Source: Brevibacillus sp. (GTDB lineage: Bacteria; Bacillota; Bacilli; Brevibacillales; Brevibacillaceae). Taken from it: a DNA stretch of 64,000 bases. The translations under genes and the position numbers were made by a program. Below, in pieces: positions 1-64,000 of the stretch. Below the pieces are notes generated by a model, which had not been told where the DNA came from, ran no database searches, and was given only the letters and a program-made list of their open reading frames with translations. Within the stretch, counting starts at the first letter, position 1, and every line of letters begins with the position of its first letter. Where the stretch lies: the NCBI GenBank assembly GCA_017656235.1, contig JACDOF010000003.1:62001-126000 (forward strand), written 5' to 3'.

Positions 1-1
1 C

Positions 2-553
2 GATCATCTGGCGGATCTGTTTTGTCTGCAATATGCGACGATGATCCTGATGAAGACGGGCAAACGGACGAAACCGCTGGATATTTACGCTCATGAGGAA
101 GATCGGGAGATGTTCGACAAACTAACCTTTGGCAGTTACTGCCAGGCACACCCAATTTCCGCCGACAGCAGCGTGACCATCGGTGGCGCTTCCTTTTCCT
201 TTGCCAGGACGACTCATCCCGTTCCATGCCTGGCAATGCGAATCGAGTATGGCGGGAGGGTGATTGGCTACACCGCTGATACCGAATGGAATGAAGAGGT
301 GGTCCAATTGTGTGATCAGGCTGATCTGCTCCTGGCCGAGTGCAACCTCTATGACGAACAGTACGGTGCGGTCAGGGGACATCTCACAGCAGGGGAGGCA
401 GGCAAACTGGCCGCGCAGACCAAGGCGGGCAAGCTGATTCTGACCCATCTGCCGCACTACGGAGATCACCAGCAGTTGATCAGGCTAGCTGCTGCGTCGT
501 ATAAAGGGCCGATTGAGCTGGCCTGCACGGGTAAGCAGGACAAGGTGGGCTAA
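2..553 (+). CDS. MBL-fold metallo-hydrolase, 5' end outside window
   Basis: C-terminal 183 residues of a metallo-beta-lactamase-fold hydrolase; the frame is open from base 2, so the start lies upstream. The first visible residues, DHLAD, fit the end of the HxHxDH zinc motif. Further likely metal ligands are the Asp in the TADTEWNE stretch and the His in the ILTHLPHYGD stretch near the C-terminus. The arrangement resembles the RNase Z-like YhfI group of Bacilli; such proteins are cytosolic phosphodiesterase-like hydrolases whose substrate is mostly unknown. It is followed by a promoter for the next operon, so it is transcribed separately. Family confident, function not. Confidence 0.8.
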   Translation, partial: DHLADLFCLQYATMILMKTGKRTKPLDIYAHEEDREMFDKLTFGSYCQAHPISADSSVTIGGASFSFARTTHPVPCLAMRIEYGGRVIGYTADTEWNEEVVQLCDQADLLLAECNLYDEQYGAVRGHLTAGEAGKLAAQTKAGKLILTHLPHYGDHQQLIRLAAASYKGPIELACTGKQDKVG

Positions 554-620
554 TCGGCTTGGAAACGACTTGTTTAGAGTAGGAAAGCCTGTTGTTGTAA
601 TATTATTTCTTATATAATGA

Positions 621-649
621 TTGACTAAAGAAACAATGTTACATACAAT
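621..649 (+). promoter_or_regulatory. Sigma-A promoter of the amino-sugar operon
   Basis: TTGACT at 621-626, 17-bp spacer, TACAAT at 644-649, giving a start near 656, about 30 nt before the murR TTG. A second TATAAT lies at 613-618 with a poor -35 (TTGTTG, 15-bp spacing). No operator could be defined by eye. Confidence 0.6.
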
Positions 650-684
650 GGGGATAAGATCATACAGAAAGTGGTGTAAGCCCC

Positions 685-1542
685 TTGATCAACGGAGGAC
701 TTGTCAGTATAAAAGCCGTCCTGGACGAATTGAAGCCTTCCGAACGGCGGGTGGCAGAGTTTATTCTGGCGCATCCGGAAGAAGTGGTAAATCTCTCCGT
801 GCAAAAACTGGCGGAATTGAGTGATGTCTCCGAGGCGACAGTGGTTCGCTTGGCGCGCTCGCTCAATATGAAGGGGTATCAGGAACTGAAACTGCGAATC
901 GCCGGTGACTTGAACAAAAGCATGGAGACCGGCAGTTATCAGGAGATCATGATGGGGGGATCGACCGAGTCGATCATCCGGGCGGTCAGTATCAACAACA
1001 TCCAGTCGATTCAGGATACCATTTCTGTTCTCTCCGTTGAAGAGGTGGAGCGGGCGGCGGAACTTCTCGCTTCCGCCCGCAAAATTGACGTGTACGGGGT
1101 GGGAGCCTCTGCTGTGATTGCAGCCGATGTCAAGCAGAAGCTGACCAGGATCAACCTGTGGTGTGAAGCTTACTCCGATTTTCACGCCCAGCTCACCTCG
1201 GCGGTGACGCTTGATGAGAGGGATGTGGCATTTGGCATCTCGTACTCGGGCCAGACGGAAGACATCATTCAAGCGCTGACCGAAGCCAAACAGCAAGGGG
1301 CCAAGATCATCACGCTGACCAAGTTCGGATCTTCTCCGGTCGCCGATCTGGCAGACATACGGCTGTTCACCAGCTCGGTGGAAAAAAGCATTCGCAGCGG
1401 TGCCATGGCTTCCCGGATTGCTCAACTCAATGTAATCGACATCCTGTTTATCACACTGGTCAGCAGCCGCCAAGACGAAGTTATCCCGATTCTGGAGAAA
1501 ACCCGTATGGCGGTCAGCCGTACCAAGCGTACGTCCAGCTAG
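685..1542 (+). CDS. murR: MurR/RpiR-family transcriptional regulator
   Basis: 285 residues: an N-terminal RpiR helix-turn-helix domain (about residues 1-80, with SVQKLAELSDVSEATVVRLA) and a C-terminal SIS sugar-phosphate-binding domain (about 120-260, GVGASAV and SYSGQTEDI). The family senses phosphosugars; MurR of other bacteria responds to MurNAc-6-phosphate. The following genes make and use exactly that compound, so it probably controls this operon. The TTG start at 685 matches the usual family N-terminus, but its ribosome site is weak. Family certain; the murR name rests on context. Confidence 0.8.
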   Translation: MINGGLVSIKAVLDELKPSERRVAEFILAHPEEVVNLSVQKLAELSDVSEATVVRLARSLNMKGYQELKLRIAGDLNKSMETGSYQEIMMGGSTESIIRAVSINNIQSIQDTISVLSVEEVERAAELLASARKIDVYGVGASAVIAADVKQKLTRINLWCEAYSDFHAQLTSAVTLDERDVAFGISYSGQTEDIIQALTEAKQQGAKIITLTKFGSSPVADLADIRLFTSSVEKSIRSGAMASRIAQLNVIDILFITLVSSRQDEVIPILEKTRMAVSRTKRTSS

Positions 1543-1595
1543 AAAACGAAAAGCAGGCCCATGCTCGTGCCTGCAAAAGAGGGGGTGTTTCCCCG

Positions 1596-2654
1596 GTGAA
1601 ACGTGTGAAAGAGCTGCTTGACGACTGGATTGAAAGCGGCCTGCTGCCGGGTGCGTCCTTGCGGGTCATTCACCGCCGAAAGACTGTCTTTCGCGCAGAT
1701 GTCGGTGCAGCCCACCGCGAGTGGAAGACACCGATCACCCCAGACGCTTTGTTCGATCTGGCATCCCTTACCAAGGTAGCGGCGACGCTGCCAGCGGTCT
1801 TGCTGCTGCTGGAAGAGGGAGACATCGCCCTGGACTCGAGCCTGCACTCGTTTTTCCCTGACTGTCCTGCCGACAAGCGGGCGATAACAATCGAACAACT
1901 GCTGACACACACGTCGGGCTTGCCGGCCGACCTCGTCAAGAAGAGAACCGACCAACTGGAAATCCCTGCCGAAATCTACCGTGCAGCACTTGCAGCCGCA
2001 CCGGGAACGACGGTTATCTACAGCGATCTCGGCATGATTCTGTTGGGACTGGTGGTGGAGAAGGTCAGTGGAGAACGGCTTGATCACTTTGTTTTTCGCC
2101 GCGTTTATGCCCCGCTTGGCATGAATGCGACGCGGTTTCTGCCGCTCTCTTCCCCGCCAGCAGACGTGAAAGCGGTTGCGACCGAATACGACGAAACCCG
2201 TCAAGCATATGTAGTGGGTGAGGTCCACGATGAAAAAGCCTGGCTGATGGGCGGGGTGGCCGGACATGCCGGATTGTTTTCCACTGCGGACGATCTGTGC
2301 CGGTACGCTTGCTGGTGGCTGTACGGCGGAGAGCCGGCGCTGTCCGCCCACTGGCGGCGGGAAGCAGTCCGCAACCGCACCGCAAGGCTCGCAGGCCGAC
2401 GCAGCCCGGCATCCCGCGGGCTTGGCTGGCAGGTGAACCAGGAGGCTGAGCCGCTCAGCTGCGGCCGCCTGTTCAGCCCGGAGAGCTACGGCCATACCGG
2501 ATTTACCGGTACCAGCCTGTGGATCGATCCTCGCCAGGATGTGGCCGTGGTCTTTCTGACCAATGCTGTCCATCTGGGCCGGGACCATCAGTTGAAGCGG
2601 CTCAGACCGCTGCTGCACGACGCGGTCATGGAAGAGCTTTTCAGCCGCTTGTAA
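1596..2654 (+). CDS. Class C beta-lactamase-fold serine hydrolase, AmiE-like
   Basis: 352 residues, GTG start after a GGGGG ribosome site. Catalytic motifs of the serine beta-lactamase/esterase fold are present: S57-L-T-K60, Y142-S-D and a late HTGFTG box in place of KTG. In Bacillus subtilis the MurNAc operon carries AmiE (YbbE), a member of this fold that cuts the amide between MurNAc and L-Ala; the same position here suggests the same job. Unlike secreted AmiE there is no signal peptide, so this copy looks cytoplasmic and would act after uptake. An esterase or D-aminopeptidase role remains possible. Confidence 0.7.
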   Translation: MKRVKELLDDWIESGLLPGASLRVIHRRKTVFRADVGAAHREWKTPITPDALFDLASLTKVAATLPAVLLLLEEGDIALDSSLHSFFPDCPADKRAITIEQLLTHTSGLPADLVKKRTDQLEIPAEIYRAALAAAPGTTVIYSDLGMILLGLVVEKVSGERLDHFVFRRVYAPLGMNATRFLPLSSPPADVKAVATEYDETRQAYVVGEVHDEKAWLMGGVAGHAGLFSTADDLCRYACWWLYGGEPALSAHWRREAVRNRTARLAGRRSPASRGLGWQVNQEAEPLSCGRLFSPESYGHTGFTGTSLWIDPRQDVAVVFLTNAVHLGRDHQLKRLRPLLHDAVMEELFSRL

Positions 2655-2673
2655 CAGAGGAGAGACAGTCCGG

Positions 2674-2715
2674 ACAGAGGGCGGGCCGCTTGCCGACTCG
2701 CCTGCCCCCTGTTTT
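2674..2715 (+). terminator. Hairpin with short T tract between hydrolase and lipoprotein genes
   Basis: Arms at 2674-2686 and 2700-2712 pair over 13 positions with one mismatch and one G-U, followed by TTTT. It probably causes partial termination, since the downstream genes belong to the same pathway. Confidence 0.45.
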
Positions 2716-2752
2716 GGACCGCTCATATAAACAAACAAGGGGGATCAACTGT

Positions 2753-4054
2753 ATGAAGAAAACACGTTTTCCGTCGTTTCTGGCCCTGCTGATGTCGCTC
2801 TCCATGTTCCTCGCAGCCTGCGGCGGCGAATCGGGCGGGTCGACCAGCAACGGCAGCACGGGACAGGAGGCGGAACAGCCGAAAGCAGATCAGGTTGTTC
2901 TGCAGATGCACAGTTGGCGTGTCGAGGATGCCGAGGGGTACAAAAAGATCATCAAAGAATTCGAACAGGAAAACCCGGGCATCAAGATTGAGTTCAAGCC
3001 GTTTAAAGCAACCGAGTACAACACGATCCTGAACACGGCTCTGCAAAGCGGCAGCGGTCCCGACATCATCCAACTGCGTCCGTACCAGTCCGGCATGGAT
3101 CTGGCCGATGCCGGCCACCTGGAGCCGTTGGACAACGTGCCGGGCATCAAGGACTTTCCGCAAGACGTAATCGCAGCAGCTACGGCCAAAGACGGCAAGG
3201 TGTACGGCGTGCCGCTGTCGATCAACTCTACACAAATTTACTACAACAAAAAGATTTTTGAAGAAAACGGCATCCAGGAGCCTAAATCCTGGGACGAACT
3301 GATCAACATCGCCAAAACACTCAAGGAGAAAGGCATTACCCCGTTTGCGTTTGGGGCCAAGGAAAACTGGCTGCTCTCGCTCAGCCACGGTGTCATCGCA
3401 CCCGGTACCTACAACGGCAACCAGTTTGTGGAGAAGATTCTGAAGGGTGAAACCAACTTCTTAAGCCCCGAGTTCACCAAATCCATTGAACGGATGCAGG
3501 AACTGGTGCCGTACTTCCCGGACAACTTCGTCGGGCTGGACGGGAACGACATCCGCACCCTGTTCTTTACGGAAAAGGCGGCGATGTACATTCACGGCAG
3601 TTTTGAGCTGGAAGTGCTGAACAAGATGAATCCCGATCTGCAGCTGGATTTCTTCCCGATGCCGACCGAAGACGGCAGCGCTGTCATTACCACCTGGGTT
3701 GACGGTTCGTGGGGGGTCAACTCCAAATCGGCCCACAAGGAAGAAGCGCTCAAGTTCATGGAGTTTTTGGCCAGCAAAAAGTTTGGTCAACTGTTTGCCA
3801 ACGAGTTTAAACGGATCAGTGCGATCCCCGGGGTTGCGGTCGACGATCCGTTGGTAAACAAAATGGCTGAACTGACCCAAAGCAGTTCAACTCCTTATCT
3901 GCTGCTGGTTCACTTCGGTGAGGGGAATCCGTCGCCGAAGAAACAGATCGAAAATCATCTGCAGGGCATGTATCTGGGCGAAGTAACGCCGGAGCAGGTT
4001 GCCCAAGAAGTCCAAAAAGCGGCAGAAGTCTGGTTTGAACCGTTCAAGAAATAA
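2753..4054 (+). CDS. ABC sugar importer, substrate-binding lipoprotein (CUT1)
   Basis: 433 residues. The N-terminus is a lipoprotein signal with lipobox LAAC, Cys23 being the lipidated residue, followed by a Ser/Gly/Thr-rich linker. The rest is a family 1 extracellular solute-binding protein, with typical stretches WRVEDAEGY, LQSGSGPDI and YGVPLS. The ATG at 2753 follows AAGGGGG and begins the signal peptide, so longer upstream reading is rejected. Together with the next two permeases it forms a carbohydrate importer. The neighbouring MurNAc kinase and etherase suggest MurNAc, GlcNAc or a small muropeptide as substrate (inference). Confidence 0.9.
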   Translation: MKKTRFPSFLALLMSLSMFLAACGGESGGSTSNGSTGQEAEQPKADQVVLQMHSWRVEDAEGYKKIIKEFEQENPGIKIEFKPFKATEYNTILNTALQSGSGPDIIQLRPYQSGMDLADAGHLEPLDNVPGIKDFPQDVIAAATAKDGKVYGVPLSINSTQIYYNKKIFEENGIQEPKSWDELINIAKTLKEKGITPFAFGAKENWLLSLSHGVIAPGTYNGNQFVEKILKGETNFLSPEFTKSIERMQELVPYFPDNFVGLDGNDIRTLFFTEKAAMYIHGSFELEVLNKMNPDLQLDFFPMPTEDGSAVITTWVDGSWGVNSKSAHKEEALKFMEFLASKKFGQLFANEFKRISAIPGVAVDDPLVNKMAELTQSSSTPYLLLVHFGEGNPSPKKQIENHLQGMYLGEVTPEQVAQEVQKAAEVWFEPFKK

Positions 4055-4062
4055 AGCGGACG

Positions 4063-4092
4063 AAGGGAGTAAAACAACCGTTTTACTCCCTT
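4063..4092 (+). terminator. 13-bp perfect hairpin between binding-protein and permease genes
   Basis: AAGGGAGTAAAAC at 4063-4075, loop AACC, perfect complement at 4080-4092. No T tract of note follows. Such hairpins after binding-protein genes commonly stabilise the upstream mRNA or cut readthrough, so the lipoprotein is made in excess over the permeases. Confidence 0.6.
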
Positions 4093-4124
4093 CCCATTAA
4101 CCCCTTGTGAAAGTTGGTGAAAAC

Positions 4125-5045
4125 GTGCGGACCAAACACAAAGGAAGTTGGCTGATTCACCTGTTTCCCATTCCGGCGCTGGTCGTATATGTCCTGTTTG
4201 TGGTGTATCCCATTTTCTCAGCATTTACTTACAGCTTGTACGATTGGAACGGGATCGCCAAAGGCGAGTTTATCGGACTGAAAAACTTCCTGACCCTGTT
4301 CCAGATTGAACCGTACAACAAGATGTTCTGGAACGCCTTTGGTCACAACATCGTGTATTTCATCGTGGAAATGATCGTTCAGAACGGGATCGCCTTTATC
4401 CTGGCTTATATTTTATACCAGAAAATCAAGGGGACGGAGTTTTTCAAAATCGCCTACTTTTTGCCACGGCTGCTGTCCGTCATCATTGTCGGCTTTTTGT
4501 GGAAGCTGATCCTCAACCCCAACTTCGGGGCGTTAAATACCCTGTTGACCAGGCTGGGGCTGGAGGAATGGGCTCAACCCTGGTTGGGTGATCCTGATAC
4601 GGCGCTGATCTCGATTATTCTGGTGAACAGTTGGTTCGGACTGGGCTTTGCCGTGCTGATCTTTCTCGCTGGCCTGCAGTCGATTCCCGAAGAAGTGGTC
4701 GAGGCGGCCAGACTCGATGGCGCAAGCGGGTTTCGGCTTATCTGGAAAATTATCATTCCGATGTGTATGCCGGCGATTACGATCATGACGATCCTGACGT
4801 TTATTCAGGCGTTCGAAGCGTTTGAACTGGTTTATGCCATGCAAGGTTCGTCAGGTGAACCCTTCTATTCCACCGATACGCTGGCTGTTTACTTCTATCG
4901 GTTGGCGTTTGCCAGCGGGGCCGGCGGAGCCGATTCGAGCGCCATCGGATTGGGCTCGGCACTGGCTGTCGTGCTGTTCTTTATCGTGGCATCGGTTTCA
5001 GCAGTGTCCTTGTACGTAATGAGGAAAAGAGAGGTTCAGCAGTAA
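4125..5045 (+). CDS. ABC sugar importer permease 1 (MalF/UgpA-like)
   Basis: 306 residues from GTG 4125; an earlier in-frame GTG at 4107 lacks a ribosome site, while 4125 has GGTGA just upstream. About six hydrophobic segments, the first at FPIPALVVYVLFVVYPIFSA. The EAA loop contacting the ATPase is visible as EEVVEAARLDGASGF. Binding-protein-dependent transport inner-membrane component of CUT1 type. No ATPase gene accompanies the importer, so it must rely on a shared ATPase of the MsmX type encoded elsewhere. Confidence 0.88.
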   Translation: MRTKHKGSWLIHLFPIPALVVYVLFVVYPIFSAFTYSLYDWNGIAKGEFIGLKNFLTLFQIEPYNKMFWNAFGHNIVYFIVEMIVQNGIAFILAYILYQKIKGTEFFKIAYFLPRLLSVIIVGFLWKLILNPNFGALNTLLTRLGLEEWAQPWLGDPDTALISIILVNSWFGLGFAVLIFLAGLQSIPEEVVEAARLDGASGFRLIWKIIIPMCMPAITIMTILTFIQAFEAFELVYAMQGSSGEPFYSTDTLAVYFYRLAFASGAGGADSSAIGLGSALAVVLFFIVASVSAVSLYVMRKREVQQ

Positions 5046-5066
5046 CAGGCAAAGGAGGGGCTGTTG

Positions 5067-5891
5067 ATGAAACCAAGCATTGGCATGAGATCGCTGCAGT
5101 ATCTGATCGCCTATGTGATTGCGCTGGTCGCCATCTATCCGATTTTTCTCATGCTCGTGTCTTCGCTGAAGACAAACGCAGAGATTTTTTCCGATCCGCT
5201 GGCGTTACCGAAATCGTTTAATCTGGATTCGTACCAAAAATTGTGGGAATCGGTCCCGTTTGATGCGTTTCTGTTAAACAGCATCTTTGTCAGTGTGGTT
5301 TCGGTGGCGTTGATTTTGGTATTTTCGGCGTTGGCGGCATTTTATCTTGCCCGTTTTTCCTTTAAATGGAACGGGATTCTCTACTTCTTCTTTCTGATCG
5401 GGTTGATGATTCCCATCAAACTGGGGATCGTGCCTCTGTTTCTCCTCATGAAGCAGTTGAATCTGGTAAACTCCTTGTGGTCGCTGATCCTGATTCACAT
5501 CGCGAGCGGGATCCCGATCTCGGTGTTTATCCTGACCGGTTTTTTCCGAACGCTGCCGGTTGAGTTGGAAGAGGCGGCACGAATCGACGGATGCAACAAC
5601 TTCCAGGTATTCTGGCGAATTCTGCTGCCGCTGATCAGGCCTGCTCTGGGGACTGTGATGATTATCAATTTTATCGGCACCTGGAACGACTTTTTCTTTC
5701 CGCTGATCTTTATCCAGGATGAGTCGTTAAAGACCATTCCGGTCGGCATGCTCAGTTTGTTCGGCGAGTATGAGACAGACTGGAGCATGCTGTTTGCCGG
5801 CCTGACCTTGTCGGCTCTGCCGATGATCGTGGTCTTCTTCCTCGCTTCCAGGCAGTTTATGGAAGGATTGACAGCCGGTGCGGTCAAATAA
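5067..5891 (+). CDS. ABC sugar importer permease 2 (MalG/UgpE-like)
   Basis: 274 residues from ATG 5067, seven bases after AAAGGAGGGG; a TTG three bases earlier is less well placed. Membrane protein with about six segments and the EAA loop ELEEAARIDGCNNFQ before the last spans, as expected for the second CUT1 permease. The 3' end overlaps the kinase gene by 14 nt, which ties uptake to phosphorylation. Confidence 0.88.
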   Translation: MKPSIGMRSLQYLIAYVIALVAIYPIFLMLVSSLKTNAEIFSDPLALPKSFNLDSYQKLWESVPFDAFLLNSIFVSVVSVALILVFSALAAFYLARFSFKWNGILYFFFLIGLMIPIKLGIVPLFLLMKQLNLVNSLWSLILIHIASGIPISVFILTGFFRTLPVELEEAARIDGCNNFQVFWRILLPLIRPALGTVMIINFIGTWNDFFFPLIFIQDESLKTIPVGMLSLFGEYETDWSMLFAGLTLSALPMIVVFFLASRQFMEGLTAGAVK

Positions 5892-6864
5892 CGGGTACGT
5901 CATCGGCGTAGATGGCGGCGGCAGCAAGACTGTTGCCGCACTCTGCGACGAAAGGGGACGGGTTGTGGCTGCTGTCTGGGGTGATTCGTCCAATGTGCAG
6001 TCCCGACCGTTTCCGGAAGTGGAGCAGACGCTAAAGCTGCTGATCACACGGCTCCTGCAGGAAGCAGGGATCGGTGCGGATGAGCTGGCAGCCGTGTTCC
6101 TGGGACTGGCCGGGGCGGATCGCCCGGAAGCGAAACAGCAGTTTGCGGCCTCGGCACTTGTGCAAAACGCGCCGTATCCGGTACGGATCGACAACGACGC
6201 CGTGACGGCCCTTTACTCCGGAACATGGGGAGAGCCCGGGATCGTGCTAATCGCCGGAACCGGGTCCATTTGCTACGGTGTAGCGCCAGACGGCAGGCGC
6301 TGCCGCGCAGGCGGCTGGGGGTATCTGCTGGGGGATGAGGGCAGCGGATATGATCTGGGGCGTCAGGCGCTGACAGCCGTATTGCGCCAATTTGACGGGA
6401 GAGGCAGGGAGACGGTGCTGACCCGCCTGCTGCTGCAACAGACCGGCCTGACTGACCCGGGTGGACTGATCCACTATATCTACAGCGCGGCCAATCCGCG
6501 CAAACGGGTGGCCGAAGCTTCGTACCTGCTGCTGGAAGCCGCCGCCCAGGGAGACGAGGTGGCGATTGCCATACTGGAGCAGGCTGCTGCATCGCTGGTC
6601 CAACTGGTTGAGGCGTGCGCAGAGCGGGTGGGCAGCGAATTGCCCGTCGTGCTGGCAGGCGGTTTGTTGGCTGCGGATACCCTGCTTCGCCGAAAACTGC
6701 TGGCCCGCCTCCCAGCCGGTTATGAGGTTGTTCTTCCGGAGCTTCCGCCGGTGGCCGGCGCGCTGGTGATGGCGCTTGGTGATGCGGGGATAGCGGTGGA
6801 TGAGCGGATGAAACAGACGATGATCGAGAGTTGGATTGACCAGGAGAGGATGAACAAACCATGA
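5878..6864 (+). CDS. murK: BadF/BadG-type amino-sugar kinase, probable MurNAc/GlcNAc kinase
   Basis: 328 residues of the BadF/BadG/BcrA/BcrD ATPase family (actin-like kinase fold). Phosphate-1 motif GVDGGGSKT lies near the N-terminus, the acidic IDNDAVTAL stretch and phosphate-2 motif IAGTGSICYG in the middle, and the AGGLL adenosine motif near the end. MurK of Clostridium acetobutylicum, which phosphorylates MurNAc and GlcNAc, belongs here. Stop and murQ start overlap as ATGA, and the product of MurNAc phosphorylation is the murQ substrate. GTG start at 5878 inside the permease gene. Substrate inferred from context. Confidence 0.75.
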   Translation: MRSNNGYVIGVDGGGSKTVAALCDERGRVVAAVWGDSSNVQSRPFPEVEQTLKLLITRLLQEAGIGADELAAVFLGLAGADRPEAKQQFAASALVQNAPYPVRIDNDAVTALYSGTWGEPGIVLIAGTGSICYGVAPDGRRCRAGGWGYLLGDEGSGYDLGRQALTAVLRQFDGRGRETVLTRLLLQQTGLTDPGGLIHYIYSAANPRKRVAEASYLLLEAAAQGDEVAIAILEQAAASLVQLVEACAERVGSELPVVLAGGLLAADTLLRRKLLARLPAGYEVVLPELPPVAGALVMALGDAGIAVDERMKQTMIESWIDQERMNKP

Positions 6865-7766
6865 CCGAGAACCTTTTTCAATTAACAACCGAGAAACGAA
6901 ACGAGCAGACACAGAACCTGGATCAACTGCCGACGGAGCAGATTTTGAAAATCATGAATGACGAGGATAAAAAGGTGGCCTTCGCGGTGGAACAGGTGCT
7001 GCCGCAGGTGGCCAAAGCGGTTGACCTCGTCGCGGAAAAGCTGCAAAACGGCGGCAGGTTGTTCTACTTCGGGGCAGGCACCAGCGGACGACTGGGGATC
7101 CTGGACGCCGCCGAATGCCCGCCCACCTTTGGCACAGACCCAAAACTTGTGCAGGGCGTCATCGCAGGCGGCAATTCGGCGCTGGTAGAGGCGGTGGAAG
7201 GAGCGGAGGATCTGCCTGAACTGGGGCGGAAGGACGTGGAAACATACGGCGTGACTGCAAACGATGTGGTCGTTGGAATCGCCGCAAGCGGCCGAACCCC
7301 CTACGTGATCGGAGCACTTCAGGCAGCCAGAGAAAAAGGGGCAAAGACCATTTCTCTCTCCTGCAATCCGACTGCGGAAGTGAACCATGTTGTGGATGTG
7401 GCGATTAACGTGGTGGTTGGACCGGAAGTGGTGACCGGATCGACACGGCTCAAGGCGGCTACCGCCCAAAAAATGATTTTAAACATGATTTCAACCGTGA
7501 CCATGATTCGTTTGGGCAAAGTATATGGTAATCTAATGGTAAACGTCCAGGCGACGAACCAAAAATTACGCGAACGGGTCAAGCATATCGTAATGGAAGT
7601 GACCGGTGTCAGTTACGCCGAGGCGGAGCAGTTGGCCGAGCAGGCCGGCGGCGATGCCCGTGTGGCCATTCTGATGCAAAAAACCGGTCTCAACAGCGAA
7701 GCTGCAGCCGAACTCTTGGCCCGCTTCGGGGGAAGGATCAGGGATGCCATCGAAAGTCAGAAGTAA
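6861..7766 (+). CDS. murQ: N-acetylmuramic acid 6-phosphate etherase
   Basis: 301 residues, the normal MurQ length. The SIS domain carries the signature GAGTSGRLGILDAAECPPTFG at about residues 72-92, and a C-terminal helical UBA-like region follows (SYAEAEQLAEQAGGD). The enzyme removes the D-lactyl ether from MurNAc-6-phosphate to give GlcNAc-6-phosphate in the cytosol. It overlaps the kinase by 4 nt and nagA by 23 nt, so the pathway genes are translationally coupled. Confidence 0.95.
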   Translation: MTENLFQLTTEKRNEQTQNLDQLPTEQILKIMNDEDKKVAFAVEQVLPQVAKAVDLVAEKLQNGGRLFYFGAGTSGRLGILDAAECPPTFGTDPKLVQGVIAGGNSALVEAVEGAEDLPELGRKDVETYGVTANDVVVGIAASGRTPYVIGALQAAREKGAKTISLSCNPTAEVNHVVDVAINVVVGPEVVTGSTRLKAATAQKMILNMISTVTMIRLGKVYGNLMVNVQATNQKLRERVKHIVMEVTGVSYAEAEQLAEQAGGDARVAILMQKTGLNSEAAAELLARFGGRIRDAIESQK

Positions 7767-8916
7767 AATCACCAACGTACAGGTACTCCACGAGGATGGA
7801 AGGCTCGAGAAGGGCATGGTTCTGATTCAGGAAGGAAAAATAACCTATGCAGGACCAGAGAACGGAGCGGAGGCGGAGCAGGTCACCGACGGCGGAGGTG
7901 CTGTGCTGGTGCCGGGGTTTATCGACCTGCACGTGCACGGCGGTGCCGGCCATGACTTCATGGATGTGTCGCAGGAAGCCGTGGACGCGATCTGCCGTTT
8001 CCACGCCGCTCACGGAACAACCGGCCTGTTGGCCACGACAATGACCGCCCCGATTGAAAAGACGGAGGAAGTCGTCGCCTTTTACAGCCGGCTTGCCCGC
8101 AGCCAGGGAGCAGCGGTGCTTGGCCTGCACCTGGAAGGTCCGTTTATCAATGTAAGGTACAAAGGAGCTCAAAACGGCGACTGGATTGAAGTGCCCACCA
8201 TGGAAAACATTCGCCGTGTCTATGCGGCGGCCCGACCGGGTCTGATCAAGCTGATGACGCTGGCTCCCGAATTGATTCAGGACGAACCCGTGCTGGAGTG
8301 GCTGACCGAACAAGGAACCATTCCCTCTGTCGGCCACTCCGATCTCGACTACCACGGAGGCTGCCGCTGCATGAAGCGCGGATTGAGCCATGCGACCCAT
8401 CTCGGCAACGCGATGCGCGGCTTTCACCACCGCAACATTGGCATCATCGGGTTGGTCATGGAGCAGCCGGAGATGACCTTTGACATCATCGCCGACGGGA
8501 TTCACGTCTCGCCGGAACTGATTCGGCTGTTGGTCCGCATCTGCTCGCTCGATCAGATCATGTTGATTACCGATGCGATGCGGGCAGCCGGCCTCAGCGA
8601 CGGTCGCTACGAACTGGGCGGTCAGGAAGTCCATGTGAAAGGGATGGAGGCCCGCTTGGCGGACGGTGTGTTGGCCGGCAGCATGCTGACGCTGGACAAG
8701 GCACTGGCCAATCTGATAAAGTTCACCGGGCTGCCGCTGGCCAAGGCGGTGCAAATGCTGACGATCAATCAGGCCCGCAAACTGGGGCTTGCAGACCGGA
8801 AAGGCAGCATCGCCGTCGGCAAGGATGCCGATCTGGTGCTGTTGGCAGACGATCTGCGCGTATTGGCCACTTGGGTAAACGGAGAACAGGTCTACCAGGA
8901 GTTGAACGACAGATGA
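7744..8916 (+). CDS. nagA: N-acetylglucosamine-6-phosphate deacetylase
   Basis: 390 residues, amidohydrolase fold. Metal and substrate motifs visible: DLHVHGG near residue 60, the LEGPF loop, VGHSD, HLGNAM and ITDAM. It converts GlcNAc-6-phosphate, the MurQ product, into glucosamine-6-phosphate plus acetate. ATG 7744 lies within the end of murQ; stop and nagB start overlap as ATGA. Confidence 0.95.
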   Translation: MPSKVRSKITNVQVLHEDGRLEKGMVLIQEGKITYAGPENGAEAEQVTDGGGAVLVPGFIDLHVHGGAGHDFMDVSQEAVDAICRFHAAHGTTGLLATTMTAPIEKTEEVVAFYSRLARSQGAAVLGLHLEGPFINVRYKGAQNGDWIEVPTMENIRRVYAAARPGLIKLMTLAPELIQDEPVLEWLTEQGTIPSVGHSDLDYHGGCRCMKRGLSHATHLGNAMRGFHHRNIGIIGLVMEQPEMTFDIIADGIHVSPELIRLLVRICSLDQIMLITDAMRAAGLSDGRYELGGQEVHVKGMEARLADGVLAGSMLTLDKALANLIKFTGLPLAKAVQMLTINQARKLGLADRKGSIAVGKDADLVLLADDLRVLATWVNGEQVYQELNDR

Positions 8917-9659
8917 AGCTGCAGGTTTTTGAGAACTACGAACAAGTGAGCAAGCATGCCGCGCAGATCCTGATCGAAGCATGCCGCAGGCAGCCGCAGC
9001 TCGTGCTGGGGCTGGCCACCGGTTCGACGCCGATCGGCATGTACCAGGAGATGATCGCGGCGTATCAACAGGGCAAGGTTGATTTTTCGCGGGTGACGAC
9101 GTTTAATCTTGACGAGTACTATCCGATTGCCCCCGAGCATCCGCAAAGCTTTCGCCGCTTTATGCAGGAGCAGTTGTTTGACCATGTCAACATCAATCCC
9201 GAGGGGATTCACTTCCTGTGCGGCACCGTACAAGACATCGAGCAGGAATGCCGCCGCTATGAGGAAGCCATTGAGGCGGCAGGGGGAATCGACATCCAGG
9301 TGTTGGGGATCGGGGAGAATGGTCACATTGGTTTCAACGAACCCGGAACTCCGTTTCATCTGGGGACGCATAAGGTGAAGTTGACCGAAACCACGATTCA
9401 GGCCAACTCCCGGTTTTTCGAGCGCATGGAAGATGTACCCCGGTTTGCGCTGACGATGGGCATCCGTACGATCATGCACAGCCGCAAGCTGCTGCTTCTG
9501 GCCAACGGCGAGAAGAAGGCGGCGGCGATCAGGGCCGCACTCAACGGTCCGGTGACGGAGGACCTTCCCGCATCGGTGCTGCAGCTGCACCCGGATGTGA
9601 CGGTAATCGTGGACAAGGCGGCGGCTCACCTGCTGGAAGAAGTGCCGGATGTGCTTTGA
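8913..9659 (+). CDS. nagB: Glucosamine-6-phosphate deaminase
   Basis: 248 residues from ATG 8913, which overlaps the nagA stop. Typical motifs: LATGSTPIGMYQ, TFNLDEYY and LGIGENGHIGFNEPG. It converts glucosamine-6-phosphate to fructose-6-phosphate and ammonium, the last step of the operon. The C-terminus (ASVLQLHPDVTVIVDKAAA) is complete. Confidence 0.95.
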   Translation: MKLQVFENYEQVSKHAAQILIEACRRQPQLVLGLATGSTPIGMYQEMIAAYQQGKVDFSRVTTFNLDEYYPIAPEHPQSFRRFMQEQLFDHVNINPEGIHFLCGTVQDIEQECRRYEEAIEAAGGIDIQVLGIGENGHIGFNEPGTPFHLGTHKVKLTETTIQANSRFFERMEDVPRFALTMGIRTIMHSRKLLLLANGEKKAAAIRAALNGPVTEDLPASVLQLHPDVTVIVDKAAAHLLEEVPDVL

Positions 9660-9695
9660 TTCAGCTGTACCGAATAGCGCGAGAGATCGACAGAG

Positions 9696-9727
9696 AGGCA
9701 TGCACTTGGGCAGGGCATGTCTTTTTT
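9696..9727 (+). terminator. Terminator of the mur-nag operon
   Basis: AGGCATGC at 9696-9703 pairs with GCATGTCT at 9715-9722 (one G-U), followed by a run of T. Confidence 0.6.
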
Positions 9728-9865
9728 CATGAGGGCGTTTCTGCCTAAGCCTGTTCCCGCAGAGAAACTGGGCAGGATCCTGCAAAAGGTGAATCCTTGT
9801 TCCTGATCGGCTTGTTTCATCCGCAGCGAAAAGAACAAGCAGAGGAGAGGTTAGGGAGGATGAGC

Positions 9866-10332
9866 ATGAAAATCGTTTCGATCAACGTCGGGAAACCGAT
9901 CACGATCCTCTACGATGGCCGGGAATTGACGACCGGGATTTACAAGGCACCGGTTGACGAGGCGCTGTACCTGTCTGAGCGCAACTTCGCCGGAGATGGG
10001 CAGGCGGATTTGGTCTTTCATGGCGGGTAAGCCAGCCGCGCCAGCCTTGCCACAAGCTGGCCAAACGGTACGATCAACACGATTTGGCCGTTCGGGTTCA
10101 GAACACCGGTTACACCGGCTTCTATTTTCGGGTGCTGAAAGAGGGGTGGGTCAGCAAAGAGAGTGAACTGACCCTGCTTGAGCGTCATCCGAAAGAGCTG
10201 AGCATAACGTATGCCAACCGGATGATGCACCACGATAAAAAGAATGTGTCGGGAATCAAACGTCTGTTGGAAGTGGAAGAACTCTCTGGCAGTTGGAGAA
10301 AAACTCTGCAGAAGCGTTTGCAGGGCGAGTGA
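9866..10332 (+). pseudogene. MOSC-domain protein with internal deletion
   Basis: The N-terminal part (ATG 9866, IVSINVGKPITILYDGREL) reads to GDGQADLVFHGG and hits a stop at 10028-10030. From 10027 another frame continues with VSQPRQPCHKLAKRYD and then QNTGYTGFYFRVLKEGWV up to 10332, the standard C-terminal half of the YiiM/YflK MOSC family. About 60-65 residues that normally lie between HGG and the QPRQPC motif are missing, so a deletion of about 190-200 bp joined GGCGG to GTAAGC and shifted the frame. MOSC proteins carry sulfur or bind molybdenum cofactor; this copy should be inactive. Confidence 0.8.
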
Positions 10333-10552
10333 TTGCCGACAGGGCAGCGGCAAAACGACGTCCCGCTGGCGACGTGATGCTGCTGCCGCTGCGATTTCCC
10401 TGCGGATGTGTCGCTGCGCTGGCAGGTTGGCCACGGAGTGAGGAAGGGAAATGGCCGCCTTCCCCTATCCAAACACCTTTGTCTGCACGCTGCAGCTCTT
10501 AGAGAAAGCGGTGATCAGACTACACGTGAACAAGAGTGGGGCGCTTTTTCTT
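10333..10552. other. Non-coding gap between pseudogene and DMT gene
   Basis: No convincing gene. It contains a 24-base stretch (10342-10365) that recurs with one mismatch at 20168-20191 inside the spoVR element. Confidence 0.4.
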
Positions 10553-11458
10553 TCAGCCTCGGGCGGATGCGCTGTGTCCGCTCCACTGTTCCACAATGCC
10601 GGTCGCTGCCGATACGCCGGCAAACACGAGCAGCCCGCCAACGATCTGGGCCATCGTCACCATCTCTCCCAGGAGGAAGCCGATCAGGACGGTAAACACC
10701 GGAATGAGATGAAGCGAGACGCCGGCTTGACTGACATTGATGTGTCGCAGGGCGACGTTCCACAGCATGTAGGAGCCAACCGATGGAAAGATGGCCATAT
10801 AGAGGATTCCGGTCAGGGAAAGGCTGCTGATCTGCGAGAGATTTGGCGGATCAACCAGGGCAAACGGCAGCAAAATCACTACGGCCAGCGTGGCTGATGC
10901 AGCCGTGGCGGTGATTGGAGGGATGCTGCCCAACTTTTTTCCCGCAATGGAATAAAACGTCCAGACCAGAATCGCCCCCAGCATCAGCAAATCGCCCGGG
11001 TTATACGCCGCATCCAGAACGTGCAGAAGATTGCCGTCGGTGACAATGAACATGACGCCGATCACGGACAGAAGGAGTCCACCCACCTTCAGGAGCGACA
11101 TTCGCTCACGCAGCAAAAAGGCTGAAAACAGGACAATCAGCGCCGGGTTGAGTGCGTTCACCAGCGCAGCATTGGTCGGGGAGGTAAAGAGGAGGGCTGC
11201 GTACAGCAGGAGATTGTAACCGATCACGCCGAGCAGTCCCATCAGTGTAAGAATCATCCATGCCTGAACCAGCTTGTGCCAGTCCGGTTTTTCCCTGTAA
11301 ACCGCAATCGGCCAAAGCAGCAGCAGGGCAAGGCTCCAGCGGGCCAGCGTCATCCAAAGCGGACTTACCTCCGCCGTCACGTACTTGCCAAATATGTAAT
11401 TGCCGGCCCAAAACAAATTGGCCAGCCCCAGCAAAAGCCAAGCTTGGAATCTGCTCAA
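10553..11458 (-). CDS. DMT-superfamily (EamA) permease
   Basis: 301 residues with about ten hydrophobic segments in two EamA repeats (first repeat begins with WLLLGLANLFWAGNYIFGK; the second has MLGAILVWTFYSIAGKK). TTG start at 11458, six bases after AGGAGGG. Members export or import amino acids, nucleosides or other small metabolites; the substrate cannot be told. It is divergent from the dipeptidase gene and not clearly linked to the peptidoglycan-salvage genes. Confidence 0.85.
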   Translation of the reverse strand: MSRFQAWLLLGLANLFWAGNYIFGKYVTAEVSPLWMTLARWSLALLLLWPIAVYREKPDWHKLVQAWMILTLMGLLGVIGYNLLLYAALLFTSPTNAALVNALNPALIVLFSAFLLRERMSLLKVGGLLLSVIGVMFIVTDGNLLHVLDAAYNPGDLLMLGAILVWTFYSIAGKKLGSIPPITATAASATLAVVILLPFALVDPPNLSQISSLSLTGILYMAIFPSVGSYMLWNVALRHINVSQAGVSLHLIPVFTVLIGFLLGEMVTMAQIVGGLLVFAGVSAATGIVEQWSGHSASARG

Positions 11459-11528
11459 ACGGCTCCCTCCTGTTGCATACCTTTCGCTAGAAGGCAGAGT
11501 ATTTTCAGTAAATTTAATAATTATTCAG

Positions 11529-11557
11529 TTTACCAAAATTTCAAAATCGTTTACATT
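11529..11557 (+). promoter_or_regulatory. Sigma-A promoter of the D-Ala-D-Ala dipeptidase gene
   Basis: TTTACC at 11529-11534, 17-bp spacer, TACATT at 11552-11557, 38 bp before the GTG start. The intergenic region (11459-11594) is AT-rich and divergent. Confidence 0.5.
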
Positions 11558-11594
11558 AGTAGTGGGGAAAACAAACAGCAGGAGATGAAAAATC

Positions 11595-12299
11595 GTGATT
11601 GACTTGCCTATTCCGCAACCGACAAGCGACCCGGACACACCCATTCCGGCAGCGGCAGAGTGCGGGGAGCCGCTTGTTCCGCTGTCAGACCTGTCGGACA
11701 AGATTCGCGTCCATCCCTACTACTATCATCAGGGTTACACGGCCGCAATGCAAGACTGTTATCTGCGTCAGGGAGCGGCCCTTCTGTTGAAGCAGGCTGC
11801 CGAGCAGCTTCCCGACGGCTACACCCTCATTGTGCTGGACGGTTGGCGCCCTTATGAGCTGCAGATGGCGCTCTACGAGCAGTTCAAGCAGAGCATGATC
11901 GCCCAGGGATGGCCGGATGACGAGACGCTGGCCAAAGAGCTGACCCGGTACGTGGCTCTTCCCTCCATTCATCCGCAAAGACCCTCCCCCCACATTACCG
12001 GCGGCGCCGTCGATGTAACCATTGCCGGACCAGACGGGTGGCTGGAAATGGGGACGGCGTTTGACGATTTCAGCCCGCTGGCCGCTACCCGTTATTATGA
12101 ACTCCTCCCGGACCATCAGCTTGGAGAGCGGGAGAGGAGAATCCGCGCCAACAGACGCTGGCTCTATCACCTGCTGCGCAGCGTCGGGTTTGTCAATTAC
12201 GCCGAGGAGTGGTGGCATTTTGATTACGGGAACCATCACTGGGCGCAAGAAACAGGAGCCGCCCCCATCTATCGGGCCGTGCTGTCCATTGAGTCGTGA
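11595..12299 (+). CDS. ddpX: D-alanyl-D-alanine dipeptidase (VanX/DdpX family)
   Basis: 234 residues, peptidase family M15D. Zinc and catalytic motifs are intact: SPHITGGAVDV (about residues 130-140) and EEWWHFDYGN near the C-terminus, with the substrate Arg in GWRPYE. GTG start eight bases after AGGAG. No signal peptide, so it hydrolyses D-Ala-D-Ala inside the cell. The next five genes are a dipeptide ABC importer, the same pairing as Escherichia coli ddpXABCDF, which recovers D-Ala-D-Ala. No vanH/vanA genes are nearby, so nutrition or wall recycling is favoured over glycopeptide resistance. Confidence 0.88.
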   Translation: MIDLPIPQPTSDPDTPIPAAAECGEPLVPLSDLSDKIRVHPYYYHQGYTAAMQDCYLRQGAALLLKQAAEQLPDGYTLIVLDGWRPYELQMALYEQFKQSMIAQGWPDDETLAKELTRYVALPSIHPQRPSPHITGGAVDVTIAGPDGWLEMGTAFDDFSPLAATRYYELLPDHQLGERERRIRANRRWLYHLLRSVGFVNYAEEWWHFDYGNHHWAQETGAAPIYRAVLSIES

Positions 12300-12307
12300 A
12301 CAAAATA

Positions 12308-12336
12308 TTGAATTGATCAATTCTTTGAAATATATT
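12308..12336 (+). promoter_or_regulatory. Promoter with embedded palindromic operator candidate
   Basis: TTGAAT at 12308-12313, 17-bp spacer, TATATT at 12331-12336. The perfect palindrome GAATTGATCAATTC (12310-12323) covers the -35 and half the spacer, so a repressor there would block the polymerase. The XRE-cupin regulator at the operon end is the obvious candidate. Confidence 0.5.
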
Positions 12337-12377
12337 AAATTTAAAATAAATATATTTAAATACAAGGGGGAAGACTC

Positions 12378-13997
12378 ATGAGACGTTTGCTTCACCTGCC
12401 ATTCAGCATCCTGTTGGTTTTGGCTCTTGTTCTTTCTGCCTGCAGCTCCTCGACAAGTCCACCGCAGACAGACAGCAAGCCCTCCGGACAAGAGGAGCAG
12501 CCGGCGCAGGCAGGCCAATCCGGCGGCGCAACTCCGAGCGATACGCTGGTGGTGGCCATCAGTTCCGATCAGGGCACCCTTGACCCGGCCGTCTCCATGG
12601 ACAACAGCGCGTGGAAAATTACCTACCCTACATACCAGCGGCTGGTCGAATATGATGGCGCTTCCACGGAAGTAAAGCCGGGTCTGGCCAAAGAATGGCA
12701 GGTAAGCCCGGACGGCCTGGAGTGGACGTTTACGCTGAACGAGGGGTTCAAGTTCGCTGACGGTACACCGGTTACGGCGGATGCGGTCAAGTTCACCTTT
12801 GACCGTACGCTGGCAATCAAAAAAGGGCCCTACGACGTGTACAGCGTGATCAAAGAAGTAAAAGTCAATTCACCCACATCGGTTACCTTTGTGCTGTCGA
12901 AAAACTTCCCGCCTTTCCTCTCCACCCTGGCGGCCAACTACGGTGGAATCGTCAATCCGAAGGTAAAAGAACATGAAAAGGATGGCGACTTGGGTCAAAA
13001 CTACCTGGCCAACAACACGATGGGAAGCGGACCGTACCAGTTGGAGGAGTGGATAAAGGGGCAGTATTTCAAGCTGACGCCCAATCCGCACTATCCGGAA
13101 CAGCCGGCCTTGAAAACGGTCTTCTTCAAGATCATCTCCGATCCCACAGCCCAGCGGCTGCAGCTTGAACAGGGAGAGGTGGACATCGCAGAAGGCATCC
13201 CGGTGGAGCAGTTGAACGCGTTTGACAACTCGCCCAACATCGAAGTGCTGCAAAATCCCAGTTTGTTCGTCGACTATGTCTATATCAACACCTCCAAAGG
13301 TCATGAGGCGCTGCGGGACAAGCGGGTCCGCCAGGCACTGAGCTACGCGATCGACTACAACGCCCTGGCTGAAACGGTGCAGCAGGGGTATGCCACCCAG
13401 ATGCGCGGTCCGATTCCGAAAGGCATGTGGGGGCATGATGAATCAGCCCACCAGTACAGCTACAACGTGGAGAAGGCGAAGGCGCTTTTGGCCGAAGCAG
13501 GCGTCTCCAATCTGGAGCTTACTCTGCTCTACTCGGACAACAAGCCGTGGTGGGAGACGGAAGCCCTCACCCTGCAGGCGTTTTTTGCGGACATTGGCGT
13601 AAAGCTGAACCTGAACAAAGTGGCCTACGCCACCAGCCGCGAAATGATGGATAAAGGCGACTTTGATCTCTGCCTGGGAGTATGGAGTCCCGATTTCGCC
13701 GATCCGTTCATGTTCATGAACTACTGGTTTGATTCCAACAACTTCGGTCTTTCCGGCAACCGCGCCTTCTACAAGAACGACAAAGTGGACGAGTTGGTGC
13801 GGAAGGCTGCTTCCATCAACGATCAGGCGGAGCGGACCAAGCTGTATCAGGAGGCGCAGCGGATCGTGATTGAAGAGGCACCGTATCTGTACCTGTATCA
13901 AAAAGATTCGCTTCTGCCTGTCAACAAGGCGGTAAAAGGATACGTGTACAACCCAATGCTGGAAGGGATTTACAACCTGGCGGAAATGTCCAAATAA
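12378..13997 (+). CDS. ddpA: Dipeptide ABC importer, substrate-binding lipoprotein
   Basis: 539 residues, solute-binding family 5 (DppA/OppA type). Lipoprotein signal with lipobox LSAC, Cys22 lipidated, then a Ser/Pro/Gln-rich linker. Diagnostic stretches include SDQGTLDPAVSMD, LAKEWQVSPDGLEWTF and GSGPYQLEEW. ATG follows AAGGGGGAAG. It captures dipeptides outside the membrane; D-Ala-D-Ala is inferred from the adjacent dipeptidase, but glutathione, nickel chelates or other peptides are handled by close relatives. Confidence 0.88.
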   Translation: MRRLLHLPFSILLVLALVLSACSSSTSPPQTDSKPSGQEEQPAQAGQSGGATPSDTLVVAISSDQGTLDPAVSMDNSAWKITYPTYQRLVEYDGASTEVKPGLAKEWQVSPDGLEWTFTLNEGFKFADGTPVTADAVKFTFDRTLAIKKGPYDVYSVIKEVKVNSPTSVTFVLSKNFPPFLSTLAANYGGIVNPKVKEHEKDGDLGQNYLANNTMGSGPYQLEEWIKGQYFKLTPNPHYPEQPALKTVFFKIISDPTAQRLQLEQGEVDIAEGIPVEQLNAFDNSPNIEVLQNPSLFVDYVYINTSKGHEALRDKRVRQALSYAIDYNALAETVQQGYATQMRGPIPKGMWGHDESAHQYSYNVEKAKALLAEAGVSNLELTLLYSDNKPWWETEALTLQAFFADIGVKLNLNKVAYATSREMMDKGDFDLCLGVWSPDFADPFMFMNYWFDSNNFGLSGNRAFYKNDKVDELVRKAASINDQAERTKLYQEAQRIVIEEAPYLYLYQKDSLLPVNKAVKGYVYNPMLEGIYNLAEMSK

Positions 13998-14053
13998 CCC
14001 TATACATCAAGCTGTTGCATCGGTCAAATCCGTCGTAGAGGAGTGTTTCCCGC

Positions 14054-15058
14054 ATGAAGCAACTCATCGCCAAACGACTCTCGCTGCTGGTTTTTGTCCT
14101 GTTTGGCGTGACCCTGATGACCTTCTTCATGTCGCACGTCATCCCCGGCGACCCCGCGCGGATGATGGTGGGACAGCGTGCCGACGAGGAAACACTGCAG
14201 GAAGTGCGTCGTCAACTGGGCCTGGACCAACCGGTCTGGGTCCAGTATTTCTCCTATATGAAGGGTCTTCTCACGGGCGATCTCGGTATTTCCATCCGCA
14301 CACAACAGCCGGTGATCGACGATTTGGTCACCTTTTTCCCGGCGACGCTGGAACTGGCCCTGTTCGCTTTTCTGCTGGCCATTCTGATCGGGATTCCCAT
14401 TGGTATCCTCTCGGCTGTCAAAAAAGATACAGCCTGGGATCACGGGGGCCGGCTGTTTTCCATCGCCGGCGTGTCGACGCCGGTCTTTTGGAGCGGATTG
14501 GTCGGTATCCTCATCTTTTACAAACTGCTGGGGTGGCTGCCGTCAGGCGGACGTCTCGAACTGGGAGCAGCCGCTCCACAGCACATCACCGGCCTCTATC
14601 TGCTGGACAGCCTGCTTACCCTCGACTGGGACGCCTTCCGAAACAGTCTTTGGCACCTGATTCTGCCAGCGCTGACGCTTTCTTTTGCGCAGCTTGCCAT
14701 CGTCACCCGCCAAGTGCGGGCCAGCATGCTGGAGGTATTGGGGCAGGAATACATACGGACCGCGATGGCCAACGGGATCAAGGGACCGCTGCTGTTGTTC
14801 CGCTATGCGCTGCGCAACGCGCTGATCCCGACGATTACGGTAGTCGGTCTTTCGTTTGGCTCGCTGCTGGGCGGCGCTGTCGTCACCGAGACGATCTTCG
14901 GCTGGCCCGGCATGGGCAAATACGTGGTGGACTCCATCGCCTATCTGGACTTTCCGGCGATCATGGGTTTCACGCTGGTCATCGCTGTCGGTTACGTCCT
15001 GATCAACCTGCTGGTCGATCTGACCTATTACCTGCTTAATCCGCAGATCAGAGAATAG
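14054..15058 (+). CDS. ddpB: Dipeptide ABC importer permease B
   Basis: 334 residues, DppB/GsiC type with about six membrane spans. The first span starts at LIAKRLSLLVFVLFGVTL, followed by the family box HVIPGDPARMMVGQRA and, late, the EAA-like loop with EYIRTAMANG. ATG 14054, 56 nt after the lipoprotein gene. Forms the channel with the next gene product. Confidence 0.88.
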   Translation: MKQLIAKRLSLLVFVLFGVTLMTFFMSHVIPGDPARMMVGQRADEETLQEVRRQLGLDQPVWVQYFSYMKGLLTGDLGISIRTQQPVIDDLVTFFPATLELALFAFLLAILIGIPIGILSAVKKDTAWDHGGRLFSIAGVSTPVFWSGLVGILIFYKLLGWLPSGGRLELGAAAPQHITGLYLLDSLLTLDWDAFRNSLWHLILPALTLSFAQLAIVTRQVRASMLEVLGQEYIRTAMANGIKGPLLLFRYALRNALIPTITVVGLSFGSLLGGAVVTETIFGWPGMGKYVVDSIAYLDFPAIMGFTLVIAVGYVLINLLVDLTYYLLNPQIRE

Positions 15059-15069
15059 AGGGGGATACG

Positions 15070-15948
15070 ATGTCAGTCAATCTGGAACCGCAACCCGCCA
15101 CCCTGCCCAGGCGCAGGTTCAACCCCTTTTGGTACAAGTTGAAGAAAAATCCGCTCACGCTGTTGGGACTCAGTCTCTTGCTCATTCTGCTGCTCTTGTC
15201 CGTATTCGCTCCGCTGATCACGCCGTACGATCCGACCAAGATCAACATTGTGGAGCGCTTTGCGCCGCCTTCGTCCACACATTGGTTCGGGACGGACGAG
15301 GTGGGCCGTGATATTTTTACCCGTATCCTGTACGGCGCCCGGCTCTCGCTTGGCGTCGGAGTGGCCGTGGTCTGTACAGCCGGCTTGATCGGGACGGTGA
15401 TTGGCTGTATTTCCGGTTACTTCGGCGGCCGTCTCGATCAGTTGATCATGCGGCTGATGGATATGGTGCTCGCTTTTCCCTCGCTGGTGCTGGCGATGGC
15501 CCTGGCCGCCACATTGGGGCCCAATCTGGTCAATGCCATGATAGCCATTGCCATTGTCAAAATCCCCGTCTACGTGCGGTTGGCCCGGGCAGAGGCACTG
15601 GCGCTCAGGGAGAAGCTCTTCGTCAAGGCAGCGGTTACCTTTGGCATTCCGTCGTGGCGGATCATCCTGCGCCACATCATTCCCAATGCGGTGTCGCCGG
15701 TGGTCATTCAGGTGACACTGGACATCGGCGATGCCATTCTGTTGGTGGCCACACTTGGTTTCCTCGGATTGGGAGCGCAGCCGCCGACACCGGAGTGGGG
15801 GGCGATGATCAGCATTGGCTGGAAGTACCTGCTCGACTACTGGTGGTATCCGACGTTTCCAGGGCTGGCCTTGTTTCTGGCATCCTGCGGCTTTAATCTG
15901 ATTGGCGACGGCATCCGGGATATCCTGGATCCCAAGGCCAACCGTTAA
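15070..15948 (+). CDS. ddpC: Dipeptide ABC importer permease C
   Basis: 292 residues, DppC type. N-terminal cytoplasmic tail, first span LTLLGLSLLLILLLLSVFAP, the conserved HWFGTDEVGRDIFTRILYGAR box, then five more spans and the EAA loop (ALREKLFVKAAVTFG). Starts 11 nt after the previous stop behind GAGGGGG. Confidence 0.9.
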   Translation: MSVNLEPQPATLPRRRFNPFWYKLKKNPLTLLGLSLLLILLLLSVFAPLITPYDPTKINIVERFAPPSSTHWFGTDEVGRDIFTRILYGARLSLGVGVAVVCTAGLIGTVIGCISGYFGGRLDQLIMRLMDMVLAFPSLVLAMALAATLGPNLVNAMIAIAIVKIPVYVRLARAEALALREKLFVKAAVTFGIPSWRIILRHIIPNAVSPVVIQVTLDIGDAILLVATLGFLGLGAQPPTPEWGAMISIGWKYLLDYWWYPTFPGLALFLASCGFNLIGDGIRDILDPKANR

Positions 15949-15964
15949 CGGGGAGGGAACGCGA

Positions 15965-16927
15965 TTGCTGCTGGAGATATCCGACTTGTCCGTGGAGTTT
16001 CGCTTGCTTCAGGACAAGGTGAAAGCGCTGCACCAGGTTTCACTTTCCATCGACCGGGGCGAGATTGTCGGCGTTGTCGGAGAATCCGGTTCCGGCAAGT
16101 CGGTGACAGCCCTCTCTGTCCTGGGGCTGTTGGATAAAAACGCCACCATCACCGGAGGTGCAATTCGCTTCAAGGGGACGGATGTGCTGCGGCTTTCCCC
16201 CCGCGAGCGTCAGGCCCTGCGCGGCAAAGAGATTGGGATGGTGTTCCAGGAACCGATGACTGCCCTGAATCCGACGATGAGGATCGGGGCACAGCTGGCT
16301 GAGGTGTTCCGGCTCCACCGCGGCGTGTCGCGCAAGGAGGCGTACGCGCTGGCGGTCAACAGCCTGGCGGAAGTGCATATCCGGGATCCCGAACTGGTCG
16401 CCCGCAAGTACCCGTTTGAATTAAGCGGCGGGATGCGGCAGCGGGTTGTGATTGCGCTTGCGATGGCCGCGCCGCCCGAGCTGCTGATCGCAGACGAACC
16501 GACAACAGCACTCGATGTGACCATTCAGGCAGAAATTCTGAAGCTGATGAAAGAACTGGCGGAGAGCCGCGGCACGGCAATCATGCTGATTACGCACGAT
16601 TTGGGCGTGGTGGCGCAGCTTTGCCAGCGGGTGGTGGTGATGTACGCCGGGGAGGTGGTCGAGACGGGCAAAACCAGGCATGTCCTGGCCGCGCCGGTCC
16701 ACCCTTACACCCGGGCCTTGATTGGTGCTTTGCCCGATCTGGCCGATCCCGACCAACCGCTGCAGGCCATCGCCGGGGAAGTGCCCGATCTGCGTCATCG
16801 TCCGGCCGGCTGCATATTTGCTTCGCGCTGCGCAGCGGCCAACGAGCAGTGCCGCAGCCAGCATCCGGTATTGGAAATGGTATCGGCTGAACGTGAGACA
16901 CACCAGGCGGCATGTTGGGTGAGGTGA
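15965..16927 (+). CDS. ddpD: Dipeptide ABC importer ATPase D
   Basis: 320 residues from TTG 15965, about seven bases after GGGAGGGA; earlier starts would overlap permease C without a ribosome site. Walker A GESGSGKS, signature LSGGMRQR, Walker B LLIADEPTTALD and H-loop THDLG are intact. The C-terminal oligopeptide/dipeptide extension with Cys-rich CIFASRCAAANEQC follows. Couples ATP hydrolysis to import together with the next gene product. Confidence 0.9.
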   Translation: MLLEISDLSVEFRLLQDKVKALHQVSLSIDRGEIVGVVGESGSGKSVTALSVLGLLDKNATITGGAIRFKGTDVLRLSPRERQALRGKEIGMVFQEPMTALNPTMRIGAQLAEVFRLHRGVSRKEAYALAVNSLAEVHIRDPELVARKYPFELSGGMRQRVVIALAMAAPPELLIADEPTTALDVTIQAEILKLMKELAESRGTAIMLITHDLGVVAQLCQRVVVMYAGEVVETGKTRHVLAAPVHPYTRALIGALPDLADPDQPLQAIAGEVPDLRHRPAGCIFASRCAAANEQCRSQHPVLEMVSAERETHQAACWVR

Positions 16928-16933
16928 AGCTGG

Positions 16934-17719
16934 ATGGAGACCATGCTGCAAGTAAACGGCGTAGCAAAACGGTACGGGACGGGCAAACAGCAGGTGCAGG
17001 CGGTAAAACAGGTCACATTCTCCATTCGTCGGGGAGAGACATTTGGCCTAATCGGCGAGTCCGGCTGCGGCAAAAGTACGCTGGGCAAGATCATCATCGG
17101 TCTGGAGCCGCCAACAGCAGGGGAGGTACTGTACCGGGGAGAACCCCTTTGGCAGAAGAACCGCTTTCAGCGGCAGAAGCCGGGCGACATTCAGATCGTT
17201 TTTCAGGACCCGCAATCCTCGCTCGATCCGCGGATGACCATCCGCGACATTATCTGTGAACCCCTGCTTGCACTGCCTGCACACGAACGGAAGGAGAAGG
17301 GAAGCGAGGAGCGGCTGCACAACTTGATCAAACGGGTTGGGCTGAAAGTGGAGCAGTTGTCCCGTTACCCGCATGAATTCAGCGGCGGCCAGCGGCAGCG
17401 GATTGCGATTGCCCGCGCGCTCATTACCGATCCGCAGTTTGTCGTGCTGGACGAACCCACCTCGGCCCTTGACGTATCCGTACAGGCGCAGGTGCTCAAC
17501 CTGCTGAAGGAATTGAAGCGAGAGCGGAATCTTACCTATCTGTTTATTTCACACAACATGGCCGTGATTCGCTACATGTGTGACCGGATGGCCGTCATGT
17601 ACAAAGGAGAGATCGTCGAACAGGGAGTGACGGCGGATATTTTTCGCCAATCAGCCCATCCCTACACAGCGTCGCTGCTTTCCTCCCTGCCTAGCCTCTT
17701 TCAGCAAAAAGGAGGTTGA
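16934..17719 (+). CDS. ddpF: Dipeptide ABC importer ATPase F
   Basis: 261 residues. Walker A GESGCGKS, signature FSGGQRQR, Walker B VVLDEPTSALD and SHN(M) switch are present. It stops soon after the AHPYTASLLSSLP motif and lacks the longer C-terminal extension seen in many DppF proteins, which is acceptable when the partner carries it. Start 6 nt after the previous stop; the 3' end overlaps the regulator region. Confidence 0.88.
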   Translation: METMLQVNGVAKRYGTGKQQVQAVKQVTFSIRRGETFGLIGESGCGKSTLGKIIIGLEPPTAGEVLYRGEPLWQKNRFQRQKPGDIQIVFQDPQSSLDPRMTIRDIICEPLLALPAHERKEKGSEERLHNLIKRVGLKVEQLSRYPHEFSGGQRQRIAIARALITDPQFVVLDEPTSALDVSVQAQVLNLLKELKRERNLTYLFISHNMAVIRYMCDRMAVMYKGEIVEQGVTADIFRQSAHPYTASLLSSLPSLFQQKGG

Positions 17720-18255
17720 GACCTATTTTTAACGGTCAAGAACTGCGGGAAATCCGCAAGCAAAAACAGCTTACCTTAAAACAGGTTGCGGAGGCCACGG
17801 GATTGAGTGCCAGCCTCTTGTCGCAGATCGAACGCGGTCTGGTTGATCCGACAGTGGGCACATTCTGGAAAATCTGCGAAGCGCTTGATGTGCCGATCAA
17901 CCGTTTCTTCCTGCCCAGCGAACGGCAGGATCCGGTCATTCGCAAGGACATGCGCAAGACGATTCACCTGCGTGACACGCATGTCCGCTACCATGTGCTT
18001 ACTCCGATCGACCAGGGAAAAATCGAATTTCTGCTGGTAGAGATTGAGCCGGGCGAGTCCGTGTCTCGTGAACTGGTCACCCACTCGGGGGAGGAGTGCG
18101 GGTTTGTGCTGAAAGGTGAACTGAAAGTTATCCTCGACGATAATGAGTATCACCTGTTTGAAGGAGATAGTATTGGTTTTCCCAGCACTTTGCCGCACCG
18201 TTTTCTCAATCCCGGCAAGGACGTGTCGCTCTCGATCTGGGCTCGGGCCACGTGA
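17716..18255 (+). CDS. XRE-cupin transcriptional regulator
   Basis: About 179 residues: an N-terminal XRE helix-turn-helix (ELREIRKQKQLTLKQVAEA, SASLLSQIERG) and a C-terminal small cupin sensor domain (HSGEECGFVLKGELKV to GFPSTLPHRF). Cupin regulators of this type bind a small ligand such as an amino acid or peptide. As the last gene of the dipeptide operon it probably regulates it. Start is unclear: TTG 17716 touches the GGAGG ribosome site, whereas the in-frame ATT 17725 is nine bases beyond it, so initiation at ATT is plausible. Confidence 0.85.
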   Translation: MRPIFNGQELREIRKQKQLTLKQVAEATGLSASLLSQIERGLVDPTVGTFWKICEALDVPINRFFLPSERQDPVIRKDMRKTIHLRDTHVRYHVLTPIDQGKIEFLLVEIEPGESVSRELVTHSGEECGFVLKGELKVILDDNEYHLFEGDSIGFPSTLPHRFLNPGKDVSLSIWARAT

Positions 18256-18381
18256 ACCCGCATAACCGATGCATGACCGCGTTGTGCCGCCCCGTCTTTT
18301 TCCCGTGTTCCCCCATATACATAAAAAAGGAGTCTGCCGGTCTTGCCGCCGGACCAGTACGCAAACAAGGGGGAACTGCGG

Positions 18382-18570
18382 ATGCGGGACGAACAGAAAG
18401 AGTTGGAGCGTGCGATTGACGAGATCACGGAGATTGCCAAAGGATTCGGACTTGACTTTTTTCCGATGCGCTACGAAATCTGCCCGGCTGACGTCATCTA
18501 TACTTTTGGGGCCTACGGAATGCCCACGCGTTTTTCTCACTGGAGATTTGGTAAAGCATATACCCGATAA
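18382..18570 (+). CDS. spoVR: spoVR, 5' part (interrupted gene)
   Basis: ATG 18382 lies eight bases after GGGGG. Residues 1-58 match the SpoVR N-terminus: [39 protein letters not shown] and RFSHWRFGK. The match stops exactly at Lys58 (AAA 18553-18555); four foreign codons and a stop follow. The remainder of spoVR is at 21755-23011. SpoVR is a mother-cell sporulation protein involved in cortex formation in Bacillus subtilis. As arranged here the gene is split, and joining both parts at AAA gives 476 residues against about 468 in B. subtilis. Confidence 0.92.
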
Positions 18571-18576
18571 TATGAA
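18540..18576 (+). other. Left attachment site (attL) of the spoVR element
   Basis: Junction of spoVR codons TTT-GGT-AAA with element sequence starting GCATATACCC. The predicted crossover dinucleotide is AA at 18553-18554. The element side ends in ATATGAA (18570-18576), which is the right arm of the reconstructed attP palindrome. Confidence 0.7.
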
Positions 18577-18578
18577 AA

Positions 18579-20006
18579 CTAATCGACAGCATTCCAAACG
18601 ATTGCGGGATCAGACTTCTTGTTGAGCACCACTTTTTTTATGATTCGACGAAGCATTACCTTCTGTTCTTCCAGCGTCATGTAATCCCATGCTTCTCCTA
18701 CCTGTCGGACGAGGAACTGCATTTCCGTATCGTATCGGTATTGCGGTTCCTCTTCGATGATTTCATCCAGCTGCCTCTCGATTGCTTCCCGTTCTTCCTC
18801 CAGATTCGTTATGCGCCCACTTACAGCCGAAGCCTTGACTGCGCCGCATTGGATGGCGTCGTACAGGTTTTTAAGCCCATCTGCAATCACTCGTAACTTC
18901 TCCTGTAACGAATGAACGGCGGCCTGGTTTAATGACTGTTCTTCTGCTCGCTCCAAATAGGAGGTAATGCGCTCTGGATTCAGCGCCGTTTCTTTGATTT
19001 GTTCGATCACAAATTCCTCAACTTTCCTTCTACGCTGGTATCCAAGCCGGCAGGGCAATTCGGTTGAACGCTCTTTTGGTCGTACATGCTGATTTTTACA
19101 AGCGTAAAACTCGTATAAATACTCTTTGCCCGCGCGTTTCCGTTTCCTCCTCACGTGTACAATGGGAGAGCCGCATACACCACACTCTAACAAGCCTGTC
19201 AGTAAATATTCCCCGATCGGGGTACGACCTTCGTTCCGTCGTGCCCATTCCTTTTGGACCGCATACCACGTGTCACTGTCGATTATCGCTTCGTGTCTGC
19301 CGTCGACAATGGTTCCATTGTTGACAAGCTTCCCCAAATATACTGGCCGTCTGAGAATGTCACGCACGATGGCGTGGTCGAACAGCCTGGCTTTTGTATG
19401 GGCCGCAGCCCACTCGGCAATGGCTGACCGAGACTGCCCATGCAGATACCGGCGATAGATTTCCCGCACGATGTAAGCCTCTTCTGGAACGATCTCCAAC
19501 TGCTGTGCTTCTTTGTTCCACGTGTAGCCAAAAGGAACTTGACCGCCGTGCCACAATCCCTGGCTGAGACGTTGTCGGCGTCCGGCAGTAGTTCGCTCAA
19601 CGATCATGTCTCGCTCCAACTGGGCAAATACTGCCAGTATCCCCAGGATCGCTTTGCCAAGAGGAGTGGAGGTATCGAAGGGTTCAGTGGCCGACTTAAA
19701 AGCGACGTTGTTCTTTTCAAAAACCTCCTCCAACAAATGAAGCACGTCTAATTGTTTCCGGCCCAATCGGTCGAGCTTATACACGATAACGGTATCAATC
19801 TTGTTGTCTTCGATATGGCGAACCATGCGGCTCAGTGCTGGCCGGTTGAGGTTGGTACCTGTGTAACCGTCATCGATGTAAAGAGCATAGTCATCCCATC
19901 CTTGAGACTTGCAATAGGCGATAAGACGTTCTTTTTGGTCGTCGATGGAATAACCTTTCTGGGCCTGCTCTTCTGTACTGACTCGGATATATAGAGCGAC
20001 GCGCAT
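18579..20006 (-). CDS. Large serine recombinase (site-specific integrase/excisionase)
   Basis: 475 residues from ATG 20006, which has GAGGTGG upstream; a GTG nine bases earlier is less likely. Resolvase-type catalytic domain at residues 1-150 with the nucleophile Ser10 in YIRVSTEEQ, then conserved YKLDRLGR and AQLERDMIVERT. A recombinase domain (about 165-270, PFGYTW) and a zinc-ribbon with CGVCG and later Cys residues follow, and a coiled-coil stretch near 350-410. All domains of an active enzyme are present. Its 3' end is only 23 bp from the left junction. By analogy with SpoIVCA it should excise the element from spoVR. Confidence 0.92.
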   Translation of the reverse strand: MRVALYIRVSTEEQAQKGYSIDDQKERLIAYCKSQGWDDYALYIDDGYTGTNLNRPALSRMVRHIEDNKIDTVIVYKLDRLGRKQLDVLHLLEEVFEKNNVAFKSATEPFDTSTPLGKAILGILAVFAQLERDMIVERTTAGRRQRLSQGLWHGGQVPFGYTWNKEAQQLEIVPEEAYIVREIYRRYLHGQSRSAIAEWAAAHTKARLFDHAIVRDILRRPVYLGKLVNNGTIVDGRHEAIIDSDTWYAVQKEWARRNEGRTPIGEYLLTGLLECGVCGSPIVHVRRKRKRAGKEYLYEFYACKNQHVRPKERSTELPCRLGYQRRRKVEEFVIEQIKETALNPERITSYLERAEEQSLNQAAVHSLQEKLRVIADGLKNLYDAIQCGAVKASAVSGRITNLEEEREAIERQLDEIIEEEPQYRYDTEMQFLVRQVGEAWDYMTLEEQKVMLRRIIKKVVLNKKSDPAIVWNAVD

Positions 20007-20083
20007 GGGTACCACCTCAATCCACTCTCTTTTCTTCGGCAGCCGTCGGGCCCACAGTACAGGGGTTGCCTTGAATCGTTCCG

Positions 20084-20113
20084 ATAAAATGTTCTATGAT
20101 GTCTGGCTTTCAA
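20084..20113 (-). promoter_or_regulatory. Possible promoter of the recombinase gene
   Basis: On the minus strand TTGAAA (20108-20113), 18-bp spacer, TTTTAT (20084-20089). This would be a vegetative-type promoter; no clear sigma-E or sigma-K site was found upstream of the recombinase. Confidence 0.3.
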
Positions 20114-20273
20114 AAAGCACTTCTTTCTTGTACATGAAGCATCAGATCGCTCCACGACGATCCGCAGGGGCAGCGGCAAAACGATGTCCCGATTGAATAC
20201 AAAACGAGTTCTGAAGGAGAGCGGCCATTTTCCGCACGAACGACTTTGCCAACCGACTAAAAGGAGTTGAGAA

Positions 20274-20474
20274 ATGACCAGGGCCGTCCCGCTTGCATTC
20301 AGTCATACGCTGTATCAGGGAGGGATGACGATGGTAAAGCGCAACTTTCCACCGGACGTTGAGAAGTTCATCCATGAGTTGTGTGCCAAAGCAATCCGGC
20401 GGGCGATCAAAAACGGCACATACAAGCCGCTTAAACAGCGATCATCCGAACCAAAAGCGGTGGCTCTCAAATAA
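20274..20474 (+). CDS. Small basic protein in the spoVR element
   Basis: 66 residues from ATG 20274 (AAGGAG six bases upstream) or 47 residues from ATG 20331, which has its own GGGAGGG. The shared core is Lys/Arg-rich (VEKFIHELCAKAIRRAIKNG) and likely helical. It is not recognised. Recombination directionality factors of large serine integrases, such as SprB of SPbeta, are small basic proteins encoded on the element, so this is the best candidate for that role, but only by size, charge and place. Confidence 0.55.
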   Translation: MTRAVPLAFSHTLYQGGMTMVKRNFPPDVEKFIHELCAKAIRRAIKNGTYKPLKQRSSEPKAVALK

Positions 20475-20633
20475 CATTCCACATCATATCATGAGCCGCG
20501 GATGCATGGACGTGTGGCAGGCTGCTTCCACTGGTGCCGCCCGGCAGAACCGTGCTAAAATGAAGGTGGGGAAGTCGCCGGGGTGGATTTCCCGGGAAAC
20601 TGATCGATTCTGACAAAAAGGAAAGGATTCACG

Positions 20634-20840
20634 ATGGGCAAGAGAAGGATTTTATTTGGTATATTCTGTTCTTTATGGATGATTATTGCTGGAGCTGTCA
20701 GTCTTTCCTTATCATTTGAGTCGGGCGCTCAAACAGCAGGAATTCCTTACTTTTTACCAAGTGTTCTGTTAATCGGGGGCATCTGTAACAGTAGTTACTT
20801 TGTTTTCAAATACCGACAATTACTGCGAAACCAGGATTAG
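20634..20840 (+). CDS. Small two-span membrane protein in the spoVR element
   Basis: 68 residues with AAAGGAAAGG ten bases before ATG. Two hydrophobic segments (ILFGIFCSLWMIIAGAVSLS and IPYFLPSVLLIGGICN), a positively charged start and a basic end. No family recognised. It is followed directly by a terminator, so it forms a short transcription unit. Confidence 0.6.
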   Translation: MGKRRILFGIFCSLWMIIAGAVSLSLSFESGAQTAGIPYFLPSVLLIGGICNSSYFVFKYRQLLRNQD

Positions 20841-20860
20841 CCTGATACCGAGATACGGGA

Positions 20861-20910
20861 GGGCGTCAGAACCATCATCTACCAATAGGTTGTGTTCTGG
20901 CGTCCTTTTT
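20861..20910 (+). terminator. Terminator after the small membrane protein gene
   Basis: GGGCGTCAGAAC (20861-20872) pairs with GTTCTGGCGTCC (20894-20905) through G-U pairs, followed by TTTTT. Confidence 0.75.
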
Positions 20911-20935
20911 CATTTGCCGGAGAGGAGGACAAGCC

Positions 20936-21031
20936 GTGGTGAAGGTCTTATATATTGTGGAGATAAGCGGACTGATCGCACGAGCGAGTGAAAAACGGGC
21001 CCCGATAATGCGCAGCGTATGTCCCTGTTAA
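20936..21031 (+). CDS. Possible 31-codon ORF in the spoVR element
   Basis: GTG GTG start seven bases after GAGGAGG, ending at TAA 21029-21031. The product would begin VVKVLYIVEISGLIA and end in VCPC. Only the ribosome site argues for it. The rest of 20911-21228 shows no gene. Confidence 0.3.
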   Translation: MVKVLYIVEISGLIARASEKRAPIMRSVCPC

Positions 21032-21066
21032 ATCGTCTATTTCGCGAAAGGTAGGCACACGAATAA

Positions 21067-21093
21067 ACACGGTATCAGTTCAAGCATACCGTA
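21067..21093 (+). promoter_or_regulatory. Sigma-K-like promoter candidate before kinase-like gene
   Basis: CATACCGTA at 21085-21093 fits the sigma-K -10 pattern CATANNNTA; AC at 21067-21068 lies 16 bp upstream. Weak, because short patterns occur by chance. Confidence 0.25.
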
Positions 21094-21228
21094 TCATTAC
21101 CACCAACGTTTACCACCATCGATGAACAGAAGCAGGAACAAGGAAAGCGGAGAAGAAGCAGCGTGAGCGCTGCTCCTGTTTGAAATGTCAAACCAACATG
21201 AATTCCACCGTATATGGGGGCACCATAA

Positions 21229-21666
21229 TTGAAAATCAAAGCGATTTTAAAAAATATCCGTAGAAAAAAAGCCATCGGGCAGGGTGTATATCGGCGTGTA
21301 TATGATCTGGGCAACGGGTATGTTTTAAAGGTAGCCAAATCAAAATCCGGGAGAAGGTGCAACAAAAAAGAGGTGGAAATGTATACATCCTCTCCATATC
21401 CGATAAAAAAATATCTGGGCAGAATCATTGGTTATAAGAAAGATTATCGTTTGTTAATCATGAAAAAATACGATCGTAAATTGCCCAAATCGAAAACATA
21501 TAAGCGAAAATGCTACAAAATCAGAACGAAATTTAGAAAAAATGGAATCATTCCGTATGATATGATAACTCGCCATGGGAACCCCAATCGCCGAAACCTG
21601 CGTTTAAAGCGTAATGGCAGGATCGTTGTGATTGATTATGGTAATTTTAAGTATCGACGCAAATAA
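21229..21666 (+). CDS. Short protein-kinase-like protein in the spoVR element
   Basis: 145 residues, TTG start eight bases after GGGGG. Kinase-fold features in order: Gly-rich loop GQGVYRRVY (17-25), Lys34 in YVLKVAK, acidic helix around E48/E50, hinge-like LLIMKKYDR, a catalytic-loop-like HGNPNRRN (116-123) and a DFG-like IDYG (135-138). The C-terminal lobe is very short and the catalytic Asp before the loop is absent, so it may be a pseudokinase or a minimal kinase. The gene is AT-rich compared with the flanking host genes and the product very basic. Role unknown. Confidence 0.65.
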   Translation: MKIKAILKNIRRKKAIGQGVYRRVYDLGNGYVLKVAKSKSGRRCNKKEVEMYTSSPYPIKKYLGRIIGYKKDYRLLIMKKYDRKLPKSKTYKRKCYKIRTKFRKNGIIPYDMITRHGNPNRRNLRLKRNGRIVVIDYGNFKYRRK

Positions 21667-21729
21667 GAAGGACAATTTGGATCCTGCATGGCACAGGCAG
21701 ACGCTCTTTTCCAGCCAAAGGTAAAAATC

Positions 21730-21766
21730 TTCATATGACTGGTTACTTGCCAAATCCTTCTACAGA
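21730..21766 (+). other. Right attachment site (attR) of the spoVR element
   Basis: Element sequence ending TTACTTGCC joins spoVR codons AAA-TCC-TTC-TAC-AGA. AA at 21752-21753 is the predicted crossover. TTCATAT at 21730-21736 is the left arm of the reconstructed attP. Confidence 0.7.
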
Positions 21767-23011
21767 ATGAAAATGCAGTACGACCTCAACCTGAGCAAGA
21801 TTTACGAGTTGGTGATCAACTCCAATCCCTGCTACGCTTTTCTTCTGGACGGCAACAGCCTGATCCAGAACAAGCTGATCGTCTCTCACGTCCTGGCTCA
21901 TTGCGATTTCTTTAAGAACAACGCCCGCTTTGCCAACACCAACCGCGACATGGTGGAAAGCATGGCGGCCAGCTCGGAGCGGATTCGCCAGTATGAGATT
22001 GCCTATGGCAAAGAGGAAGTGGAGCGGTTTTTGGATGCCTGCCTCGCCCTACAGGAACATGTCGATCCCAGTCTGCTCAGGCCGGCGTTAAGCTGGAAGA
22101 AGGAGTGGGAGGAGAAAGCGGTGCCGGTTAAGCCGGTGCCCCAACCAAAAACTCCATACGATGATTTGTGGAAGCTGGACGGGAAGGAGCGGCAGGCGCA
22201 GCCGCAGCAAATGGTCAAAGCTGCGCGCCACTTCCCGCCCGAACCGGAAAAAGATCTGTTGTTGTTTATTCAGGAGTACAGCGGCGTGCTGGAAGAGTGG
22301 CAGCGGGATATCCTGACGATTATTCGCGATGAAATGCTTTATTTCTGGCCGCAGTTGGAAACCAAGATCATGAACGAAGGCTGGGCCACATATTGGCACT
22401 GCCGTATCATGCGTGAGCTGGATCTCGATGAAGCGGAGACGATCGAGTATGCCCGACTGCACGCTTCCGTGATCCAGCCTTCTCCTACCTCAATCAATCC
22501 CTATCACCTCGGATTGAAAATCTTTGAGGAAATTGAACGCCGCTACGACAACCCCAGCGAAGAAGAGCAGCAGAGGTTTGGACGCAAGCCGGGCAGGGGG
22601 CGGGCCAAGATCTTTGAGGTGCGCGAGCTGGAGTCGGACAGCAGCTTCATACGCAATTACCTGACCAAAGAATTGGTCGCTGACCTCGATCTGTACCTCT
22701 TTGCCAAGCAGGGAAGCGACTGGGTGGTGACGGACAAATCATGGGAGCAGGTGCGCGATACGCTGGTCGCTTCGCGGGTTAACGGCGGCTTCCCCTACAT
22801 GACGGTACAGGACGGGGATTATCTGCGCTCTGGAGAGCTGTACCTGAAACACCACTACGAAGCCTTGGAGCTGGACGTCAAGTACGTGGAGAAGACGATC
22901 CCGTACGTACACCAGCTCTGGGGGAAGACCGTTCATCTGGAAACGGTGATCGAGGATCGACCGGTACTGTTTACCTACGACGGCAAAAAAGTGCAGCGGA
23001 GGTTCTTGTAG
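21755..23011 (+). CDS. spoVR: spoVR, 3' part (interrupted gene)
   Basis: 418 codons continuing SpoVR from residue 59: [68 protein letters not shown] and the C-terminal [13 protein letters not shown]-type end are all intact. The family region starts upstream of the first ATG (21767), at TCC 21755, so this part has no start of its own and depends on the 5' part at 18382. The absence of frameshifts or stops over 1.25 kb indicates that the gene is still under selection, which favours excision over inactivation. Confidence 0.92.
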
Positions 23012-23040
23012 CGAATCCGGAGGTCCGGTTTCTTGGCCGC

Positions 23041-23943
23041 ATGCGGCAGCCCCGCTTCGCGATCGTCCACTCCGCTGCGGAATTGACGGAAGCGGTCGCT
23101 AAAATGGGCCTTCCTTGTGTCGTAAAACCGTGTGATGACAGCGGCTCATACGATGTCAAATTGTTCCATACAGTGCAAGAAGCGGCTGAACAGATGGTCA
23201 AAATTCAGAAAGAGAAATGGAATGCCCGGGGACAAGCGCGGGAAGAGGCCGTCCTGATTGAAGAATACCTGGACGGTCCAGAGTTCAGCGTGGAGATGTT
23301 TACGTACGAGGGAGAGACGACCTGTATCGGGATTACGCAAAAAAGCGTGAGCGGCGCCCCTTTTTTCGTCGAACACCAGCACATCTTTCCGGCACTCATG
23401 TCTCGTGAGCTTGCCGAACAAGTCAAGGCTGAAGTGCAGCGTGCATTGCAGGCAGTCGGCATCCGCTGCGGAGCGACTCACACCGAAGTAAAGGTGAGTG
23501 CGCAAGGCTGCGCGATCATCGAAATCAATGCCCGGCTGGCTGGCGGAATGATTCCCGAGCTGATCCGTCAGGCTGCGGGAATCGACCTGTTGGAACAGCA
23601 GATCAAGGCCTTCACCGGACAGAGAGAAAAGCTGGAGGTCGTTTGTAGGGGATTTGCCGGGATTCGCTTCTTCATGTCGGACCGGGAGGGCACGTTCTGC
23701 CATGCCGAAGGCGTAGAACAAGCACGCCTTTTGCCGGGGGTTTGCGAGGTAACGATGACCGCCAGGCCCGGTGATCCCATCCAGCCTCCGCAAAACGCTT
23801 ACCATCGTCTGGGGTACGTGATCGTCCGCGGCCGCACCTTTTCCGAAACGGAGAAGCGGCTCCAGGCGGCAGCCGAGCGGATCACGCTGGTGCTCAAGGA
23901 AGAGAAGCAGCCCATTCGGCTGCTCCAGCCAGCCCCGATGTAA
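23041..23943 (+). CDS. ATP-grasp enzyme lacking its N-terminal domain
   Basis: 300 residues starting within the ATP-grasp fold (QPRFAIVHSAAELTEAV, GLPCVVKPCDDSGS, IEEYLDGPEFSVEMF, EINARLAGGMIPEL). Relatives have about 100 more residues of pre-ATP-grasp domain. The frame stays open upstream into spoVR but has no start codon, and ATG 23041 has no ribosome site at a proper distance (GGAGG ends 17 bases before it). It is probably a remnant that lost its first third at the spoVR junction, or is translated by coupling. Such enzymes ligate amino acids or similar acids. Confidence 0.75.
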   Translation: MRQPRFAIVHSAAELTEAVAKMGLPCVVKPCDDSGSYDVKLFHTVQEAAEQMVKIQKEKWNARGQAREEAVLIEEYLDGPEFSVEMFTYEGETTCIGITQKSVSGAPFFVEHQHIFPALMSRELAEQVKAEVQRALQAVGIRCGATHTEVKVSAQGCAIIEINARLAGGMIPELIRQAAGIDLLEQQIKAFTGQREKLEVVCRGFAGIRFFMSDREGTFCHAEGVEQARLLPGVCEVTMTARPGDPIQPPQNAYHRLGYVIVRGRTFSETEKRLQAAAERITLVLKEEKQPIRLLQPAPM

Positions 23944-23969
23944 AGGAAGAGAGAAGGCAGTGACGGACA

Positions 23970-23999
23970 TACAGCCGGATCATTCGGCTGTATTTTTTT
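23970..23999 (+). terminator. Terminator after the ATP-grasp gene
   Basis: TACAGCCG (23970-23977) and CGGCTGTA (23985-23992), perfect 8-bp stem, then TTTTTTT. Confidence 0.85.
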
Positions 24000-24103
24000 G
24001 AGAAAAAAGCCGAGCGGGTACATGGCGAATTCCTTATGATGCCAAGTAACAGGACCGAACAGACGGCCGGTCCTGCCATGACATGAAGAGACGGAGGAAT
24101 TCC

Positions 24104-25066
24104 ATGAAGACAAACGAACCGATCGTTCATGCCCAAACACCTGTTCGGCTTGGCGAAGTCTACACACGGCGCAGGCGGCTGACATGGGCGTTGGGTGCCG
24201 TCCTGCTCGGTGTGGTCATCGCCGGTTTTTGGAACTACCATTTGGTCGACGGGTTTGGCCGAGAGGTGGTTGCCGGCAGCCTGATTGGAGATACGCAATC
24301 GCTTGCCGGGACGGCGGGAGAACACGGCTGGGGATTTGGCTTCCTGTTTGCGATTGCGGCAGGTTTGGCAGCTACGTTTACGGCCTGCAATTGTGTCGTC
24401 TTTTCCATGCTGCCGAGCCTGTCCTGTGCTGCGGATGGTACCTCCCGACGCCGACACGTGTTAAAGGCGCTGGCGATTTTTACGACAGGGGTGGTGGCAG
24501 TCAACCTGATCTACGGGATGTTTGTCGGTTCCATGGGAGCAGAGGCCATTCAGACCTACAACGAACGCTCCGTACGTCTGCTCCAGGCCCAGGTGACGTT
24601 TACCATACTGGGGGTAATTCTGTTGATCTGGGGGACGATCTCCTTTGGCTTTGCCGCTTCCCTTGTAGCCCGACTGCCTTTGAAAGTGCGCGCCTGGTTT
24701 GCCGCTTCGCTGACAAAGGCCGGGATTTTGGGGGTATTGGTGGGCTTTTTTTCGGTAGGCCGACCGTTTCCGGTGTTTCGCGACTTTCTCACCTACGCTG
24801 CCAGCATCCGCAGTCCTCTTTACGGTGGTTTGGTGATGGCCGTACAGGGATTGGGACAAATCGCGGTGATGGTCGGGCTGTTTCTTCTGCTCTTCTGGCT
24901 GTTCGGAAAACGGCTGTCGCGCTGGATTGAACAGAACCCCCATCAAATGGAGCTGATCAGCGCCTTCGCCCTGATGGCAGGCGGAGCGTACTTTGTCTAC
25001 TACTGGGGGCTGTCCTTTGCCTTTGACATCGGGCGCTGGGGGTTCAAGCTGCAGTGGTACGGGTGA
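24104..25066 (+). CDS. Polytopic membrane protein resembling CcdA/DsbD transmembrane domain
   Basis: 320 residues; ATG 24104 follows GGAGGA. About seven hydrophobic segments. The segment LAATFTACNCVVFSMLPSL resembles the first CcdA/DsbD span, where a Cys-Pro motif sits at the membrane face, but here a C-N-C pair occurs. An FFSVGRPFPVFRDF stretch lies between later spans. No thioredoxin domain is attached. It may pass electrons or a metal across the membrane. It precedes the B12 riboswitch but has its own unit. Confidence 0.6.
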   Translation: MKTNEPIVHAQTPVRLGEVYTRRRRLTWALGAVLLGVVIAGFWNYHLVDGFGREVVAGSLIGDTQSLAGTAGEHGWGFGFLFAIAAGLAATFTACNCVVFSMLPSLSCAADGTSRRRHVLKALAIFTTGVVAVNLIYGMFVGSMGAEAIQTYNERSVRLLQAQVTFTILGVILLIWGTISFGFAASLVARLPLKVRAWFAASLTKAGILGVLVGFFSVGRPFPVFRDFLTYAASIRSPLYGGLVMAVQGLGQIAVMVGLFLLLFWLFGKRLSRWIEQNPHQMELISAFALMAGGAYFVYYWGLSFAFDIGRWGFKLQWYG

Positions 25067-25096
25067 TCCGGACCGAAGGTTGACGACAGCTTTTCC

Positions 25097-25124
25097 TTGC
25101 ATCCTCGGCCACTTCTGTTATTAT
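25097..25124 (+). promoter_or_regulatory. Promoter of the cobalamin operon
   Basis: TTGCAT (25097-25102), 16-bp spacer, TATTAT (25119-25124), placing the start shortly before the riboswitch P1 stem. Confidence 0.5.
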
Positions 25125-25165
25125 TAGAAGCAAGAACTTCCACTCGATTTCCACAATTGCATAAA

Positions 25166-25364
25166 CACAAACAGGTCTTCGCCTGCGCCCGGAGAACCGG
25201 GCCGCACGCGAGGTTAAAAGGGAAGTTTGGTGAAAATCCAACGCGGTCCCGCCACTGTGAAAGAGGAGTTTTCCCTCATGCGTCCGCGCAGCCACTGTTG
25301 CCAACGGCAATGGGAAGGGGAGGGAAGATGATGATCCTTGAGCCAGGAGACCTGCCTGTTTGTG
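25166..25364 (+). ncRNA. Cobalamin (AdoCbl) riboswitch
   Basis: P1 arms CACAAACAGGTCT (25166-25178) and AGACCTG plus TTTGTG near 25349-25364 pair. Between them are the core elements GGTGAAAATCC, CGGTCCCGCCACTGTGA, the B12 box AGCCACTG (from about 25294) and GAGCCAGGAGACC at the 3' side. Cobalamin binding is expected to favour the terminator 60 nt downstream and shut off the biosynthetic operon. Confidence 0.93.
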
Positions 25365-25421
25365 TGCGTCACTGGTTTCCTTCGGGTCAAAGGAAAGGTG
25401 AGGATCGTCGTGTACTGTCCA

Positions 25422-25458
25422 CGCTTTGGTTTCCGTATGGAAATCAGAGCGTTTTTTT
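25422..25458 (+). terminator. Riboswitch expression-platform terminator
   Basis: CGCTTTGGTTTCC (25422-25434) and GGAAATCAGAGCG (25439-25451) form a 13-bp stem with two G-U pairs and a 4-base loop, followed by seven T. Located 27 nt before the first operon gene. The region 25067-25484 otherwise holds the promoter and riboswitch only. Confidence 0.88.
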
Positions 25459-25484
25459 ACTTTTTTGGAAGTGAGGAGAGGGAT

Positions 25485-26033
25485 GTGGGAAAGTCTGACC
25501 AACAGCGAGGTCTGGTGCTGGTATACACCGGCGACGGCAAGGGCAAGACGACGGCGGCGCTGGGGCTGGCGGTGCGGGCTGCGGGCCGCGGCAAGCGGGT
25601 TCTGGTCATCCAGTTTATTAAATCGCCGGAGCGCACCTACGGGGAAAAGATCGTCTTTGACCGGTTGGGTATCGAGATGATACAGACCGGCGTGGGCTTT
25701 ACCTGGACAAAGACGCCGGAAGAACACCGGATGGCCCTCAAACAAGCGTGGAGTTTGACCAAGGAAAAGATAAGCAGCGGCGCATACGATGTGGTCATCC
25801 TGGATGAGCTGAACAACGCGCTGGCGATTGAGCGGTTTCCGGTGGACGATGTGCTGCCGCTTGCCGAGGTGCAGGAGATGATCAAAAACCGGCCGCACGG
25901 CATGCATCTGGTCATCACCGGGCGTCAGGCCAGACCGGAAATAACGGATATGGCTGATCTGGTAACGGAGATGAAACCGCTCAAGCATTACTATGACGAA
26001 GGCGTGCCCGCCGTGTTGGGCATTGAATTCTAG
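25485..26033 (+). CDS. cobO: Cob(I)yrinic acid a,c-diamide adenosyltransferase
   Basis: 182 residues, CobA/CobO/BtuR family. P-loop GDGKGKTT near residue 20, later VVILDELNNAL and the C-terminal TGRQARPEI. Transfers 5'-deoxyadenosyl from ATP to cobalt of the corrin in the cytosol. GTG 25485 lies six bases after AGGAG. First gene after the riboswitch terminator. Confidence 0.93.
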   Translation: MGKSDQQRGLVLVYTGDGKGKTTAALGLAVRAAGRGKRVLVIQFIKSPERTYGEKIVFDRLGIEMIQTGVGFTWTKTPEEHRMALKQAWSLTKEKISSGAYDVVILDELNNALAIERFPVDDVLPLAEVQEMIKNRPHGMHLVITGRQARPEITDMADLVTEMKPLKHYYDEGVPAVLGIEF

Positions 26034-26058
26034 TTCGGCACTCGTGGAGGCTTGGCAG

Positions 26059-26802
26059 ATGAACGCATTTTTTCAGGCAGTTTCATTTCTGACGCGGTTT
26101 CCCGTGCCAAGGCACCGCTTTTCCGCAGCAGATTGGCAGCGAAGCGTCGCCTATTATCCGCTCGTCGGCGCGATCATCGGCCTGGCGCTGTGGGGTTTTG
26201 CCACTCTCATGCCGTTCCTGTTTTCCCCTTTGCTGACGGCCGTCCTCACGCTGGTCTTTTGGATTTTCATCACCGGCGGTCTCCATCTGGACGGGTGGAT
26301 GGACCTCGCGGACGGATTGGGCAGCAGCCGGCCGCGCGATCAGATTCTGAGGATTATGAAGGACAGCCGGGTTGGAGCGATGGGTGTCCTGGCAGCGATT
26401 GGCCTTTTGCTAATAAAAGGGGCGGCGATCCACGACCTGCTAGCACTGCACCTGGAAGCCAGCTTGCTGCTTGTCCCGGCGATCGCCCGCACCAACCTGC
26501 TGCTGGCCATCCGGTGCTGGCCGTATCTGCGGGAGGACGGGATTGGCAGCGGCATGCGCGCGGGGCTGAATGGCGGCAAACTGTTTGCCGGTTATTTGCT
26601 GCTCGTGCTGTTGGGCTGGTTGGGTGGCGGGTACAAGCTGCTGATCGTGACGCTGCTTGCGCTTTTGTACGTGGTGGGGTTCTCCATGTATGTCTGCAGG
26701 CGGCTTGGAGGTTATACGGGTGACGCCTACGGTGCGTTGATCGAATCGACAGAAACGGTCTCTCTGCTGTTGATTCTGGCAGCAGCCAACTGGACGATCT
26801 GA
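26059..26802 (+). CDS. cobS: Adenosylcobinamide-GDP ribazoletransferase (cobalamin synthase)
   Basis: 247 residues, integral membrane with about six spans. Motifs FLTRFPVP at the start, GGLHLDGWMDLADGLGSSRPRDQ and IMKDSRVGAMGV identify CobS. It joins adenosylcobinamide-GDP with alpha-ribazole, the last ring-assembly step. ATG 26059 after GGAGG; 25 nt after the adenosyltransferase. Confidence 0.95.
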   Translation: MNAFFQAVSFLTRFPVPRHRFSAADWQRSVAYYPLVGAIIGLALWGFATLMPFLFSPLLTAVLTLVFWIFITGGLHLDGWMDLADGLGSSRPRDQILRIMKDSRVGAMGVLAAIGLLLIKGAAIHDLLALHLEASLLLVPAIARTNLLLAIRCWPYLREDGIGSGMRAGLNGGKLFAGYLLLVLLGWLGGGYKLLIVTLLALLYVVGFSMYVCRRLGGYTGDAYGALIESTETVSLLLILAAANWTI

Positions 26803-26865
26803 GATCGTACCAACGCCGCCGGAAGAGACGCAAATGAAAAAAAATCGGGTGGTGAGGTGGCAGAG

Positions 26866-27453
26866 ATGGTCTGGCTCATGATGCGGCACGGGGAGACGGA
26901 CTGGAACAGGGAAGGTCGCATTCAGGGATTGCGGGACATTGGATTGAACGAGACCGGAAGAGAGCAGATCAGACGTGCGGGCAGGGACATAAAGAGGCAG
27001 ATTGGCAGGCCCGTTTCACTGATCGTGACCAGTCCGCTCAAGCGGGCGGTGGAGTCAGCGCTCATCGTCAGCGAAATCTTCGGTGCTCCCGTTCTCCCGT
27101 TTCCGCCGCTCAAGGAGCGCTCCTTTGGGCAGTTGGAGGGAAAAACATTCCTGGAGATTCGTCAACAGTACCAGATTGAAGATGTAGAGGCGATCGAAGA
27201 CGAGGCGTTTGGCACGGAGGGAATGGGCAGACTCCGCGAGCGGGTTGCGCAGGGGTTGTTCCATTTGTCTTCCGCATACTCCGCGCAGCCGCTGTTGATC
27301 ATCACGCACGGCAGCATTCTCAAGTGTATCGGTGAGATGTGCGGGCTTTCGCTGGGGATCCTGCCCAACGCCGCCTGGGTCGACATCCCGACACAGCCGT
27401 GGCAGGACGGTCAAGCGAGCCGAAAGACGGCTCCTTGCTCTTATGCGGGCTGA
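26866..27453 (+). CDS. cobC: Histidine phosphatase, probable alpha-ribazole phosphatase
   Basis: 195 residues from ATG 26866; a GTG at 26857 is also possible. Branch 1 phosphoglycerate-mutase fold: catalytic RHGETDWN at the N-terminus, the second Arg in TSPLKRAVESA, proton donor Glu in LKERSFGQLEG and second His in ITHGS. In this place, between cobS and the ring genes, it should remove phosphate from alpha-ribazole-5'-phosphate or adenosylcobalamin-5'-phosphate. The last 20 residues are atypical. Confidence 0.82.
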   Translation: MVWLMMRHGETDWNREGRIQGLRDIGLNETGREQIRRAGRDIKRQIGRPVSLIVTSPLKRAVESALIVSEIFGAPVLPFPPLKERSFGQLEGKTFLEIRQQYQIEDVEAIEDEAFGTEGMGRLRERVAQGLFHLSSAYSAQPLLIITHGSILKCIGEMCGLSLGILPNAAWVDIPTQPWQDGQASRKTAPCSYAG

Positions 27454-27517
27454 AGATGAACGGCCGCGACATTGTTCCAATATGGAAGAAAGCCACGCAA
27501 AAACGGGGGGAGTGGAC

Positions 27518-29197
27518 ATGAAAGGAAAATTGTTCGTCATCGGCTTCGGACCTGGCAGTTTTGAGCATATCACGAAGCGGGCGCGGGACGCGATTGAAGA
27601 AAGTGAGGTTGTCATCGGCTACACCACATACGTGGAGTTGATCAGCGGCCTATTGACCAATCAGAAGGTGGTCAGCACCGGCATGACCGAGGAAGTAAGC
27701 CGTGCCCGCGAAGCGGTACGCCAGGCGGAACAGGGCAAAAAAGTGGCAGTGATCTCCAGCGGCGACGCCGGTGTCTACGGAATGGCCGGTTTGATCTACG
27801 AGGTGCTGATAGAGCAGGGCTGGAGGGAAGCAGAGGGCGTGGAGGTAGAGGTGATCCCCGGTATCTCCGCGATCAACTCCTGCGCCGCACTCCTGGGGGC
27901 GCCTGTCATGCACGATGCCTGCACGATCAGCCTGAGTGACCATCTGACGCCATGGGAGCTGATTGCCAAGCGAATTGATGCGGCCGGCCAGGCTGATTTC
28001 GTCATCGCCCTGTACAATCCGAAAAGCGGACGGCGCACCAGACAAATCGTGGAAGCGCAGAACATCCTGCTGAAGTACCGCTCACCCGATACCCCGGTTG
28101 GCATCGTGAAAAGCGCTTACCGCGAGCGGGAGCGGGTGGAGCTGACCACACTGGGGAAGATGCTGGATCACGACATTGGCATGCTGACCACGGTCATTAT
28201 CGGCAATGCGTCCACGTTTGTCTACGATGGCAAGATGATTACCCCGCGCGGCTATCAGCGCAAGTACACCCTGACTGCCGATGAACAGCCGCTGAAGCCG
28301 CACGAACGCCTGCGCAAGGAAAACGAACCGTGGGCGCTTGATGGGGAGCCGGCGGAGCAGAAGGCGCCTGGGCGAACACCCTATGAATGGGCCCGGGCGG
28401 CACTCTCGATGCTTGCACAGTCCGGCAGGGCAGCAGATGCGGCAATGTCCGCTGTCTTTGTCCCCGCACGTGAAACGGCTGCCTCGGCGGCTTTTGCCGC
28501 CGCTGCCTCCCCGGCCGCAGGGACTGCCGTCGCCTCGGAGTTTCGGCAGGAGGTGATCTTTGAGTGCGCGGTCAGCCCGGGAGTGGCCAGCAAAAAGTTT
28601 ACGCCGCAGCAAATGATGGCAATGGCCGATGTGGCGGGCGACGAGGGAGAGATCGAGTACACGCCCCATCACCAGATTATTCTGCGGATTCCGACGGCAG
28701 ATCCGACGCCGATCACGAGACGGCTGCGGGAGGCCGGACTGCTCCTGATGCCGGTGGGCGATGTGGTGCAGATCAAAGCCTGCGATTTCTGCGACGGCGA
28801 GAAAAAGGACGCGATTCCCTACGCGGAGGAACTGCATCACCTGCTCGGCGGTCAAACGGTGCCAAAAGATTTGAAGATCGGCATTAACGGCTGCGGCATG
28901 GCTTGTTACGGTGCGGTGAAAGAAGAGATCGGCCTTGTTTACCGTAAGGGAGGGTTTGATCTGTTTCTGGGGGCCAAATCGGTCGGCCGGAACGCTCACG
29001 CCGGCGTTCCGGTGGCCGAGGGGATTCCTCCGGAAGAGATCGTGCCCCTGCTGGAACGGATTGTCAAGCGGTACCGGGAAGAAGCGTTTCCCAATGAGCG
29101 TTTCCACAAATTTTTCAAGCGGGTCGGGGAGATCGAAGGATTTGTCTATCGCGATGTAACGGCAGTGAAGATCGAGGACGCCGTCTGCGGCAGTTGA
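27518..29197 (+). CDS. cbiH60: Precorrin-3B/cobalt-factor III C17-methyltransferase with Fe-S C-terminal domain (CbiH60)
   Basis: 559 residues. Residues 1-245 are a tetrapyrrole methylase (VIGFGPGSFEHIT, SSGDAGVYGMAG, VEVIPGISA, ALYNPKSGRR). An Ala/Pro-rich linker (about 270-335) leads to a sulfite/nitrite-reductase-like half domain with ACDFCDG and NGCGMAC, Cys residues suited to a 4Fe-4S centre. This fusion is the CbiH60 type of Bacillus megaterium, which carries out ring contraction in the anaerobic pathway. ATG 27518 follows a G-rich ribosome site. Confidence 0.92.
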   Translation: MKGKLFVIGFGPGSFEHITKRARDAIEESEVVIGYTTYVELISGLLTNQKVVSTGMTEEVSRAREAVRQAEQGKKVAVISSGDAGVYGMAGLIYEVLIEQGWREAEGVEVEVIPGISAINSCAALLGAPVMHDACTISLSDHLTPWELIAKRIDAAGQADFVIALYNPKSGRRTRQIVEAQNILLKYRSPDTPVGIVKSAYRERERVELTTLGKMLDHDIGMLTTVIIGNASTFVYDGKMITPRGYQRKYTLTADEQPLKPHERLRKENEPWALDGEPAEQKAPGRTPYEWARAALSMLAQSGRAADAAMSAVFVPARETAASAAFAAAASPAAGTAVASEFRQEVIFECAVSPGVASKKFTPQQMMAMADVAGDEGEIEYTPHHQIILRIPTADPTPITRRLREAGLLLMPVGDVVQIKACDFCDGEKKDAIPYAEELHHLLGGQTVPKDLKIGINGCGMACYGAVKEEIGLVYRKGGFDLFLGAKSVGRNAHAGVPVAEGIPPEEIVPLLERIVKRYREEAFPNERFHKFFKRVGEIEGFVYRDVTAVKIEDAVCGS

Positions 29198-29213
29198 TAA
29201 GGAGGGTGCGGAA

Positions 29214-30191
29214 ATGGACGCAGTACTGTTTGTCGGACATGGCAGCAAAGACGCGCAGGGGAATGAAGAAGTGCGGCAGTTTGTCTCCTCTCTGGCGCCG
29301 GAAGTGGATGTGCCGATTGTCGAGACTTGTTTTTTGGAGTTTGAGCCGCCCGATGTGTACGCCGGACTGGAAGCGTGCCTGCAGCGGGGAGCGACCCGTA
29401 TCGCGGTCATCCCGATCATTCTGTTTTCGGCCGGTCACGCCAAGATACACATCCCGGCTGCCCTGGACCAGTTCAAGCAGAACCACCCTCACGTGCCGGT
29501 CACATACGGGCGGCCGGTGGGCATTCATGAGCAGGTGCTGGGCATCTTGTCGTCCCGGATGGCCGAAGCGGGGGTAACCGGGCGTACAGACCGGGAGGAG
29601 TTGGCCGTCCTCTTCGTCGGCAGGGGAAGCAGCGATCCGGACGCCAACAGCGACATATACAAAATGTCCCGTTTGTTCTGGGAACGAAGCAAAGTGAAGT
29701 GGGTGGAGCCCGCTTTTATGGGTGTTACCTACCCGCTGTTTGATGAAGGCGTGGAGCGGTGCATCAGGCTGGGGGCACGGCACGTTCTGGTTCTGCCTTA
29801 CTTTCTGTTCACCGGTGTCCTGATCAAACGGATGGCGGACTACGTGCAAAGCTGGCGGGCAGCCCGCCCCGACATTCGCTTCACACTGGCAGAATACTTT
29901 GGTTTTCACCCGCTTTTAAAAGAAGTGCTGAAAGACCGCGTGCGTGAAGCGCTGGCCGATGAGGTCAGGATGAACTGCGATACCTGTCAGTACCGGCTGG
30001 CGGCGATGGAGCATTTGGGGCACCATCATCACCATCATCATCACCACCATGAGCACGGCCATGGGCATCACCACCATCATCCCGCCGCTGAACACGCCCA
30101 TTCCCACCATCCCGAGCATGACGGGGATCGCGGGCACGGCAGCAGCGATCTTGCTCAAGGCGAACCAACAATCGGCAAGCAGTCATGTTGA
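29214..30191 (+). CDS. cbiX: Sirohydrochlorin cobaltochelatase with His-rich tail
   Basis: 325 residues. Two CbiX half-domains: FVGHGSKDAQGN with catalytic His9 and a second copy with FVGRGSSDPDANSD. Near residue 255 MNCDTC gives the MXCXXC iron-sulfur motif known from B. megaterium CbiX. The tail (about 268-315) contains runs of ten and five His plus several HxH. It inserts cobalt into sirohydrochlorin at the start of the anaerobic pathway; the tail may store or deliver cobalt. ATG after AAGGAGGG. Confidence 0.93.
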   Translation: MDAVLFVGHGSKDAQGNEEVRQFVSSLAPEVDVPIVETCFLEFEPPDVYAGLEACLQRGATRIAVIPIILFSAGHAKIHIPAALDQFKQNHPHVPVTYGRPVGIHEQVLGILSSRMAEAGVTGRTDREELAVLFVGRGSSDPDANSDIYKMSRLFWERSKVKWVEPAFMGVTYPLFDEGVERCIRLGARHVLVLPYFLFTGVLIKRMADYVQSWRAARPDIRFTLAEYFGFHPLLKEVLKDRVREALADEVRMNCDTCQYRLAAMEHLGHHHHHHHHHHEHGHGHHHHHPAAEHAHSHHPEHDGDRGHGSSDLAQGEPTIGKQSC

Positions 30192-30218
30192 GAACGGGAA
30201 AGCGAGGAGGGACCACAG

Positions 30219-31025
30219 ATGATTCTCATGCTCGCCGGTACAAGCGATGCGCGTGAACTGGCCCTGAAGATAAAAGCACAGGGATACCCGCTGCTGACCA
30301 CCGTGGTGACGGATAACGCGGCAAAAAGCATGAAAGAGGTCGGGCTGCCGGTACGGGTTGGACGGCTTGCCGCCGAAGAGATGGCCGAGCTGATCAAAAG
30401 AGAGCGGGTGGAGGCGGTGGTGGACGCCAGTCACCCCTACGCGGAAGAGGCGTCCCGCAATGCGATTGCCGGCGCAAAGACCGCTGGCGTTCCCTACATC
30501 CGGTACGAGCGGGAAAGTACTGCCTGCCCGCAGCACGACAAGGTGACGGTCGTCGAGGACTACATCCAGGCAGCCGAGCTTGCCGCCGAGAAGCGGGGCG
30601 TCATCATGCTTACCACCGGCAGCAAGACGCTGCACATCTTCGCCGAACGGCTGCTGGGCTTGCCGGATACCACCCTGGTCGCACGTATGCTGCCTCGCGC
30701 AGACAACATGCAGAAGTGCGCCGAACTGGGGATTGAACAGAAAAATATTGTCGCCATGCAGGGACCTTTTTCCAAGGAATTGAACAAGGCCCTCTACGAT
30801 CATTACAAGGTGACGCTGATGATCACCAAAGAAAGCGGCAAGGTGGGCGCCTTTGACGAAAAGGTGGAAGCGGCATTGGAGATGGGCATTGAGACGATTG
30901 TTATCGCCCGGCCGCAGGTGGAGTACGGAACCAGGTTCTCTGATTTCGGCGGCGTGCTGGACCAATTGGGCCGCCTGCACCTCTCCCGCCGATGCGAGTC
31001 GGATGCGGTTCAAGAGGGACGCTGA
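30219..31025 (+). CDS. cbiJ: Cobalt-precorrin-6A reductase
   Basis: 268 residues, CobK/CbiJ family. N-terminal LAGTSDARELA, then VDASHPYAEEAS, and AMQGPFSKELN with TKESGKVG in the C-terminal half. NADH/NADPH-dependent reduction of the corrin ring. ATG 30219 has GAGGAGGG upstream. Confidence 0.92.
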   Translation: MILMLAGTSDARELALKIKAQGYPLLTTVVTDNAAKSMKEVGLPVRVGRLAAEEMAELIKRERVEAVVDASHPYAEEASRNAIAGAKTAGVPYIRYERESTACPQHDKVTVVEDYIQAAELAAEKRGVIMLTTGSKTLHIFAERLLGLPDTTLVARMLPRADNMQKCAELGIEQKNIVAMQGPFSKELNKALYDHYKVTLMITKESGKVGAFDEKVEAALEMGIETIVIARPQVEYGTRFSDFGGVLDQLGRLHLSRRCESDAVQEGR

Positions 31026-31062
31026 CAGGGTACAGGTGACGCACGAAAAGGAGGAAGTGCAG

Positions 31063-31710
31063 ATGGATTTCCGTACGGAGTTTAAACCGTTGACCGTACA
31101 GCCACAGGAGATTGAGGACAAAAGTTTTCAAATCATAACGGAGGAGTTGGGAGAACACCCGTTTACGGATGAACAGTACCCGGTCGTGCAGCGGGTCATT
31201 CACGCCTCCGCCGACTTTGATCTGGGGCGCAGTCTGGTGTTTCATCCGGAAGCGATCAAAGCGGGGATTGAGGCGATCAGAAGAGGCAGGATTGTGGTGG
31301 CCGATGTCCAGATGGTACAGGTAGGAATCAGCAAGGCACGCATCGAGAAGTTCGGCGGCGAAGTAAAGGTGTTCATCTCCGATCCTGATGTCATCGCAGA
31401 GGCCAAACGCCTCAACACGACACGGGCCATTGTCTCCATGCGCAAAGCGGTGAAAGAAGCGGAAGGCGGCATTTTCGCCATCGGCAACGCACCCACCGCG
31501 CTGCTGGAACTGATCCGGCTGGTCAAAGCAGGGGAAGCGAGACCGGGACTGATCATCGGGATGCCGGTCGGTTTCGTTTCAGCGGCCGAGTCCAAAGAGG
31601 AACTGGCCAAACTGGACGTGCCGTTTATCACCAACCGCGGACGAAAAGGCGGCAGCCCGGTGACGGTGGCCGCGGTCAACGCACTCTCTCTCTTGGCGGA
31701 ACGGCAGTGA
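31063..31710 (+). CDS. cbiC: Cobalt-precorrin-8 methylmutase
   Basis: 215 residues. ATG 31063 is seven bases after AAGGAGG. Motifs VVQRVIHASADFDLG (catalytic His), VADVQMVQVGI and AIGNAPTALLEL are those of CbiC/CobH. Moves the methyl group from C11 to C12 to give cobyrinic acid. Overlaps cbiD by 4 nt. Confidence 0.95.
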   Translation: MDFRTEFKPLTVQPQEIEDKSFQIITEELGEHPFTDEQYPVVQRVIHASADFDLGRSLVFHPEAIKAGIEAIRRGRIVVADVQMVQVGISKARIEKFGGEVKVFISDPDVIAEAKRLNTTRAIVSMRKAVKEAEGGIFAIGNAPTALLELIRLVKAGEARPGLIIGMPVGFVSAAESKEELAKLDVPFITNRGRKGGSPVTVAAVNALSLLAERQ

Positions 31711-32813
31711 TCGCGATGGAGGCAAAAGAGGCAAAACCGCTTCGCCACGGGTACACCACAGGGGCGTGTGCCACCGCGGCGACCAAAGCGGCCCTGCTCG
31801 CGCTGATTACCCGTCAGCCCCAGCAGGAAGTGACCATTCCCCTGCCGATCGGACAGGATGTCACCTTCCAACTGGAGCGGTGCGAACATACCGCGGATAC
31901 GGGCTATGCCGCCGTGATCAAGGACGGCGGTGACGACCCCGATGCTACCCATGGAGCTTTGATCGAAAGCACGGTCACGTGGCGGGATGGGGCGGGAATT
32001 GAACTGGACGGCGGTGTCGGCGTGGGGCGCGTGACCAAGCCGGGTCTGCCTGTCCCGGTGGGAGAAGCGGCGATCAACCCGGTGCCGCGCAAGATGATCC
32101 GACAGGCTGTCGAGTCCGTTCTGGCGCAGTTCGGCATCAAGCGCGGCGTACGGGTGGTGATTTCCGTACCGGACGGCGAAGAAATCGCCAAAAAGACGCT
32201 AAACGGACGGCTCGGCATCCTGGGCGGGATCTCCATCCTGGGGACGCGCGGCATTGTCGTTCCGTTTTCCACCGCCGCCTACAAGGCCAGCATCGCCCAG
32301 GCGATCAAAGTCGCCCACGAGGCAGGATGCCGGCACATCGTCCTGTCCACGGGGGGCAGGAGCGAGAAAACGGCGATGGAACTATATCCGGAACTGCCGG
32401 AGGAAGCATTCGTGGAGATGGGGGATTTTGTCGGCTTTTCACTCAAACAGTGCAAACAAAAACAGATGGAAAAGGTAACGCTGGTGGGGATGATGGGCAA
32501 GTTTTCCAAAGTGGCGCAGGGCGTCATGATGGTTCACTCCAGGAGCGCCCCCGTCGATTTTGGGTTTCTCGCCGAGGTGGCCAGGGAGGCGGGTGCGGAC
32601 GTTCAGCGGCTGAACCAGATCCGGGAAGCCAATACGGCCTCCCAGGTGGGCGATCTGATGGCGGACAGCCCGTCGTTTTTTGCCAAACTGTGCGAATACT
32701 GCTGCCGCTCCGGTCTCAAGGAAACGGGAGGCGGTTTGGCGATCGAGACCATCTTGATCACGATGAAAGGGTCTCTGTTGGGAAGGGTGACAATCAATGA
32801 AACAAGCGATTAA
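31707..32813 (+). CDS. cbiD: Cobalt-precorrin-5B C1-methyltransferase
   Basis: 368 residues from GTG 31707 (ATG 31716 possible). CbiD signature [29 protein letters not shown], and VSTGG-type LSTGGRSEK. Methylates C1 in the anaerobic pathway; CbiD has no counterpart in the aerobic route, so it marks the anaerobic type. Confidence 0.95.
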
Positions 32814-34017
32814 GATTATCGGCATTGGCGATGACGGACAGGAGAGCCTGCTGCCGCTGTACCGAAGCTGGATCATGGAGAGCGAACTGTTGATCGGCGG
32901 TGAGCGGCACCTCTCCTTTTTTCCTGCGTATCAAGGAGAGAAGATTCCGCTCAAAGGAGGGCTGACCGCGCTCGTCGAGCGGCTGCGCGAAGAGAAGCGG
33001 CGCACGGTCATTCTCGCTTCCGGCGACCCGCTGTTTTACGGCATCGGCGGCTACCTGGCCAAAAAACTGCCTGTGCAGATTTACCCGGCGCCAAGTTCGA
33101 TCCAGCTTGCTTTTGCCCGGATGGGCGAGGCGTGGCAGGACGCTTACGTGACCAGCGTCCACGGCAGAAGCATGCGCGGTCTGGCCCAGCGGATAGACGG
33201 ACGAGAGAAGGTGGCCCTGCTGACTGACGGCGAAAACAACCCGGCGGCCATCGCCCGCTACTTGCTCTCGTTTTCGATGAACGAGTACCGCGCCTTTGTC
33301 GGCGAGAATCTGGGCAGCGAAAACGAGCGGTGCGGCTGGTACACGCTGGAGGAGATGGCGGAGATGTCCTTTTCCGACTTGAATGTGGTGATCCTGCGGC
33401 AGCAGCAGCCGGGTCCTTTCTGGCCGCTCGGCATCCCTGACGATGCCTTTGTCCAGCGCAGGCCGGACAAGGGACTGATTACCAAGCAGGAGGTGCGGGT
33501 ACTCAGTCTGGCCCAGCTTCGCCTGCACGCCAGAAGCGTGGTCTGGGACATCGGCACCTGCACCGGCTCGGTCGCGATCGAAGCGGCTCGCATCGCCCGC
33601 GAAGGTGAAGTGTACGCCATCGAAAAAAACGCGGATGATCTGGTCAACTGCCGGGAAAACATGGCCCGCTTTCGCACCGACTTTACGCTGGTGCACGGCA
33701 AGGCACCGGACGGGCTGGACCAGTTCCCCGACCCGGACGCCGTCTTTATCGGAGGCAGCGGCGGAGAACTGCCGGAGTTGATTCGCCTCTGCTGCAGCCG
33801 GCTTAAACCCGGCGGGAGAATTGTCGTCAACGCCGCCACCGTGGAGACGCTGTACCAGGCGATGCAGGCCTTTGCCGCGGCCGGCTTCGCGACACAGGTG
33901 ACGCTGGCCCAACTGTCGCGCAGCAAGCCGATTCTGGCCATGACCCGCTTTGAAGGACTGAACCCGGTCTATATCATCACCGCCTACCAAGATAGAGGAG
34001 AGGAGAACAGCCAGTGA
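32797..34017 (+). CDS. cbiET: Bifunctional cobalt-precorrin-7 C5-methyltransferase / precorrin-6B C15-methyltransferase (decarboxylating)
   Basis: 406 residues, fusion of CbiE (1-200: [25 protein letters not shown]) and CbiT (205-406: [17 protein letters not shown] motif [28 protein letters not shown]). Methylates C5 and C15 and decarboxylates the C12 acetate. Overlaps cbiD by 17 nt and cbiL by 4 nt. Confidence 0.95.
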
Positions 34018-34724
34018 ACAGGATTGGTACGTTGTACGGAGTTGGCGTGGGGCCGGGCGACCCGGAGCTGATTACGGTCAAAGCATTTCGCCTGTTGACC
34101 GAAGCGCCGGTTATCGCCTATCCGAAAAAACGGATGGGCAGCAAAAGCTACGCCCACCAGATAGCCGAACTGTATGTAAAGCAGGAGGAAAAGGAAATGC
34201 TCGGCCTCATCTTCCCGATGACCAGGGACGAAGAGACGCTGGCCCGGGAATGGAACAACACGGTGGAGCTGGTTTGGCAGCGGCTGCGCGAGGGCAAGGA
34301 CGTCGCCTTTGTCACCGAGGGGGACCCGCTCTTTTACAGCACGTTTATCCACATGATGCGGGTGATGCGGGAAAAGCACCCCGAAGTACCGATCAAATCG
34401 GTTCCCGGCGTCTCTTCGTTTCTTGGCGCTGCTTCCCGCCTGGAGCTGCCGTTGGCGGACGGTGACGAGCAGATCGGCATCATTCCGGCGACGGACGACC
34501 GGGAGGCGATGCGTCAAGCGCTGGTGGGGCACGACTGTGTGGTTTTTTTGAAAGTGGCCAAAGTGCTGGACATGATCCTGGAACTGCTCGACGAGTTGGG
34601 CTTGACTGACAAGGCGCGTGCAGCCACAAAGGTAACCTCGTCCGAAGAGATGGTCTGGACCGATGTCCGCAGGTTGAAAGGGGCGGATCTCGGCTACCTT
34701 ACGCTGATGGTGGTGAGAAAGTGA
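34014..34724 (+). CDS. cbiL: Cobalt-factor II C20-methyltransferase
   Basis: 236 residues, GTG start overlapping the previous stop. [17 protein letters not shown] near the start, [25 protein letters not shown]: tetrapyrrole methylase of CobI/CbiL type. The start site is conserved for the family. Confidence 0.93.
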
Positions 34725-35503
34725 TGAAGGTGTACATCGTGGGAGCGGGTCCGGGCGATCCCGATTTGATCACGGTCAAAGGGTTGACGCTGCTGAAAGA
34801 GGCGGACGTGGTGCTTTACACCGATTCGCTGGTCAGCGAAGAACTGGTCAAGCGGGCCAATCCCAAGGCAGAAGTGCTGCAGAGTTCGGGGATGGCGCTG
34901 GAAGAGATGGTGGAGTTGATGAGCGAGCGGGTCCGTCAGAACAAAAAGGTGGTCCGCCTGCACACCGGCGACCCCTCGGTTTATGGCGCGATCATGGAGC
35001 AGATCGTTCTGTTGAAGCAGGCCGGGATAGAAGTGGAGATCGTTCCCGGTGTCAGCTCCGTTTTTGCCGCGGCGGCAGCGCTGGGGGCGGAGCTGACCAT
35101 TCCCGAGCTGACCCAGACCCTGATCCTGACCAGAGCGGAGGGGAGAACGCCGGTTCCGGAGCGGGAGAAGCTGCGCGACCTGGCGGCCCATCATTGTACC
35201 ATCGCCTTGTTTCTCAGCGCCACCCTCACCAAAAAGGTGGTGAAGGAACTGCGTGAAGCAGGATGGAGCGACGATACCCCGGTTGCTGTCGTGCAGCGGG
35301 CCAGTTGGCCGGATCAGGTGATCGTGCGTACCACGCTTAAGCACCTTGACGAGGAGATGGGCAGGCACGGCATCCGCTCTCACGCCATGATTCTGGCCGG
35401 CTGGGCACTGGACCCCCGTCTGCACGAGAAAAACGAGCACCGCTCCAAGCTGTACGACAAAACGTTTACCCACGGTTATCGCAAGGGTGTGAGTGCCCCA
35501 TGA
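34724..35503 (+). CDS. cbiF: Cobalt-precorrin-4 C11-methyltransferase
   Basis: 259 residues from ATG 34724, sharing one base with the cbiL stop (TGATG). IVGAGPGDPDLITVKG, LHTGDPSVYGAIMEQ, VPGVSSVFAAAAALGAE and LTRAEGRTPVP identify CbiF/CobM. Overlaps cbiG by 4 nt. Confidence 0.95.
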   Translation: MKVYIVGAGPGDPDLITVKGLTLLKEADVVLYTDSLVSEELVKRANPKAEVLQSSGMALEEMVELMSERVRQNKKVVRLHTGDPSVYGAIMEQIVLLKQAGIEVEIVPGVSSVFAAAAALGAELTIPELTQTLILTRAEGRTPVPEREKLRDLAAHHCTIALFLSATLTKKVVKELREAGWSDDTPVAVVQRASWPDQVIVRTTLKHLDEEMGRHGIRSHAMILAGWALDPRLHEKNEHRSKLYDKTFTHGYRKGVSAP

Positions 35504-36627
35504 CGATTGAGCTAAGAGAAGGGGAGATTCCGGTCATCCGGCAGCGCGGCGATTACGCGGTGGTGGCGATCACCAAGCACGGGGTCGAATTGGCCCGTCG
35601 GCTGTACCAGATCTTTCCCCGAGCCGATCTGTACTACATGAGCAAGTTCGCCAGAGGGGATGAAGCGGCGAATCACATCCAGCTGTTTACCGGCAGTGTG
35701 CGGCTCCTTCTGCCTGCTTTGTGGCCGGCATACAAAGGGATCGTGCTGCTGATTTCCCTTGGAGCCGTGGTGCGGATGATTGCCCCGCTGCTTCAGGACA
35801 AAAAGACCGACCCCGGCGTGGTCGTGATTGACGACAAGGGGGAACACGTGATCAGTGTGCTGTCCGGTCATTTGGGCGGAGCCAACGAACTGGTGCGCGA
35901 AGTGGCGGCCGCCATCGGTGCCAGACCAGTCGTTACCACCGCCTCCGACGTACAGAAGACGATTCCCGTCGATCTGTTCGGCCGGCGCTTTGGCTGGGAG
36001 TGGGAATCGGCCGAGAAGCTGACCCCGGTCAGCGCTTCCGTGGTCAACGAAGAGCGGGTGGCCGTGGTGCAGGAGTCCGGGGAGCGCGACTGGTGGATGC
36101 ACGACACCCCGATGCCGCCCAACATTCGCGTCTATCCATCGATCGAAGCAGCACGCAGGGACGAGCCGCAGGCGGCACTGGTCGTCACGCACCGCCTGCT
36201 GACGCCGGAAGAAGCGGAGATTCTGGAAAACGGCGTTCTCTACCGGCCCAAGGTCATCGTGCTCGGGATCGGCTGCAATCGCGGCACTCCGGCTTCCGAG
36301 ATTGAAGCGGTGATCCAGGAGACGCTTGCGGAACTCTCCTTTTCCATCCGCAGTGTAAAGGCCGTGGCGACGATTGACCTGAAGAAAGACGAGGCGGGGC
36401 TGCTTGAGGTGTGCCGCAAGTACGGCTGGGAGTTTGCCTGTTACACGCCGCAGCAGTTGAATCAGGTAAAACTGGAAGAACCCTCGGAGACCGTCTACAA
36501 GTTCACCGGCGCATACGGGGTAAGTGAGCCGGCGGCCAAGCTGTACGCCGGAGCAGACAAACTGGTGCTGACCAAGAAAAAGTCGGGCAACGTCACCATT
36601 TCCGTCGGCCTGCTTTCATTCGAGTAG
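35500..36627 (+). CDS. cbiG: Cobalt-precorrin-5A hydrolase
   Basis: 375 residues. N-terminal and central CbiG domains (LISLGAVVRMIAPLLQDKKTDP, VISVLSGHLGGANELVREVA) and the C-terminal CbiG domain (VLGIGCNRGTPASEIE, ATIDLKKDEAGL). Opens the delta-lactone and releases acetaldehyde, an anaerobic-pathway step. Confidence 0.95.
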   Translation: MTIELREGEIPVIRQRGDYAVVAITKHGVELARRLYQIFPRADLYYMSKFARGDEAANHIQLFTGSVRLLLPALWPAYKGIVLLISLGAVVRMIAPLLQDKKTDPGVVVIDDKGEHVISVLSGHLGGANELVREVAAAIGARPVVTTASDVQKTIPVDLFGRRFGWEWESAEKLTPVSASVVNEERVAVVQESGERDWWMHDTPMPPNIRVYPSIEAARRDEPQAALVVTHRLLTPEEAEILENGVLYRPKVIVLGIGCNRGTPASEIEAVIQETLAELSFSIRSVKAVATIDLKKDEAGLLEVCRKYGWEFACYTPQQLNQVKLEEPSETVYKFTGAYGVSEPAAKLYAGADKLVLTKKKSGNVTISVGLLSFE

Positions 36628-36641
36628 AGGAGGTGCAAGCG

Positions 36642-38015
36642 ATGGCAGAGCGCAGAATCGTGATCGCCGGCACCGGCAGCGGTGTGGGCAAAACCACTGT
36701 CACGATCGGGCTGATGGCTGCCCTGAAGCGGCGCGGCCTCATTGTCCAAGGGTTCAAATGTGGTCCTGACTACATCGATCCCACCTATCACACCGCGGTA
36801 ACCGGCAGAGCCTCCCGCAACCTGGACAGCTGGATGCTGCCGCACGAGGTGGTTCAGGAGATTTACGTCAGGGGCAGTGCAGGAGCAGACATCTCCATCA
36901 TCGAAGGCGTGATGGGCTTTTACGACGGAAAGGAGGCGACCAGTGACCGGGGGAGCACGGCCGAGATCAGCCTCCTGACACGTTCTCCCGTGCTGCTGGT
37001 CGTCAACTGCCAGAGCATGGCCCGCAGTGCGGCGGCAGTGGTCAAAGGATTTCAACTGCTCAATCCGGCCGTGCAGATCGCTGCCGTTCTCGCCAACAAG
37101 GCAGGCAGCGAAGGGCACTACCGGCTGGTCAAACAGGCGGTCGAGCAGGAATGCCAGGTCCCGGTCATCGGCTACTTGAAGCGGGAAGAAGCATTGGCAA
37201 TCCCGGAGCGCCACCTCGGGCTGGTTCCCTCGGTGGAGCGGGGCGAACTGCAGCCGCTGTTTGACCGGTTGGCTGCGCTGATCGCCGAAACCGTCAACCT
37301 GGAGCAGCTTCTGGAGATTGCCAGGGCAGAGCCGCTGGAAGCGGAAGCAAAACTGTTTGCCAAGGCGGCCGAGCCGAAACGGGTGCGAATCGCCGTCGCC
37401 AAAGATGCCGCCTTTCATTTTTACTATCCGGAAAACCTGGAACTGCTGGAAGCGTACGGCGCCGAGTGCGTCTTTTTCTCACCGCTGGCTGGTGAAACCG
37501 TACCGGAGGACGCGGATGGTCTGTACATTGGCGGCGGGTTCCCGGAAGAGTTCGTCAGCCGACTGTCGGCTAACCGGCAGGTGCTGGGGTCGATTCGCTC
37601 GGCCATCGAGCGTGGTCTGCCCACTCTGGCTGAATGCGGCGGGTTTATGTACCTGACGGAGGAACTGGAAACGACCGACGGGCAGCGGTACCCGCTGGCC
37701 GGAGTGATCCCCGGGCGCGTCACGATGCAGAAGCGGCTGGCAGCGCTTGGCTACCGGGAAGTGACGGGACGGGGAGACAACTTTTTGCTGGAGGCAGGCG
37801 AGAAGGCCAAAGGGCATGAGTTTCACTACTCGACGTACACGCCGACCGGCGAGATTCCTTTTGCTTACGAGACAAGGGGACTGCGCGGCACAAAGCAGGA
37901 GGGATACGCCCGGGGCAATCTGGTGGCCGGCTACACCCATTTGCACTTCGCTTCCAATCCGCAGATGGTCAAACGCTGGATTGCGCGCTGTCTGGAGGGA
38001 AAAAAGAATGGCTAA
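36642..38015 (+). CDS. cbiA: Cobyrinate a,c-diamide synthase
   Basis: 457 residues from ATG 36642, eight bases after GAGGAGG. N-terminal P-loop-like IAGTGSGVGKTTVTIGL and CGPDYIDPTYH; C-terminal class I glutaminase with ECGGFMYLTEEL (nucleophile Cys) and the final HLHFASN. ATP- and glutamine-dependent amidation of the a and c side chains. Overlaps cbiP by 8 nt. Confidence 0.95.
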   Translation: MAERRIVIAGTGSGVGKTTVTIGLMAALKRRGLIVQGFKCGPDYIDPTYHTAVTGRASRNLDSWMLPHEVVQEIYVRGSAGADISIIEGVMGFYDGKEATSDRGSTAEISLLTRSPVLLVVNCQSMARSAAAVVKGFQLLNPAVQIAAVLANKAGSEGHYRLVKQAVEQECQVPVIGYLKREEALAIPERHLGLVPSVERGELQPLFDRLAALIAETVNLEQLLEIARAEPLEAEAKLFAKAAEPKRVRIAVAKDAAFHFYYPENLELLEAYGAECVFFSPLAGETVPEDADGLYIGGGFPEEFVSRLSANRQVLGSIRSAIERGLPTLAECGGFMYLTEELETTDGQRYPLAGVIPGRVTMQKRLAALGYREVTGRGDNFLLEAGEKAKGHEFHYSTYTPTGEIPFAYETRGLRGTKQEGYARGNLVAGYTHLHFASNPQMVKRWIARCLEGKKNG

Positions 38016-39534
38016 AGCCCTGCCGCTGATGATTCAAGGCACCAGCTCTGATGCCGGGAAAAGCGTCCTGGCAACCGCCTTTTGCCGCATCTTCGCGCAG
38101 GACGGGTACAAGACGGCACCGTTCAAGTCGCAAAACATGGCGCTCAACTCGTACGTGACCCTGGACGGCAAAGAGATTGGCCGGGCGCAGGGGGTTCAGG
38201 CGGAAGCAGCAGGGATTCTGGCCACCACGGACATGAATCCCATCCTGATCAAACCGACGCGGGATCAGGAATCGCAAATCGTCGTACATGGCGAACCGTA
38301 CACCAATATGAGAGCGACCGCTTATCGCCACGACTTCTTTGCAGCGGGTCTCACCATTATCAAGGAAGCGTACCAGAGGCTGGCCGCCCGTTATGAACGA
38401 ATCGTCATCGAGGGTGCAGGCAGCCCGGCGGAGATCAATTTAAACGACCGCGAACTGGTCAACATGCGTGTCGCCCGACTGGCTGACGCGCCGGTGGTCC
38501 TGGTGGCGGACATCGAGCGTGGCGGTGTGTTTGCCAGTCTGGTCGGAACCCTGCAGCTGCTGGAGCCGGAAGACCGGGAGCGGGTGATCGGAGTGGTGAT
38601 CAATCGCTTTCGCGGTGATCTCACCCTGCTTCAGCCCGGGTTGGACTGGTTTGAACAGTACACCGGCAAGCGCGTGCTGGGCGTTGTCCCGTTTTTGCCG
38701 GACTTGTGGATCGACGCGGAGGATTCGTTGATTCTTCACAAGTACCACGGACGAACCGAGGCGCCAAAGGAGATTGACATCGCCGTCATCCGCTACCCGC
38801 GCATCTCCAACTTCACCGATGTCGATCCCTTTTTTGTGGAGCCGGACTGCCGCGTTCGTTTCGTCACCGGGCCGGATGAGCTGGGCGAGCCGGATCTGAT
38901 CCTTTTGCCCGGCAGCAAAAACACGCTGGAAGACCTGATGTACCTGCGAGAAAACGGGTTGGAACAAGAGATCGTCCGTCTGCATCGCGCAGGCCGAACC
39001 TGCTTGATCGGGATTTGCGGCGGTTACCAGATGCTCGGGGATGTTATCCGTGATCCGCACGGCGTGGAGTCGCCGCTCAAGGAGCTGAGCGGGATGGGCC
39101 TGATTCCGCTGGAAACCACTCTCGCCCGCAGCAAGACAACCAGGGTATCGCGCGGCATCGCCCGCTTCGCCGGACAGCGAATCGAAGTGGAAGGGTACGA
39201 GATCCACATGGGGCAATCAGTCTGTACGGGGAGTGCGTCCCCTTTCATCGAGTCGGGCCAGCACACGGACGGCTATTGGGACAAAGAGCGCTGGGTGCTG
39301 GGCAGCTACTTTCACGGTTTGTTTCACAACGACCGCTTCCGCGCCTGTCTGCTGGACGCGATTCGGCAGCGCAAGGGGCTTCCTCCGCTTGCCGACCGTC
39401 CCTCATTTGTACGCTTGCGTGAAGAAGGGTTCGACAGGCTGGCCGACCACGTGCGGCGGCATGTGCAAATCGATTACATCGAGGAGCAGATGCGCCTCTT
39501 TGCGGAGGGGAAGCACGGAGCGCGGACGAGTTGA
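38008..39534 (+). CDS. cbiP: Adenosylcobyric acid synthase (glutamine-hydrolysing)
   Basis: 508 residues. MIQGTSSDAGKSVLATAFCR, PFKSQNMALNSYVT, VLVADIERGGVFASL and the glutaminase Cys in LIGICGGYQMLG with SYFHGLFHN. Amidates the b, d, e and g side chains. Last gene of the operon. Genes for CobD, CbiB, CobU and CobT are not in the window. Confidence 0.95.
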   Translation: MAKALPLMIQGTSSDAGKSVLATAFCRIFAQDGYKTAPFKSQNMALNSYVTLDGKEIGRAQGVQAEAAGILATTDMNPILIKPTRDQESQIVVHGEPYTNMRATAYRHDFFAAGLTIIKEAYQRLAARYERIVIEGAGSPAEINLNDRELVNMRVARLADAPVVLVADIERGGVFASLVGTLQLLEPEDRERVIGVVINRFRGDLTLLQPGLDWFEQYTGKRVLGVVPFLPDLWIDAEDSLILHKYHGRTEAPKEIDIAVIRYPRISNFTDVDPFFVEPDCRVRFVTGPDELGEPDLILLPGSKNTLEDLMYLRENGLEQEIVRLHRAGRTCLIGICGGYQMLGDVIRDPHGVESPLKELSGMGLIPLETTLARSKTTRVSRGIARFAGQRIEVEGYEIHMGQSVCTGSASPFIESGQHTDGYWDKERWVLGSYFHGLFHNDRFRACLLDAIRQRKGLPPLADRPSFVRLREEGFDRLADHVRRHVQIDYIEEQMRLFAEGKHGARTS

Positions 39535-39578
39535 TCGCGTTCGTACTCGGACAAACGCAAGTCAGCTTGATCGGTTAT

Positions 39579-39622
39579 GAGGCTGTCAACACAAGCGGTT
39601 GCCGTGCTTGCGGGACAGCCTC
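39579..39622 (+). terminator. Hairpin after the cobalamin operon
   Basis: GAGGCTGTC (39579-39587) pairs with GACAGCCTC (39614-39622), with an inner CAAGC/GCTTG helix. There is no clear T run, so it may be a rho-independent terminator of weak type or an mRNA 3' stabiliser. Confidence 0.5.
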
Positions 39623-39655
39623 GGTTCATTTGCTCAAGTTTGACGCCGGGCTGCG

Positions 39656-39958
39656 CTATCGACCGCACAAACGCTCTTTTTTTGCATGATATTGAACGGC
39701 AACGATATACTGATCCAGCCATTGGCTTAACTCGATTACGTCTTCGCTTAAAAAACTTCCCCGTTCCATTACCAATTGTACCAGCTGCTGACGGATGTAC
39801 TCCGTAGTCATTACCAATTGATCACAAATTGCACAACTTTCTCTTCCGAACCTTGATCGCTTCATGCTACTATTTCCTTGAAGGAGATGGTCTGCTCCTT
39901 TTGAGGGTACTCCCGCGGCCTGGAAAATCAAAGGAGTACCCTTATCCGATTTCATCAT
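39656..39958 (-). CDS. Spo0E-like aspartyl-phosphate phosphatase
   Basis: The C-terminal half (IRQQLVQLVMERG to LSEDVIELSQWLDQYIVAV) has the Spo0E helix pair with the SQxLDxxI signature. Spo0E-type proteins dephosphorylate Spo0A~P and delay sporulation. ATG 39958 has the best ribosome site (GGAGGT) and gives 100 residues; ATG 39865 with AAGGAAA gives 69, closer to the usual size. The messenger between the two starts can fold (39905-39941). It lies next to the regulator-peptide genes on the same strand. Confidence 0.75.
   Translation of the reverse strand: MMKSDKGTPLIFQAAGVPSKGADHLLQGNSSMKRSRFGRESCAICDQLVMTTEYIRQQLVQLVMERGSFLSEDVIELSQWLDQYIVAVQYHAKKERLCGR
39905..39941 (-). repeat. Inverted repeat within the 5' part of the Spo0E-like gene
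   Basis: GGGTACTCC (39905-39913) and GGAGTACCC (39933-39941), perfect 9-bp arms. In the messenger it would stand between the two candidate start codons. Confidence 0.6.
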
Positions 39959-40044
39959 GCCGTTACCTCCCTCGCTTTGACAGGTTTAGACATAAAATAC
40001 TATAAGGGAATATTCATAAAAGGATTAATTAAGAAAAATTGGAT

Positions 40045-40076
40045 AAAAAAAGCACCTCTCGTTTTCGAGAGATGCT
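40045..40076 (-). terminator. Terminator after the propeptide gene
   Basis: On the minus strand an 11-bp stem AGCATCTCTCG/CGAGAGGTGCT with a 4-base loop, followed by seven T. Confidence 0.9.
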
Positions 40077-40092
40077 TGTTCATACTTAACGC

Positions 40093-40215
40093 TTAACCGC
40101 CAACGCCGTGGTCGTACGTAATTACTTTTTTGTCCTTAATCATCTCTACTTGTCCATCTGCGATGCTACCAGACAACCCCAAGATTAGAGCCAGTGAAAG
40201 GAAAAATGCTTTCAT
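40093..40215 (-). CDS. Secreted signalling propeptide of 40 residues (Phr/AimP-like)
   Basis: ATG 40215 is preceded by GAAGGAGGT, a near-perfect ribosome site. The product starts MKAFFLSLALILGLSGSIA, a short export signal, continues with a polar stretch (DGQVEMIKDKKVI) and ends TYDHGVGG. The gene overlaps the last 50 nt of the regulator gene in another frame and is followed by a terminator. Size, signal sequence, overlap and small C-terminal peptide match the precursors of RRNPP systems (PapR, NprX, Phr, AimP). The mature peptide, perhaps the last five to seven residues, is inference. Confidence 0.8.
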   Translation of the reverse strand: MKAFFLSLALILGLSGSIADGQVEMIKDKKVITYDHGVGG

Positions 40216-41566
40216 CTCTACTTACCTCCTTCATAATACTTTTGAATTTCTTTTCTTGCTTATCTGTTATATAGGTTCTGTACGCTTCAAACAGTGCCAC
40301 GGCTTGGATAAAGCTATAGCAATCATTCATTTCAGTAGATAAATCCAAACACTTCAATACGTCATCAATTCCGTTCGTATATTCACCTATTTGAAGTCTG
40401 TAAATAGCCAACTCATATCTGAAACGAAAAAGTCGCTCTTTATTGATTGAACCTTGGTAGGTAGAAAAGTTGCTGATTTGATCGGAGAACCGATCTAGTA
40501 CACTATCTATCGAAAACTTATACTTATTGGCTGATTCTATGATCGTTGTTAAACCGGGAAGCAACTCGTTCGGATGATCGGCGAGAAAATCAACGTATTC
40601 CGGAAGAATGGTTGTATTGCCCATGAGAATATCAAGAGTGTACAAGTTAGCCCTCGCCCATAGACGAAACTTTTCTACCTCTTTTATTCCTGTTTCGTCA
40701 AGCAGTTCAAACCATCCAAGTTCTGCGTAACCAAGGATATACTCTCTAGCCTTGTCATAATGTCCTTGTTTTTCTAAAGCTTCAGACTTTAACAAATGCC
40801 CTTGCCCATAATATACCACTAAATGCCTCTCCGTTTGGAGTGGTTCGTTGGTAATATTTCGTCTTTTTTTGCGCAATTCGTGCTGGTAAACCACTTTGGC
40901 CAGTTCCCGCAGCTCGTCCGCATATCGTTCAACATCTTTCCAGCGGTGGAGTGTGAAGCAGACATTGGCCAACTGCAGCAGCGCGTCCAACCGATAGTTC
41001 TCCGGCAGCTTGTGGCGGTAAGGCTCAAACCGAATCACCGCCTTCCAGTTTTCCTCAACGTCCGTTCCCAGTGAGGCGCGAAACAGACGGTACTGGCTGA
41101 TCAGGTACCGGTCGGAATGGTTGTCCTTTTCGTTGTCAATCACCAGGCGGTAGAAAAGCGATGACTCCTTTCGTTTTCCCGCTTCAAACAGCTGTTCTCC
41201 CACTGCATAGAGGATGGACACGTTTTTCGGGTTCTCCATCAGGAGAGACACAACCCGCTCGATCAAGTCTTCGCGGTCCAGCTCCGCACAGCGAATCAGA
41301 AACGGAATCACCCGGGGGCGGGAAACTCTCTCGCGCGTAACACATTCTTCCGGGTACAGCTCGTACAGCCATCCCGGTTCATAACCAAACGCTGCTGCGA
41401 TTGCATCCAGCTGCCTAATGGTGATGGCACGCGGGGGATTGCCGTTGAGGATTTCACTCAGGTTTCCGGGATTGATCCCGGTCATTTCTCCCAGTTTGCT
41501 CAGTGTATATCCTTTCTCTTTCACTTTTTTTTCTATCTCAGATCGAATCGTCGGTTGTATTTCCAT
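40166..41566 (-). CDS. XRE-TPR regulator, RRNPP-like (copy 1)
   Basis: 466 residues. N-terminal XRE helix-turn-helix (EIEKKVKEKGYTLSKLGEM, INPGNLSEILNG), a joining segment with EPGWLYELYPEEC, then helical TPR-type repeats from about 90 to the end (for example LISQYRLFRASLG and YYGQGHLLKSEALEKQGHYDKA). This is the layout of peptide-sensing cytoplasmic regulators of the PlcR/NprR/AimR type. Its 3' end overlaps the propeptide gene at 40093-40215. Residues coded by 40932-41388 are identical at DNA level to copy 2. Targets unknown; no sporulation kinase or extracellular enzyme gene is adjacent. Confidence 0.82.
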   Translation of the reverse strand: MEIQPTIRSEIEKKVKEKGYTLSKLGEMTGINPGNLSEILNGNPPRAITIRQLDAIAAAFGYEPGWLYELYPEECVTRERVSRPRVIPFLIRCAELDREDLIERVVSLLMENPKNVSILYAVGEQLFEAGKRKESSLFYRLVIDNEKDNHSDRYLISQYRLFRASLGTDVEENWKAVIRFEPYRHKLPENYRLDALLQLANVCFTLHRWKDVERYADELRELAKVVYQHELRKKRRNITNEPLQTERHLVVYYGQGHLLKSEALEKQGHYDKAREYILGYAELGWFELLDETGIKEVEKFRLWARANLYTLDILMGNTTILPEYVDFLADHPNELLPGLTTIIESANKYKFSIDSVLDRFSDQISNFSTYQGSINKERLFRFRYELAIYRLQIGEYTNGIDDVLKCLDLSTEMNDCYSFIQAVALFEAYRTYITDKQEKKFKSIMKEVSRDESIFPFTGSNLGVVW

Positions 41567-41594
41567 GAGGAAATCACACTCCCTTGATCGATAA

Positions 41595-41630
41595 GGAAAT
41601 CTTTATTATACTTTACAATTTTTTATGTCT
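41595..41630 (-). promoter_or_regulatory. Promoter of regulator copy 1
   Basis: On the minus strand TTGTAAAGTATAATAAAGAT carries a TATAAT box (41605-41610); nearly the same sequence stands before copy 2. GATTTCCT occurs twice between promoter and start codon and may be an operator. Confidence 0.5.
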
Positions 41631-41875
41631 ATTTGGCAAGTCCTTCCATATCCTGTTCCTGTCAGAGAACTCGTTATTGGTGATCTATCAACTGCCTGTT
41701 ATTGAGTGAACATATTTTGGGTAGCAGAAAACAAGGAAGCATGGGGAGCGGACCGTGGAGCAGCCTGGCAGGACGGAGCACGGGCAACAATTTGAACTGG
41801 CAAGCGAAGGAGAGGGACAAGGAGAAGATACGGGGAGCAGAAACAAGCAAAAGGCAGCAGGGAGTAATCGTGCAC

Positions 41876-41917
41876 AAAAAAACGCCCCCAGCTTGGTCTA
41901 CATCAGCCTGGGGGGCG
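41876..41917 (-). terminator. Terminator after regulator copy 2
   Basis: Minus-strand stem of C-rich CGCCCCCCAG-type and CTGGGGGCG arms, followed by a run of seven T. Confidence 0.85.
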
Positions 41918-41987
41918 GCAGTGAGGGTCTGTAAAGAATACTCTCCTTGCGGCCAACTTTCAACACCATTTCATACATAATTCCTTT

Positions 41988-43322
41988 TTAGTCCTTAATC
42001 ATTTCTACTCGCCTATCTGTAATGCTACCAGACAACCCGAAGATTAGATGTTCAAACCAGCTAAAATCGACGTAACCATGAATATACTTTCTAGATAAGT
42101 AGAGACAGTGTAACGTTTCGTCAATCCCGTGTTGGAAGCGACCTTTTGTAAATTCATAAACGGCTTTATGGCATCGAAACTGGAAGTGGCGGTCTAAGTT
42201 TACTGCGTCTTGCACGTTTTCAAAGCGGGAAATACTAGTTGCAAATCGATCTATCACATGATCGACATCATATCCAAATTTATTGGCAGCCTCCATTATC
42301 GCAATTAACCCAGGGAGTATCTCGTCAGGATGGCCGGCTAGATATTCCGTATACTCGTCTAAGATGCCGAAATTTCCCGTTAAGATTTCCAGTGTGTAAT
42401 GATTCGCCTTAGCCCAGACTTTAAATTTTTCAACTTCACTCATCCCTGTTTCATCAAGTAGTTCAAACCAGCTTAAATCGGCATATGCTTCAACGTACCG
42501 CTTTGCCTGTTCATATTCCTTTTGCATCTCAAGTGCGGCACCTTTCAAGAGGAACCCTTGCCCATAATATACCACTAAATGCCTCTCCGTTTGGAGCGGT
42601 TCGTCTGTAATATTTCGTCTTTTTTTGCACAACTCGTGCTGGTAAACCATTTTGGCCAGTTCCCGCAGCTCGTCTGCATATCGCTCTACATCTTTCCAGC
42701 GGTGGAGTGTGAAGCAGACATTGGCCAACTGCAGCAGCGCGTCCAACCGATAGTTCTCCGGCAGCTTGTGGCGGTAAGGCTCAAACCGAATCACCGCCTT
42801 CCAGTTTTCCTCAACGTCCGTTCCCAGTGAGGCGCGAAACAGACGGTACTGGCTGATCAGGTACCGGTCGGAATGGTTGTCCTTTTCGTTGTCAATCACC
42901 AGGCGGTAGAAAAGCGATGACTCCTTTCGTTTTCCCGCTTCAAACAGCTGTTCTCCCACTGCATAGAGGATGGACACGTTTTTCGGGTTCTCCATCAGGA
43001 GAGACACAACCCGCTCGATCAAGTCTTCGCGGTCCAGCTCCGCACAGCGAATCAGAAACGGAATCACCCGGGGGCGGGAAACTCTCTCGCGCGTAACACA
43101 TTCTTCCGGGTACAGCTCGTACAGCCATCCCGGTTCATAACCAAAAGCAGCGGCCATCGCGTCCAGATGCCTAAGAGTAATGGGGCGTGGAGGATTGGCG
43201 TTCAGCATCTCGCTTAAGTGTCCAGAGTTTATGCCTGTTAACTGACTCAATTTACTGAGCGTGCAGCCGTTCGCTTTCAGATGTTTCTCTATTTCGGATC
43301 GAATCGTCGGTCCTATCCCCAT
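41988..43322 (-). CDS. XRE-TPR regulator, RRNPP-like (copy 2, chimeric C-terminus)
   Basis: 444 residues, same XRE plus TPR layout as copy 1 (TLSKLSQLTGINSGHLSEML, EPGWLYELYPEEC). The last residues, FGLSGSITDRRVEMIKD, do not match the end of copy 1 but match the middle of the copy 1 propeptide (LGLSGSIADGQVEMIKD). A deletion therefore fused the regulator frame to the peptide frame, removing the usual C-terminal repeat and the export signal. No working peptide gene follows. It may be an orphan receptor answering to the copy 1 peptide, or be decaying. Confidence 0.82.
   Translation of the reverse strand: MGIGPTIRSEIEKHLKANGCTLSKLSQLTGINSGHLSEMLNANPPRPITLRHLDAMAAAFGYEPGWLYELYPEECVTRERVSRPRVIPFLIRCAELDREDLIERVVSLLMENPKNVSILYAVGEQLFEAGKRKESSLFYRLVIDNEKDNHSDRYLISQYRLFRASLGTDVEENWKAVIRFEPYRHKLPENYRLDALLQLANVCFTLHRWKDVERYADELRELAKMVYQHELCKKRRNITDEPLQTERHLVVYYGQGFLLKGAALEMQKEYEQAKRYVEAYADLSWFELLDETGMSEVEKFKVWAKANHYTLEILTGNFGILDEYTEYLAGHPDEILPGLIAIMEAANKFGYDVDHVIDRFATSISRFENVQDAVNLDRHFQFRCHKAVYEFTKGRFQHGIDETLHCLYLSRKYIHGYVDFSWFEHLIFGLSGSITDRRVEMIKD
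42688..43144 (-). repeat. 457-bp tract identical to 40932-41388
   Basis: By reading both copies base by base no difference is seen over 457 bp, while the flanking parts of the two regulator genes differ clearly. Same orientation, offset 1,756 bp. Confidence 0.88.
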
Positions 43323-43346
43323 TAAAACACACTCCCTTTGTAATGA

Positions 43347-43377
43347 GGAAATCTTTATTATAATTTACAATTATTTA
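43347..43377 (-). promoter_or_regulatory. Promoter of regulator copy 2
   Basis: TATAAT (minus strand, 43357-43362) within TTGTAAATTATAATAAAGAT, the counterpart of the copy 1 promoter, followed by the conserved GATTTCCT and AAGGGAGTGTG. Confidence 0.5.
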
Positions 43378-43438
43378 AATAAATCCTACAAGTTTTTCTA
43401 TATTACCATGCGCAATTCACCGTGGTCATCTGTACGGA

Positions 43439-43663
43439 ATGTCTCCAGATTGTCGACTGAGGTTTTTTCCTGTAATTATTTCAGATCGGGATGCGGTGTA
43501 TGGAAAGATGCTTGGTGTTCTCCGCTGTTGGGGGGATGATGCAGCCATGATCATTTGGGCGTTGCGGAAGCGGGATGCACATATTATTTGCCACATTTAT
43601 TATATAGAGGCCAGTACACCGGAAATGGCGACAGCACTGGCCTTGGTTTGCTGGGGAAGATAA
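43439..43663 (+). CDS. Possible 74-residue ORF or gene fragment
   Basis: Open frame between divergent units, with residues such as FPVIISDRDAVYGKML, DDAAMIIWALRKRDAHI and EASTPEMATALAL. It has no good ribosome site and no recognised family. It could be a remnant. The rest of 43323-43714 shows only the copy 2 promoter. Confidence 0.25.
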   Translation: MSPDCRLRFFPVIISDRDAVYGKMLGVLRCWGDDAAMIIWALRKRDAHIICHIYYIEASTPEMATALALVCWGR

Positions 43664-43714
43664 TATGCATCTTCTACATACGTGAAAGTATCTGGAACCG
43701 ATCTTTCCGGTTTG

Positions 43715-44104
43715 TCAGCTGACGCTTTGACTCGCTTCGGCCGCGAACGGTTCCGTCTTCATCTTGCAGTTGCCGGTGTACTTGGCGCCCTGTTCGATAG
43801 TAAGCGACTCGACGTTGATATCGCCGATCACCTTTCCGGTTGGGGCGATTTGCAATTGACCGTCGGCCTCGATGGTCCCCTCAACCAGACCGGCGACGTT
43901 GATGTTTCTTCCTTTGATCAAACCATGGACCTGTCCGCCCTCCCCGACAATCACGTCGCTTTCGGAGTGGATCTCTCCCTTGACCCGGCCGTCAATCCGG
44001 ACCGTTCCCTCGGCAACGATGCTGCCTTCGAAGGTGGTGCCGGAGCCGATAATTGTCTCCACTTTTTCGGTGAATGGTTTGGCGGTTTGTTTTTCTCTGA
44101 ACAT
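43715..44104 (-). CDS. Bactofilin (polymer-forming cytoskeletal protein)
   Basis: 129 residues with the bactofilin beta-helix: repeated short strands such as IGSGTTFEGSIVAEGTVRIDG, GEIHSESDVIVGEGGQVHG and VEGTIEADGQLQIAPTGKV. Bactofilins polymerise at the membrane and position wall enzymes. It follows an M23 peptidase gene on the same strand with a 54-nt gap, the common bactofilin-M23 pairing (as in Bacillus and Helicobacter). Confidence 0.93.
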   Translation of the reverse strand: MFREKQTAKPFTEKVETIIGSGTTFEGSIVAEGTVRIDGRVKGEIHSESDVIVGEGGQVHGLIKGRNINVAGLVEGTIEADGQLQIAPTGKVIGDINVESLTIEQGAKYTGNCKMKTEPFAAEASQSVS

Positions 44105-44158
44105 CTCGTTCTCCTCTCCTGCCTCTTTTTGCAGCCCGAATGACGCCCGTTCCGGTTG

Positions 44159-45145
44159 TTACTTGATGGGAAGGTATTTCTCCGGATTTACCGGAACGCC
44201 TCGTTCATAGACCATGTAATGGACGTGTACGCCGGTGCTTCTTCCCGTACTGCCCATCTCGCCGATCACTTGTCCCTTGCGCACGTTATCGCCCGGTTTC
44301 ACGTGGATCGCGGCCAGATGGGAATAGGAAGTCTGAATGGTGGCGCTGTGCTTGATCTGGATCATGTTGCCGTGACCGGCTTTTCTGCCGGCAAAGACCA
44401 CTTCGCCGTCCGCCGTGGCGTAGATGGGAGAACGATACCGGCTGGCGATGTCGTACCCGTCGTGAAACCGCGTTGCCCCGTGGAAGGGATCGCGCCGGTA
44501 TCCGAAGCGGGAAGTGATCACCCCGATAGCCGGGTAGATCGTCGGCGTATGGGCCAGTTTTTGGTTCCATTCGTCCACGTCTTTCAGCAGCTTGCTGACT
44601 GCTGTCACCTTCTCCGGAATTTGCTGCTCCAAAAGGGACAGCGTCTGTGTGGTTTGCCTGATGACCTGCAGTGCTTCCGCGTTCTCGGCTGGCACGACCG
44701 GATCGAGGTTGGTCAGTTTTTCCGGTCCGCCGCTGCTAAGCAGGAGAGAGGCGGCGCTTGACTCCTGGGCGTCGCTGGCCGGAAGGGAAAGCGAACCGGT
44801 CTTGTTGCGGATTTCAGTCTCCAATGACTCGAGCTGCTCGATGTAGGTTTTCATTTCATTGACCTGTTCAGCGATAGCCGACAGTTCGTTTCGTTCGTTG
44901 GCCAATTCCTGCTGGACAGCATGGTAAGCTTGTTCGATCTGCTGCTTTTCCGCATGCAAATCGCTGTTCTCCTGATAGAGCCGGATGTAGTGCAGCACGG
45001 CACATCCTGCCATAATGGCTGCCGCGAGCAGCGCCAGCCGCAGCCAGGTGAGCAGACGGGAAGAGAGGGGAATGGATACGACCTTGTCTCCTCCGTGCGG
45101 TACGATCATAAACGTGACGCTGCTATTCTTTCCTTTCGTACTCAT
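44159..45145 (-). CDS. Membrane-anchored M23 metallopeptidase
   Basis: 328 residues. One membrane span at about 32-50, a coiled coil (about 55-115, YQENSDLHAEKQQIEQAY), a linker, and a C-terminal LytM/M23 domain with SRFGYRRDPFHG, zinc ligands in FHDGYD and in HVHY, and the SHLAAIHVKPGD loop. Acts outside the membrane on peptidoglycan cross-bridges. The bactofilin encoded next is expected to localise it; a role in cell shape or spore wall is possible. Confidence 0.92.
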   Translation of the reverse strand: MSTKGKNSSVTFMIVPHGGDKVVSIPLSSRLLTWLRLALLAAAIMAGCAVLHYIRLYQENSDLHAEKQQIEQAYHAVQQELANERNELSAIAEQVNEMKTYIEQLESLETEIRNKTGSLSLPASDAQESSAASLLLSSGGPEKLTNLDPVVPAENAEALQVIRQTTQTLSLLEQQIPEKVTAVSKLLKDVDEWNQKLAHTPTIYPAIGVITSRFGYRRDPFHGATRFHDGYDIASRYRSPIYATADGEVVFAGRKAGHGNMIQIKHSATIQTSYSHLAAIHVKPGDNVRKGQVIGEMGSTGRSTGVHVHYMVYERGVPVNPEKYLPIK

Positions 45146-45214
45146 CCTTCACCTCAACCGTCAATCGGAAATGATCTCCAATGGTAATTCTCACTTTTCG
45201 AGTAAAATCCCTGC

Positions 45215-45257
45215 AAACCGACAAAATTTTTTGCTGTTTCTTTCCATATGTCGGTTT
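45215..45257. repeat. Inverted repeat upstream of the M23 gene
   Basis: AAACCGACA (45215-45223) and TGTCGGTTT (45249-45257), perfect 9-bp arms in the divergent region; could be an operator. The rest of 45146-45494 holds the GGDEF promoter and a direct repeat. Confidence 0.5.
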
Positions 45258-45342
45258 TTGTCGATTACCTTCTAATCTTTCCCATGGCTGCCGGGGACGA
45301 TGCAGGACCGGGAACGAAGTTGCAAAGATGGACAAGATGTTA

Positions 45343-45370
45343 TTGATTTTTTTCCAGCGGGATTTACAAT
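45343..45370 (+). promoter_or_regulatory. Promoter of the GAF-GGDEF gene
   Basis: TTGATT (45343-45348), 16-bp spacer, TACAAT (45365-45370). Confidence 0.5.
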
Positions 45371-45389
45371 TAGTAATGTGCCTCCATTT

Positions 45390-45441
45390 TTCATCTTTGG
45401 GTAATACTTCTGGATGAGTTCATCTTTGGTTGCTACTTCTG
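45390..45441 (+). repeat. Direct repeat in the GGDEF leader
   Basis: Two 23-base copies (45390-45412 and 45419-45441), beginning TTCATCTTTGG and ending TACTTCTG, 20 of 23 identical, period 29. Confidence 0.7.
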
Positions 45442-45494
45442 AAAGCGGACCGATGTTTTTCTGGCAAGTTGGTTAAGAGAGGAAGGAACGTGAC

Positions 45495-46715
45495 ATGAGC
45501 GGTGAGCTACCCAAGCTGGTTGCCCATTATCGTCAGATAATAAGTGAATATTACTCGCTTCTGCGACAAATCGAATCGATCCAACTCCCCTCCCTTCTCT
45601 CCATGTCGCAACAACTTCTCTACGATCCTGATCTGACAGATGAAGAAAAAGTCCTTCATTTAAAAATTCTCTCCGAGATCGGCGCCATAAGTGAGAAAAT
45701 TCAAAACCTGAAGTGGAAATCTGAACATTTCAAAATTTTGCACGAATTGGGGCAAACGTTTACAAAGACGTTTGATACCGTGGAGATATGTCAAAAGGCG
45801 TTTGAGCTGGTATCCAGAGTGATGGCTACCGATGCGTTTTTCATCGCCTTCTACAATGAAGAGGAGCAGACCATCACCATACCGTTTTCGATCGATAACG
45901 GTGTTCTCTACGAAGCGACAACGTTGGCCTACGGCGAGGGCAACATCTCCAAAGTGATTGCGACCCGCGAGACAATCCACATCAAAACGGGGGACGAGAT
46001 GGACTATCCTTACATTCGCTGGGGCAATCCCGAACGGGAGACGAGCACCTGCATCTTTGTCCCGATGCTGTTGGGCGATCAGATCAAGGGCGTGATTTCT
46101 GCACAAAGTTATCAGGAGTTTGCCTACCGCAAGGAGCACGAAGATTTGTTGACCATCGTCGGGTTCCAGGTGGCCAGCGCGGTTGAGACGGCTCGGCTCT
46201 ACGACAAGCTGTACCACTCATCCGTCTACGACGAAATGACCAATATCAAAAACTACCGTGCCTTCCATCAGGATCTGGAGCAGTTGATTGCCGATTCAGG
46301 CAGCGATGACAGTGTAACCCTGATCATGATGGACTCGGACAACCTGAAACAGGTGAACGACCAGTACGGCCACCACGTTGGGGATGTCCTGATCCAGCGG
46401 ATCGCCGAAGCGCTGAAGAGCGTGCTTGCCGAAGGGGAGGAAGCGTACCGTTACGCCGGCGACGAATTCATGATTCTCGCCCCGCGCATGTCTCTCACGG
46501 AAGCCAGGGAAAAGATCAGCCGGATTCAGGCCTACCTGGCCGAGCATCCGATTCGCCATGAAGAAGATGAAATCCCGGTTACGGTTAGTACAGGTATTGC
46601 CATCTTTCCTGACCACGCCGCTACTGCCGACGAATTGAAGCGAGCGGTAGACAAGGCACTCTACCAATCCAAAAGCAGGGGGAAAAACTGCGTCACTGTT
46701 TACAATCGGATCTGA
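45495..46715 (+). CDS. GAF-GGDEF diguanylate cyclase
   Basis: 406 residues, no membrane span. N-terminal helical segment (1-85), GAF sensor domain (about 90-235, AFELVSRVMATDAFFIAFY, VPMLLGDQIKGVISAQ), then GGDEF domain (245-405) with DSDNLKQVNDQYGHHVGD and active-site YAGDEF (a permitted A-G-D-E-F form). Makes cyclic di-GMP from GTP in response to a ligand or redox signal sensed by GAF. An RxxD inhibitory site was not seen. ATG follows GAGAGGAAGG. Confidence 0.92.
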   Translation: MSGELPKLVAHYRQIISEYYSLLRQIESIQLPSLLSMSQQLLYDPDLTDEEKVLHLKILSEIGAISEKIQNLKWKSEHFKILHELGQTFTKTFDTVEICQKAFELVSRVMATDAFFIAFYNEEEQTITIPFSIDNGVLYEATTLAYGEGNISKVIATRETIHIKTGDEMDYPYIRWGNPERETSTCIFVPMLLGDQIKGVISAQSYQEFAYRKEHEDLLTIVGFQVASAVETARLYDKLYHSSVYDEMTNIKNYRAFHQDLEQLIADSGSDDSVTLIMMDSDNLKQVNDQYGHHVGDVLIQRIAEALKSVLAEGEEAYRYAGDEFMILAPRMSLTEAREKISRIQAYLAEHPIRHEEDEIPVTVSTGIAIFPDHAATADELKRAVDKALYQSKSRGKNCVTVYNRI

Positions 46716-46727
46716 CCGGACGAATAA

Positions 46728-46758
46728 AGCCGCACCCGGAATGGGCAGCGGCTTTTTT
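46728..46758 (+). terminator. Terminator after the GGDEF gene
   Basis: AGCCGC (46728-46733) and GCGGCT (46748-46753) with inner CCC/GGG pairs, followed by T6. Confidence 0.8.
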
Positions 46759-46890
46759 GGCGATTCCGCGCAAACAGTGGAAATAGTAAGAATATGAGGA
46801 TTGGGTAGGAGTTTTCGCTCATTCTCGTATATAATAAGGGGCGGCTGCGAAGGCAGCAGACAGCTTGAAAAGACAAAAGAGGGATTCATC

Positions 46891-48183
46891 ATGACCGAGA
46901 ATCGTTTTGATGTTGTCATTGTGGGCGGAGGACTGGCCGGACTTTCCGCTGGGGCCTATCTTTCGCATAAAGGAAAGAAAGTGGCAATCCTGGAGCGGGG
47001 CAGCCTGGGCGGGAGAGCCGTAACGCTCACGATTAAAGGGTTTCACTTCAACTTTGGCGCCCATGCCATTTACGGCCGGGACACCTCCATCCTGCGCACA
47101 TTTGAAAAAGAACTGGGTCTTTCCATTGACTGGCAGGATTTTCATCCCAATAAGGCGAAGTACGATCTGGGCAGCACACTGACGGACGTGCCGGCCAACA
47201 TTCAGGGGCTGTTTCGCACCAGGGTGCTGAAAGGGATCGACAAGCTGGCGTTTACGTTTGAAATCCTGAAAACCATGCTGCACATGGAGACAGGACATCC
47301 CCACCTCTCCATCGAAAAGTGGATGGAGCGAAAACATGTCGGAGAAGACGTAAAAGAGATGATGCTGACGCTGGCTTCGTCCAACTTCTTTACGAAAGAG
47401 CCGGGAAAAATTCCGTCTGACGTGTTTTTCAGCTACTATCGCCGCCTGTTTGCCACCAACAGGCCGGTTGCCTACATCGGCGGCGGCTGGCAGTCGCTGA
47501 TAGACGAGTTCGTGCGGGTGATCGAACAAAACGGCGGCACGATTATGACCAAGACAAAAGTGGATGCGGCCCGATGGGAGGGAGACCGGGTTGCGGCTGT
47601 TCGCTCCGGCGAGCAGGAGATTTACGGCGATGAGTTCGTCTTTTGCATCCCGCCCAAGGAACTGGTCAAAGTGTTGGAAGGCAGTGCGGTAGAGTACACG
47701 TTGAGGGCCTATGCCAGCTACGACCCTACTTATGTGGTCGTCTACGATGTAGGCCTGAAGAACCGGATCGACGTCCCGTACACCTACATCTACGACAAAC
47801 AGCATAACATGTTTATTACCGACATTTCCTACTACGACACGACCTGCGTTCCCCCAGGCGGCCAACTGCTGCAGGCGACTGCCTATCTGAAGCAGGAGGA
47901 CGTCGGCAGCAAGGTAGTGTTTGAGCGCTACAAGCAGCAGATCGAAGCGATGTACGACAAACATTTTCCAGGCTGGCGCGACGAGCTGGTCGTACCGCGG
48001 ATTTCCCAGCGGGCGGTGGTACAGGAGATCAAGTGGACCATGCACCAAAAACCGCTGCCGGTCTTCCTCCCAGAATACCGGAACCTGTTTTTTGCCGGAG
48101 ATTGGTGCGAAGGTCAGGGACAGCTGTCGGAACTGTCTTTTTCCAGCGCCTATCAAGCCAGCCGGATCATCCTGGACAAGTAA
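46891..48183 (+). CDS. FAD-dependent amine oxidase/phytoene desaturase-like oxidoreductase
   Basis: 430 residues from ATG 46891, seven bases after AGAGGGA. Dinucleotide-binding VVIVGGGLAGLSAGAYLSHKG with following ERGSLGGRA, a substrate region, and a C-terminal FAD motif LFFAGDWCEGQGQLSELSF. Fold is that of NAD(P)/FAD-dependent oxidoreductases (protoporphyrinogen oxidase, carotenoid desaturase/isomerase). No carotenoid or heme genes are adjacent, so the substrate is unknown. Confidence 0.85.
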   Translation: MTENRFDVVIVGGGLAGLSAGAYLSHKGKKVAILERGSLGGRAVTLTIKGFHFNFGAHAIYGRDTSILRTFEKELGLSIDWQDFHPNKAKYDLGSTLTDVPANIQGLFRTRVLKGIDKLAFTFEILKTMLHMETGHPHLSIEKWMERKHVGEDVKEMMLTLASSNFFTKEPGKIPSDVFFSYYRRLFATNRPVAYIGGGWQSLIDEFVRVIEQNGGTIMTKTKVDAARWEGDRVAAVRSGEQEIYGDEFVFCIPPKELVKVLEGSAVEYTLRAYASYDPTYVVVYDVGLKNRIDVPYTYIYDKQHNMFITDISYYDTTCVPPGGQLLQATAYLKQEDVGSKVVFERYKQQIEAMYDKHFPGWRDELVVPRISQRAVVQEIKWTMHQKPLPVFLPEYRNLFFAGDWCEGQGQLSELSFSSAYQASRIILDK

Positions 48184-48215
48184 GAGGTTTGACAGCTTTC
48201 GAGCAGCCCGTTAAG

Positions 48216-48248
48216 CCCTCTTCCCGAAGCGGTTCGGGAGAGGGTTTT
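48216..48248 (+). terminator. Terminator after the oxidoreductase gene
   Basis: CCCTCTTCCCGAA and TTCGGGAGAGGG form a 12-bp stem with one bulged T and a GCGG loop, then TTTT. Confidence 0.85.
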
Positions 48249-48306
48249 CTCTCAAAAACGCACGTCTGACTGGCTGCTGACAAGAACAGATGCAGAGGTG
48301 AGCGCT

Positions 48307-49266
48307 TTGAAAAAAGGAAAAGCACTGAGGCAGGGAGATACGATCGGGATTGTGGCCACATCCAGCCCGGTAAAAGATGCGGAGAGTGTCGAGCGGGCCA
48401 AGGCGGAGCTGGAAGAGGTGGGCTTTCGGGTCAAACTGGCCGATACCTGCTTTCTGAATTATGGCGGGTATCTGGCGGGGACGGCAGAAGAGCGGGCGGC
48501 GGCGCTCAACCGGATGTTTGCCGATCCGGAAGTGGACGCCATTCTTTGCTTGAGAGGCGGGTACGGGTCGCCGCAAATCCTGCCGTTGTTGGACTATTCC
48601 ATGATTTCGCAACATCCCAAACTGTTTGTCGGCTACAGTGATATCACGGCTTTACATACCGCGCTTGGTCAGAAAGCGGGGCTGGTTACCCTGCACGGGC
48701 CCAATGCTGCCCCGGGACTGCTCTCCGGGACGGAGAGGCAGACACGGGAGTGGTTGATCCGGGCGATGACGGACCCCAGTCCGCTGGGGCGCGTATTCCA
48801 GCCCGCTGATGAAGCGCTGCTCTGCCTGGTACCTGGTGAGGCGTGCGGACCGATCGTTGGGGGCAACCTGTCGTTGGTTGCCGCTCTGATGGGGACGCCG
48901 TATGAACTGGATACGAGAGGAAAGCTGCTGTTTCTGGAAGACGTCGGGGAAGAGCCGTACCGCATTGATCGCATGTTAACGCAGTTGGCGCTGGGAGGCA
49001 AGTTCGACGATTGCGCGGGAATCCTCCTTGGCACCTGGACCGACTGTGAACCGAACAAGCATCAGGGCGGCTTCCATGTACTGGATGTGGTGAAAAATCT
49101 GCTCGTTCCGTTTCAAAAGCCGATCCTGTGGAACCTGCAGATGGGCCACGGTTTTTACAACTTCGCGCTGCCGTTTGGCGTGTGCGCTTACATGAACGCG
49201 GCGGAAGGCGTATTGCAGATCGAAGAAAACCTGGTCGAGCCGCAAACCGGGAATCATAAATGGTGA
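48307..49266 (+). CDS. S66 family LD-carboxypeptidase-like protein
   Basis: 319 residues from TTG 48307 (AGGTGAG upstream); GTG 48298 is the alternative. S66 motifs: GIVATSSPV, CLRGGYGS, nucleophile Ser in FVGYSDITALH, then EDVGEEPYRIDRML and the late His in GHGFYNFALPFG. Relatives either trim D-Ala from muropeptide tetrapeptides in wall recycling (LdcA) or inactivate microcin C-type compounds (MccF). The peptidoglycan-salvage content of this window favours LdcA, but the two cannot be separated by eye. Confidence 0.85.
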   Translation: MKKGKALRQGDTIGIVATSSPVKDAESVERAKAELEEVGFRVKLADTCFLNYGGYLAGTAEERAAALNRMFADPEVDAILCLRGGYGSPQILPLLDYSMISQHPKLFVGYSDITALHTALGQKAGLVTLHGPNAAPGLLSGTERQTREWLIRAMTDPSPLGRVFQPADEALLCLVPGEACGPIVGGNLSLVAALMGTPYELDTRGKLLFLEDVGEEPYRIDRMLTQLALGGKFDDCAGILLGTWTDCEPNKHQGGFHVLDVVKNLLVPFQKPILWNLQMGHGFYNFALPFGVCAYMNAAEGVLQIEENLVEPQTGNHKW

Positions 49267-49287
49267 GAAAGAGGTGGATGAAAGGAA

Positions 49288-50985
49288 ATGTTTTACGTGC
49301 AAAAACACTCCTTTGAAGCGGTGGAAGAACTGGAGGCAAAATTTCAGGAGCTGCTGCAGCGAGAAATCAACTCGGTATCGGAACTGGAAGAGTGGCTGAA
49401 GCAGCAGGGGAGGCTGTTTGACGAGGTGGAAGAGGCATTGAGCGGCCACTACGTTGAGTTCCAGTGCCGCAACAACGATGAAGCAGCCAAAAAAAGATTT
49501 GAGCACGACCAGCAGGTGATTCAACCACTGCTCAAAAAGTACGAGTCGCTGTTTGACCGGCGGTTTTACGAAAGTCCGTACCGTGAGCAGCTTCCCCGGG
49601 ATTACCAGGAGTTGATCAAAAGCAAGAAAAATGCAATCGAGCTGTTTCGCGAAGAGAACATTGCGCTGGAAGTGAAAGAAGACAAGCTGCAGACGGAATA
49701 CTTTGAAGTGACGGGCAGTTTGACGGTCTGGTGGGAGGGAGAGGAGAAAACCCTGCATCAAATGATCAACTACCTGGAGGACCCGGATCGTCAGGTGCGC
49801 GAGAAGGCCTGGCAGCAGATTCAGGGGGCTTATTTGTCGGTCAAGGAGAAGCTGCAGGCGATCATGGACCAGCTGGTGCAGCTTCGCCACCAAAAAGCGC
49901 GCAATGCCGGCATGGCCAACTTCCGGGACTACATGTTTAAAAAGTACGAACGGTTTGCCTATACTCCCGAGGACTGCCACCGCCTGGCAGAAGCCGTTCG
50001 CAAGTACGTTGTTCCGCTAAAAGAGGAGATTGAGAGGCGGCACCAGGCGGAATTGGGCGTCGAGCGTTACCGTCCCTGGGATACGGCGGCCGTGCCGCCG
50101 GGACAACAGCCGCTTCGTCCGTTTACAAAGGCTTCCGAATTGATCGCAGGTACGAAGCGAATCTTGAACGGCGTTGATCCCCTGCTGGGCGCCCTGTTGG
50201 AGCGTATGGAGCAAGGCGGCACGCTTGATTTGGAAAACCGCAAAGCGAAGTCGCCTGGCGGTTTTTGCCTGGATCTGCCGGTATCGAAGCTTTCCTTTAT
50301 CTTTATGAACGCATCGGGGAAACAGGACGACGTGACGACCATGATTCATGAGATGGGACACTGCTTCCACAATGAGCTGAAGCGTCATCTGCCGCTGCGG
50401 GAATACAAGGACGTGCCGATGGAAGCGGCGGAGTTGGCCAGCATGTCGCTGGAGTACCTGTCCATGGACAAGTGGTCCGAATTTTACCGCAACCCCGCCG
50501 AATTGAGACGGGCACAGCGGGAGCATCTGGAAGGGGCAATCAAGTTTTTGCCGTGGGGTGTGGTCGTCGATCAATTCCAGCACTGGATGTACGAGCATCC
50601 CCATCATTCCGCCGCCGAGCGCAACGCCAGGTTCACCGAGTTGGCCCGCTCCTTTGTGGCCACCTATCAGGATTGGAGCGGCCTGGAAGAACAACTGGCC
50701 AATCTGTGGTTGAGACAGCTTCACTTTTTTGAAGTGCCGTTCTACTACATCGAGTACGTCATTGCCAACCTCGGTGCCCTGCAGATGTACCGCCAGTACA
50801 AGCAGGACCCCAAACAGGCGGTGAACCGGTACAAACAGGCGCTGGCGCTGGGGCGTTCCCGCCCGCTGCCGGAAGTGTATGCGGCTGCCGGCATTCGTTT
50901 CGATTTCTCCGAGGAGATGATTCGGGATCTGATGCAGTTTGTTCAGGCGGAACTGGAGCAGTTGGCGGTGGACGGCGGACAGTAA
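49288..50985 (+). CDS. M3 family oligoendopeptidase (PepF-like)
   Basis: 565 residues, cytosolic. Zinc site HEMGH at residues 354-358 (MIHEMGHCFHNE) with third ligand Glu in VPMEAAELASMS. The helical N-terminal lobe (EEALSGHYVEFQCRNNDEA) is complete. Cleaves short peptides. ATG 49288 lies 21 nt after the S66 gene, so both are probably co-transcribed, consistent with peptide turnover. Confidence 0.92.
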   Translation: MFYVQKHSFEAVEELEAKFQELLQREINSVSELEEWLKQQGRLFDEVEEALSGHYVEFQCRNNDEAAKKRFEHDQQVIQPLLKKYESLFDRRFYESPYREQLPRDYQELIKSKKNAIELFREENIALEVKEDKLQTEYFEVTGSLTVWWEGEEKTLHQMINYLEDPDRQVREKAWQQIQGAYLSVKEKLQAIMDQLVQLRHQKARNAGMANFRDYMFKKYERFAYTPEDCHRLAEAVRKYVVPLKEEIERRHQAELGVERYRPWDTAAVPPGQQPLRPFTKASELIAGTKRILNGVDPLLGALLERMEQGGTLDLENRKAKSPGGFCLDLPVSKLSFIFMNASGKQDDVTTMIHEMGHCFHNELKRHLPLREYKDVPMEAAELASMSLEYLSMDKWSEFYRNPAELRRAQREHLEGAIKFLPWGVVVDQFQHWMYEHPHHSAAERNARFTELARSFVATYQDWSGLEEQLANLWLRQLHFFEVPFYYIEYVIANLGALQMYRQYKQDPKQAVNRYKQALALGRSRPLPEVYAAAGIRFDFSEEMIRDLMQFVQAELEQLAVDGGQ

Positions 50986-51008
50986 GTCAGGCATGCGGAA
51001 CGGGCAGG

Positions 51009-51037
51009 TTGCGCGGACGCCAGAGGGAGGATACAAT
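51009..51037 (+). promoter_or_regulatory. Promoter of the YtvI-like gene
   Basis: TTGCGC (51009-51014), 17-bp spacer, TACAAT (51032-51037). Confidence 0.45.
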
Positions 51038-51055
51038 AATCGTAATCTCAAACGC

Positions 51056-51116
51056 AGGGCTGTCGCCGGGGAGGGGGGATGTCACCCCATCTCCTCCGGT
51101 GTCCCTGATTACAAAC
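51056..51116 (+). repeat. Long GC-rich hairpin in the leader of the YtvI-like gene
   Basis: AGGG...CCGGGGAGGGGGG pairs with CCCC...CTCCTCCGG...CCCT with small bulges. No T tract. It ends 17 nt before the ATG and covers the area of the ribosome site. Confidence 0.5.
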
Positions 51117-51132
51117 GAATTGGAGACACATC

Positions 51133-52155
51133 ATGTATCTTAGAAAGCCGTTGTTTCTGGTCATTCTCGCGGCAATTGCGATCTTGCTGGTGCTCAACGG
51201 GTTGCCGTTTCTGCTGGCGCTCCTGACCGCTCTGGTGCTGGAGCCGATCATCGTCTTCCTGCAGCGCCGCCTGCGATTGAAGAGGGCGGCTGCCGCTGTG
51301 CTAACCTTGTTGGCCTTCCTTGCGCTGTTGGGGCTGTCCGGATATTGGATCGGCACCAAGTTGGTCATCCAGGGGGTAGAAGTGGCCCATCGGCTCCCAG
51401 ACATTTCTTCCCAAGCGTTTGACATGGCCGGCAGGTATATCTGGATGCTGCAGGATTTCTCCGCTGCGCTGCCTGCCGAGACGATTCGGGAAGTGCTGAC
51501 CGTGCTGAAAAGCCAGGCGGTAAACGCCGCTTCCGCCCTGGCTCAGGCCATCTTGACCGCTGTCGCGGCGATTCCCCGCCTGCTGATTGTATTTCTGGTC
51601 TATCTGATCGCGCTGTTTCTGTTCAGTCTCGACCTGCCGCGGGTGGTGGACGGTTTCATGGGCATGTTCAGCGCCTCGGCGCGGGAAAAGGTGGAGTTGG
51701 TGCTGAAGCAGCTCAACCGGGCGACAATCGGATTTCTCAGGGCCCAAATTATTCTCAGCCTGCTTACGTACGTGTTGACGTTGATCGGGTTGTTGATTCT
51801 TCAGGTAAAGTACGCGGTCGTGCTCGCCTTTCTGGTGATGCTGGTGGACATTTTGCCGATTCTCGGCGCCGGGTCGTTTCTCGTCCCCTGGGCAGCCATC
51901 GCGTTTTACCAGGGGGACGCCCATCTTGCCGGCGGCCTGTTGATCCTGTTCGTGGCGATCACCGTGATACGCCGCACGATCGAGCCGAAGATTCTCGGTT
52001 CAAGCTTGGGGATCAGCGCCCTGTCGGCCCTGATCAGCCTCTACATAGGCTTCCAGCTGCTGGGCTTTATCGGCCTGATTCTCGGGCCGGCGGTTGTGAT
52101 TATCTTTGAGGCGCTGCGCAAGGCAGGATTTCTCAAGGTGAATATCGACTTTTAG
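51133..52155 (+). CDS. ytvI: AI-2E/YtvI-family membrane protein
   Basis: 340 residues with about seven to eight hydrophobic segments (VILAAIAILLVLNGLPFLLALL, LTLLAFLALLGLSG, LLIVFLVYLIALFLF), the family-typical central soluble part and the C-terminal PILGAGSFLVPWAAI and ILGPAVVIIFE. YtvI is a sporulation-associated member in Bacillus; others transport AI-2 or Na+/H+. Which of these applies is not shown by sequence. Confidence 0.82.
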   Translation: MYLRKPLFLVILAAIAILLVLNGLPFLLALLTALVLEPIIVFLQRRLRLKRAAAAVLTLLAFLALLGLSGYWIGTKLVIQGVEVAHRLPDISSQAFDMAGRYIWMLQDFSAALPAETIREVLTVLKSQAVNAASALAQAILTAVAAIPRLLIVFLVYLIALFLFSLDLPRVVDGFMGMFSASAREKVELVLKQLNRATIGFLRAQIILSLLTYVLTLIGLLILQVKYAVVLAFLVMLVDILPILGAGSFLVPWAAIAFYQGDAHLAGGLLILFVAITVIRRTIEPKILGSSLGISALSALISLYIGFQLLGFIGLILGPAVVIIFEALRKAGFLKVNIDF

Positions 52156-52183
52156 CTCACCGGTCGGGTCGCAACCGTTCGGC

Positions 52184-52227
52184 AAACCTCCTGACCACCC
52201 CTGCGGGCGGGATGTGGAGGTTTTTTT
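52184..52227 (+). terminator. Terminator after the YtvI-like gene
   Basis: AAACCTCC (52184-52191) pairs with GGAGGTTT (52216-52223), followed by more T. Confidence 0.8.
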
Positions 52228-52331
52228 GTTGCACTGCCAGAAGGCTTCCACAAGCCGATCCGGCGGAGAGGTCAGCGCAAGCTTCTGCTTTCGTGAGAGA
52301 GGCTGTTGACAGACGGCCAAGCTGGTAACCG

Positions 52332-52360
52332 TTTTCATACGGCGGCAAACTCTCTATAAT
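52332..52360 (+). promoter_or_regulatory. Promoter of the LytS/LytR operon
   Basis: TTTTCA (52332-52337), 17-bp spacer, TATAAT (52355-52360). TCTATAATGAT is repeated immediately (second TATAAT at 52366-52371). The start would fall at about 52367, which speaks against ATG 52370 as the initiation codon of the next gene. Confidence 0.55.
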
Positions 52361-52405
52361 GATTCTATAATGATAGAAAAAAGAGACAGGGACGGGGGGA
52401 GGCCG

Positions 52406-54145
52406 TTGGAAGAACTTTCGCTGGTACTGTTTGAGCGAATGGGCATTCTGCTGATGCTTACCTTTATCCTGACGCGCATCCCTCTGTTTCGGCAGCTATT
52501 GGATCGGGAGCTAAGCCTGAGCACGTCGCTTTATTTCTCGATCCTGTTCGGTCTGTTCGGCATTGCCGGTACGTATGCAGGTGTTGTTGTAAAGGAGCAG
52601 GCGTTTGATCCTTCGTTTTGGATCCTGCCGCTGAGCGATGACGAATCGATTGCCAATGTTGGCCTGGCTGGGGTCGTGATCGGAGGTCTGCTGGGCGGTC
52701 CCGTTGTGGGCGTGGGGGCTGGTCTGATTACCGGGCTTCATTTGTATACTCTGGGCGGCTTCACCGCCTTTGCCGCTGGTCTTTCGGCGCCGTTGACCGG
52801 GCTTTTGGCCGGATTGGTCGCCCAGTTTTTTTCACAGGAACGGGTAATTTCCCCCGCCAAGGCACTGTTTATCGGCATGTTTGCGCCGATTTTGCAAATG
52901 GGACTGATCCTGATTTTTTCTTCACCGCCGCAGCAGACGATCACATTGGTCAACACCATTGGCATCCCGATGGTCCTGACCAATAGTATTGCCATCGCGA
53001 TCTTCACGACGATGATCCGGGTGGCGCTCAAAGAAGAGGAGCGTTCGGCGGCGTTTGAGACCCAGCGCGGCCTGAAGATTGCCGATTTGACTCTCCCTCA
53101 CCTGATGCAGGGACTGACGCGCGAGACGGCCAAAGAGACGGCTTATCTTCTGATGAGAGAGCTGAAAGCGGCAGCGGTCGCTATCGCCAATACCGAATAC
53201 GTGCTGGCTCACGTCGGCGTCGGGATGAGTCATCACCAGCCCGGGGAAGCGCTGCAGACCGAACTGGCCAAAAAAGCAATCGTCACCGGTGAGGTGCAAA
53301 TCGCGCTCAAGCGGGAGCACATCCAATGCCCGCACCCTGACTGTCCTTTGCGCGCTTCCATTATCGTACCCTTCAGCGAAGCAGGGAAAGTAGTCGGATT
53401 AATCAAAATATACTTCAAACGACCGCAGCAGATCCGCAAGGTAGAGGAGGCACTGGCCACCGGACTTGGAAAACTGATCACGCACCAGCTCAACCTGGCC
53501 TTGACGGAAAAGATGGCGCGGCTGATGAGGGATACCGAATTGCGGGTACTGCAGGCCCAGATCAATCCCCACTTTTTGTTCAACACGCTTAACTCGATCG
53601 TCACCTTGATTCGCATCAACCCGGATTTGGCCCGGCATGTAACGATACAGCTCGGCACTTTTATCCGGCTCAATCTGAGAGCCACCTCGTCCCAGTTGGT
53701 GCCAATCGATCAGGAATTGAACCACCTGAAGTCCTATCTGGAGATTATCAGGATCCGGTTTGCCGATCAATTCACGGTACACTGTGACGTGGCGGAAGGT
53801 ATCGATCACGAACTGATCCCTCCGGCTACCCTGCAGCCGTTGGTGGAGAACAGCATCCAGCACGGACTGAAGGGAAAGCCTCACGGCGGGCGGATTGACG
53901 TTTGCATCCGGCGGCTTGGTGAGCGGGTGCAGGTGACGATCTCCGACAACGGGACAGGCATTCCCGATGAATTGATCGGGCAGCTGGGGGATGCTCCGGT
54001 CAAAAGTGAAGATGGCAATGGAATCGGCGTATACAACGTCAACCAGCGGCTGATCAGCCTGTTTGGTCCCGAGTCCCGCTTGCAGATCAGAAACAGGGAA
54101 GAGGGGGGATGCCGGATCACCTTTTCCATCCCTTCGTCTGTCTGA
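52406..54145 (+). CDS. lytS: LytS-type sensor histidine kinase
   Basis: 579 residues from TTG 52406, which has GGGGGGAGG five bases upstream. 5TM-5TMR_LYT domain (about 1-195, NVGLAGVVIGGLLGGPVVGVGAG), GAF domain (about 215-345), His_kinase domain with phosphoacceptor His389 in INPHFLFNTLNS, and HATPase with VENSIQHGL and ISDNGTGIP. Membrane sensor paired with the next gene. LytS/YpdA/YehU-type kinases sense pyruvate, other carboxylates or membrane state; the symporters downstream suit carboxylate sensing (inference). Confidence 0.92.
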   Translation: MEELSLVLFERMGILLMLTFILTRIPLFRQLLDRELSLSTSLYFSILFGLFGIAGTYAGVVVKEQAFDPSFWILPLSDDESIANVGLAGVVIGGLLGGPVVGVGAGLITGLHLYTLGGFTAFAAGLSAPLTGLLAGLVAQFFSQERVISPAKALFIGMFAPILQMGLILIFSSPPQQTITLVNTIGIPMVLTNSIAIAIFTTMIRVALKEEERSAAFETQRGLKIADLTLPHLMQGLTRETAKETAYLLMRELKAAAVAIANTEYVLAHVGVGMSHHQPGEALQTELAKKAIVTGEVQIALKREHIQCPHPDCPLRASIIVPFSEAGKVVGLIKIYFKRPQQIRKVEEALATGLGKLITHQLNLALTEKMARLMRDTELRVLQAQINPHFLFNTLNSIVTLIRINPDLARHVTIQLGTFIRLNLRATSSQLVPIDQELNHLKSYLEIIRIRFADQFTVHCDVAEGIDHELIPPATLQPLVENSIQHGLKGKPHGGRIDVCIRRLGERVQVTISDNGTGIPDELIGQLGDAPVKSEDGNGIGVYNVNQRLISLFGPESRLQIRNREEGGCRITFSIPSSV

Positions 54146-54213
54146 ATGGCAGTCGGCTGCTTTGTGCAAGGCATGAAAACAGATGGTTACGTTTGATCAG
54201 AAGGGGCGATGTG

Positions 54214-54987
54214 ATGACAATCAAAGTGATGATTGCCGACGATGAGCGCCTGGCCCGCGAAGAATTGAGCTACCTCTTGTCCCGGGAACAGGACGTTCAG
54301 CTGTTGCCCAGTGCAGCCAACGGACGTGAATTGTTGGAATTGGCCCGCCAGTACCAGCCGCAGGTGGTCTTTCTCGACATCAAAATGCCCGAGATGGAAG
54401 GCATCGAAGCGGCTCGAATTCTCACCGCTTTTGACAACAGCCCGCTGATTGTCTGTTCCACTGCTTACGAGGATTACGCTGTGGAGGCGTTTGGGCTGGA
54501 TGCAGTTGATTACTTGCTGAAGCCGACCGATCCGGTCAGGTTGAAAGAGACGATGAACCGTATCAGAACGAGGCTCGCGCAGCGGCACAAGCAGCAATCG
54601 GCTGAAGAAGCGGCGGGCCATACATCCCAGGCGGCCGCTGCCTCTGCGGTGAAACCGGCCAAACTTCTGATTGACGACGGAACCCGGCTGGTGGTCGTTG
54701 ATCCGTCGACGATACTCTACGCTGAGCGGGAGGGCAGGACGATCAACATCCACACGCTTCGACAGCGGTACACCTCCAAGCTGACGCTGCAGCAGTTGGC
54801 CGACAAGCTGGCGGCTTATCCCTTCTTTCGCACCCACCGAAGTTATCTGGTCAATCTGGACTACGTGTACGAAGTTATCCCGTGGTTCAACGGCGCTTAC
54901 AATGTTACGTTAAAAGACGAGAAACAGACGCAAATTCCCGTCTCCCGATCCTGTGCCAAAGAGCTGTTCAGGCGGCTGCAGGGATAG
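54214..54987 (+). CDS. lytR: LytR/LytT-type response regulator
   Basis: 257 residues from ATG 54214 (AAGGGG eight bases upstream). Receiver domain with IADDERLAREEL, phosphoacceptor Asp55 in VVFLDIKMPEMEG and the KPTD loop; Ala/Gln-rich linker; LytTR DNA-binding domain (about 150-257, FFRTHRSYLVNLDYV). Partner of the kinase encoded just upstream; probable activator of the acetate-permease unit that follows. Confidence 0.92.
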   Translation: MTIKVMIADDERLAREELSYLLSREQDVQLLPSAANGRELLELARQYQPQVVFLDIKMPEMEGIEAARILTAFDNSPLIVCSTAYEDYAVEAFGLDAVDYLLKPTDPVRLKETMNRIRTRLAQRHKQQSAEEAAGHTSQAAAASAVKPAKLLIDDGTRLVVVDPSTILYAEREGRTINIHTLRQRYTSKLTLQQLADKLAAYPFFRTHRSYLVNLDYVYEVIPWFNGAYNVTLKDEKQTQIPVSRSCAKELFRRLQG

Positions 54988-55107
54988 CCACTCCTTTCAT
55001 CGATACACTCCGTCCAACGACGAGTCAAAACATGACCACCTCTTTGCTGTTCAGACGCCTGATCCGACATTTTGTGCAGAATGTATGTAAAATTTTGAAC
55101 TTTCCCT

Positions 55108-55141
55108 TATAATAAGTTTTGCCGCTTGTAAAGCGCTTACA
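55108..55141 (+). promoter_or_regulatory. -10 box and cre-like site before the DUF485-ActP operon
   Basis: TATAAT at 55108-55113 with a poor -35, as expected for an activated promoter. TGTAAAGCGCTTACA (55127-55141) is a cre-like palindrome; read on the minus strand, TGTAAGCGCTTTAC fits the CcpA consensus at about 12 of 14 positions. Placed over the transcript start it would repress in the presence of glucose. Confidence 0.5.
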
Positions 55142-55286
55142 TTTTTTCGCGGCAGTCCCGGCAAAGGAGGGAAAGCGGAAGAGACTGCGTGCGTGCAGAT
55201 TGAGAGCTGGTTGGCTGAATCAGGGATGGCGTTCGCTGGTATGCGGGCAGAAAAAGCAATCTTTACCACTGACGGAGGTGAGTATC

Positions 55287-55601
55287 ATGGATGATCATGC
55301 AAAACGGGAGCTGAGTGAGAAGCAAAAAGCGTATTGGGCGAAAAATACGCGGCTGATCCGCACACTTCTGATCATTTGGGCGCTGGTTTCGTATGGTGCC
55401 GCGATTGTTTTGGCGGTTCCACTCCACAATATCCAATTTTTTGGACTGCCACTGGCCTTCTGGTTCGCGCAGCAAGGATCGATTCTTGTCTTCATTGGCC
55501 TCATCTGGTACTACGCGAAGCGGTTGGATGCGCTTGATCAGGAGTTTGGCGCCCGCGAAGTGATCTTGACCAAGGATACGGGCAAGGAGGTATCACATTG
55601 A
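55287..55601 (+). CDS. DUF485 membrane protein (YjcH-like)
   Basis: 104 residues with two spans (TLLIIWALVSYGAAIVLAVP and PLAFWFAQQGSILVFIGLIWYY). ATG 55287 after GGAGGTGAG. DUF485 proteins are encoded together with acetate permease ActP and seem to be its accessory subunit; stop and next start overlap by 4 nt here. Confidence 0.9.
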   Translation: MDDHAKRELSEKQKAYWAKNTRLIRTLLIIWALVSYGAAIVLAVPLHNIQFFGLPLAFWFAQQGSILVFIGLIWYYAKRLDALDQEFGAREVILTKDTGKEVSH

Positions 55602-57286
55602 GTGTAGAGACCTTAACCCTGATCCTCGTTGTTCTGACGTTTGGCATTTATATCTACATCGGTTGGTGGGCCAAGGCAAAAGACACGAGCAGCTTTTTTG
55701 TTGCGGGCAAGGGAATCCCGGCCGTCGCCAACGGAGCGGCCATCGCCGCTGACTGGATGTCCGCGGCATCGTTTATCTCCATGGCCGGACTGATTGCGTT
55801 TATGGGATATGACGGGACAATCTACCTGATGGGCTGGACGGGCGGATACGTGCTCCTGGCGCTGCTTTTGGCGCCGTATCTTCGCAAGTTCGGGCGGTAT
55901 ACGGTGCCCGATTTCGTGGGCGACCGCTACTACTCCAACGGTGTACGGGCGGTGGCGGCGATTGCCACCATTTTTATCTCGCTCACGTACGTGGCAGGGC
56001 AGATGCGGGGAGTTGGCATCGTGTTCAGCCGTTACCTGCAGGTGGACATTGTCGTCGGGGTGCTGATCGGGATGGCCATCGTCGCCTTCTTTGCCGTGCT
56101 GGGCGGGATGAAAGGAATTACCTGGACCCAGGTGATTCAGTATTTTGTCCTGATCATCGCCTATCTGATCCCGGCTGTAGCCATCGCGCTCAAGCTGACC
56201 GGCAACCCGATACCGCAGCTTGCGCTTACCTTCAGCGACATCGCCCAGCGGCTGAGCACGCTGCAGGTGGAGTTGGGGTTAAAGGAGTACCTCGCTCCGT
56301 TCCAGGAGCTGTCGGCGATTAACGTGTTTGCCGTTACTCTCGCGCTGATGGTTGGAACAGCCGGACTGCCTCACGTGATTACCCGTTTCTACACGGTAAA
56401 AAGTGTGCGGGCAGCCCGCTGGTCGGCGCTGTGGGCGATCGTCTTCATCGGCCTGCTGTACACGACCGCACCGGCGATTGGGGTATTTGCCAAGTACAAC
56501 CTGATCAACAGCTTCCAAAATCAGTCCCTGGATCAGGTGCGCCAGGAAGCCTGGGTAAGCAAGTGGGAATCAACGGGACTGCTCAAGCTGGAGGACAAGA
56601 ACAACGACGGCGTCCTGCAGCTGACCTCGGACAATAACACCAATGAGGTGACAATCGACAAGGATATCATCGTCTTGGCAACGCCGGAAGTGGCTCAGTT
56701 GTCTCCGTTTATCATCGCGCTGGTCGCGGCGGGCGGGCTGGCCGCGGCGCTCTCCACCGCGTCCGGTCTGCTGTTGGCGATGTCCAGTGCCGTTTCACAC
56801 GACTTTTACTACCGTATCCTGCGCCCTGATGCCACGGAACAACAGCGGCTGCGGGTGAGCCGGATCATGATCTTCCTGTCGGTGCTGGTTGCCGGATACT
56901 TCGGCATCTATCCCCCCGGCTTTGTGGGCGAAGTGGTGGCGTTCGCCTTTGGTTTGGCGGCGGCCAGTCTGTTCCCGGCCATCTTCCTGGGCATCTTTGA
57001 CCAGCGGATGAATCGGGAGGGGGCCGTAGCAGGGATTCTGACCGGCTTGATTTTCACCTTTGTCATGATCTTGTTGATGCGTTCACAACAGATATTCGGA
57101 ACAGAACAGCCTATTTTGAGCAGTTTCCTCGGCATCAATGCACAGGGAATCGGTGTGGTTGGCATGGTGCTTAACTTTGTCGTCGCCTACTTTGTTTCCC
57201 GGGCAACGGCCGCACCACCTGCGGAAATCCAGCGGATGGTAGAGGATATTCGCACGCCGGATTTGGCTGATGGGCAGGCAAGCTGA
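55598..57286 (+). CDS. Sodium:solute symporter, acetate permease ActP-like
   Basis: 562 residues, SSS family with about thirteen spans. Typical: FFVAGKGIPAVANGAAIAADWMSAASFISMAG, TAGLPHVITRFYTVKSVRAAR and STASGLLLAMSSAVSHDFY. A soluble insert between spans (about 300-360) is found in this subgroup. TTG 55598 seven bases after AAGGAGG. Imports acetate or other short carboxylates with sodium; the DUF485 partner supports acetate. Confidence 0.92.
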   Translation: MSVETLTLILVVLTFGIYIYIGWWAKAKDTSSFFVAGKGIPAVANGAAIAADWMSAASFISMAGLIAFMGYDGTIYLMGWTGGYVLLALLLAPYLRKFGRYTVPDFVGDRYYSNGVRAVAAIATIFISLTYVAGQMRGVGIVFSRYLQVDIVVGVLIGMAIVAFFAVLGGMKGITWTQVIQYFVLIIAYLIPAVAIALKLTGNPIPQLALTFSDIAQRLSTLQVELGLKEYLAPFQELSAINVFAVTLALMVGTAGLPHVITRFYTVKSVRAARWSALWAIVFIGLLYTTAPAIGVFAKYNLINSFQNQSLDQVRQEAWVSKWESTGLLKLEDKNNDGVLQLTSDNNTNEVTIDKDIIVLATPEVAQLSPFIIALVAAGGLAAALSTASGLLLAMSSAVSHDFYYRILRPDATEQQRLRVSRIMIFLSVLVAGYFGIYPPGFVGEVVAFAFGLAAASLFPAIFLGIFDQRMNREGAVAGILTGLIFTFVMILLMRSQQIFGTEQPILSSFLGINAQGIGVVGMVLNFVVAYFVSRATAAPPAEIQRMVEDIRTPDLADGQAS

Positions 57287-57364
57287 TCGGCCATCGTTGG
57301 CGGTCGTTTGCCCAAGGTCTTCCGGAGATTTCCGTTATGAATGGCGTTGATCCGCTTGTCACCG

Positions 57365-57403
57365 ACATCGGGAGAGTTTGAGCTCTCCCGGTGTTGCTTT
57401 GTT
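57365..57403 (+). terminator. Terminator after the ActP-like gene
   Basis: ACATCGGGAGAG (57365-57376) pairs with CTCTCCCGGTGT (57383-57394), followed by a T-rich stretch (TGCTTTGTTTTG). Confidence 0.65.
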
Positions 57404-57436
57404 TTGGTGACGGCGGTGTATAAAGGGAGGGTTCGG

Positions 57437-57883
57437 ATGAGCTGGACGATTCTTTTGGCGGCTGTGACCGTACTGATTTATGTACTGGTACCGCTGCTCG
57501 ATCTGCGGGCACTGAGGAAAGCAGTGGGCTTTTCCCTGTTTTGGCAGCTGTTTTATTTGATCGGACACTATCTGGGGGGATGGCCGCATCCCACCCCTTT
57601 GGTAATTGTGCAGCTCTTTACAGTGGCCGGGTTGGGAGTGGCCCTCGGCGTTACGTTTGCCCGAATCTGGCCGATTTCTCCACGGCCGGGCTTTGAGCGT
57701 ATCATCCGTACCCTTCTGCTGGTCATTCCCGCTCTGGGGATCGGGATCGGGCTGCAGGTCCTCTTGCAGGGACAGCGGGCGACTCAGGCTGTTTACCTGA
57801 TCTTTGCACTGACCGCCTGGCTTGCCTCCGGTCACTTCGTTCGGGAGGAAACCAGCCTGCAAAAGAGGAATTCTACCAGGTAG
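57437..57883 (+). CDS. Unknown four-span membrane protein
   Basis: 148 residues; ATG 57437 behind AAGGGAGGG. Four hydrophobic segments (ILLAAVTVLIYVLVPLLDL, a second around LFWQLFYLIGHYLGG, LFTVAGLGVALGVTF, LLLVIPALGIGIGLQVLLQ). No family recognised. It precedes a second symporter gene exactly as DUF485 precedes the first, with 76 nt between, so it may be an accessory subunit. Confidence 0.6.
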   Translation: MSWTILLAAVTVLIYVLVPLLDLRALRKAVGFSLFWQLFYLIGHYLGGWPHPTPLVIVQLFTVAGLGVALGVTFARIWPISPRPGFERIIRTLLLVIPALGIGIGLQVLLQGQRATQAVYLIFALTAWLASGHFVREETSLQKRNSTR

Positions 57884-57959
57884 GGCGGAGCGGATTTCCG
57901 CCTTCCGTATCAGCACATGCGCTGGGCCGGAGAGGAGAGGGAAGGACAGGAGGACAGCG

Positions 57960-59513
57960 ATGAATCTGACCGGCTTTACGTTTTTTCTGGCGATTATCAT
58001 CGGCACGCTGGCGATCACCTATTCAGCCGCCAGACAGACGTTCAATACGCAGGATTTTTATACGGCAGGCCATGGCTTGACCGGCGTTCAGAACGGGTTG
58101 GCGATTGCGGGTGATTACATGAGCGCCGCTTCGTTTTTGGGCACGGTGGGAGCAATTGCACTGGCCGGTTTTGACGGATTCTTTTACTCGTTGGGGTTTC
58201 TGGTCTCCTACTTGCTGATCCTGCTGGTTGTCGCCGAACCGCTGCACAATCTGGGACGCTATACGCTGGCGGACGCGATCGCCACCCGCTTCGACCACCC
58301 GCTTCTGCGCGGGGTGATAGCTGTCAACACGCTGACGATTTCGATCTTTTACATGATCGCCCAGCTTGTGGGAGCCGGAGCGCTGATCCACCTGCTGCTC
58401 GATCTCGACTACAGTACGGCGATCCTGATCGTGGGCAGCCTCATGACCATTTACGTCGTATTCGGCGGCATGGTTGCCACCTCGTGGGTACAGATTATCA
58501 AATCGATTCTGCTGCTTGCCGCTACGCTGATCGTCACTTTGATCGTACTGGCTCGTTTTGACTGGAGCCTGTCGCAGTTGTTTCAGCACGTCTCCGCTGC
58601 CACCCCGTTGGGAGAACGCTTCCTCGCACCGGGCAACCATTTCCAAGACCCGCTTGACACCCTTTCGCTGCACCTCTCCCTGATTTTGGGAACGGCGGGT
58701 CTGCCGCATATCATCGCCCGTTTTTTTACGGTGAAGGATGCGCCGGCTGCCCGCCAATCCGTCGTCACCGCAACGATCATCATGAGCATGTTTTACATCA
58801 TGACGATAATCCTCGGTTTTGGCGCCGCCTCGCTTGTCGGATGGGACCGGCTCAAGGCGGCGGATGACGGCGGCAACCTCGCCGTGCCGCTGCTGGCTTA
58901 CGCACTGGGCGGAGAGTTTTTGATGGCGTTTATCTCGGCAGTAGCGTTCGCGACCATTCTCGCTGTGGTGACGGGGCTGGTGCTGGCCGCTTCCTCGGCG
59001 TTCGCACATGATTTTTACAGCCACGTAATCCGCAAAGGAAAAGCGGCAGAGCGGGAACAGATGTACGCAGCCAAATGCTCTTCGCTTGGCGTCGGTCTGA
59101 TCTCCATTGTCCTGGCAATCGGCGCGCAGCACGTCAACGCCGCGTTTCTGGTGGCGTTGGCATTCTCCGTGGCCGCTTCGGCCAACCTGCCGATCATCCT
59201 GTTTACACTCTACTGGAAGCGGTTTACTGCCGCAGGCGCAATTAGCGGCAGCGTCTGCGGTCTGGTGGCATCAGTCGTGCTGGTGATCCTCAGTCCCAGC
59301 GTGATGAACCCCGATCAGGGCTGGATCGCGGCAGAACCGATCTTTCCCCTGAACAATCCGGGGATTGTCTCCATTCCGCTTGGGTTTCTGGGCGCCTGGG
59401 TGGGGACACTGCTGACAGCACGGCAGGCTGATGAGCAGCGGTTTTTGCGCGTCCTGCTTCAGGCGCACACAGGAATGCGTTTGACGCAGGAAGAGCAGAG
59501 AAATCAAAATTAG
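57960..59513 (+). CDS. Second sodium:solute symporter (ActP/YwcA-like)
   Basis: 517 residues from ATG 57960 (AGGAGG upstream). SSS fold with DFYTAGHGLTGVQNGLAIAGDYMSAASFLG, LGTAGLPHIIARFFTVKDA and GLVLAASSAFAHDFYSHVIRKG. It lacks the soluble insert of the first symporter. Probable carboxylate importer with a different substrate or affinity. Ends without a clear terminator. Confidence 0.9.
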   Translation: MNLTGFTFFLAIIIGTLAITYSAARQTFNTQDFYTAGHGLTGVQNGLAIAGDYMSAASFLGTVGAIALAGFDGFFYSLGFLVSYLLILLVVAEPLHNLGRYTLADAIATRFDHPLLRGVIAVNTLTISIFYMIAQLVGAGALIHLLLDLDYSTAILIVGSLMTIYVVFGGMVATSWVQIIKSILLLAATLIVTLIVLARFDWSLSQLFQHVSAATPLGERFLAPGNHFQDPLDTLSLHLSLILGTAGLPHIIARFFTVKDAPAARQSVVTATIIMSMFYIMTIILGFGAASLVGWDRLKAADDGGNLAVPLLAYALGGEFLMAFISAVAFATILAVVTGLVLAASSAFAHDFYSHVIRKGKAAEREQMYAAKCSSLGVGLISIVLAIGAQHVNAAFLVALAFSVAASANLPIILFTLYWKRFTAAGAISGSVCGLVASVVLVILSPSVMNPDQGWIAAEPIFPLNNPGIVSIPLGFLGAWVGTLLTARQADEQRFLRVLLQAHTGMRLTQEEQRNQN

Positions 59514-59619
59514 GACTATCGGCGCAAAATATTGGTTCTTTAGGTCTGTAAATCGCTACTTTTCCTGGCCTGACACGTATCACAGTAGTGTAGACATTTA
59601 TGGAAATGGAGGTATCTTT

Positions 59620-61974
59620 GTGAAACCCATCCGCTATCCCTGGAGCAAAGCCTTCGTGCACGGATCGCTGGCTGCTGCTCTGGTCTTTACCATGCTGCCA
59701 TCCTCCTTGGCGGCAGAAACCGTCGTCAAGAGGGAACAGACAATATCGGAAACGGTTGCTGCAGGCTTGACTGCCAACGGACAGATTCAGGAAGAAAACA
59801 TCTCGCGCGAGCAGGCGATCGCCATTGCCAAACAGATCACGGGAAGCCTGGATGGATACCAGGGACCGGAAGTGTCGCACCGCAGATGGCACCGACCAGA
59901 CGAACCGCTGGTGTGGGAGCTGAGCTGGCGTGAAGAGAAAGAGCCGTACCGGCATGTGCAGGTGGTGGTTGACGCCGGGACAGGCCGCATTCTGGAGTAC
60001 GACAATTGGGGAGGAGATCGTGCCGATGTCGGGTTCCCCCCAAAAGTAAGCTATGAGGAAGCGGTTAAAATCGGAGAAGAATGGTTGAAGAAGCTGTCGT
60101 CTCATCTCACCCGTGAGTATGTGTTGAAAGAGCGCGACGAGAGAGGATACGGTACGATTCTGCGTCGTCCGGAGGACACGTATCAGGTCTCGTTTTACGC
60201 CGTAATCAATGGCGTTCCCTTCCCCGGAGACCATGTGTACATGAGCATTGACGGTAACGGTGAGCTCCGTTCCTTCACCTCATCTTCACCAGTGGTTGAC
60301 AGCTTTGCCGACAAAAGCGGGGTGCTGGACGAAAATGAAATCCGCGCCAGACTGGCCGAAGAGATCGAGATGGATCTGGCATACACCAATCCGTTGAATC
60401 CCATGCCCAAAGAGGCGCAGGACGCCGCGGAACAAGCTTATGTACTGTCGTACGTGCCCACGCCGACTCCATACATGATTGATGCCAAGACGGGCAAACC
60501 GATCGACTACCGCGGAGAACCGTTAAAACGGGGGACGGGGATGGATGAACCGCTTGGCAAAGAAACAAATGCGGCAAATCAATCGGTGCGAAGCCAAGCG
60601 GTCACGGAAAAGGAAGCGCTGGAAATCCTCAATCAGTTCTACTCCATTCCTGAAGAGGTCACCATCCGGGGGATTGAAAAGGAAGAGGCCTTCTATCGAG
60701 GGAGTGGTCCGGTATGGGTCATTGGCTTTGGATACGAGCATCGACATGGTGGAGTAGGCTGGACCGGAGCTGTCATTGAGGCCGACACCGGTCGGGTAAT
60801 CGATTTTAACATGTCCACCTATCTGGCTGAGAAATATCAGGAAAGAGCGGAAGAAGAGAAGGCTGCCTCCGAGCCATCCGTTTCGCTGGAGAAGGCAAAG
60901 GAGCACGCTTTGGCGTTCGTCAAGAAACAGGCGAAAGATAAACTGCATCAGCTGTACTGGTCAGCTTCCCAAGGCGAGCTGATCCGCTCCGATTACCGCC
61001 CGCCGTACTACCGCTTTTCCTTTGAGCGAAAAGTAAACGGTATCCGCGTCTTGGGCGACGGTATCCATGTTGAAGTATCGGCTGAGACAGGTGAGATCAT
61101 TTCGTATGGCCAAAACTGGAACAACAAGGCGACTTTCCCGGACGTGGGGGAGGTAGCGGACGCTGCCGAGGTGAAGCAGCAGTACATCGACAATGCGCAG
61201 TTGGAACTGGAGTACTACGTTCCTGGTGAGTACGAGAAAGTGGAGAAAAGCGAAGGGCCCCGCAGCGCGGTGCTGGTCTACCGTCTGAGCGAGCCGTGGA
61301 GTGGATCTACCTACGTGGACGCCATCAGCGGCAAGGTGATAGATCGGCAAACCGGTCAGGAAGCACAGCGCAGGACGGAAGAGAAAGAAGAGCTTGCCTC
61401 CGACATCGCGGGCCATCCGGCGGAAGAGGCCCTGCGGCACATGATCCGGCTTAAGGCACTGAAAGTGGAAGACAACAAGGTGAATCCGGAGAAAGTAGTC
61501 AGCCGCGGCGAGTTTTTGGACATGATGCTGCGCATGAATATGCACGTGCCGGAAGATTACACCTATTGGCTCTACCGGTTCGGGAATCGTCCCAACACCT
61601 TCCGCGACGTGAGCAAGGAACATCCGTACTTCGGTGCGGTGGAATGGGCAGTGGAAGAGAAACTGGTGGATGCTGACGAGGAAACGTTTGCCCCGGACAG
61701 CCCGATCACCCGTGAGGCAGCGGCGGAGATCCTGGTAACCGCCCTCGGTTATGAGAAACTGGCGGAACACGACAGCCTGTTTCGTTTGCCTTTTGCCGAC
61801 AGTGAACGCATCGAACGCAAAGGGTATGCGGCCATTGCCAGCGAAATCGGGCTGATAAACGGCGCAGACGGACAGTTCCGCCCTGATGCAGCGCTGACGC
61901 GCGCCGAGGCGGCAGCGATTCTATACCGGTTTATAGCCAAACGGGCAGAGTACGGGACGGAACGGAAGTTGTAA
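59620..61974 (+). CDS. Secreted YcdB/PepSY-repeat protein with SLH domains
   Basis: 784 residues. Signal peptide (HGSLAAALVFTMLPSSLAAE, cleavage after about residue 32). Residues about 60-590 are YcdB/YcdC-type (DUF4901) and PepSY-like repeats, for example YQVSFYAVINGVPFPGDHVYM and RFSFERKVNGIRVLGDGIHVEV, each with a TGRILEY-like strand. Residues about 600-784 form three SLH motifs (FRDVSKEHPYFGAVEWAVEEKLV, FAPDSPITREAAAEILVTAL, FRPDAALTRAEAAAILYRF), which bind pyruvylated wall polymer. Surface-anchored; function unknown, possibly protease inhibition. GTG start after GGAGG. Confidence 0.9.
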   Translation: MKPIRYPWSKAFVHGSLAAALVFTMLPSSLAAETVVKREQTISETVAAGLTANGQIQEENISREQAIAIAKQITGSLDGYQGPEVSHRRWHRPDEPLVWELSWREEKEPYRHVQVVVDAGTGRILEYDNWGGDRADVGFPPKVSYEEAVKIGEEWLKKLSSHLTREYVLKERDERGYGTILRRPEDTYQVSFYAVINGVPFPGDHVYMSIDGNGELRSFTSSSPVVDSFADKSGVLDENEIRARLAEEIEMDLAYTNPLNPMPKEAQDAAEQAYVLSYVPTPTPYMIDAKTGKPIDYRGEPLKRGTGMDEPLGKETNAANQSVRSQAVTEKEALEILNQFYSIPEEVTIRGIEKEEAFYRGSGPVWVIGFGYEHRHGGVGWTGAVIEADTGRVIDFNMSTYLAEKYQERAEEEKAASEPSVSLEKAKEHALAFVKKQAKDKLHQLYWSASQGELIRSDYRPPYYRFSFERKVNGIRVLGDGIHVEVSAETGEIISYGQNWNNKATFPDVGEVADAAEVKQQYIDNAQLELEYYVPGEYEKVEKSEGPRSAVLVYRLSEPWSGSTYVDAISGKVIDRQTGQEAQRRTEEKEELASDIAGHPAEEALRHMIRLKALKVEDNKVNPEKVVSRGEFLDMMLRMNMHVPEDYTYWLYRFGNRPNTFRDVSKEHPYFGAVEWAVEEKLVDADEETFAPDSPITREAAAEILVTALGYEKLAEHDSLFRLPFADSERIERKGYAAIASEIGLINGADGQFRPDAALTRAEAAAILYRFIAKRAEYGTERKL

Positions 61975-61995
61975 TGGCATGTTTAGCACAGGCAG

Positions 61996-62036
61996 GCGCC
62001 GGAGAGTGGTGGAAAACCGCTCCGGCGCTTTTTTTT
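61996..62036 (+). terminator. Terminator after the SLH protein gene
   Basis: GCGCCGGAG (61996-62004) and CTCCGGCGC (62020-62028), perfect 9-bp stem, then T8. Confidence 0.9.
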
Positions 62037-62138
62037 CACAAGGGCTGGTTTGACATCTTTCTTTCCTCAGGCCTGGATTACCCTTCCACGATTTCCTGCA
62101 AAAAAACTTGTGCCATGCACAGGAATTCTGCTGATTTT

Positions 62139-62145
62139 TGTCGAA
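62139..62145 (+). promoter_or_regulatory. Exact Spo0A box
   Basis: TGTCGAA, the 0A-box consensus, 44 bp before the DUF2062 gene. A 7-base site can occur by chance. Confidence 0.25.
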
Positions 62146-62188
62146 TGATGCTTTATCCGCCAGATGTATCGCACAGAGGACGTGACGT

Positions 62189-62695
62189 ATGAAGTTTGCA
62201 AGAAAAATCAAGTTTTATCTGATTCGCCTGTTTCGGCTCAAATCGGGTGTGCGCCAAATCTCGCTCGGGTTTATCGTGGGTTTTTTTCCCTGCTGGTTTC
62301 CTACTTTCGGCGTCGGACCTGCTCTTTCCGTATTGTTGACCAAACTGACCGGGGGCAACGTTCCTTCCGCCGTCATTGCCGCCTCGTTTGGTTCATTCAT
62401 GTGGCCGATTCTGTTTTTGATGAACTACAAGGCCGGAGAGATCCTCGATGCTCTGCGGAACGTCCTTTACGGGAAGCAGGTTCCGCTTGAACAGATTGCG
62501 GCGGCCCAACCCGTCAAACAGGTGACATCACTGGCCGACGTCGGCATGCACTTTGTCGTTGGCTCAGTGTTTAACAGCATTTTCTTCAGTGTGATCGGCT
62601 ACTTTGTTATCTACTTCATCTTTCGCCGCTACCGCCAGCCCATACTGGAGAGACTGCGCAAAAAAGGAGAGCGCCGGCAGCCCGCCCAGGGGTAA
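62189..62695 (+). CDS. DUF2062 membrane protein
   Basis: 168 residues. DUF2062 pattern: basic N-terminus, VRQISLGFIVGFFPCWFPTFGVG, a central NVPSAVIAASFGSFMWPILF span and a last span FFSVIGYFVIYFIF followed by a basic tail. Related proteins are encoded with envelope or glycosyltransferase functions; the role is unknown. ATG 62189 has GAGGACGTG upstream. Confidence 0.85.
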   Translation: MKFARKIKFYLIRLFRLKSGVRQISLGFIVGFFPCWFPTFGVGPALSVLLTKLTGGNVPSAVIAASFGSFMWPILFLMNYKAGEILDALRNVLYGKQVPLEQIAAAQPVKQVTSLADVGMHFVVGSVFNSIFFSVIGYFVIYFIFRRYRQPILERLRKKGERRQPAQG

Positions 62696-62706
62696 CCGGC
62701 GCTTTT
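62670..62706 (+). terminator. Terminator overlapping the DUF2062 gene end
   Basis: AGCGCCGG (62670-62677) pairs with CCGGCGCT (62696-62703), followed by TTT. The left arm lies in the last codons. Confidence 0.75.
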
Positions 62707-62782
62707 GCCTGACGATCAAGCCGTCAATCCGGTGCCTGTATTCGTTTACCCGCCTTCACATTATAGTAATTATCATATAGGA

Positions 62783-62810
62783 TTGACTACAAAAAATGTT
62801 GTGATATAAT
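62783..62810 (+). promoter_or_regulatory. Sigma-A promoter of the glutaredoxin-like gene
   Basis: TTGACT (62783-62788), 16-bp spacer, TATAAT (62805-62810), the strongest consensus promoter in this part. Confidence 0.7.
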
Positions 62811-62895
62811 TGCCAGTATCAACTTTATCACCAGTCAGGGCAGCATCACAGCCGCTTTAAACAACCAGTAAAGAGGAAAAAGGAGTACGATTGTC

Positions 62896-63144
62896 TTGAA
62901 AGCCATCGTCTATTCCAGCACAAACTGCGTCTACTGCAAACAGCTGAAACAGTACCTGGAGGAGCAGAATCTCCCCTATGAAGAGCGAAACATCGATGAG
63001 AACCCGGCCTATGGCGAGGAGTTGCAGCGAATGGGCCTCATGTCTGTTCCGGTTACGGTGATCGGCGAAAAGCAGATTCTCGGGTTTAACCCGACGCGGA
63101 TTCAGAAGGTGTTTGCCGAATATCTCAACACAACCAACAGCTAA
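62896..63144 (+). CDS. Glutaredoxin-like protein
   Basis: 82 residues, thioredoxin fold with redox-active Cys11-Val-Tyr-Cys14, cis-Pro motif SVPVTVIG and C-terminal GFNPTRIQKVF. NrdH/YruB-type small disulfide reductase of the cytosol. TTG start, AAGGAG ten bases upstream. Not next to a ribonucleotide reductase. Confidence 0.9.
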   Translation: MKAIVYSSTNCVYCKQLKQYLEEQNLPYEERNIDENPAYGEELQRMGLMSVPVTVIGEKQILGFNPTRIQKVFAEYLNTTNS

Positions 63145-63251
63145 CGAGCAAATCCTGGCAAGCGATACGTGGCCCGGTGCAGGTGAGCACAGGCGGCCAC
63201 TATTGTTTTGCCCCTGGCAGCTCATGAAGAGGATGGGATCAGGAGGAGGAC

Positions 63252-63779
63252 ATGGTACGAGACGTACGAAACCGCTACAAGGGACTGCCGCCGCGTACGC
63301 CCGAAATGCTCTTTCGCATTGTGGGCAAGTTTTATCGGGGAGCGGTTAGTCATTATGACGTGATCCAGGAGAAAAAGCGGGAGGCGGAACGTGCGCTTGC
63401 GATGATGCGGGAAACAGGCAATCCCGAACCGCTCCGGCAGGCGTTATGGGTATTGTTTTGCGAGTTTCACTTTTACGTCACGTGCTGGCTGCAGATTGAG
63501 CTGGCTCTCTATCGGCTGGCTCGCCATGAAGAGACCAGGGAACTGGCGGACGTACAGCACGCCTTCAGCGAGGAACTGAAACGCCACTTGGAGGTGCGCG
63601 AAGAACTGGACGACACGGAACGTTGTGTCGCTGACCAATTTGTCCATTTTGGCGAGGACATGACCGGAGTGTTGGAGGATCGGTACTGGATTGCCGGGAA
63701 TTACTTTACCGTTGGCAAAAGCAGCCTGGAGGCCCTGCACCGCCTGTATGGAGCGATCATGACGAGGAAGCCGAACTAG
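63252..63779 (+). CDS. Unknown soluble helical protein
   Basis: 175 residues, ATG 63252 straight after AGGAGGAC. Strongly helical with many charged residues and several Trp/Tyr/His; no signal, no span, no recognised motif. Stretches such as VLFCEFHFYVTCWLQIELALYRLARHEE could form a ligand- or metal-binding bundle. Its last 23 bases overlap the converging gene on the other strand. Confidence 0.65.
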   Translation: MVRDVRNRYKGLPPRTPEMLFRIVGKFYRGAVSHYDVIQEKKREAERALAMMRETGNPEPLRQALWVLFCEFHFYVTCWLQIELALYRLARHEETRELADVQHAFSEELKRHLEVREELDDTERCVADQFVHFGEDMTGVLEDRYWIAGNYFTVGKSSLEALHRLYGAIMTRKPN

Positions 63780-64000
63780 CCGAGCGACAGGAGAGGGAAG
63801 AAAGCGGTTCGGTCATCTCGTTCGTGGTCGTTGTTTTTTGGTCTTCCTGCTCAGATTCATCTTTTTTTATGTGCAGCAGTGTTTCTACGATGTGCAGGTG
63901 CATGGCGTTGTAAGACTTATGGGTAAAATGGCGATGAATCAGAAAGATGGCGGCAGCTGTCAGGACAGCAATAGCCGAAACCAGTACCAGCAGGCTGGAC
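63757..64000 (-). CDS. C-terminal end of a membrane protein, start outside window
   Basis: Open minus-strand frame from the window edge to the stop at 63757-63759, 80 residues. One hydrophobic segment (SLLVLVSAIAVLTAAAIFLI) followed by an acidic, Thr/Ser-rich cytoplasmic tail (KKDESEQEDQKTTTT). No ATG at a credible place is needed since it continues beyond 64000. Family unknown. The overlap with the neighbouring gene is convergent. Confidence 0.45.
   Translation of the reverse strand, partial: SSLLVLVSAIAVLTAAAIFLIHRHFTHKSYNAMHLHIVETLLHIKKDESEQEDQKTTTTNEMTEPLSSLSCRSASSASSS

Follow-up and report, generated by a model that had tools for sequence, protein, structure and literature searches.

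The window, a 64,000-nt stretch of a Brevibacillus sp. contig (JACDOF010000003.1, positions 62,001–126,000), carries a receptor gene (aloR), a small propeptide gene overlapping its 3' end (aloP), an intrinsic terminator and a spo0E-like gene, with a second receptor gene (copy 2) lying upstream of aloR in the direction of transcription. The features, with the evidence on which they rest, are:

39656–39958, minus strand: spo0E-like gene, 100 aa, predicted target of the pair (PF09388, 37.0 bits, cut-off 23)
39962–40044, minus strand: spo0E promoter region, candidate AloR-responsive region (69/83 identical in a same-genus relative)
39999–40004, minus strand: -10-like TATAGT of spo0E (promoter alignments)
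40033–40039, minus strand: ATTTTTC box, candidate activator site at a fixed distance upstream of the -10 (11-locus alignment)
40050–40077, minus strand: intrinsic terminator after aloP, 12-pair stem, 4-nt loop and T tail (hairpin scan, folding, relative)
40093–40215, minus strand: aloP, 40-aa propeptide with hydrophobic N-terminus and predicted mature hexapeptide DHGVGG (open reading frame (ORF) list, conservation in relatives)
40166–40215, minus strand: overlap of the aloR 3' end and the aloP 5' end, exactly 50 nt (ORF coordinates)
40224–40231, minus strand: aloP ribosome-binding site AAGGAGGT, within aloR and 8 nt upstream of the start codon (sequence inspection)
40166–41566, minus strand: aloR, 466 aa, XRE helix-turn-helix (HTH; residues 11–67) and TPR-like superhelix (ORF list, Pfam, AlphaFold2, AloR13 homology)
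40955–41374, minus strand: 420-nt tract 100% identical to 42711–43130 (alignment of the copies)
41971–42048, minus strand: propeptide remnant in copy 2, with 86% identity to 40112–40189 (alignment)
41988–43322, minus strand: AloR paralogue copy 2, 444 aa, C-terminus fused to the propeptide remnant (ORF list, alignments)

The aloR product combines an HTH with a C-terminal TPR-like domain, as is characteristic of Alo receptors, and the gene had rightly been called XRE-TPR in a preliminary description of this DNA. Two Pfam HTH models exceeded their cut-offs (HTH_3, 34.2 bits against 23, and HTH_26, 32.9 bits against 22), TPR_2 stayed below its threshold (20.5 bits against 27), and the AlphaFold2 model, built from the window receptor and 44 unchanged relatives (mean pLDDT 90.8), shows an all-helical superhelix behind the HTH and has TPR proteins as its structural matches. 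The sole stretch with pLDDT <50 comprises residues 457–466, which are encoded in the overlap with aloP. Z scores against the model were 16.1 for NprR, 15.1 for RapI and 13.4 for AimR, tied with or under those of unrelated TPR proteins (18.8 for LGN), and since the top Foldseek matches were generic TPR proteins, structure does not single out the RRNPP regulators. In NCBIfam, the receptor, the propeptide and the Spo0E-like protein had no match up to E 1, and copy 2 had only one irrelevant weak match. A defence gene was considered and rejected (best PADLOC E-value 0.043).

The small gene is translated in a frame different from that of aloR (MKAFFLSLALILGLSGSIADGQVEMIKDKKVITYDHGVGG) and, with its 40 aa and 50-nt overlap, falls within the range of Alo propeptide genes (32–50 aa, downstream of or overlapping aloR, hydrophobic N-terminus). 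Its Shine-Dalgarno sequence matches AGGAGGT at 7/7 positions, and its N-terminus has a lysine and then a markedly hydrophobic run (hydropathy 2.7), from which hydropathy alone an export signal is predicted. The translation ends in DHGVGG, a C-terminus like the SHGRGG of AloP13; this hexapeptide was absent from the searched literature, a body of text outside which most subscription papers lie. The gene is closed by a hairpin of -18.4 kcal/mol (z -6.6), with 0/200 shuffles equally stable, while terminator-like sites in the whole scan showed no excess (3 versus a mean of 4.2 expected). In all these points (the out-of-frame overlap, the near-perfect ribosome site, the predicted export signal, the C-terminus and the terminator) the preliminary description was borne out.

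AloR-AloP pairs have been described in Paenibacillaceae, with Brevibacillus listed among the hosts (Voichek et al. 2020, PMC7425212). According to that paper, AloR13 activates the promoter of a spo0E-like gene in a B. subtilis reporter, and the mature AloP13 peptide SHGRGG lowers this gene, which lies directly downstream, with a decrease from 10 nM and near shut-off at 5 uM. The Alo13 locus was found by means of the printed 23-aa pro-peptide, which had a match in 3/394 genomes, one of them identical (L080, 100%); of the published cloning primers, one matched the L080 locus exactly and the other matched it at all but one base, in the start codon. The window receptor is homologous to AloR13 over its full length (45% identity over 459 aa, E 2e-149). 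In a midpoint-rooted tree of 88 of the 93 receptors (short matches excluded), the window receptor forms a sister pair with copy 2 (100/100), nearest to Brevibacillus sequences, and the AloR13 lineage lies in another clade of the same receptor family. By sequence homology, the window pair is a member of the published AloR-AloP family, and a new RRNPP type is rejected; the preliminary interpretation is right as to kind and wrong as to novelty.

Several features are shared with Alo13: an XRE-HTH/TPR receptor whose gene shares 50 nt at its 3' end with the propeptide gene (as in L161), a spo0E-like gene that comes next, past a hairpin resembling a terminator (recognized by eye in the L080 locus; the gene lies 214 nt downstream in L161), and a neighbouring receptor that has no working peptide (aloR14 in Alo13, copy 2 here). 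The two systems differ in species, in the clade of the receptor and in residues 1 and 4 of the hexapeptide (SHGRGG versus DHGVGG), so their specificities probably differ. Not all published AloP resemble SHGRGG, as YIGGA is the end of the AloP-like ORF carried by the ATCC 842 plasmid. An AloR-AloP system on a plasmid of Brevibacillus laterosporus LMG 15441 is named by Bernard et al. 2023 (PMC10075063). The relative found on pBRLA33 of that strain has a receptor 58% identical to that of the window and a peptide ending in EHGVGG, but it is plasmid-borne and no Spo0E gene is annotated afterwards in the stretch examined. Relatives were found in 35/72,556 plasmid records and 2/50,697 phage records. 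The general layout and mode of action are also alike in AimR-AimP, NprR-NprX, PlcR-PapR and Rap-Phr (as also described in PMC7425212). None of the PlcR, NprR, Rap and AimR chains among the PDB sequences was matched up to E 1, either by phmmer (6 sequences) or by a profile (9 sequences), and membership in these families proper was rejected on that basis. The literature search returned no crystal-structure paper on Paenibacillus RRNPP.

Conservation of the propeptide was examined at the 3' ends of receptor genes from 76 genome loci, five viral contigs and the window. The loci came from a contig profile search in which a single-sequence query confirmed no relative and an alignment query yielded these 76 (best 80 of 134 matches); among 101 related ORFs, 93 were counted, three being cut by contig ends and five being duplicates or below 200 bits. 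Codirectional ATG ORFs of 27–60 codons were sought that had a hydrophobic N-terminus and a Shine-Dalgarno match of 5/7 or better, the C-terminal motif not being required, and 249 ORFs of at least 250 aa from the same sequences served as controls. Such a propeptide ORF was present at 53/93 receptor relatives and at 4/249 controls, and one ending in HGxG at 28/93 and 0/249, respectively. HG occurs within the last 8 residues in 52 of the 53 peptides, its His codon being CAT in 29 cases and CAC in 23, and its Gly codon GGA (22), GGT (14), GGC (9) or GGG (7), counts that include L124, which is out of register in the alignment. HG is thus conserved despite synonymous changes, which points to selection on the peptide and not on the DNA. 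Another set of relatives (99 genomes searched, 30 with a match) has the peptide ends DHGVGG, EHGVGG, GHGVGG, DHGIGG and THGMGG, among others. The remaining 40/93 receptors had no ORF passing the scan; some are misses of the strict filter (L162 carries an aloP) and others look like true orphans. L162 itself (19–1936, an IMG/VR contig classed as viral) has a nearly complete aloR at the contig edge, an aloP ending in THGAGG and a spo0E-like gene. Judged by its recurrence across several genera, aloP is not a chance ORF. Conservation in relatives, which the preliminary description had put forward as one check on its own proposal, favours a pair, and the reading as a quorum-sensing pair beside spo0E is strongly supported.

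The neighbour of aloP had been called Spo0E-like, an assignment that holds at 37.0 bits, and the gene is codirectional and directly downstream, as in Alo13, beginning 207 nt past the aloR stop. A codirectional Spo0E-like gene lies within 600 nt downstream of 29/53 peptide-bearing receptors and within 400 nt upstream of 13/53, and 11/53 have none nearby; for receptors without a detected peptide the figures are 9/40 downstream and 13/40 upstream (22/40 in total). Peptide and spo0E are therefore not strictly linked. Among control ORFs of the same loci, 23/193 have a Spo0E-like gene downstream, an appreciable rate that is inflated in part because these controls sit near the same spo0E genes. The aloR-aloP-spo0E order recurs in Brevibacillus and in other genera. 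A reversed order, with a codirectional spo0E-like gene just upstream of aloR, was observed in Paenibacillus-type loci (L106, L109–L111, L113–L120, L123 and L124), whose receptors form one clade in the receptor tree. The source genome encodes Spo0A and five Spo0E-like genes.

In a same-genus genome the aloR-aloP-spo0E cassette is syntenic, beside the cobalamin gene cobQ (named from sequence). The peptide of this ortholog ends in GHGAGG, its aloP has a TTG start and a weaker ribosome site, and its spo0E-like ORF is intact. Between the terminator and the ribosome site of spo0E, 69/83 positions are identical; the corresponding values are 20/49 for the aloP body, 53/103 for the aloR tail, 15/21 for the last six aloP codons and stop, and 89/139 and 94/130 for two parts of spo0E. 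The terminator (27/33) and the 45 nt preceding aloR (42/45) are also conserved, so conservation of non-coding DNA is not confined to the spo0E promoter.

Promoter stretches were gathered for those peptide-bearing receptors whose identity to the window receptor was 50% or more (n=21), and 11 of the stretches were used; L087, L092, L096 and L105 were excluded as near-identical, L099, L103 and L125 as lacking the anchor pattern, and L104, L107 and L146 as being of another make. Conservation of TATAGT in this set is by construction, as it is the anchor, while the ATTTTTC box lies outside it. A TTTT.TcA block stands at fixed spacing before the -10 in the 11 anchored promoters and was equalled in 0/500 shuffles and 0/500 random shifts, nulls that do not model the kinship of these loci, which are related by descent. 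No consensus sigma-70 site was found on the minus strand at the spo0E promoter, which fits an activator-dependent promoter. The region 39962–40044, and the ATTTTTC box within it, may thus be regarded as a candidate place of action of AloR; the terms 'operator' and 'binding site' were both absent from the searched passages of PMC7425212.

Copy 2 retains a propeptide remnant whose start region is lost and which ends early, so this receptor looks like an orphan, comparable with aloR14 beside aloR13. Compared with the identical 420-nt tract, the two copies resemble each other much less at the HTH end and over the C-terminal half, and 4-fold sites agree at 73/88 (N half) and 24/50 (C half), a contrast above 0.25 being seen in 0/60 random pairs from different loci. 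Together, the 420-nt identity and this contrast point to a recent event between the copies, either gene conversion or a partial duplication. In other tandem arrays (35 pairs, window included) the synonymous contrast between the halves was weak or absent, and gene conversion is therefore claimed for the window pair alone. The same-genus relative carries two orphan AloR genes (L033, 1688–3037 and 3154–4500, minus strand) whose reading frames continue into a Spo0E-like segment, with alignment scores of 80 and 74 against 45 and 41 for the best of 500 shuffles each. Pfam reported no Spo0E-like domain for the one fusion examined, so the segment looks degraded. It could be proposed, although we consider it improbable, that in this genus the aloR-aloP-spo0E cassette acts as a hot spot of recombination and yields orphan regulators, with receptor middles homogenised, DNA-binding and peptide-binding ends differing, and deletions fusing orphans to a propeptide remnant or a Spo0E-like segment. 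If that were true, the orphans could compete, blind to the peptide, for the same spo0E promoter, or could couple sensing directly to Spo0E.

Other receptor-peptide pairs, with peptides ending in DPG[HY], were observed in the source genome of the window. On contig C4, an XRE-TPR receptor with an overlapping secreted-type peptide ending in LDDPGH (L167, 1180–2635 and 632–1018) is followed by a terminator-like stretch (identified by eye) and a Spo0E-like gene; on contig C1 lies a second pair, with the peptide end VVDPGH (L168, 374–2025). The receptors of these two pairs, of BRLA_RS22615 on pBRLA33 (DYDPGY) and of SecTim467_71 (DDPGY) are 39–46% identical, and a Spo0E-like gene follows one of the two genome pairs and that of SecTim467. 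In this Brevibacillus phage (L083, 4049–7484) the DPG[HY]-type pair is accompanied by a gene annotated as Spo0E, and the phage also has an AloR relative (44% identical) with a short downstream ORF lacking a signal-like start. Window AloR matches three of the DPG[HY] receptors only in the HTH region, over its ~113 N-terminal residues (E 1e-5 to 2e-4), and that of pBRLA33 weakly over the full length (22%, E 0.04); it was accordingly not assigned to this group, a receptor-peptide family distinct from Alo. The DPG[HY] pairs may correspond to the 'cluster 8' system mentioned on an LMG 15441 plasmid by Bernard et al. (PMC10075063).

The receptor, the overlapping propeptide gene, the terminator, the conserved promoter region and the spo0E-like gene occur in one conserved order, and the best explanation, which we hold to be likely, is an AloR-AloP quorum-sensing pair in the spo0E-linked arrangement of Alo13. 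By analogy with that system, AloP would be exported and cut to its C-terminal DHGVGG, which would be re-imported by an oligopeptide permease and bind the TPR part of AloR. Free AloR would activate the spo0E-like promoter at 39962–40044, and the bound peptide would stop this activation; at high cell density there would then be less Spo0E-like phosphatase, Spo0A-P would rise and entry into sporulation would be favoured. On the same analogy the adjacent spo0E-like gene is probably switched by the window pair, and the influence on sporulation suggested in the preliminary description gains weight from the tested Alo13-spo0E case and from the conserved spo0E promoter region.

A genuine Alo pair might have its main target elsewhere, controlling itself, the neighbouring copy or distant genes. 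This is conceivable given that a terminator separates aloP from spo0E, which would have its own promoter, that 11/53 peptide-bearing relatives have no neighbouring Spo0E-like gene, that the aloR leader is conserved (42/45) like the spo0E promoter region, and that AloP13 in P. polymyxa, according to PMC7425212, also lowered other aloP genes and aloR14. However, the aloR-aloP-spo0E order is found again in the same-genus relative, elsewhere in Brevibacillus and in other genera, conservation just before spo0E is strong (69/83), and the same layout is directly regulated in Alo13, as reported in that paper; a main target other than the adjacent spo0E is thus judged unlikely. Much less probable is that aloP is translated but serves as no signal, being a small membrane peptide or a relic, with AloR answering the peptide of a paralogous system. 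Receptors without a detected peptide are indeed common (40/93; also aloR5, aloR14 and aloR18 of the published set, according to PMC7425212), and the aloP body is poorly conserved (20/49), but conservation is concentrated at the C-terminal end, at the position of the mature AloP13 peptide and with synonymous changes, and a membrane peptide would have no need of such an end. That the overlap is a chance ORF beside an ordinary XRE regulator can be given hardly any credence: short ORFs with a hydrophobic N-terminus do occur at 4/249 control 3' ends, but position, start, Shine-Dalgarno sequence and C-terminal motif are conserved across several genera, and the HGxG end was seen at none of the 249 controls against 28/93 relatives.

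As a likely AloR-AloP pair of the Alo13 arrangement, the locus constitutes an independent spo0E-linked Alo test case outside Paenibacillus, Alo13 being the only one functionally tested in the part of the literature consulted. Both the hexapeptide (DHGVGG) and the promoter target are specific predictions, copy 2 is a natural orphan paralogue that can serve as control, and the conserved stretch before spo0E provides a candidate place of action for an AloR protein.
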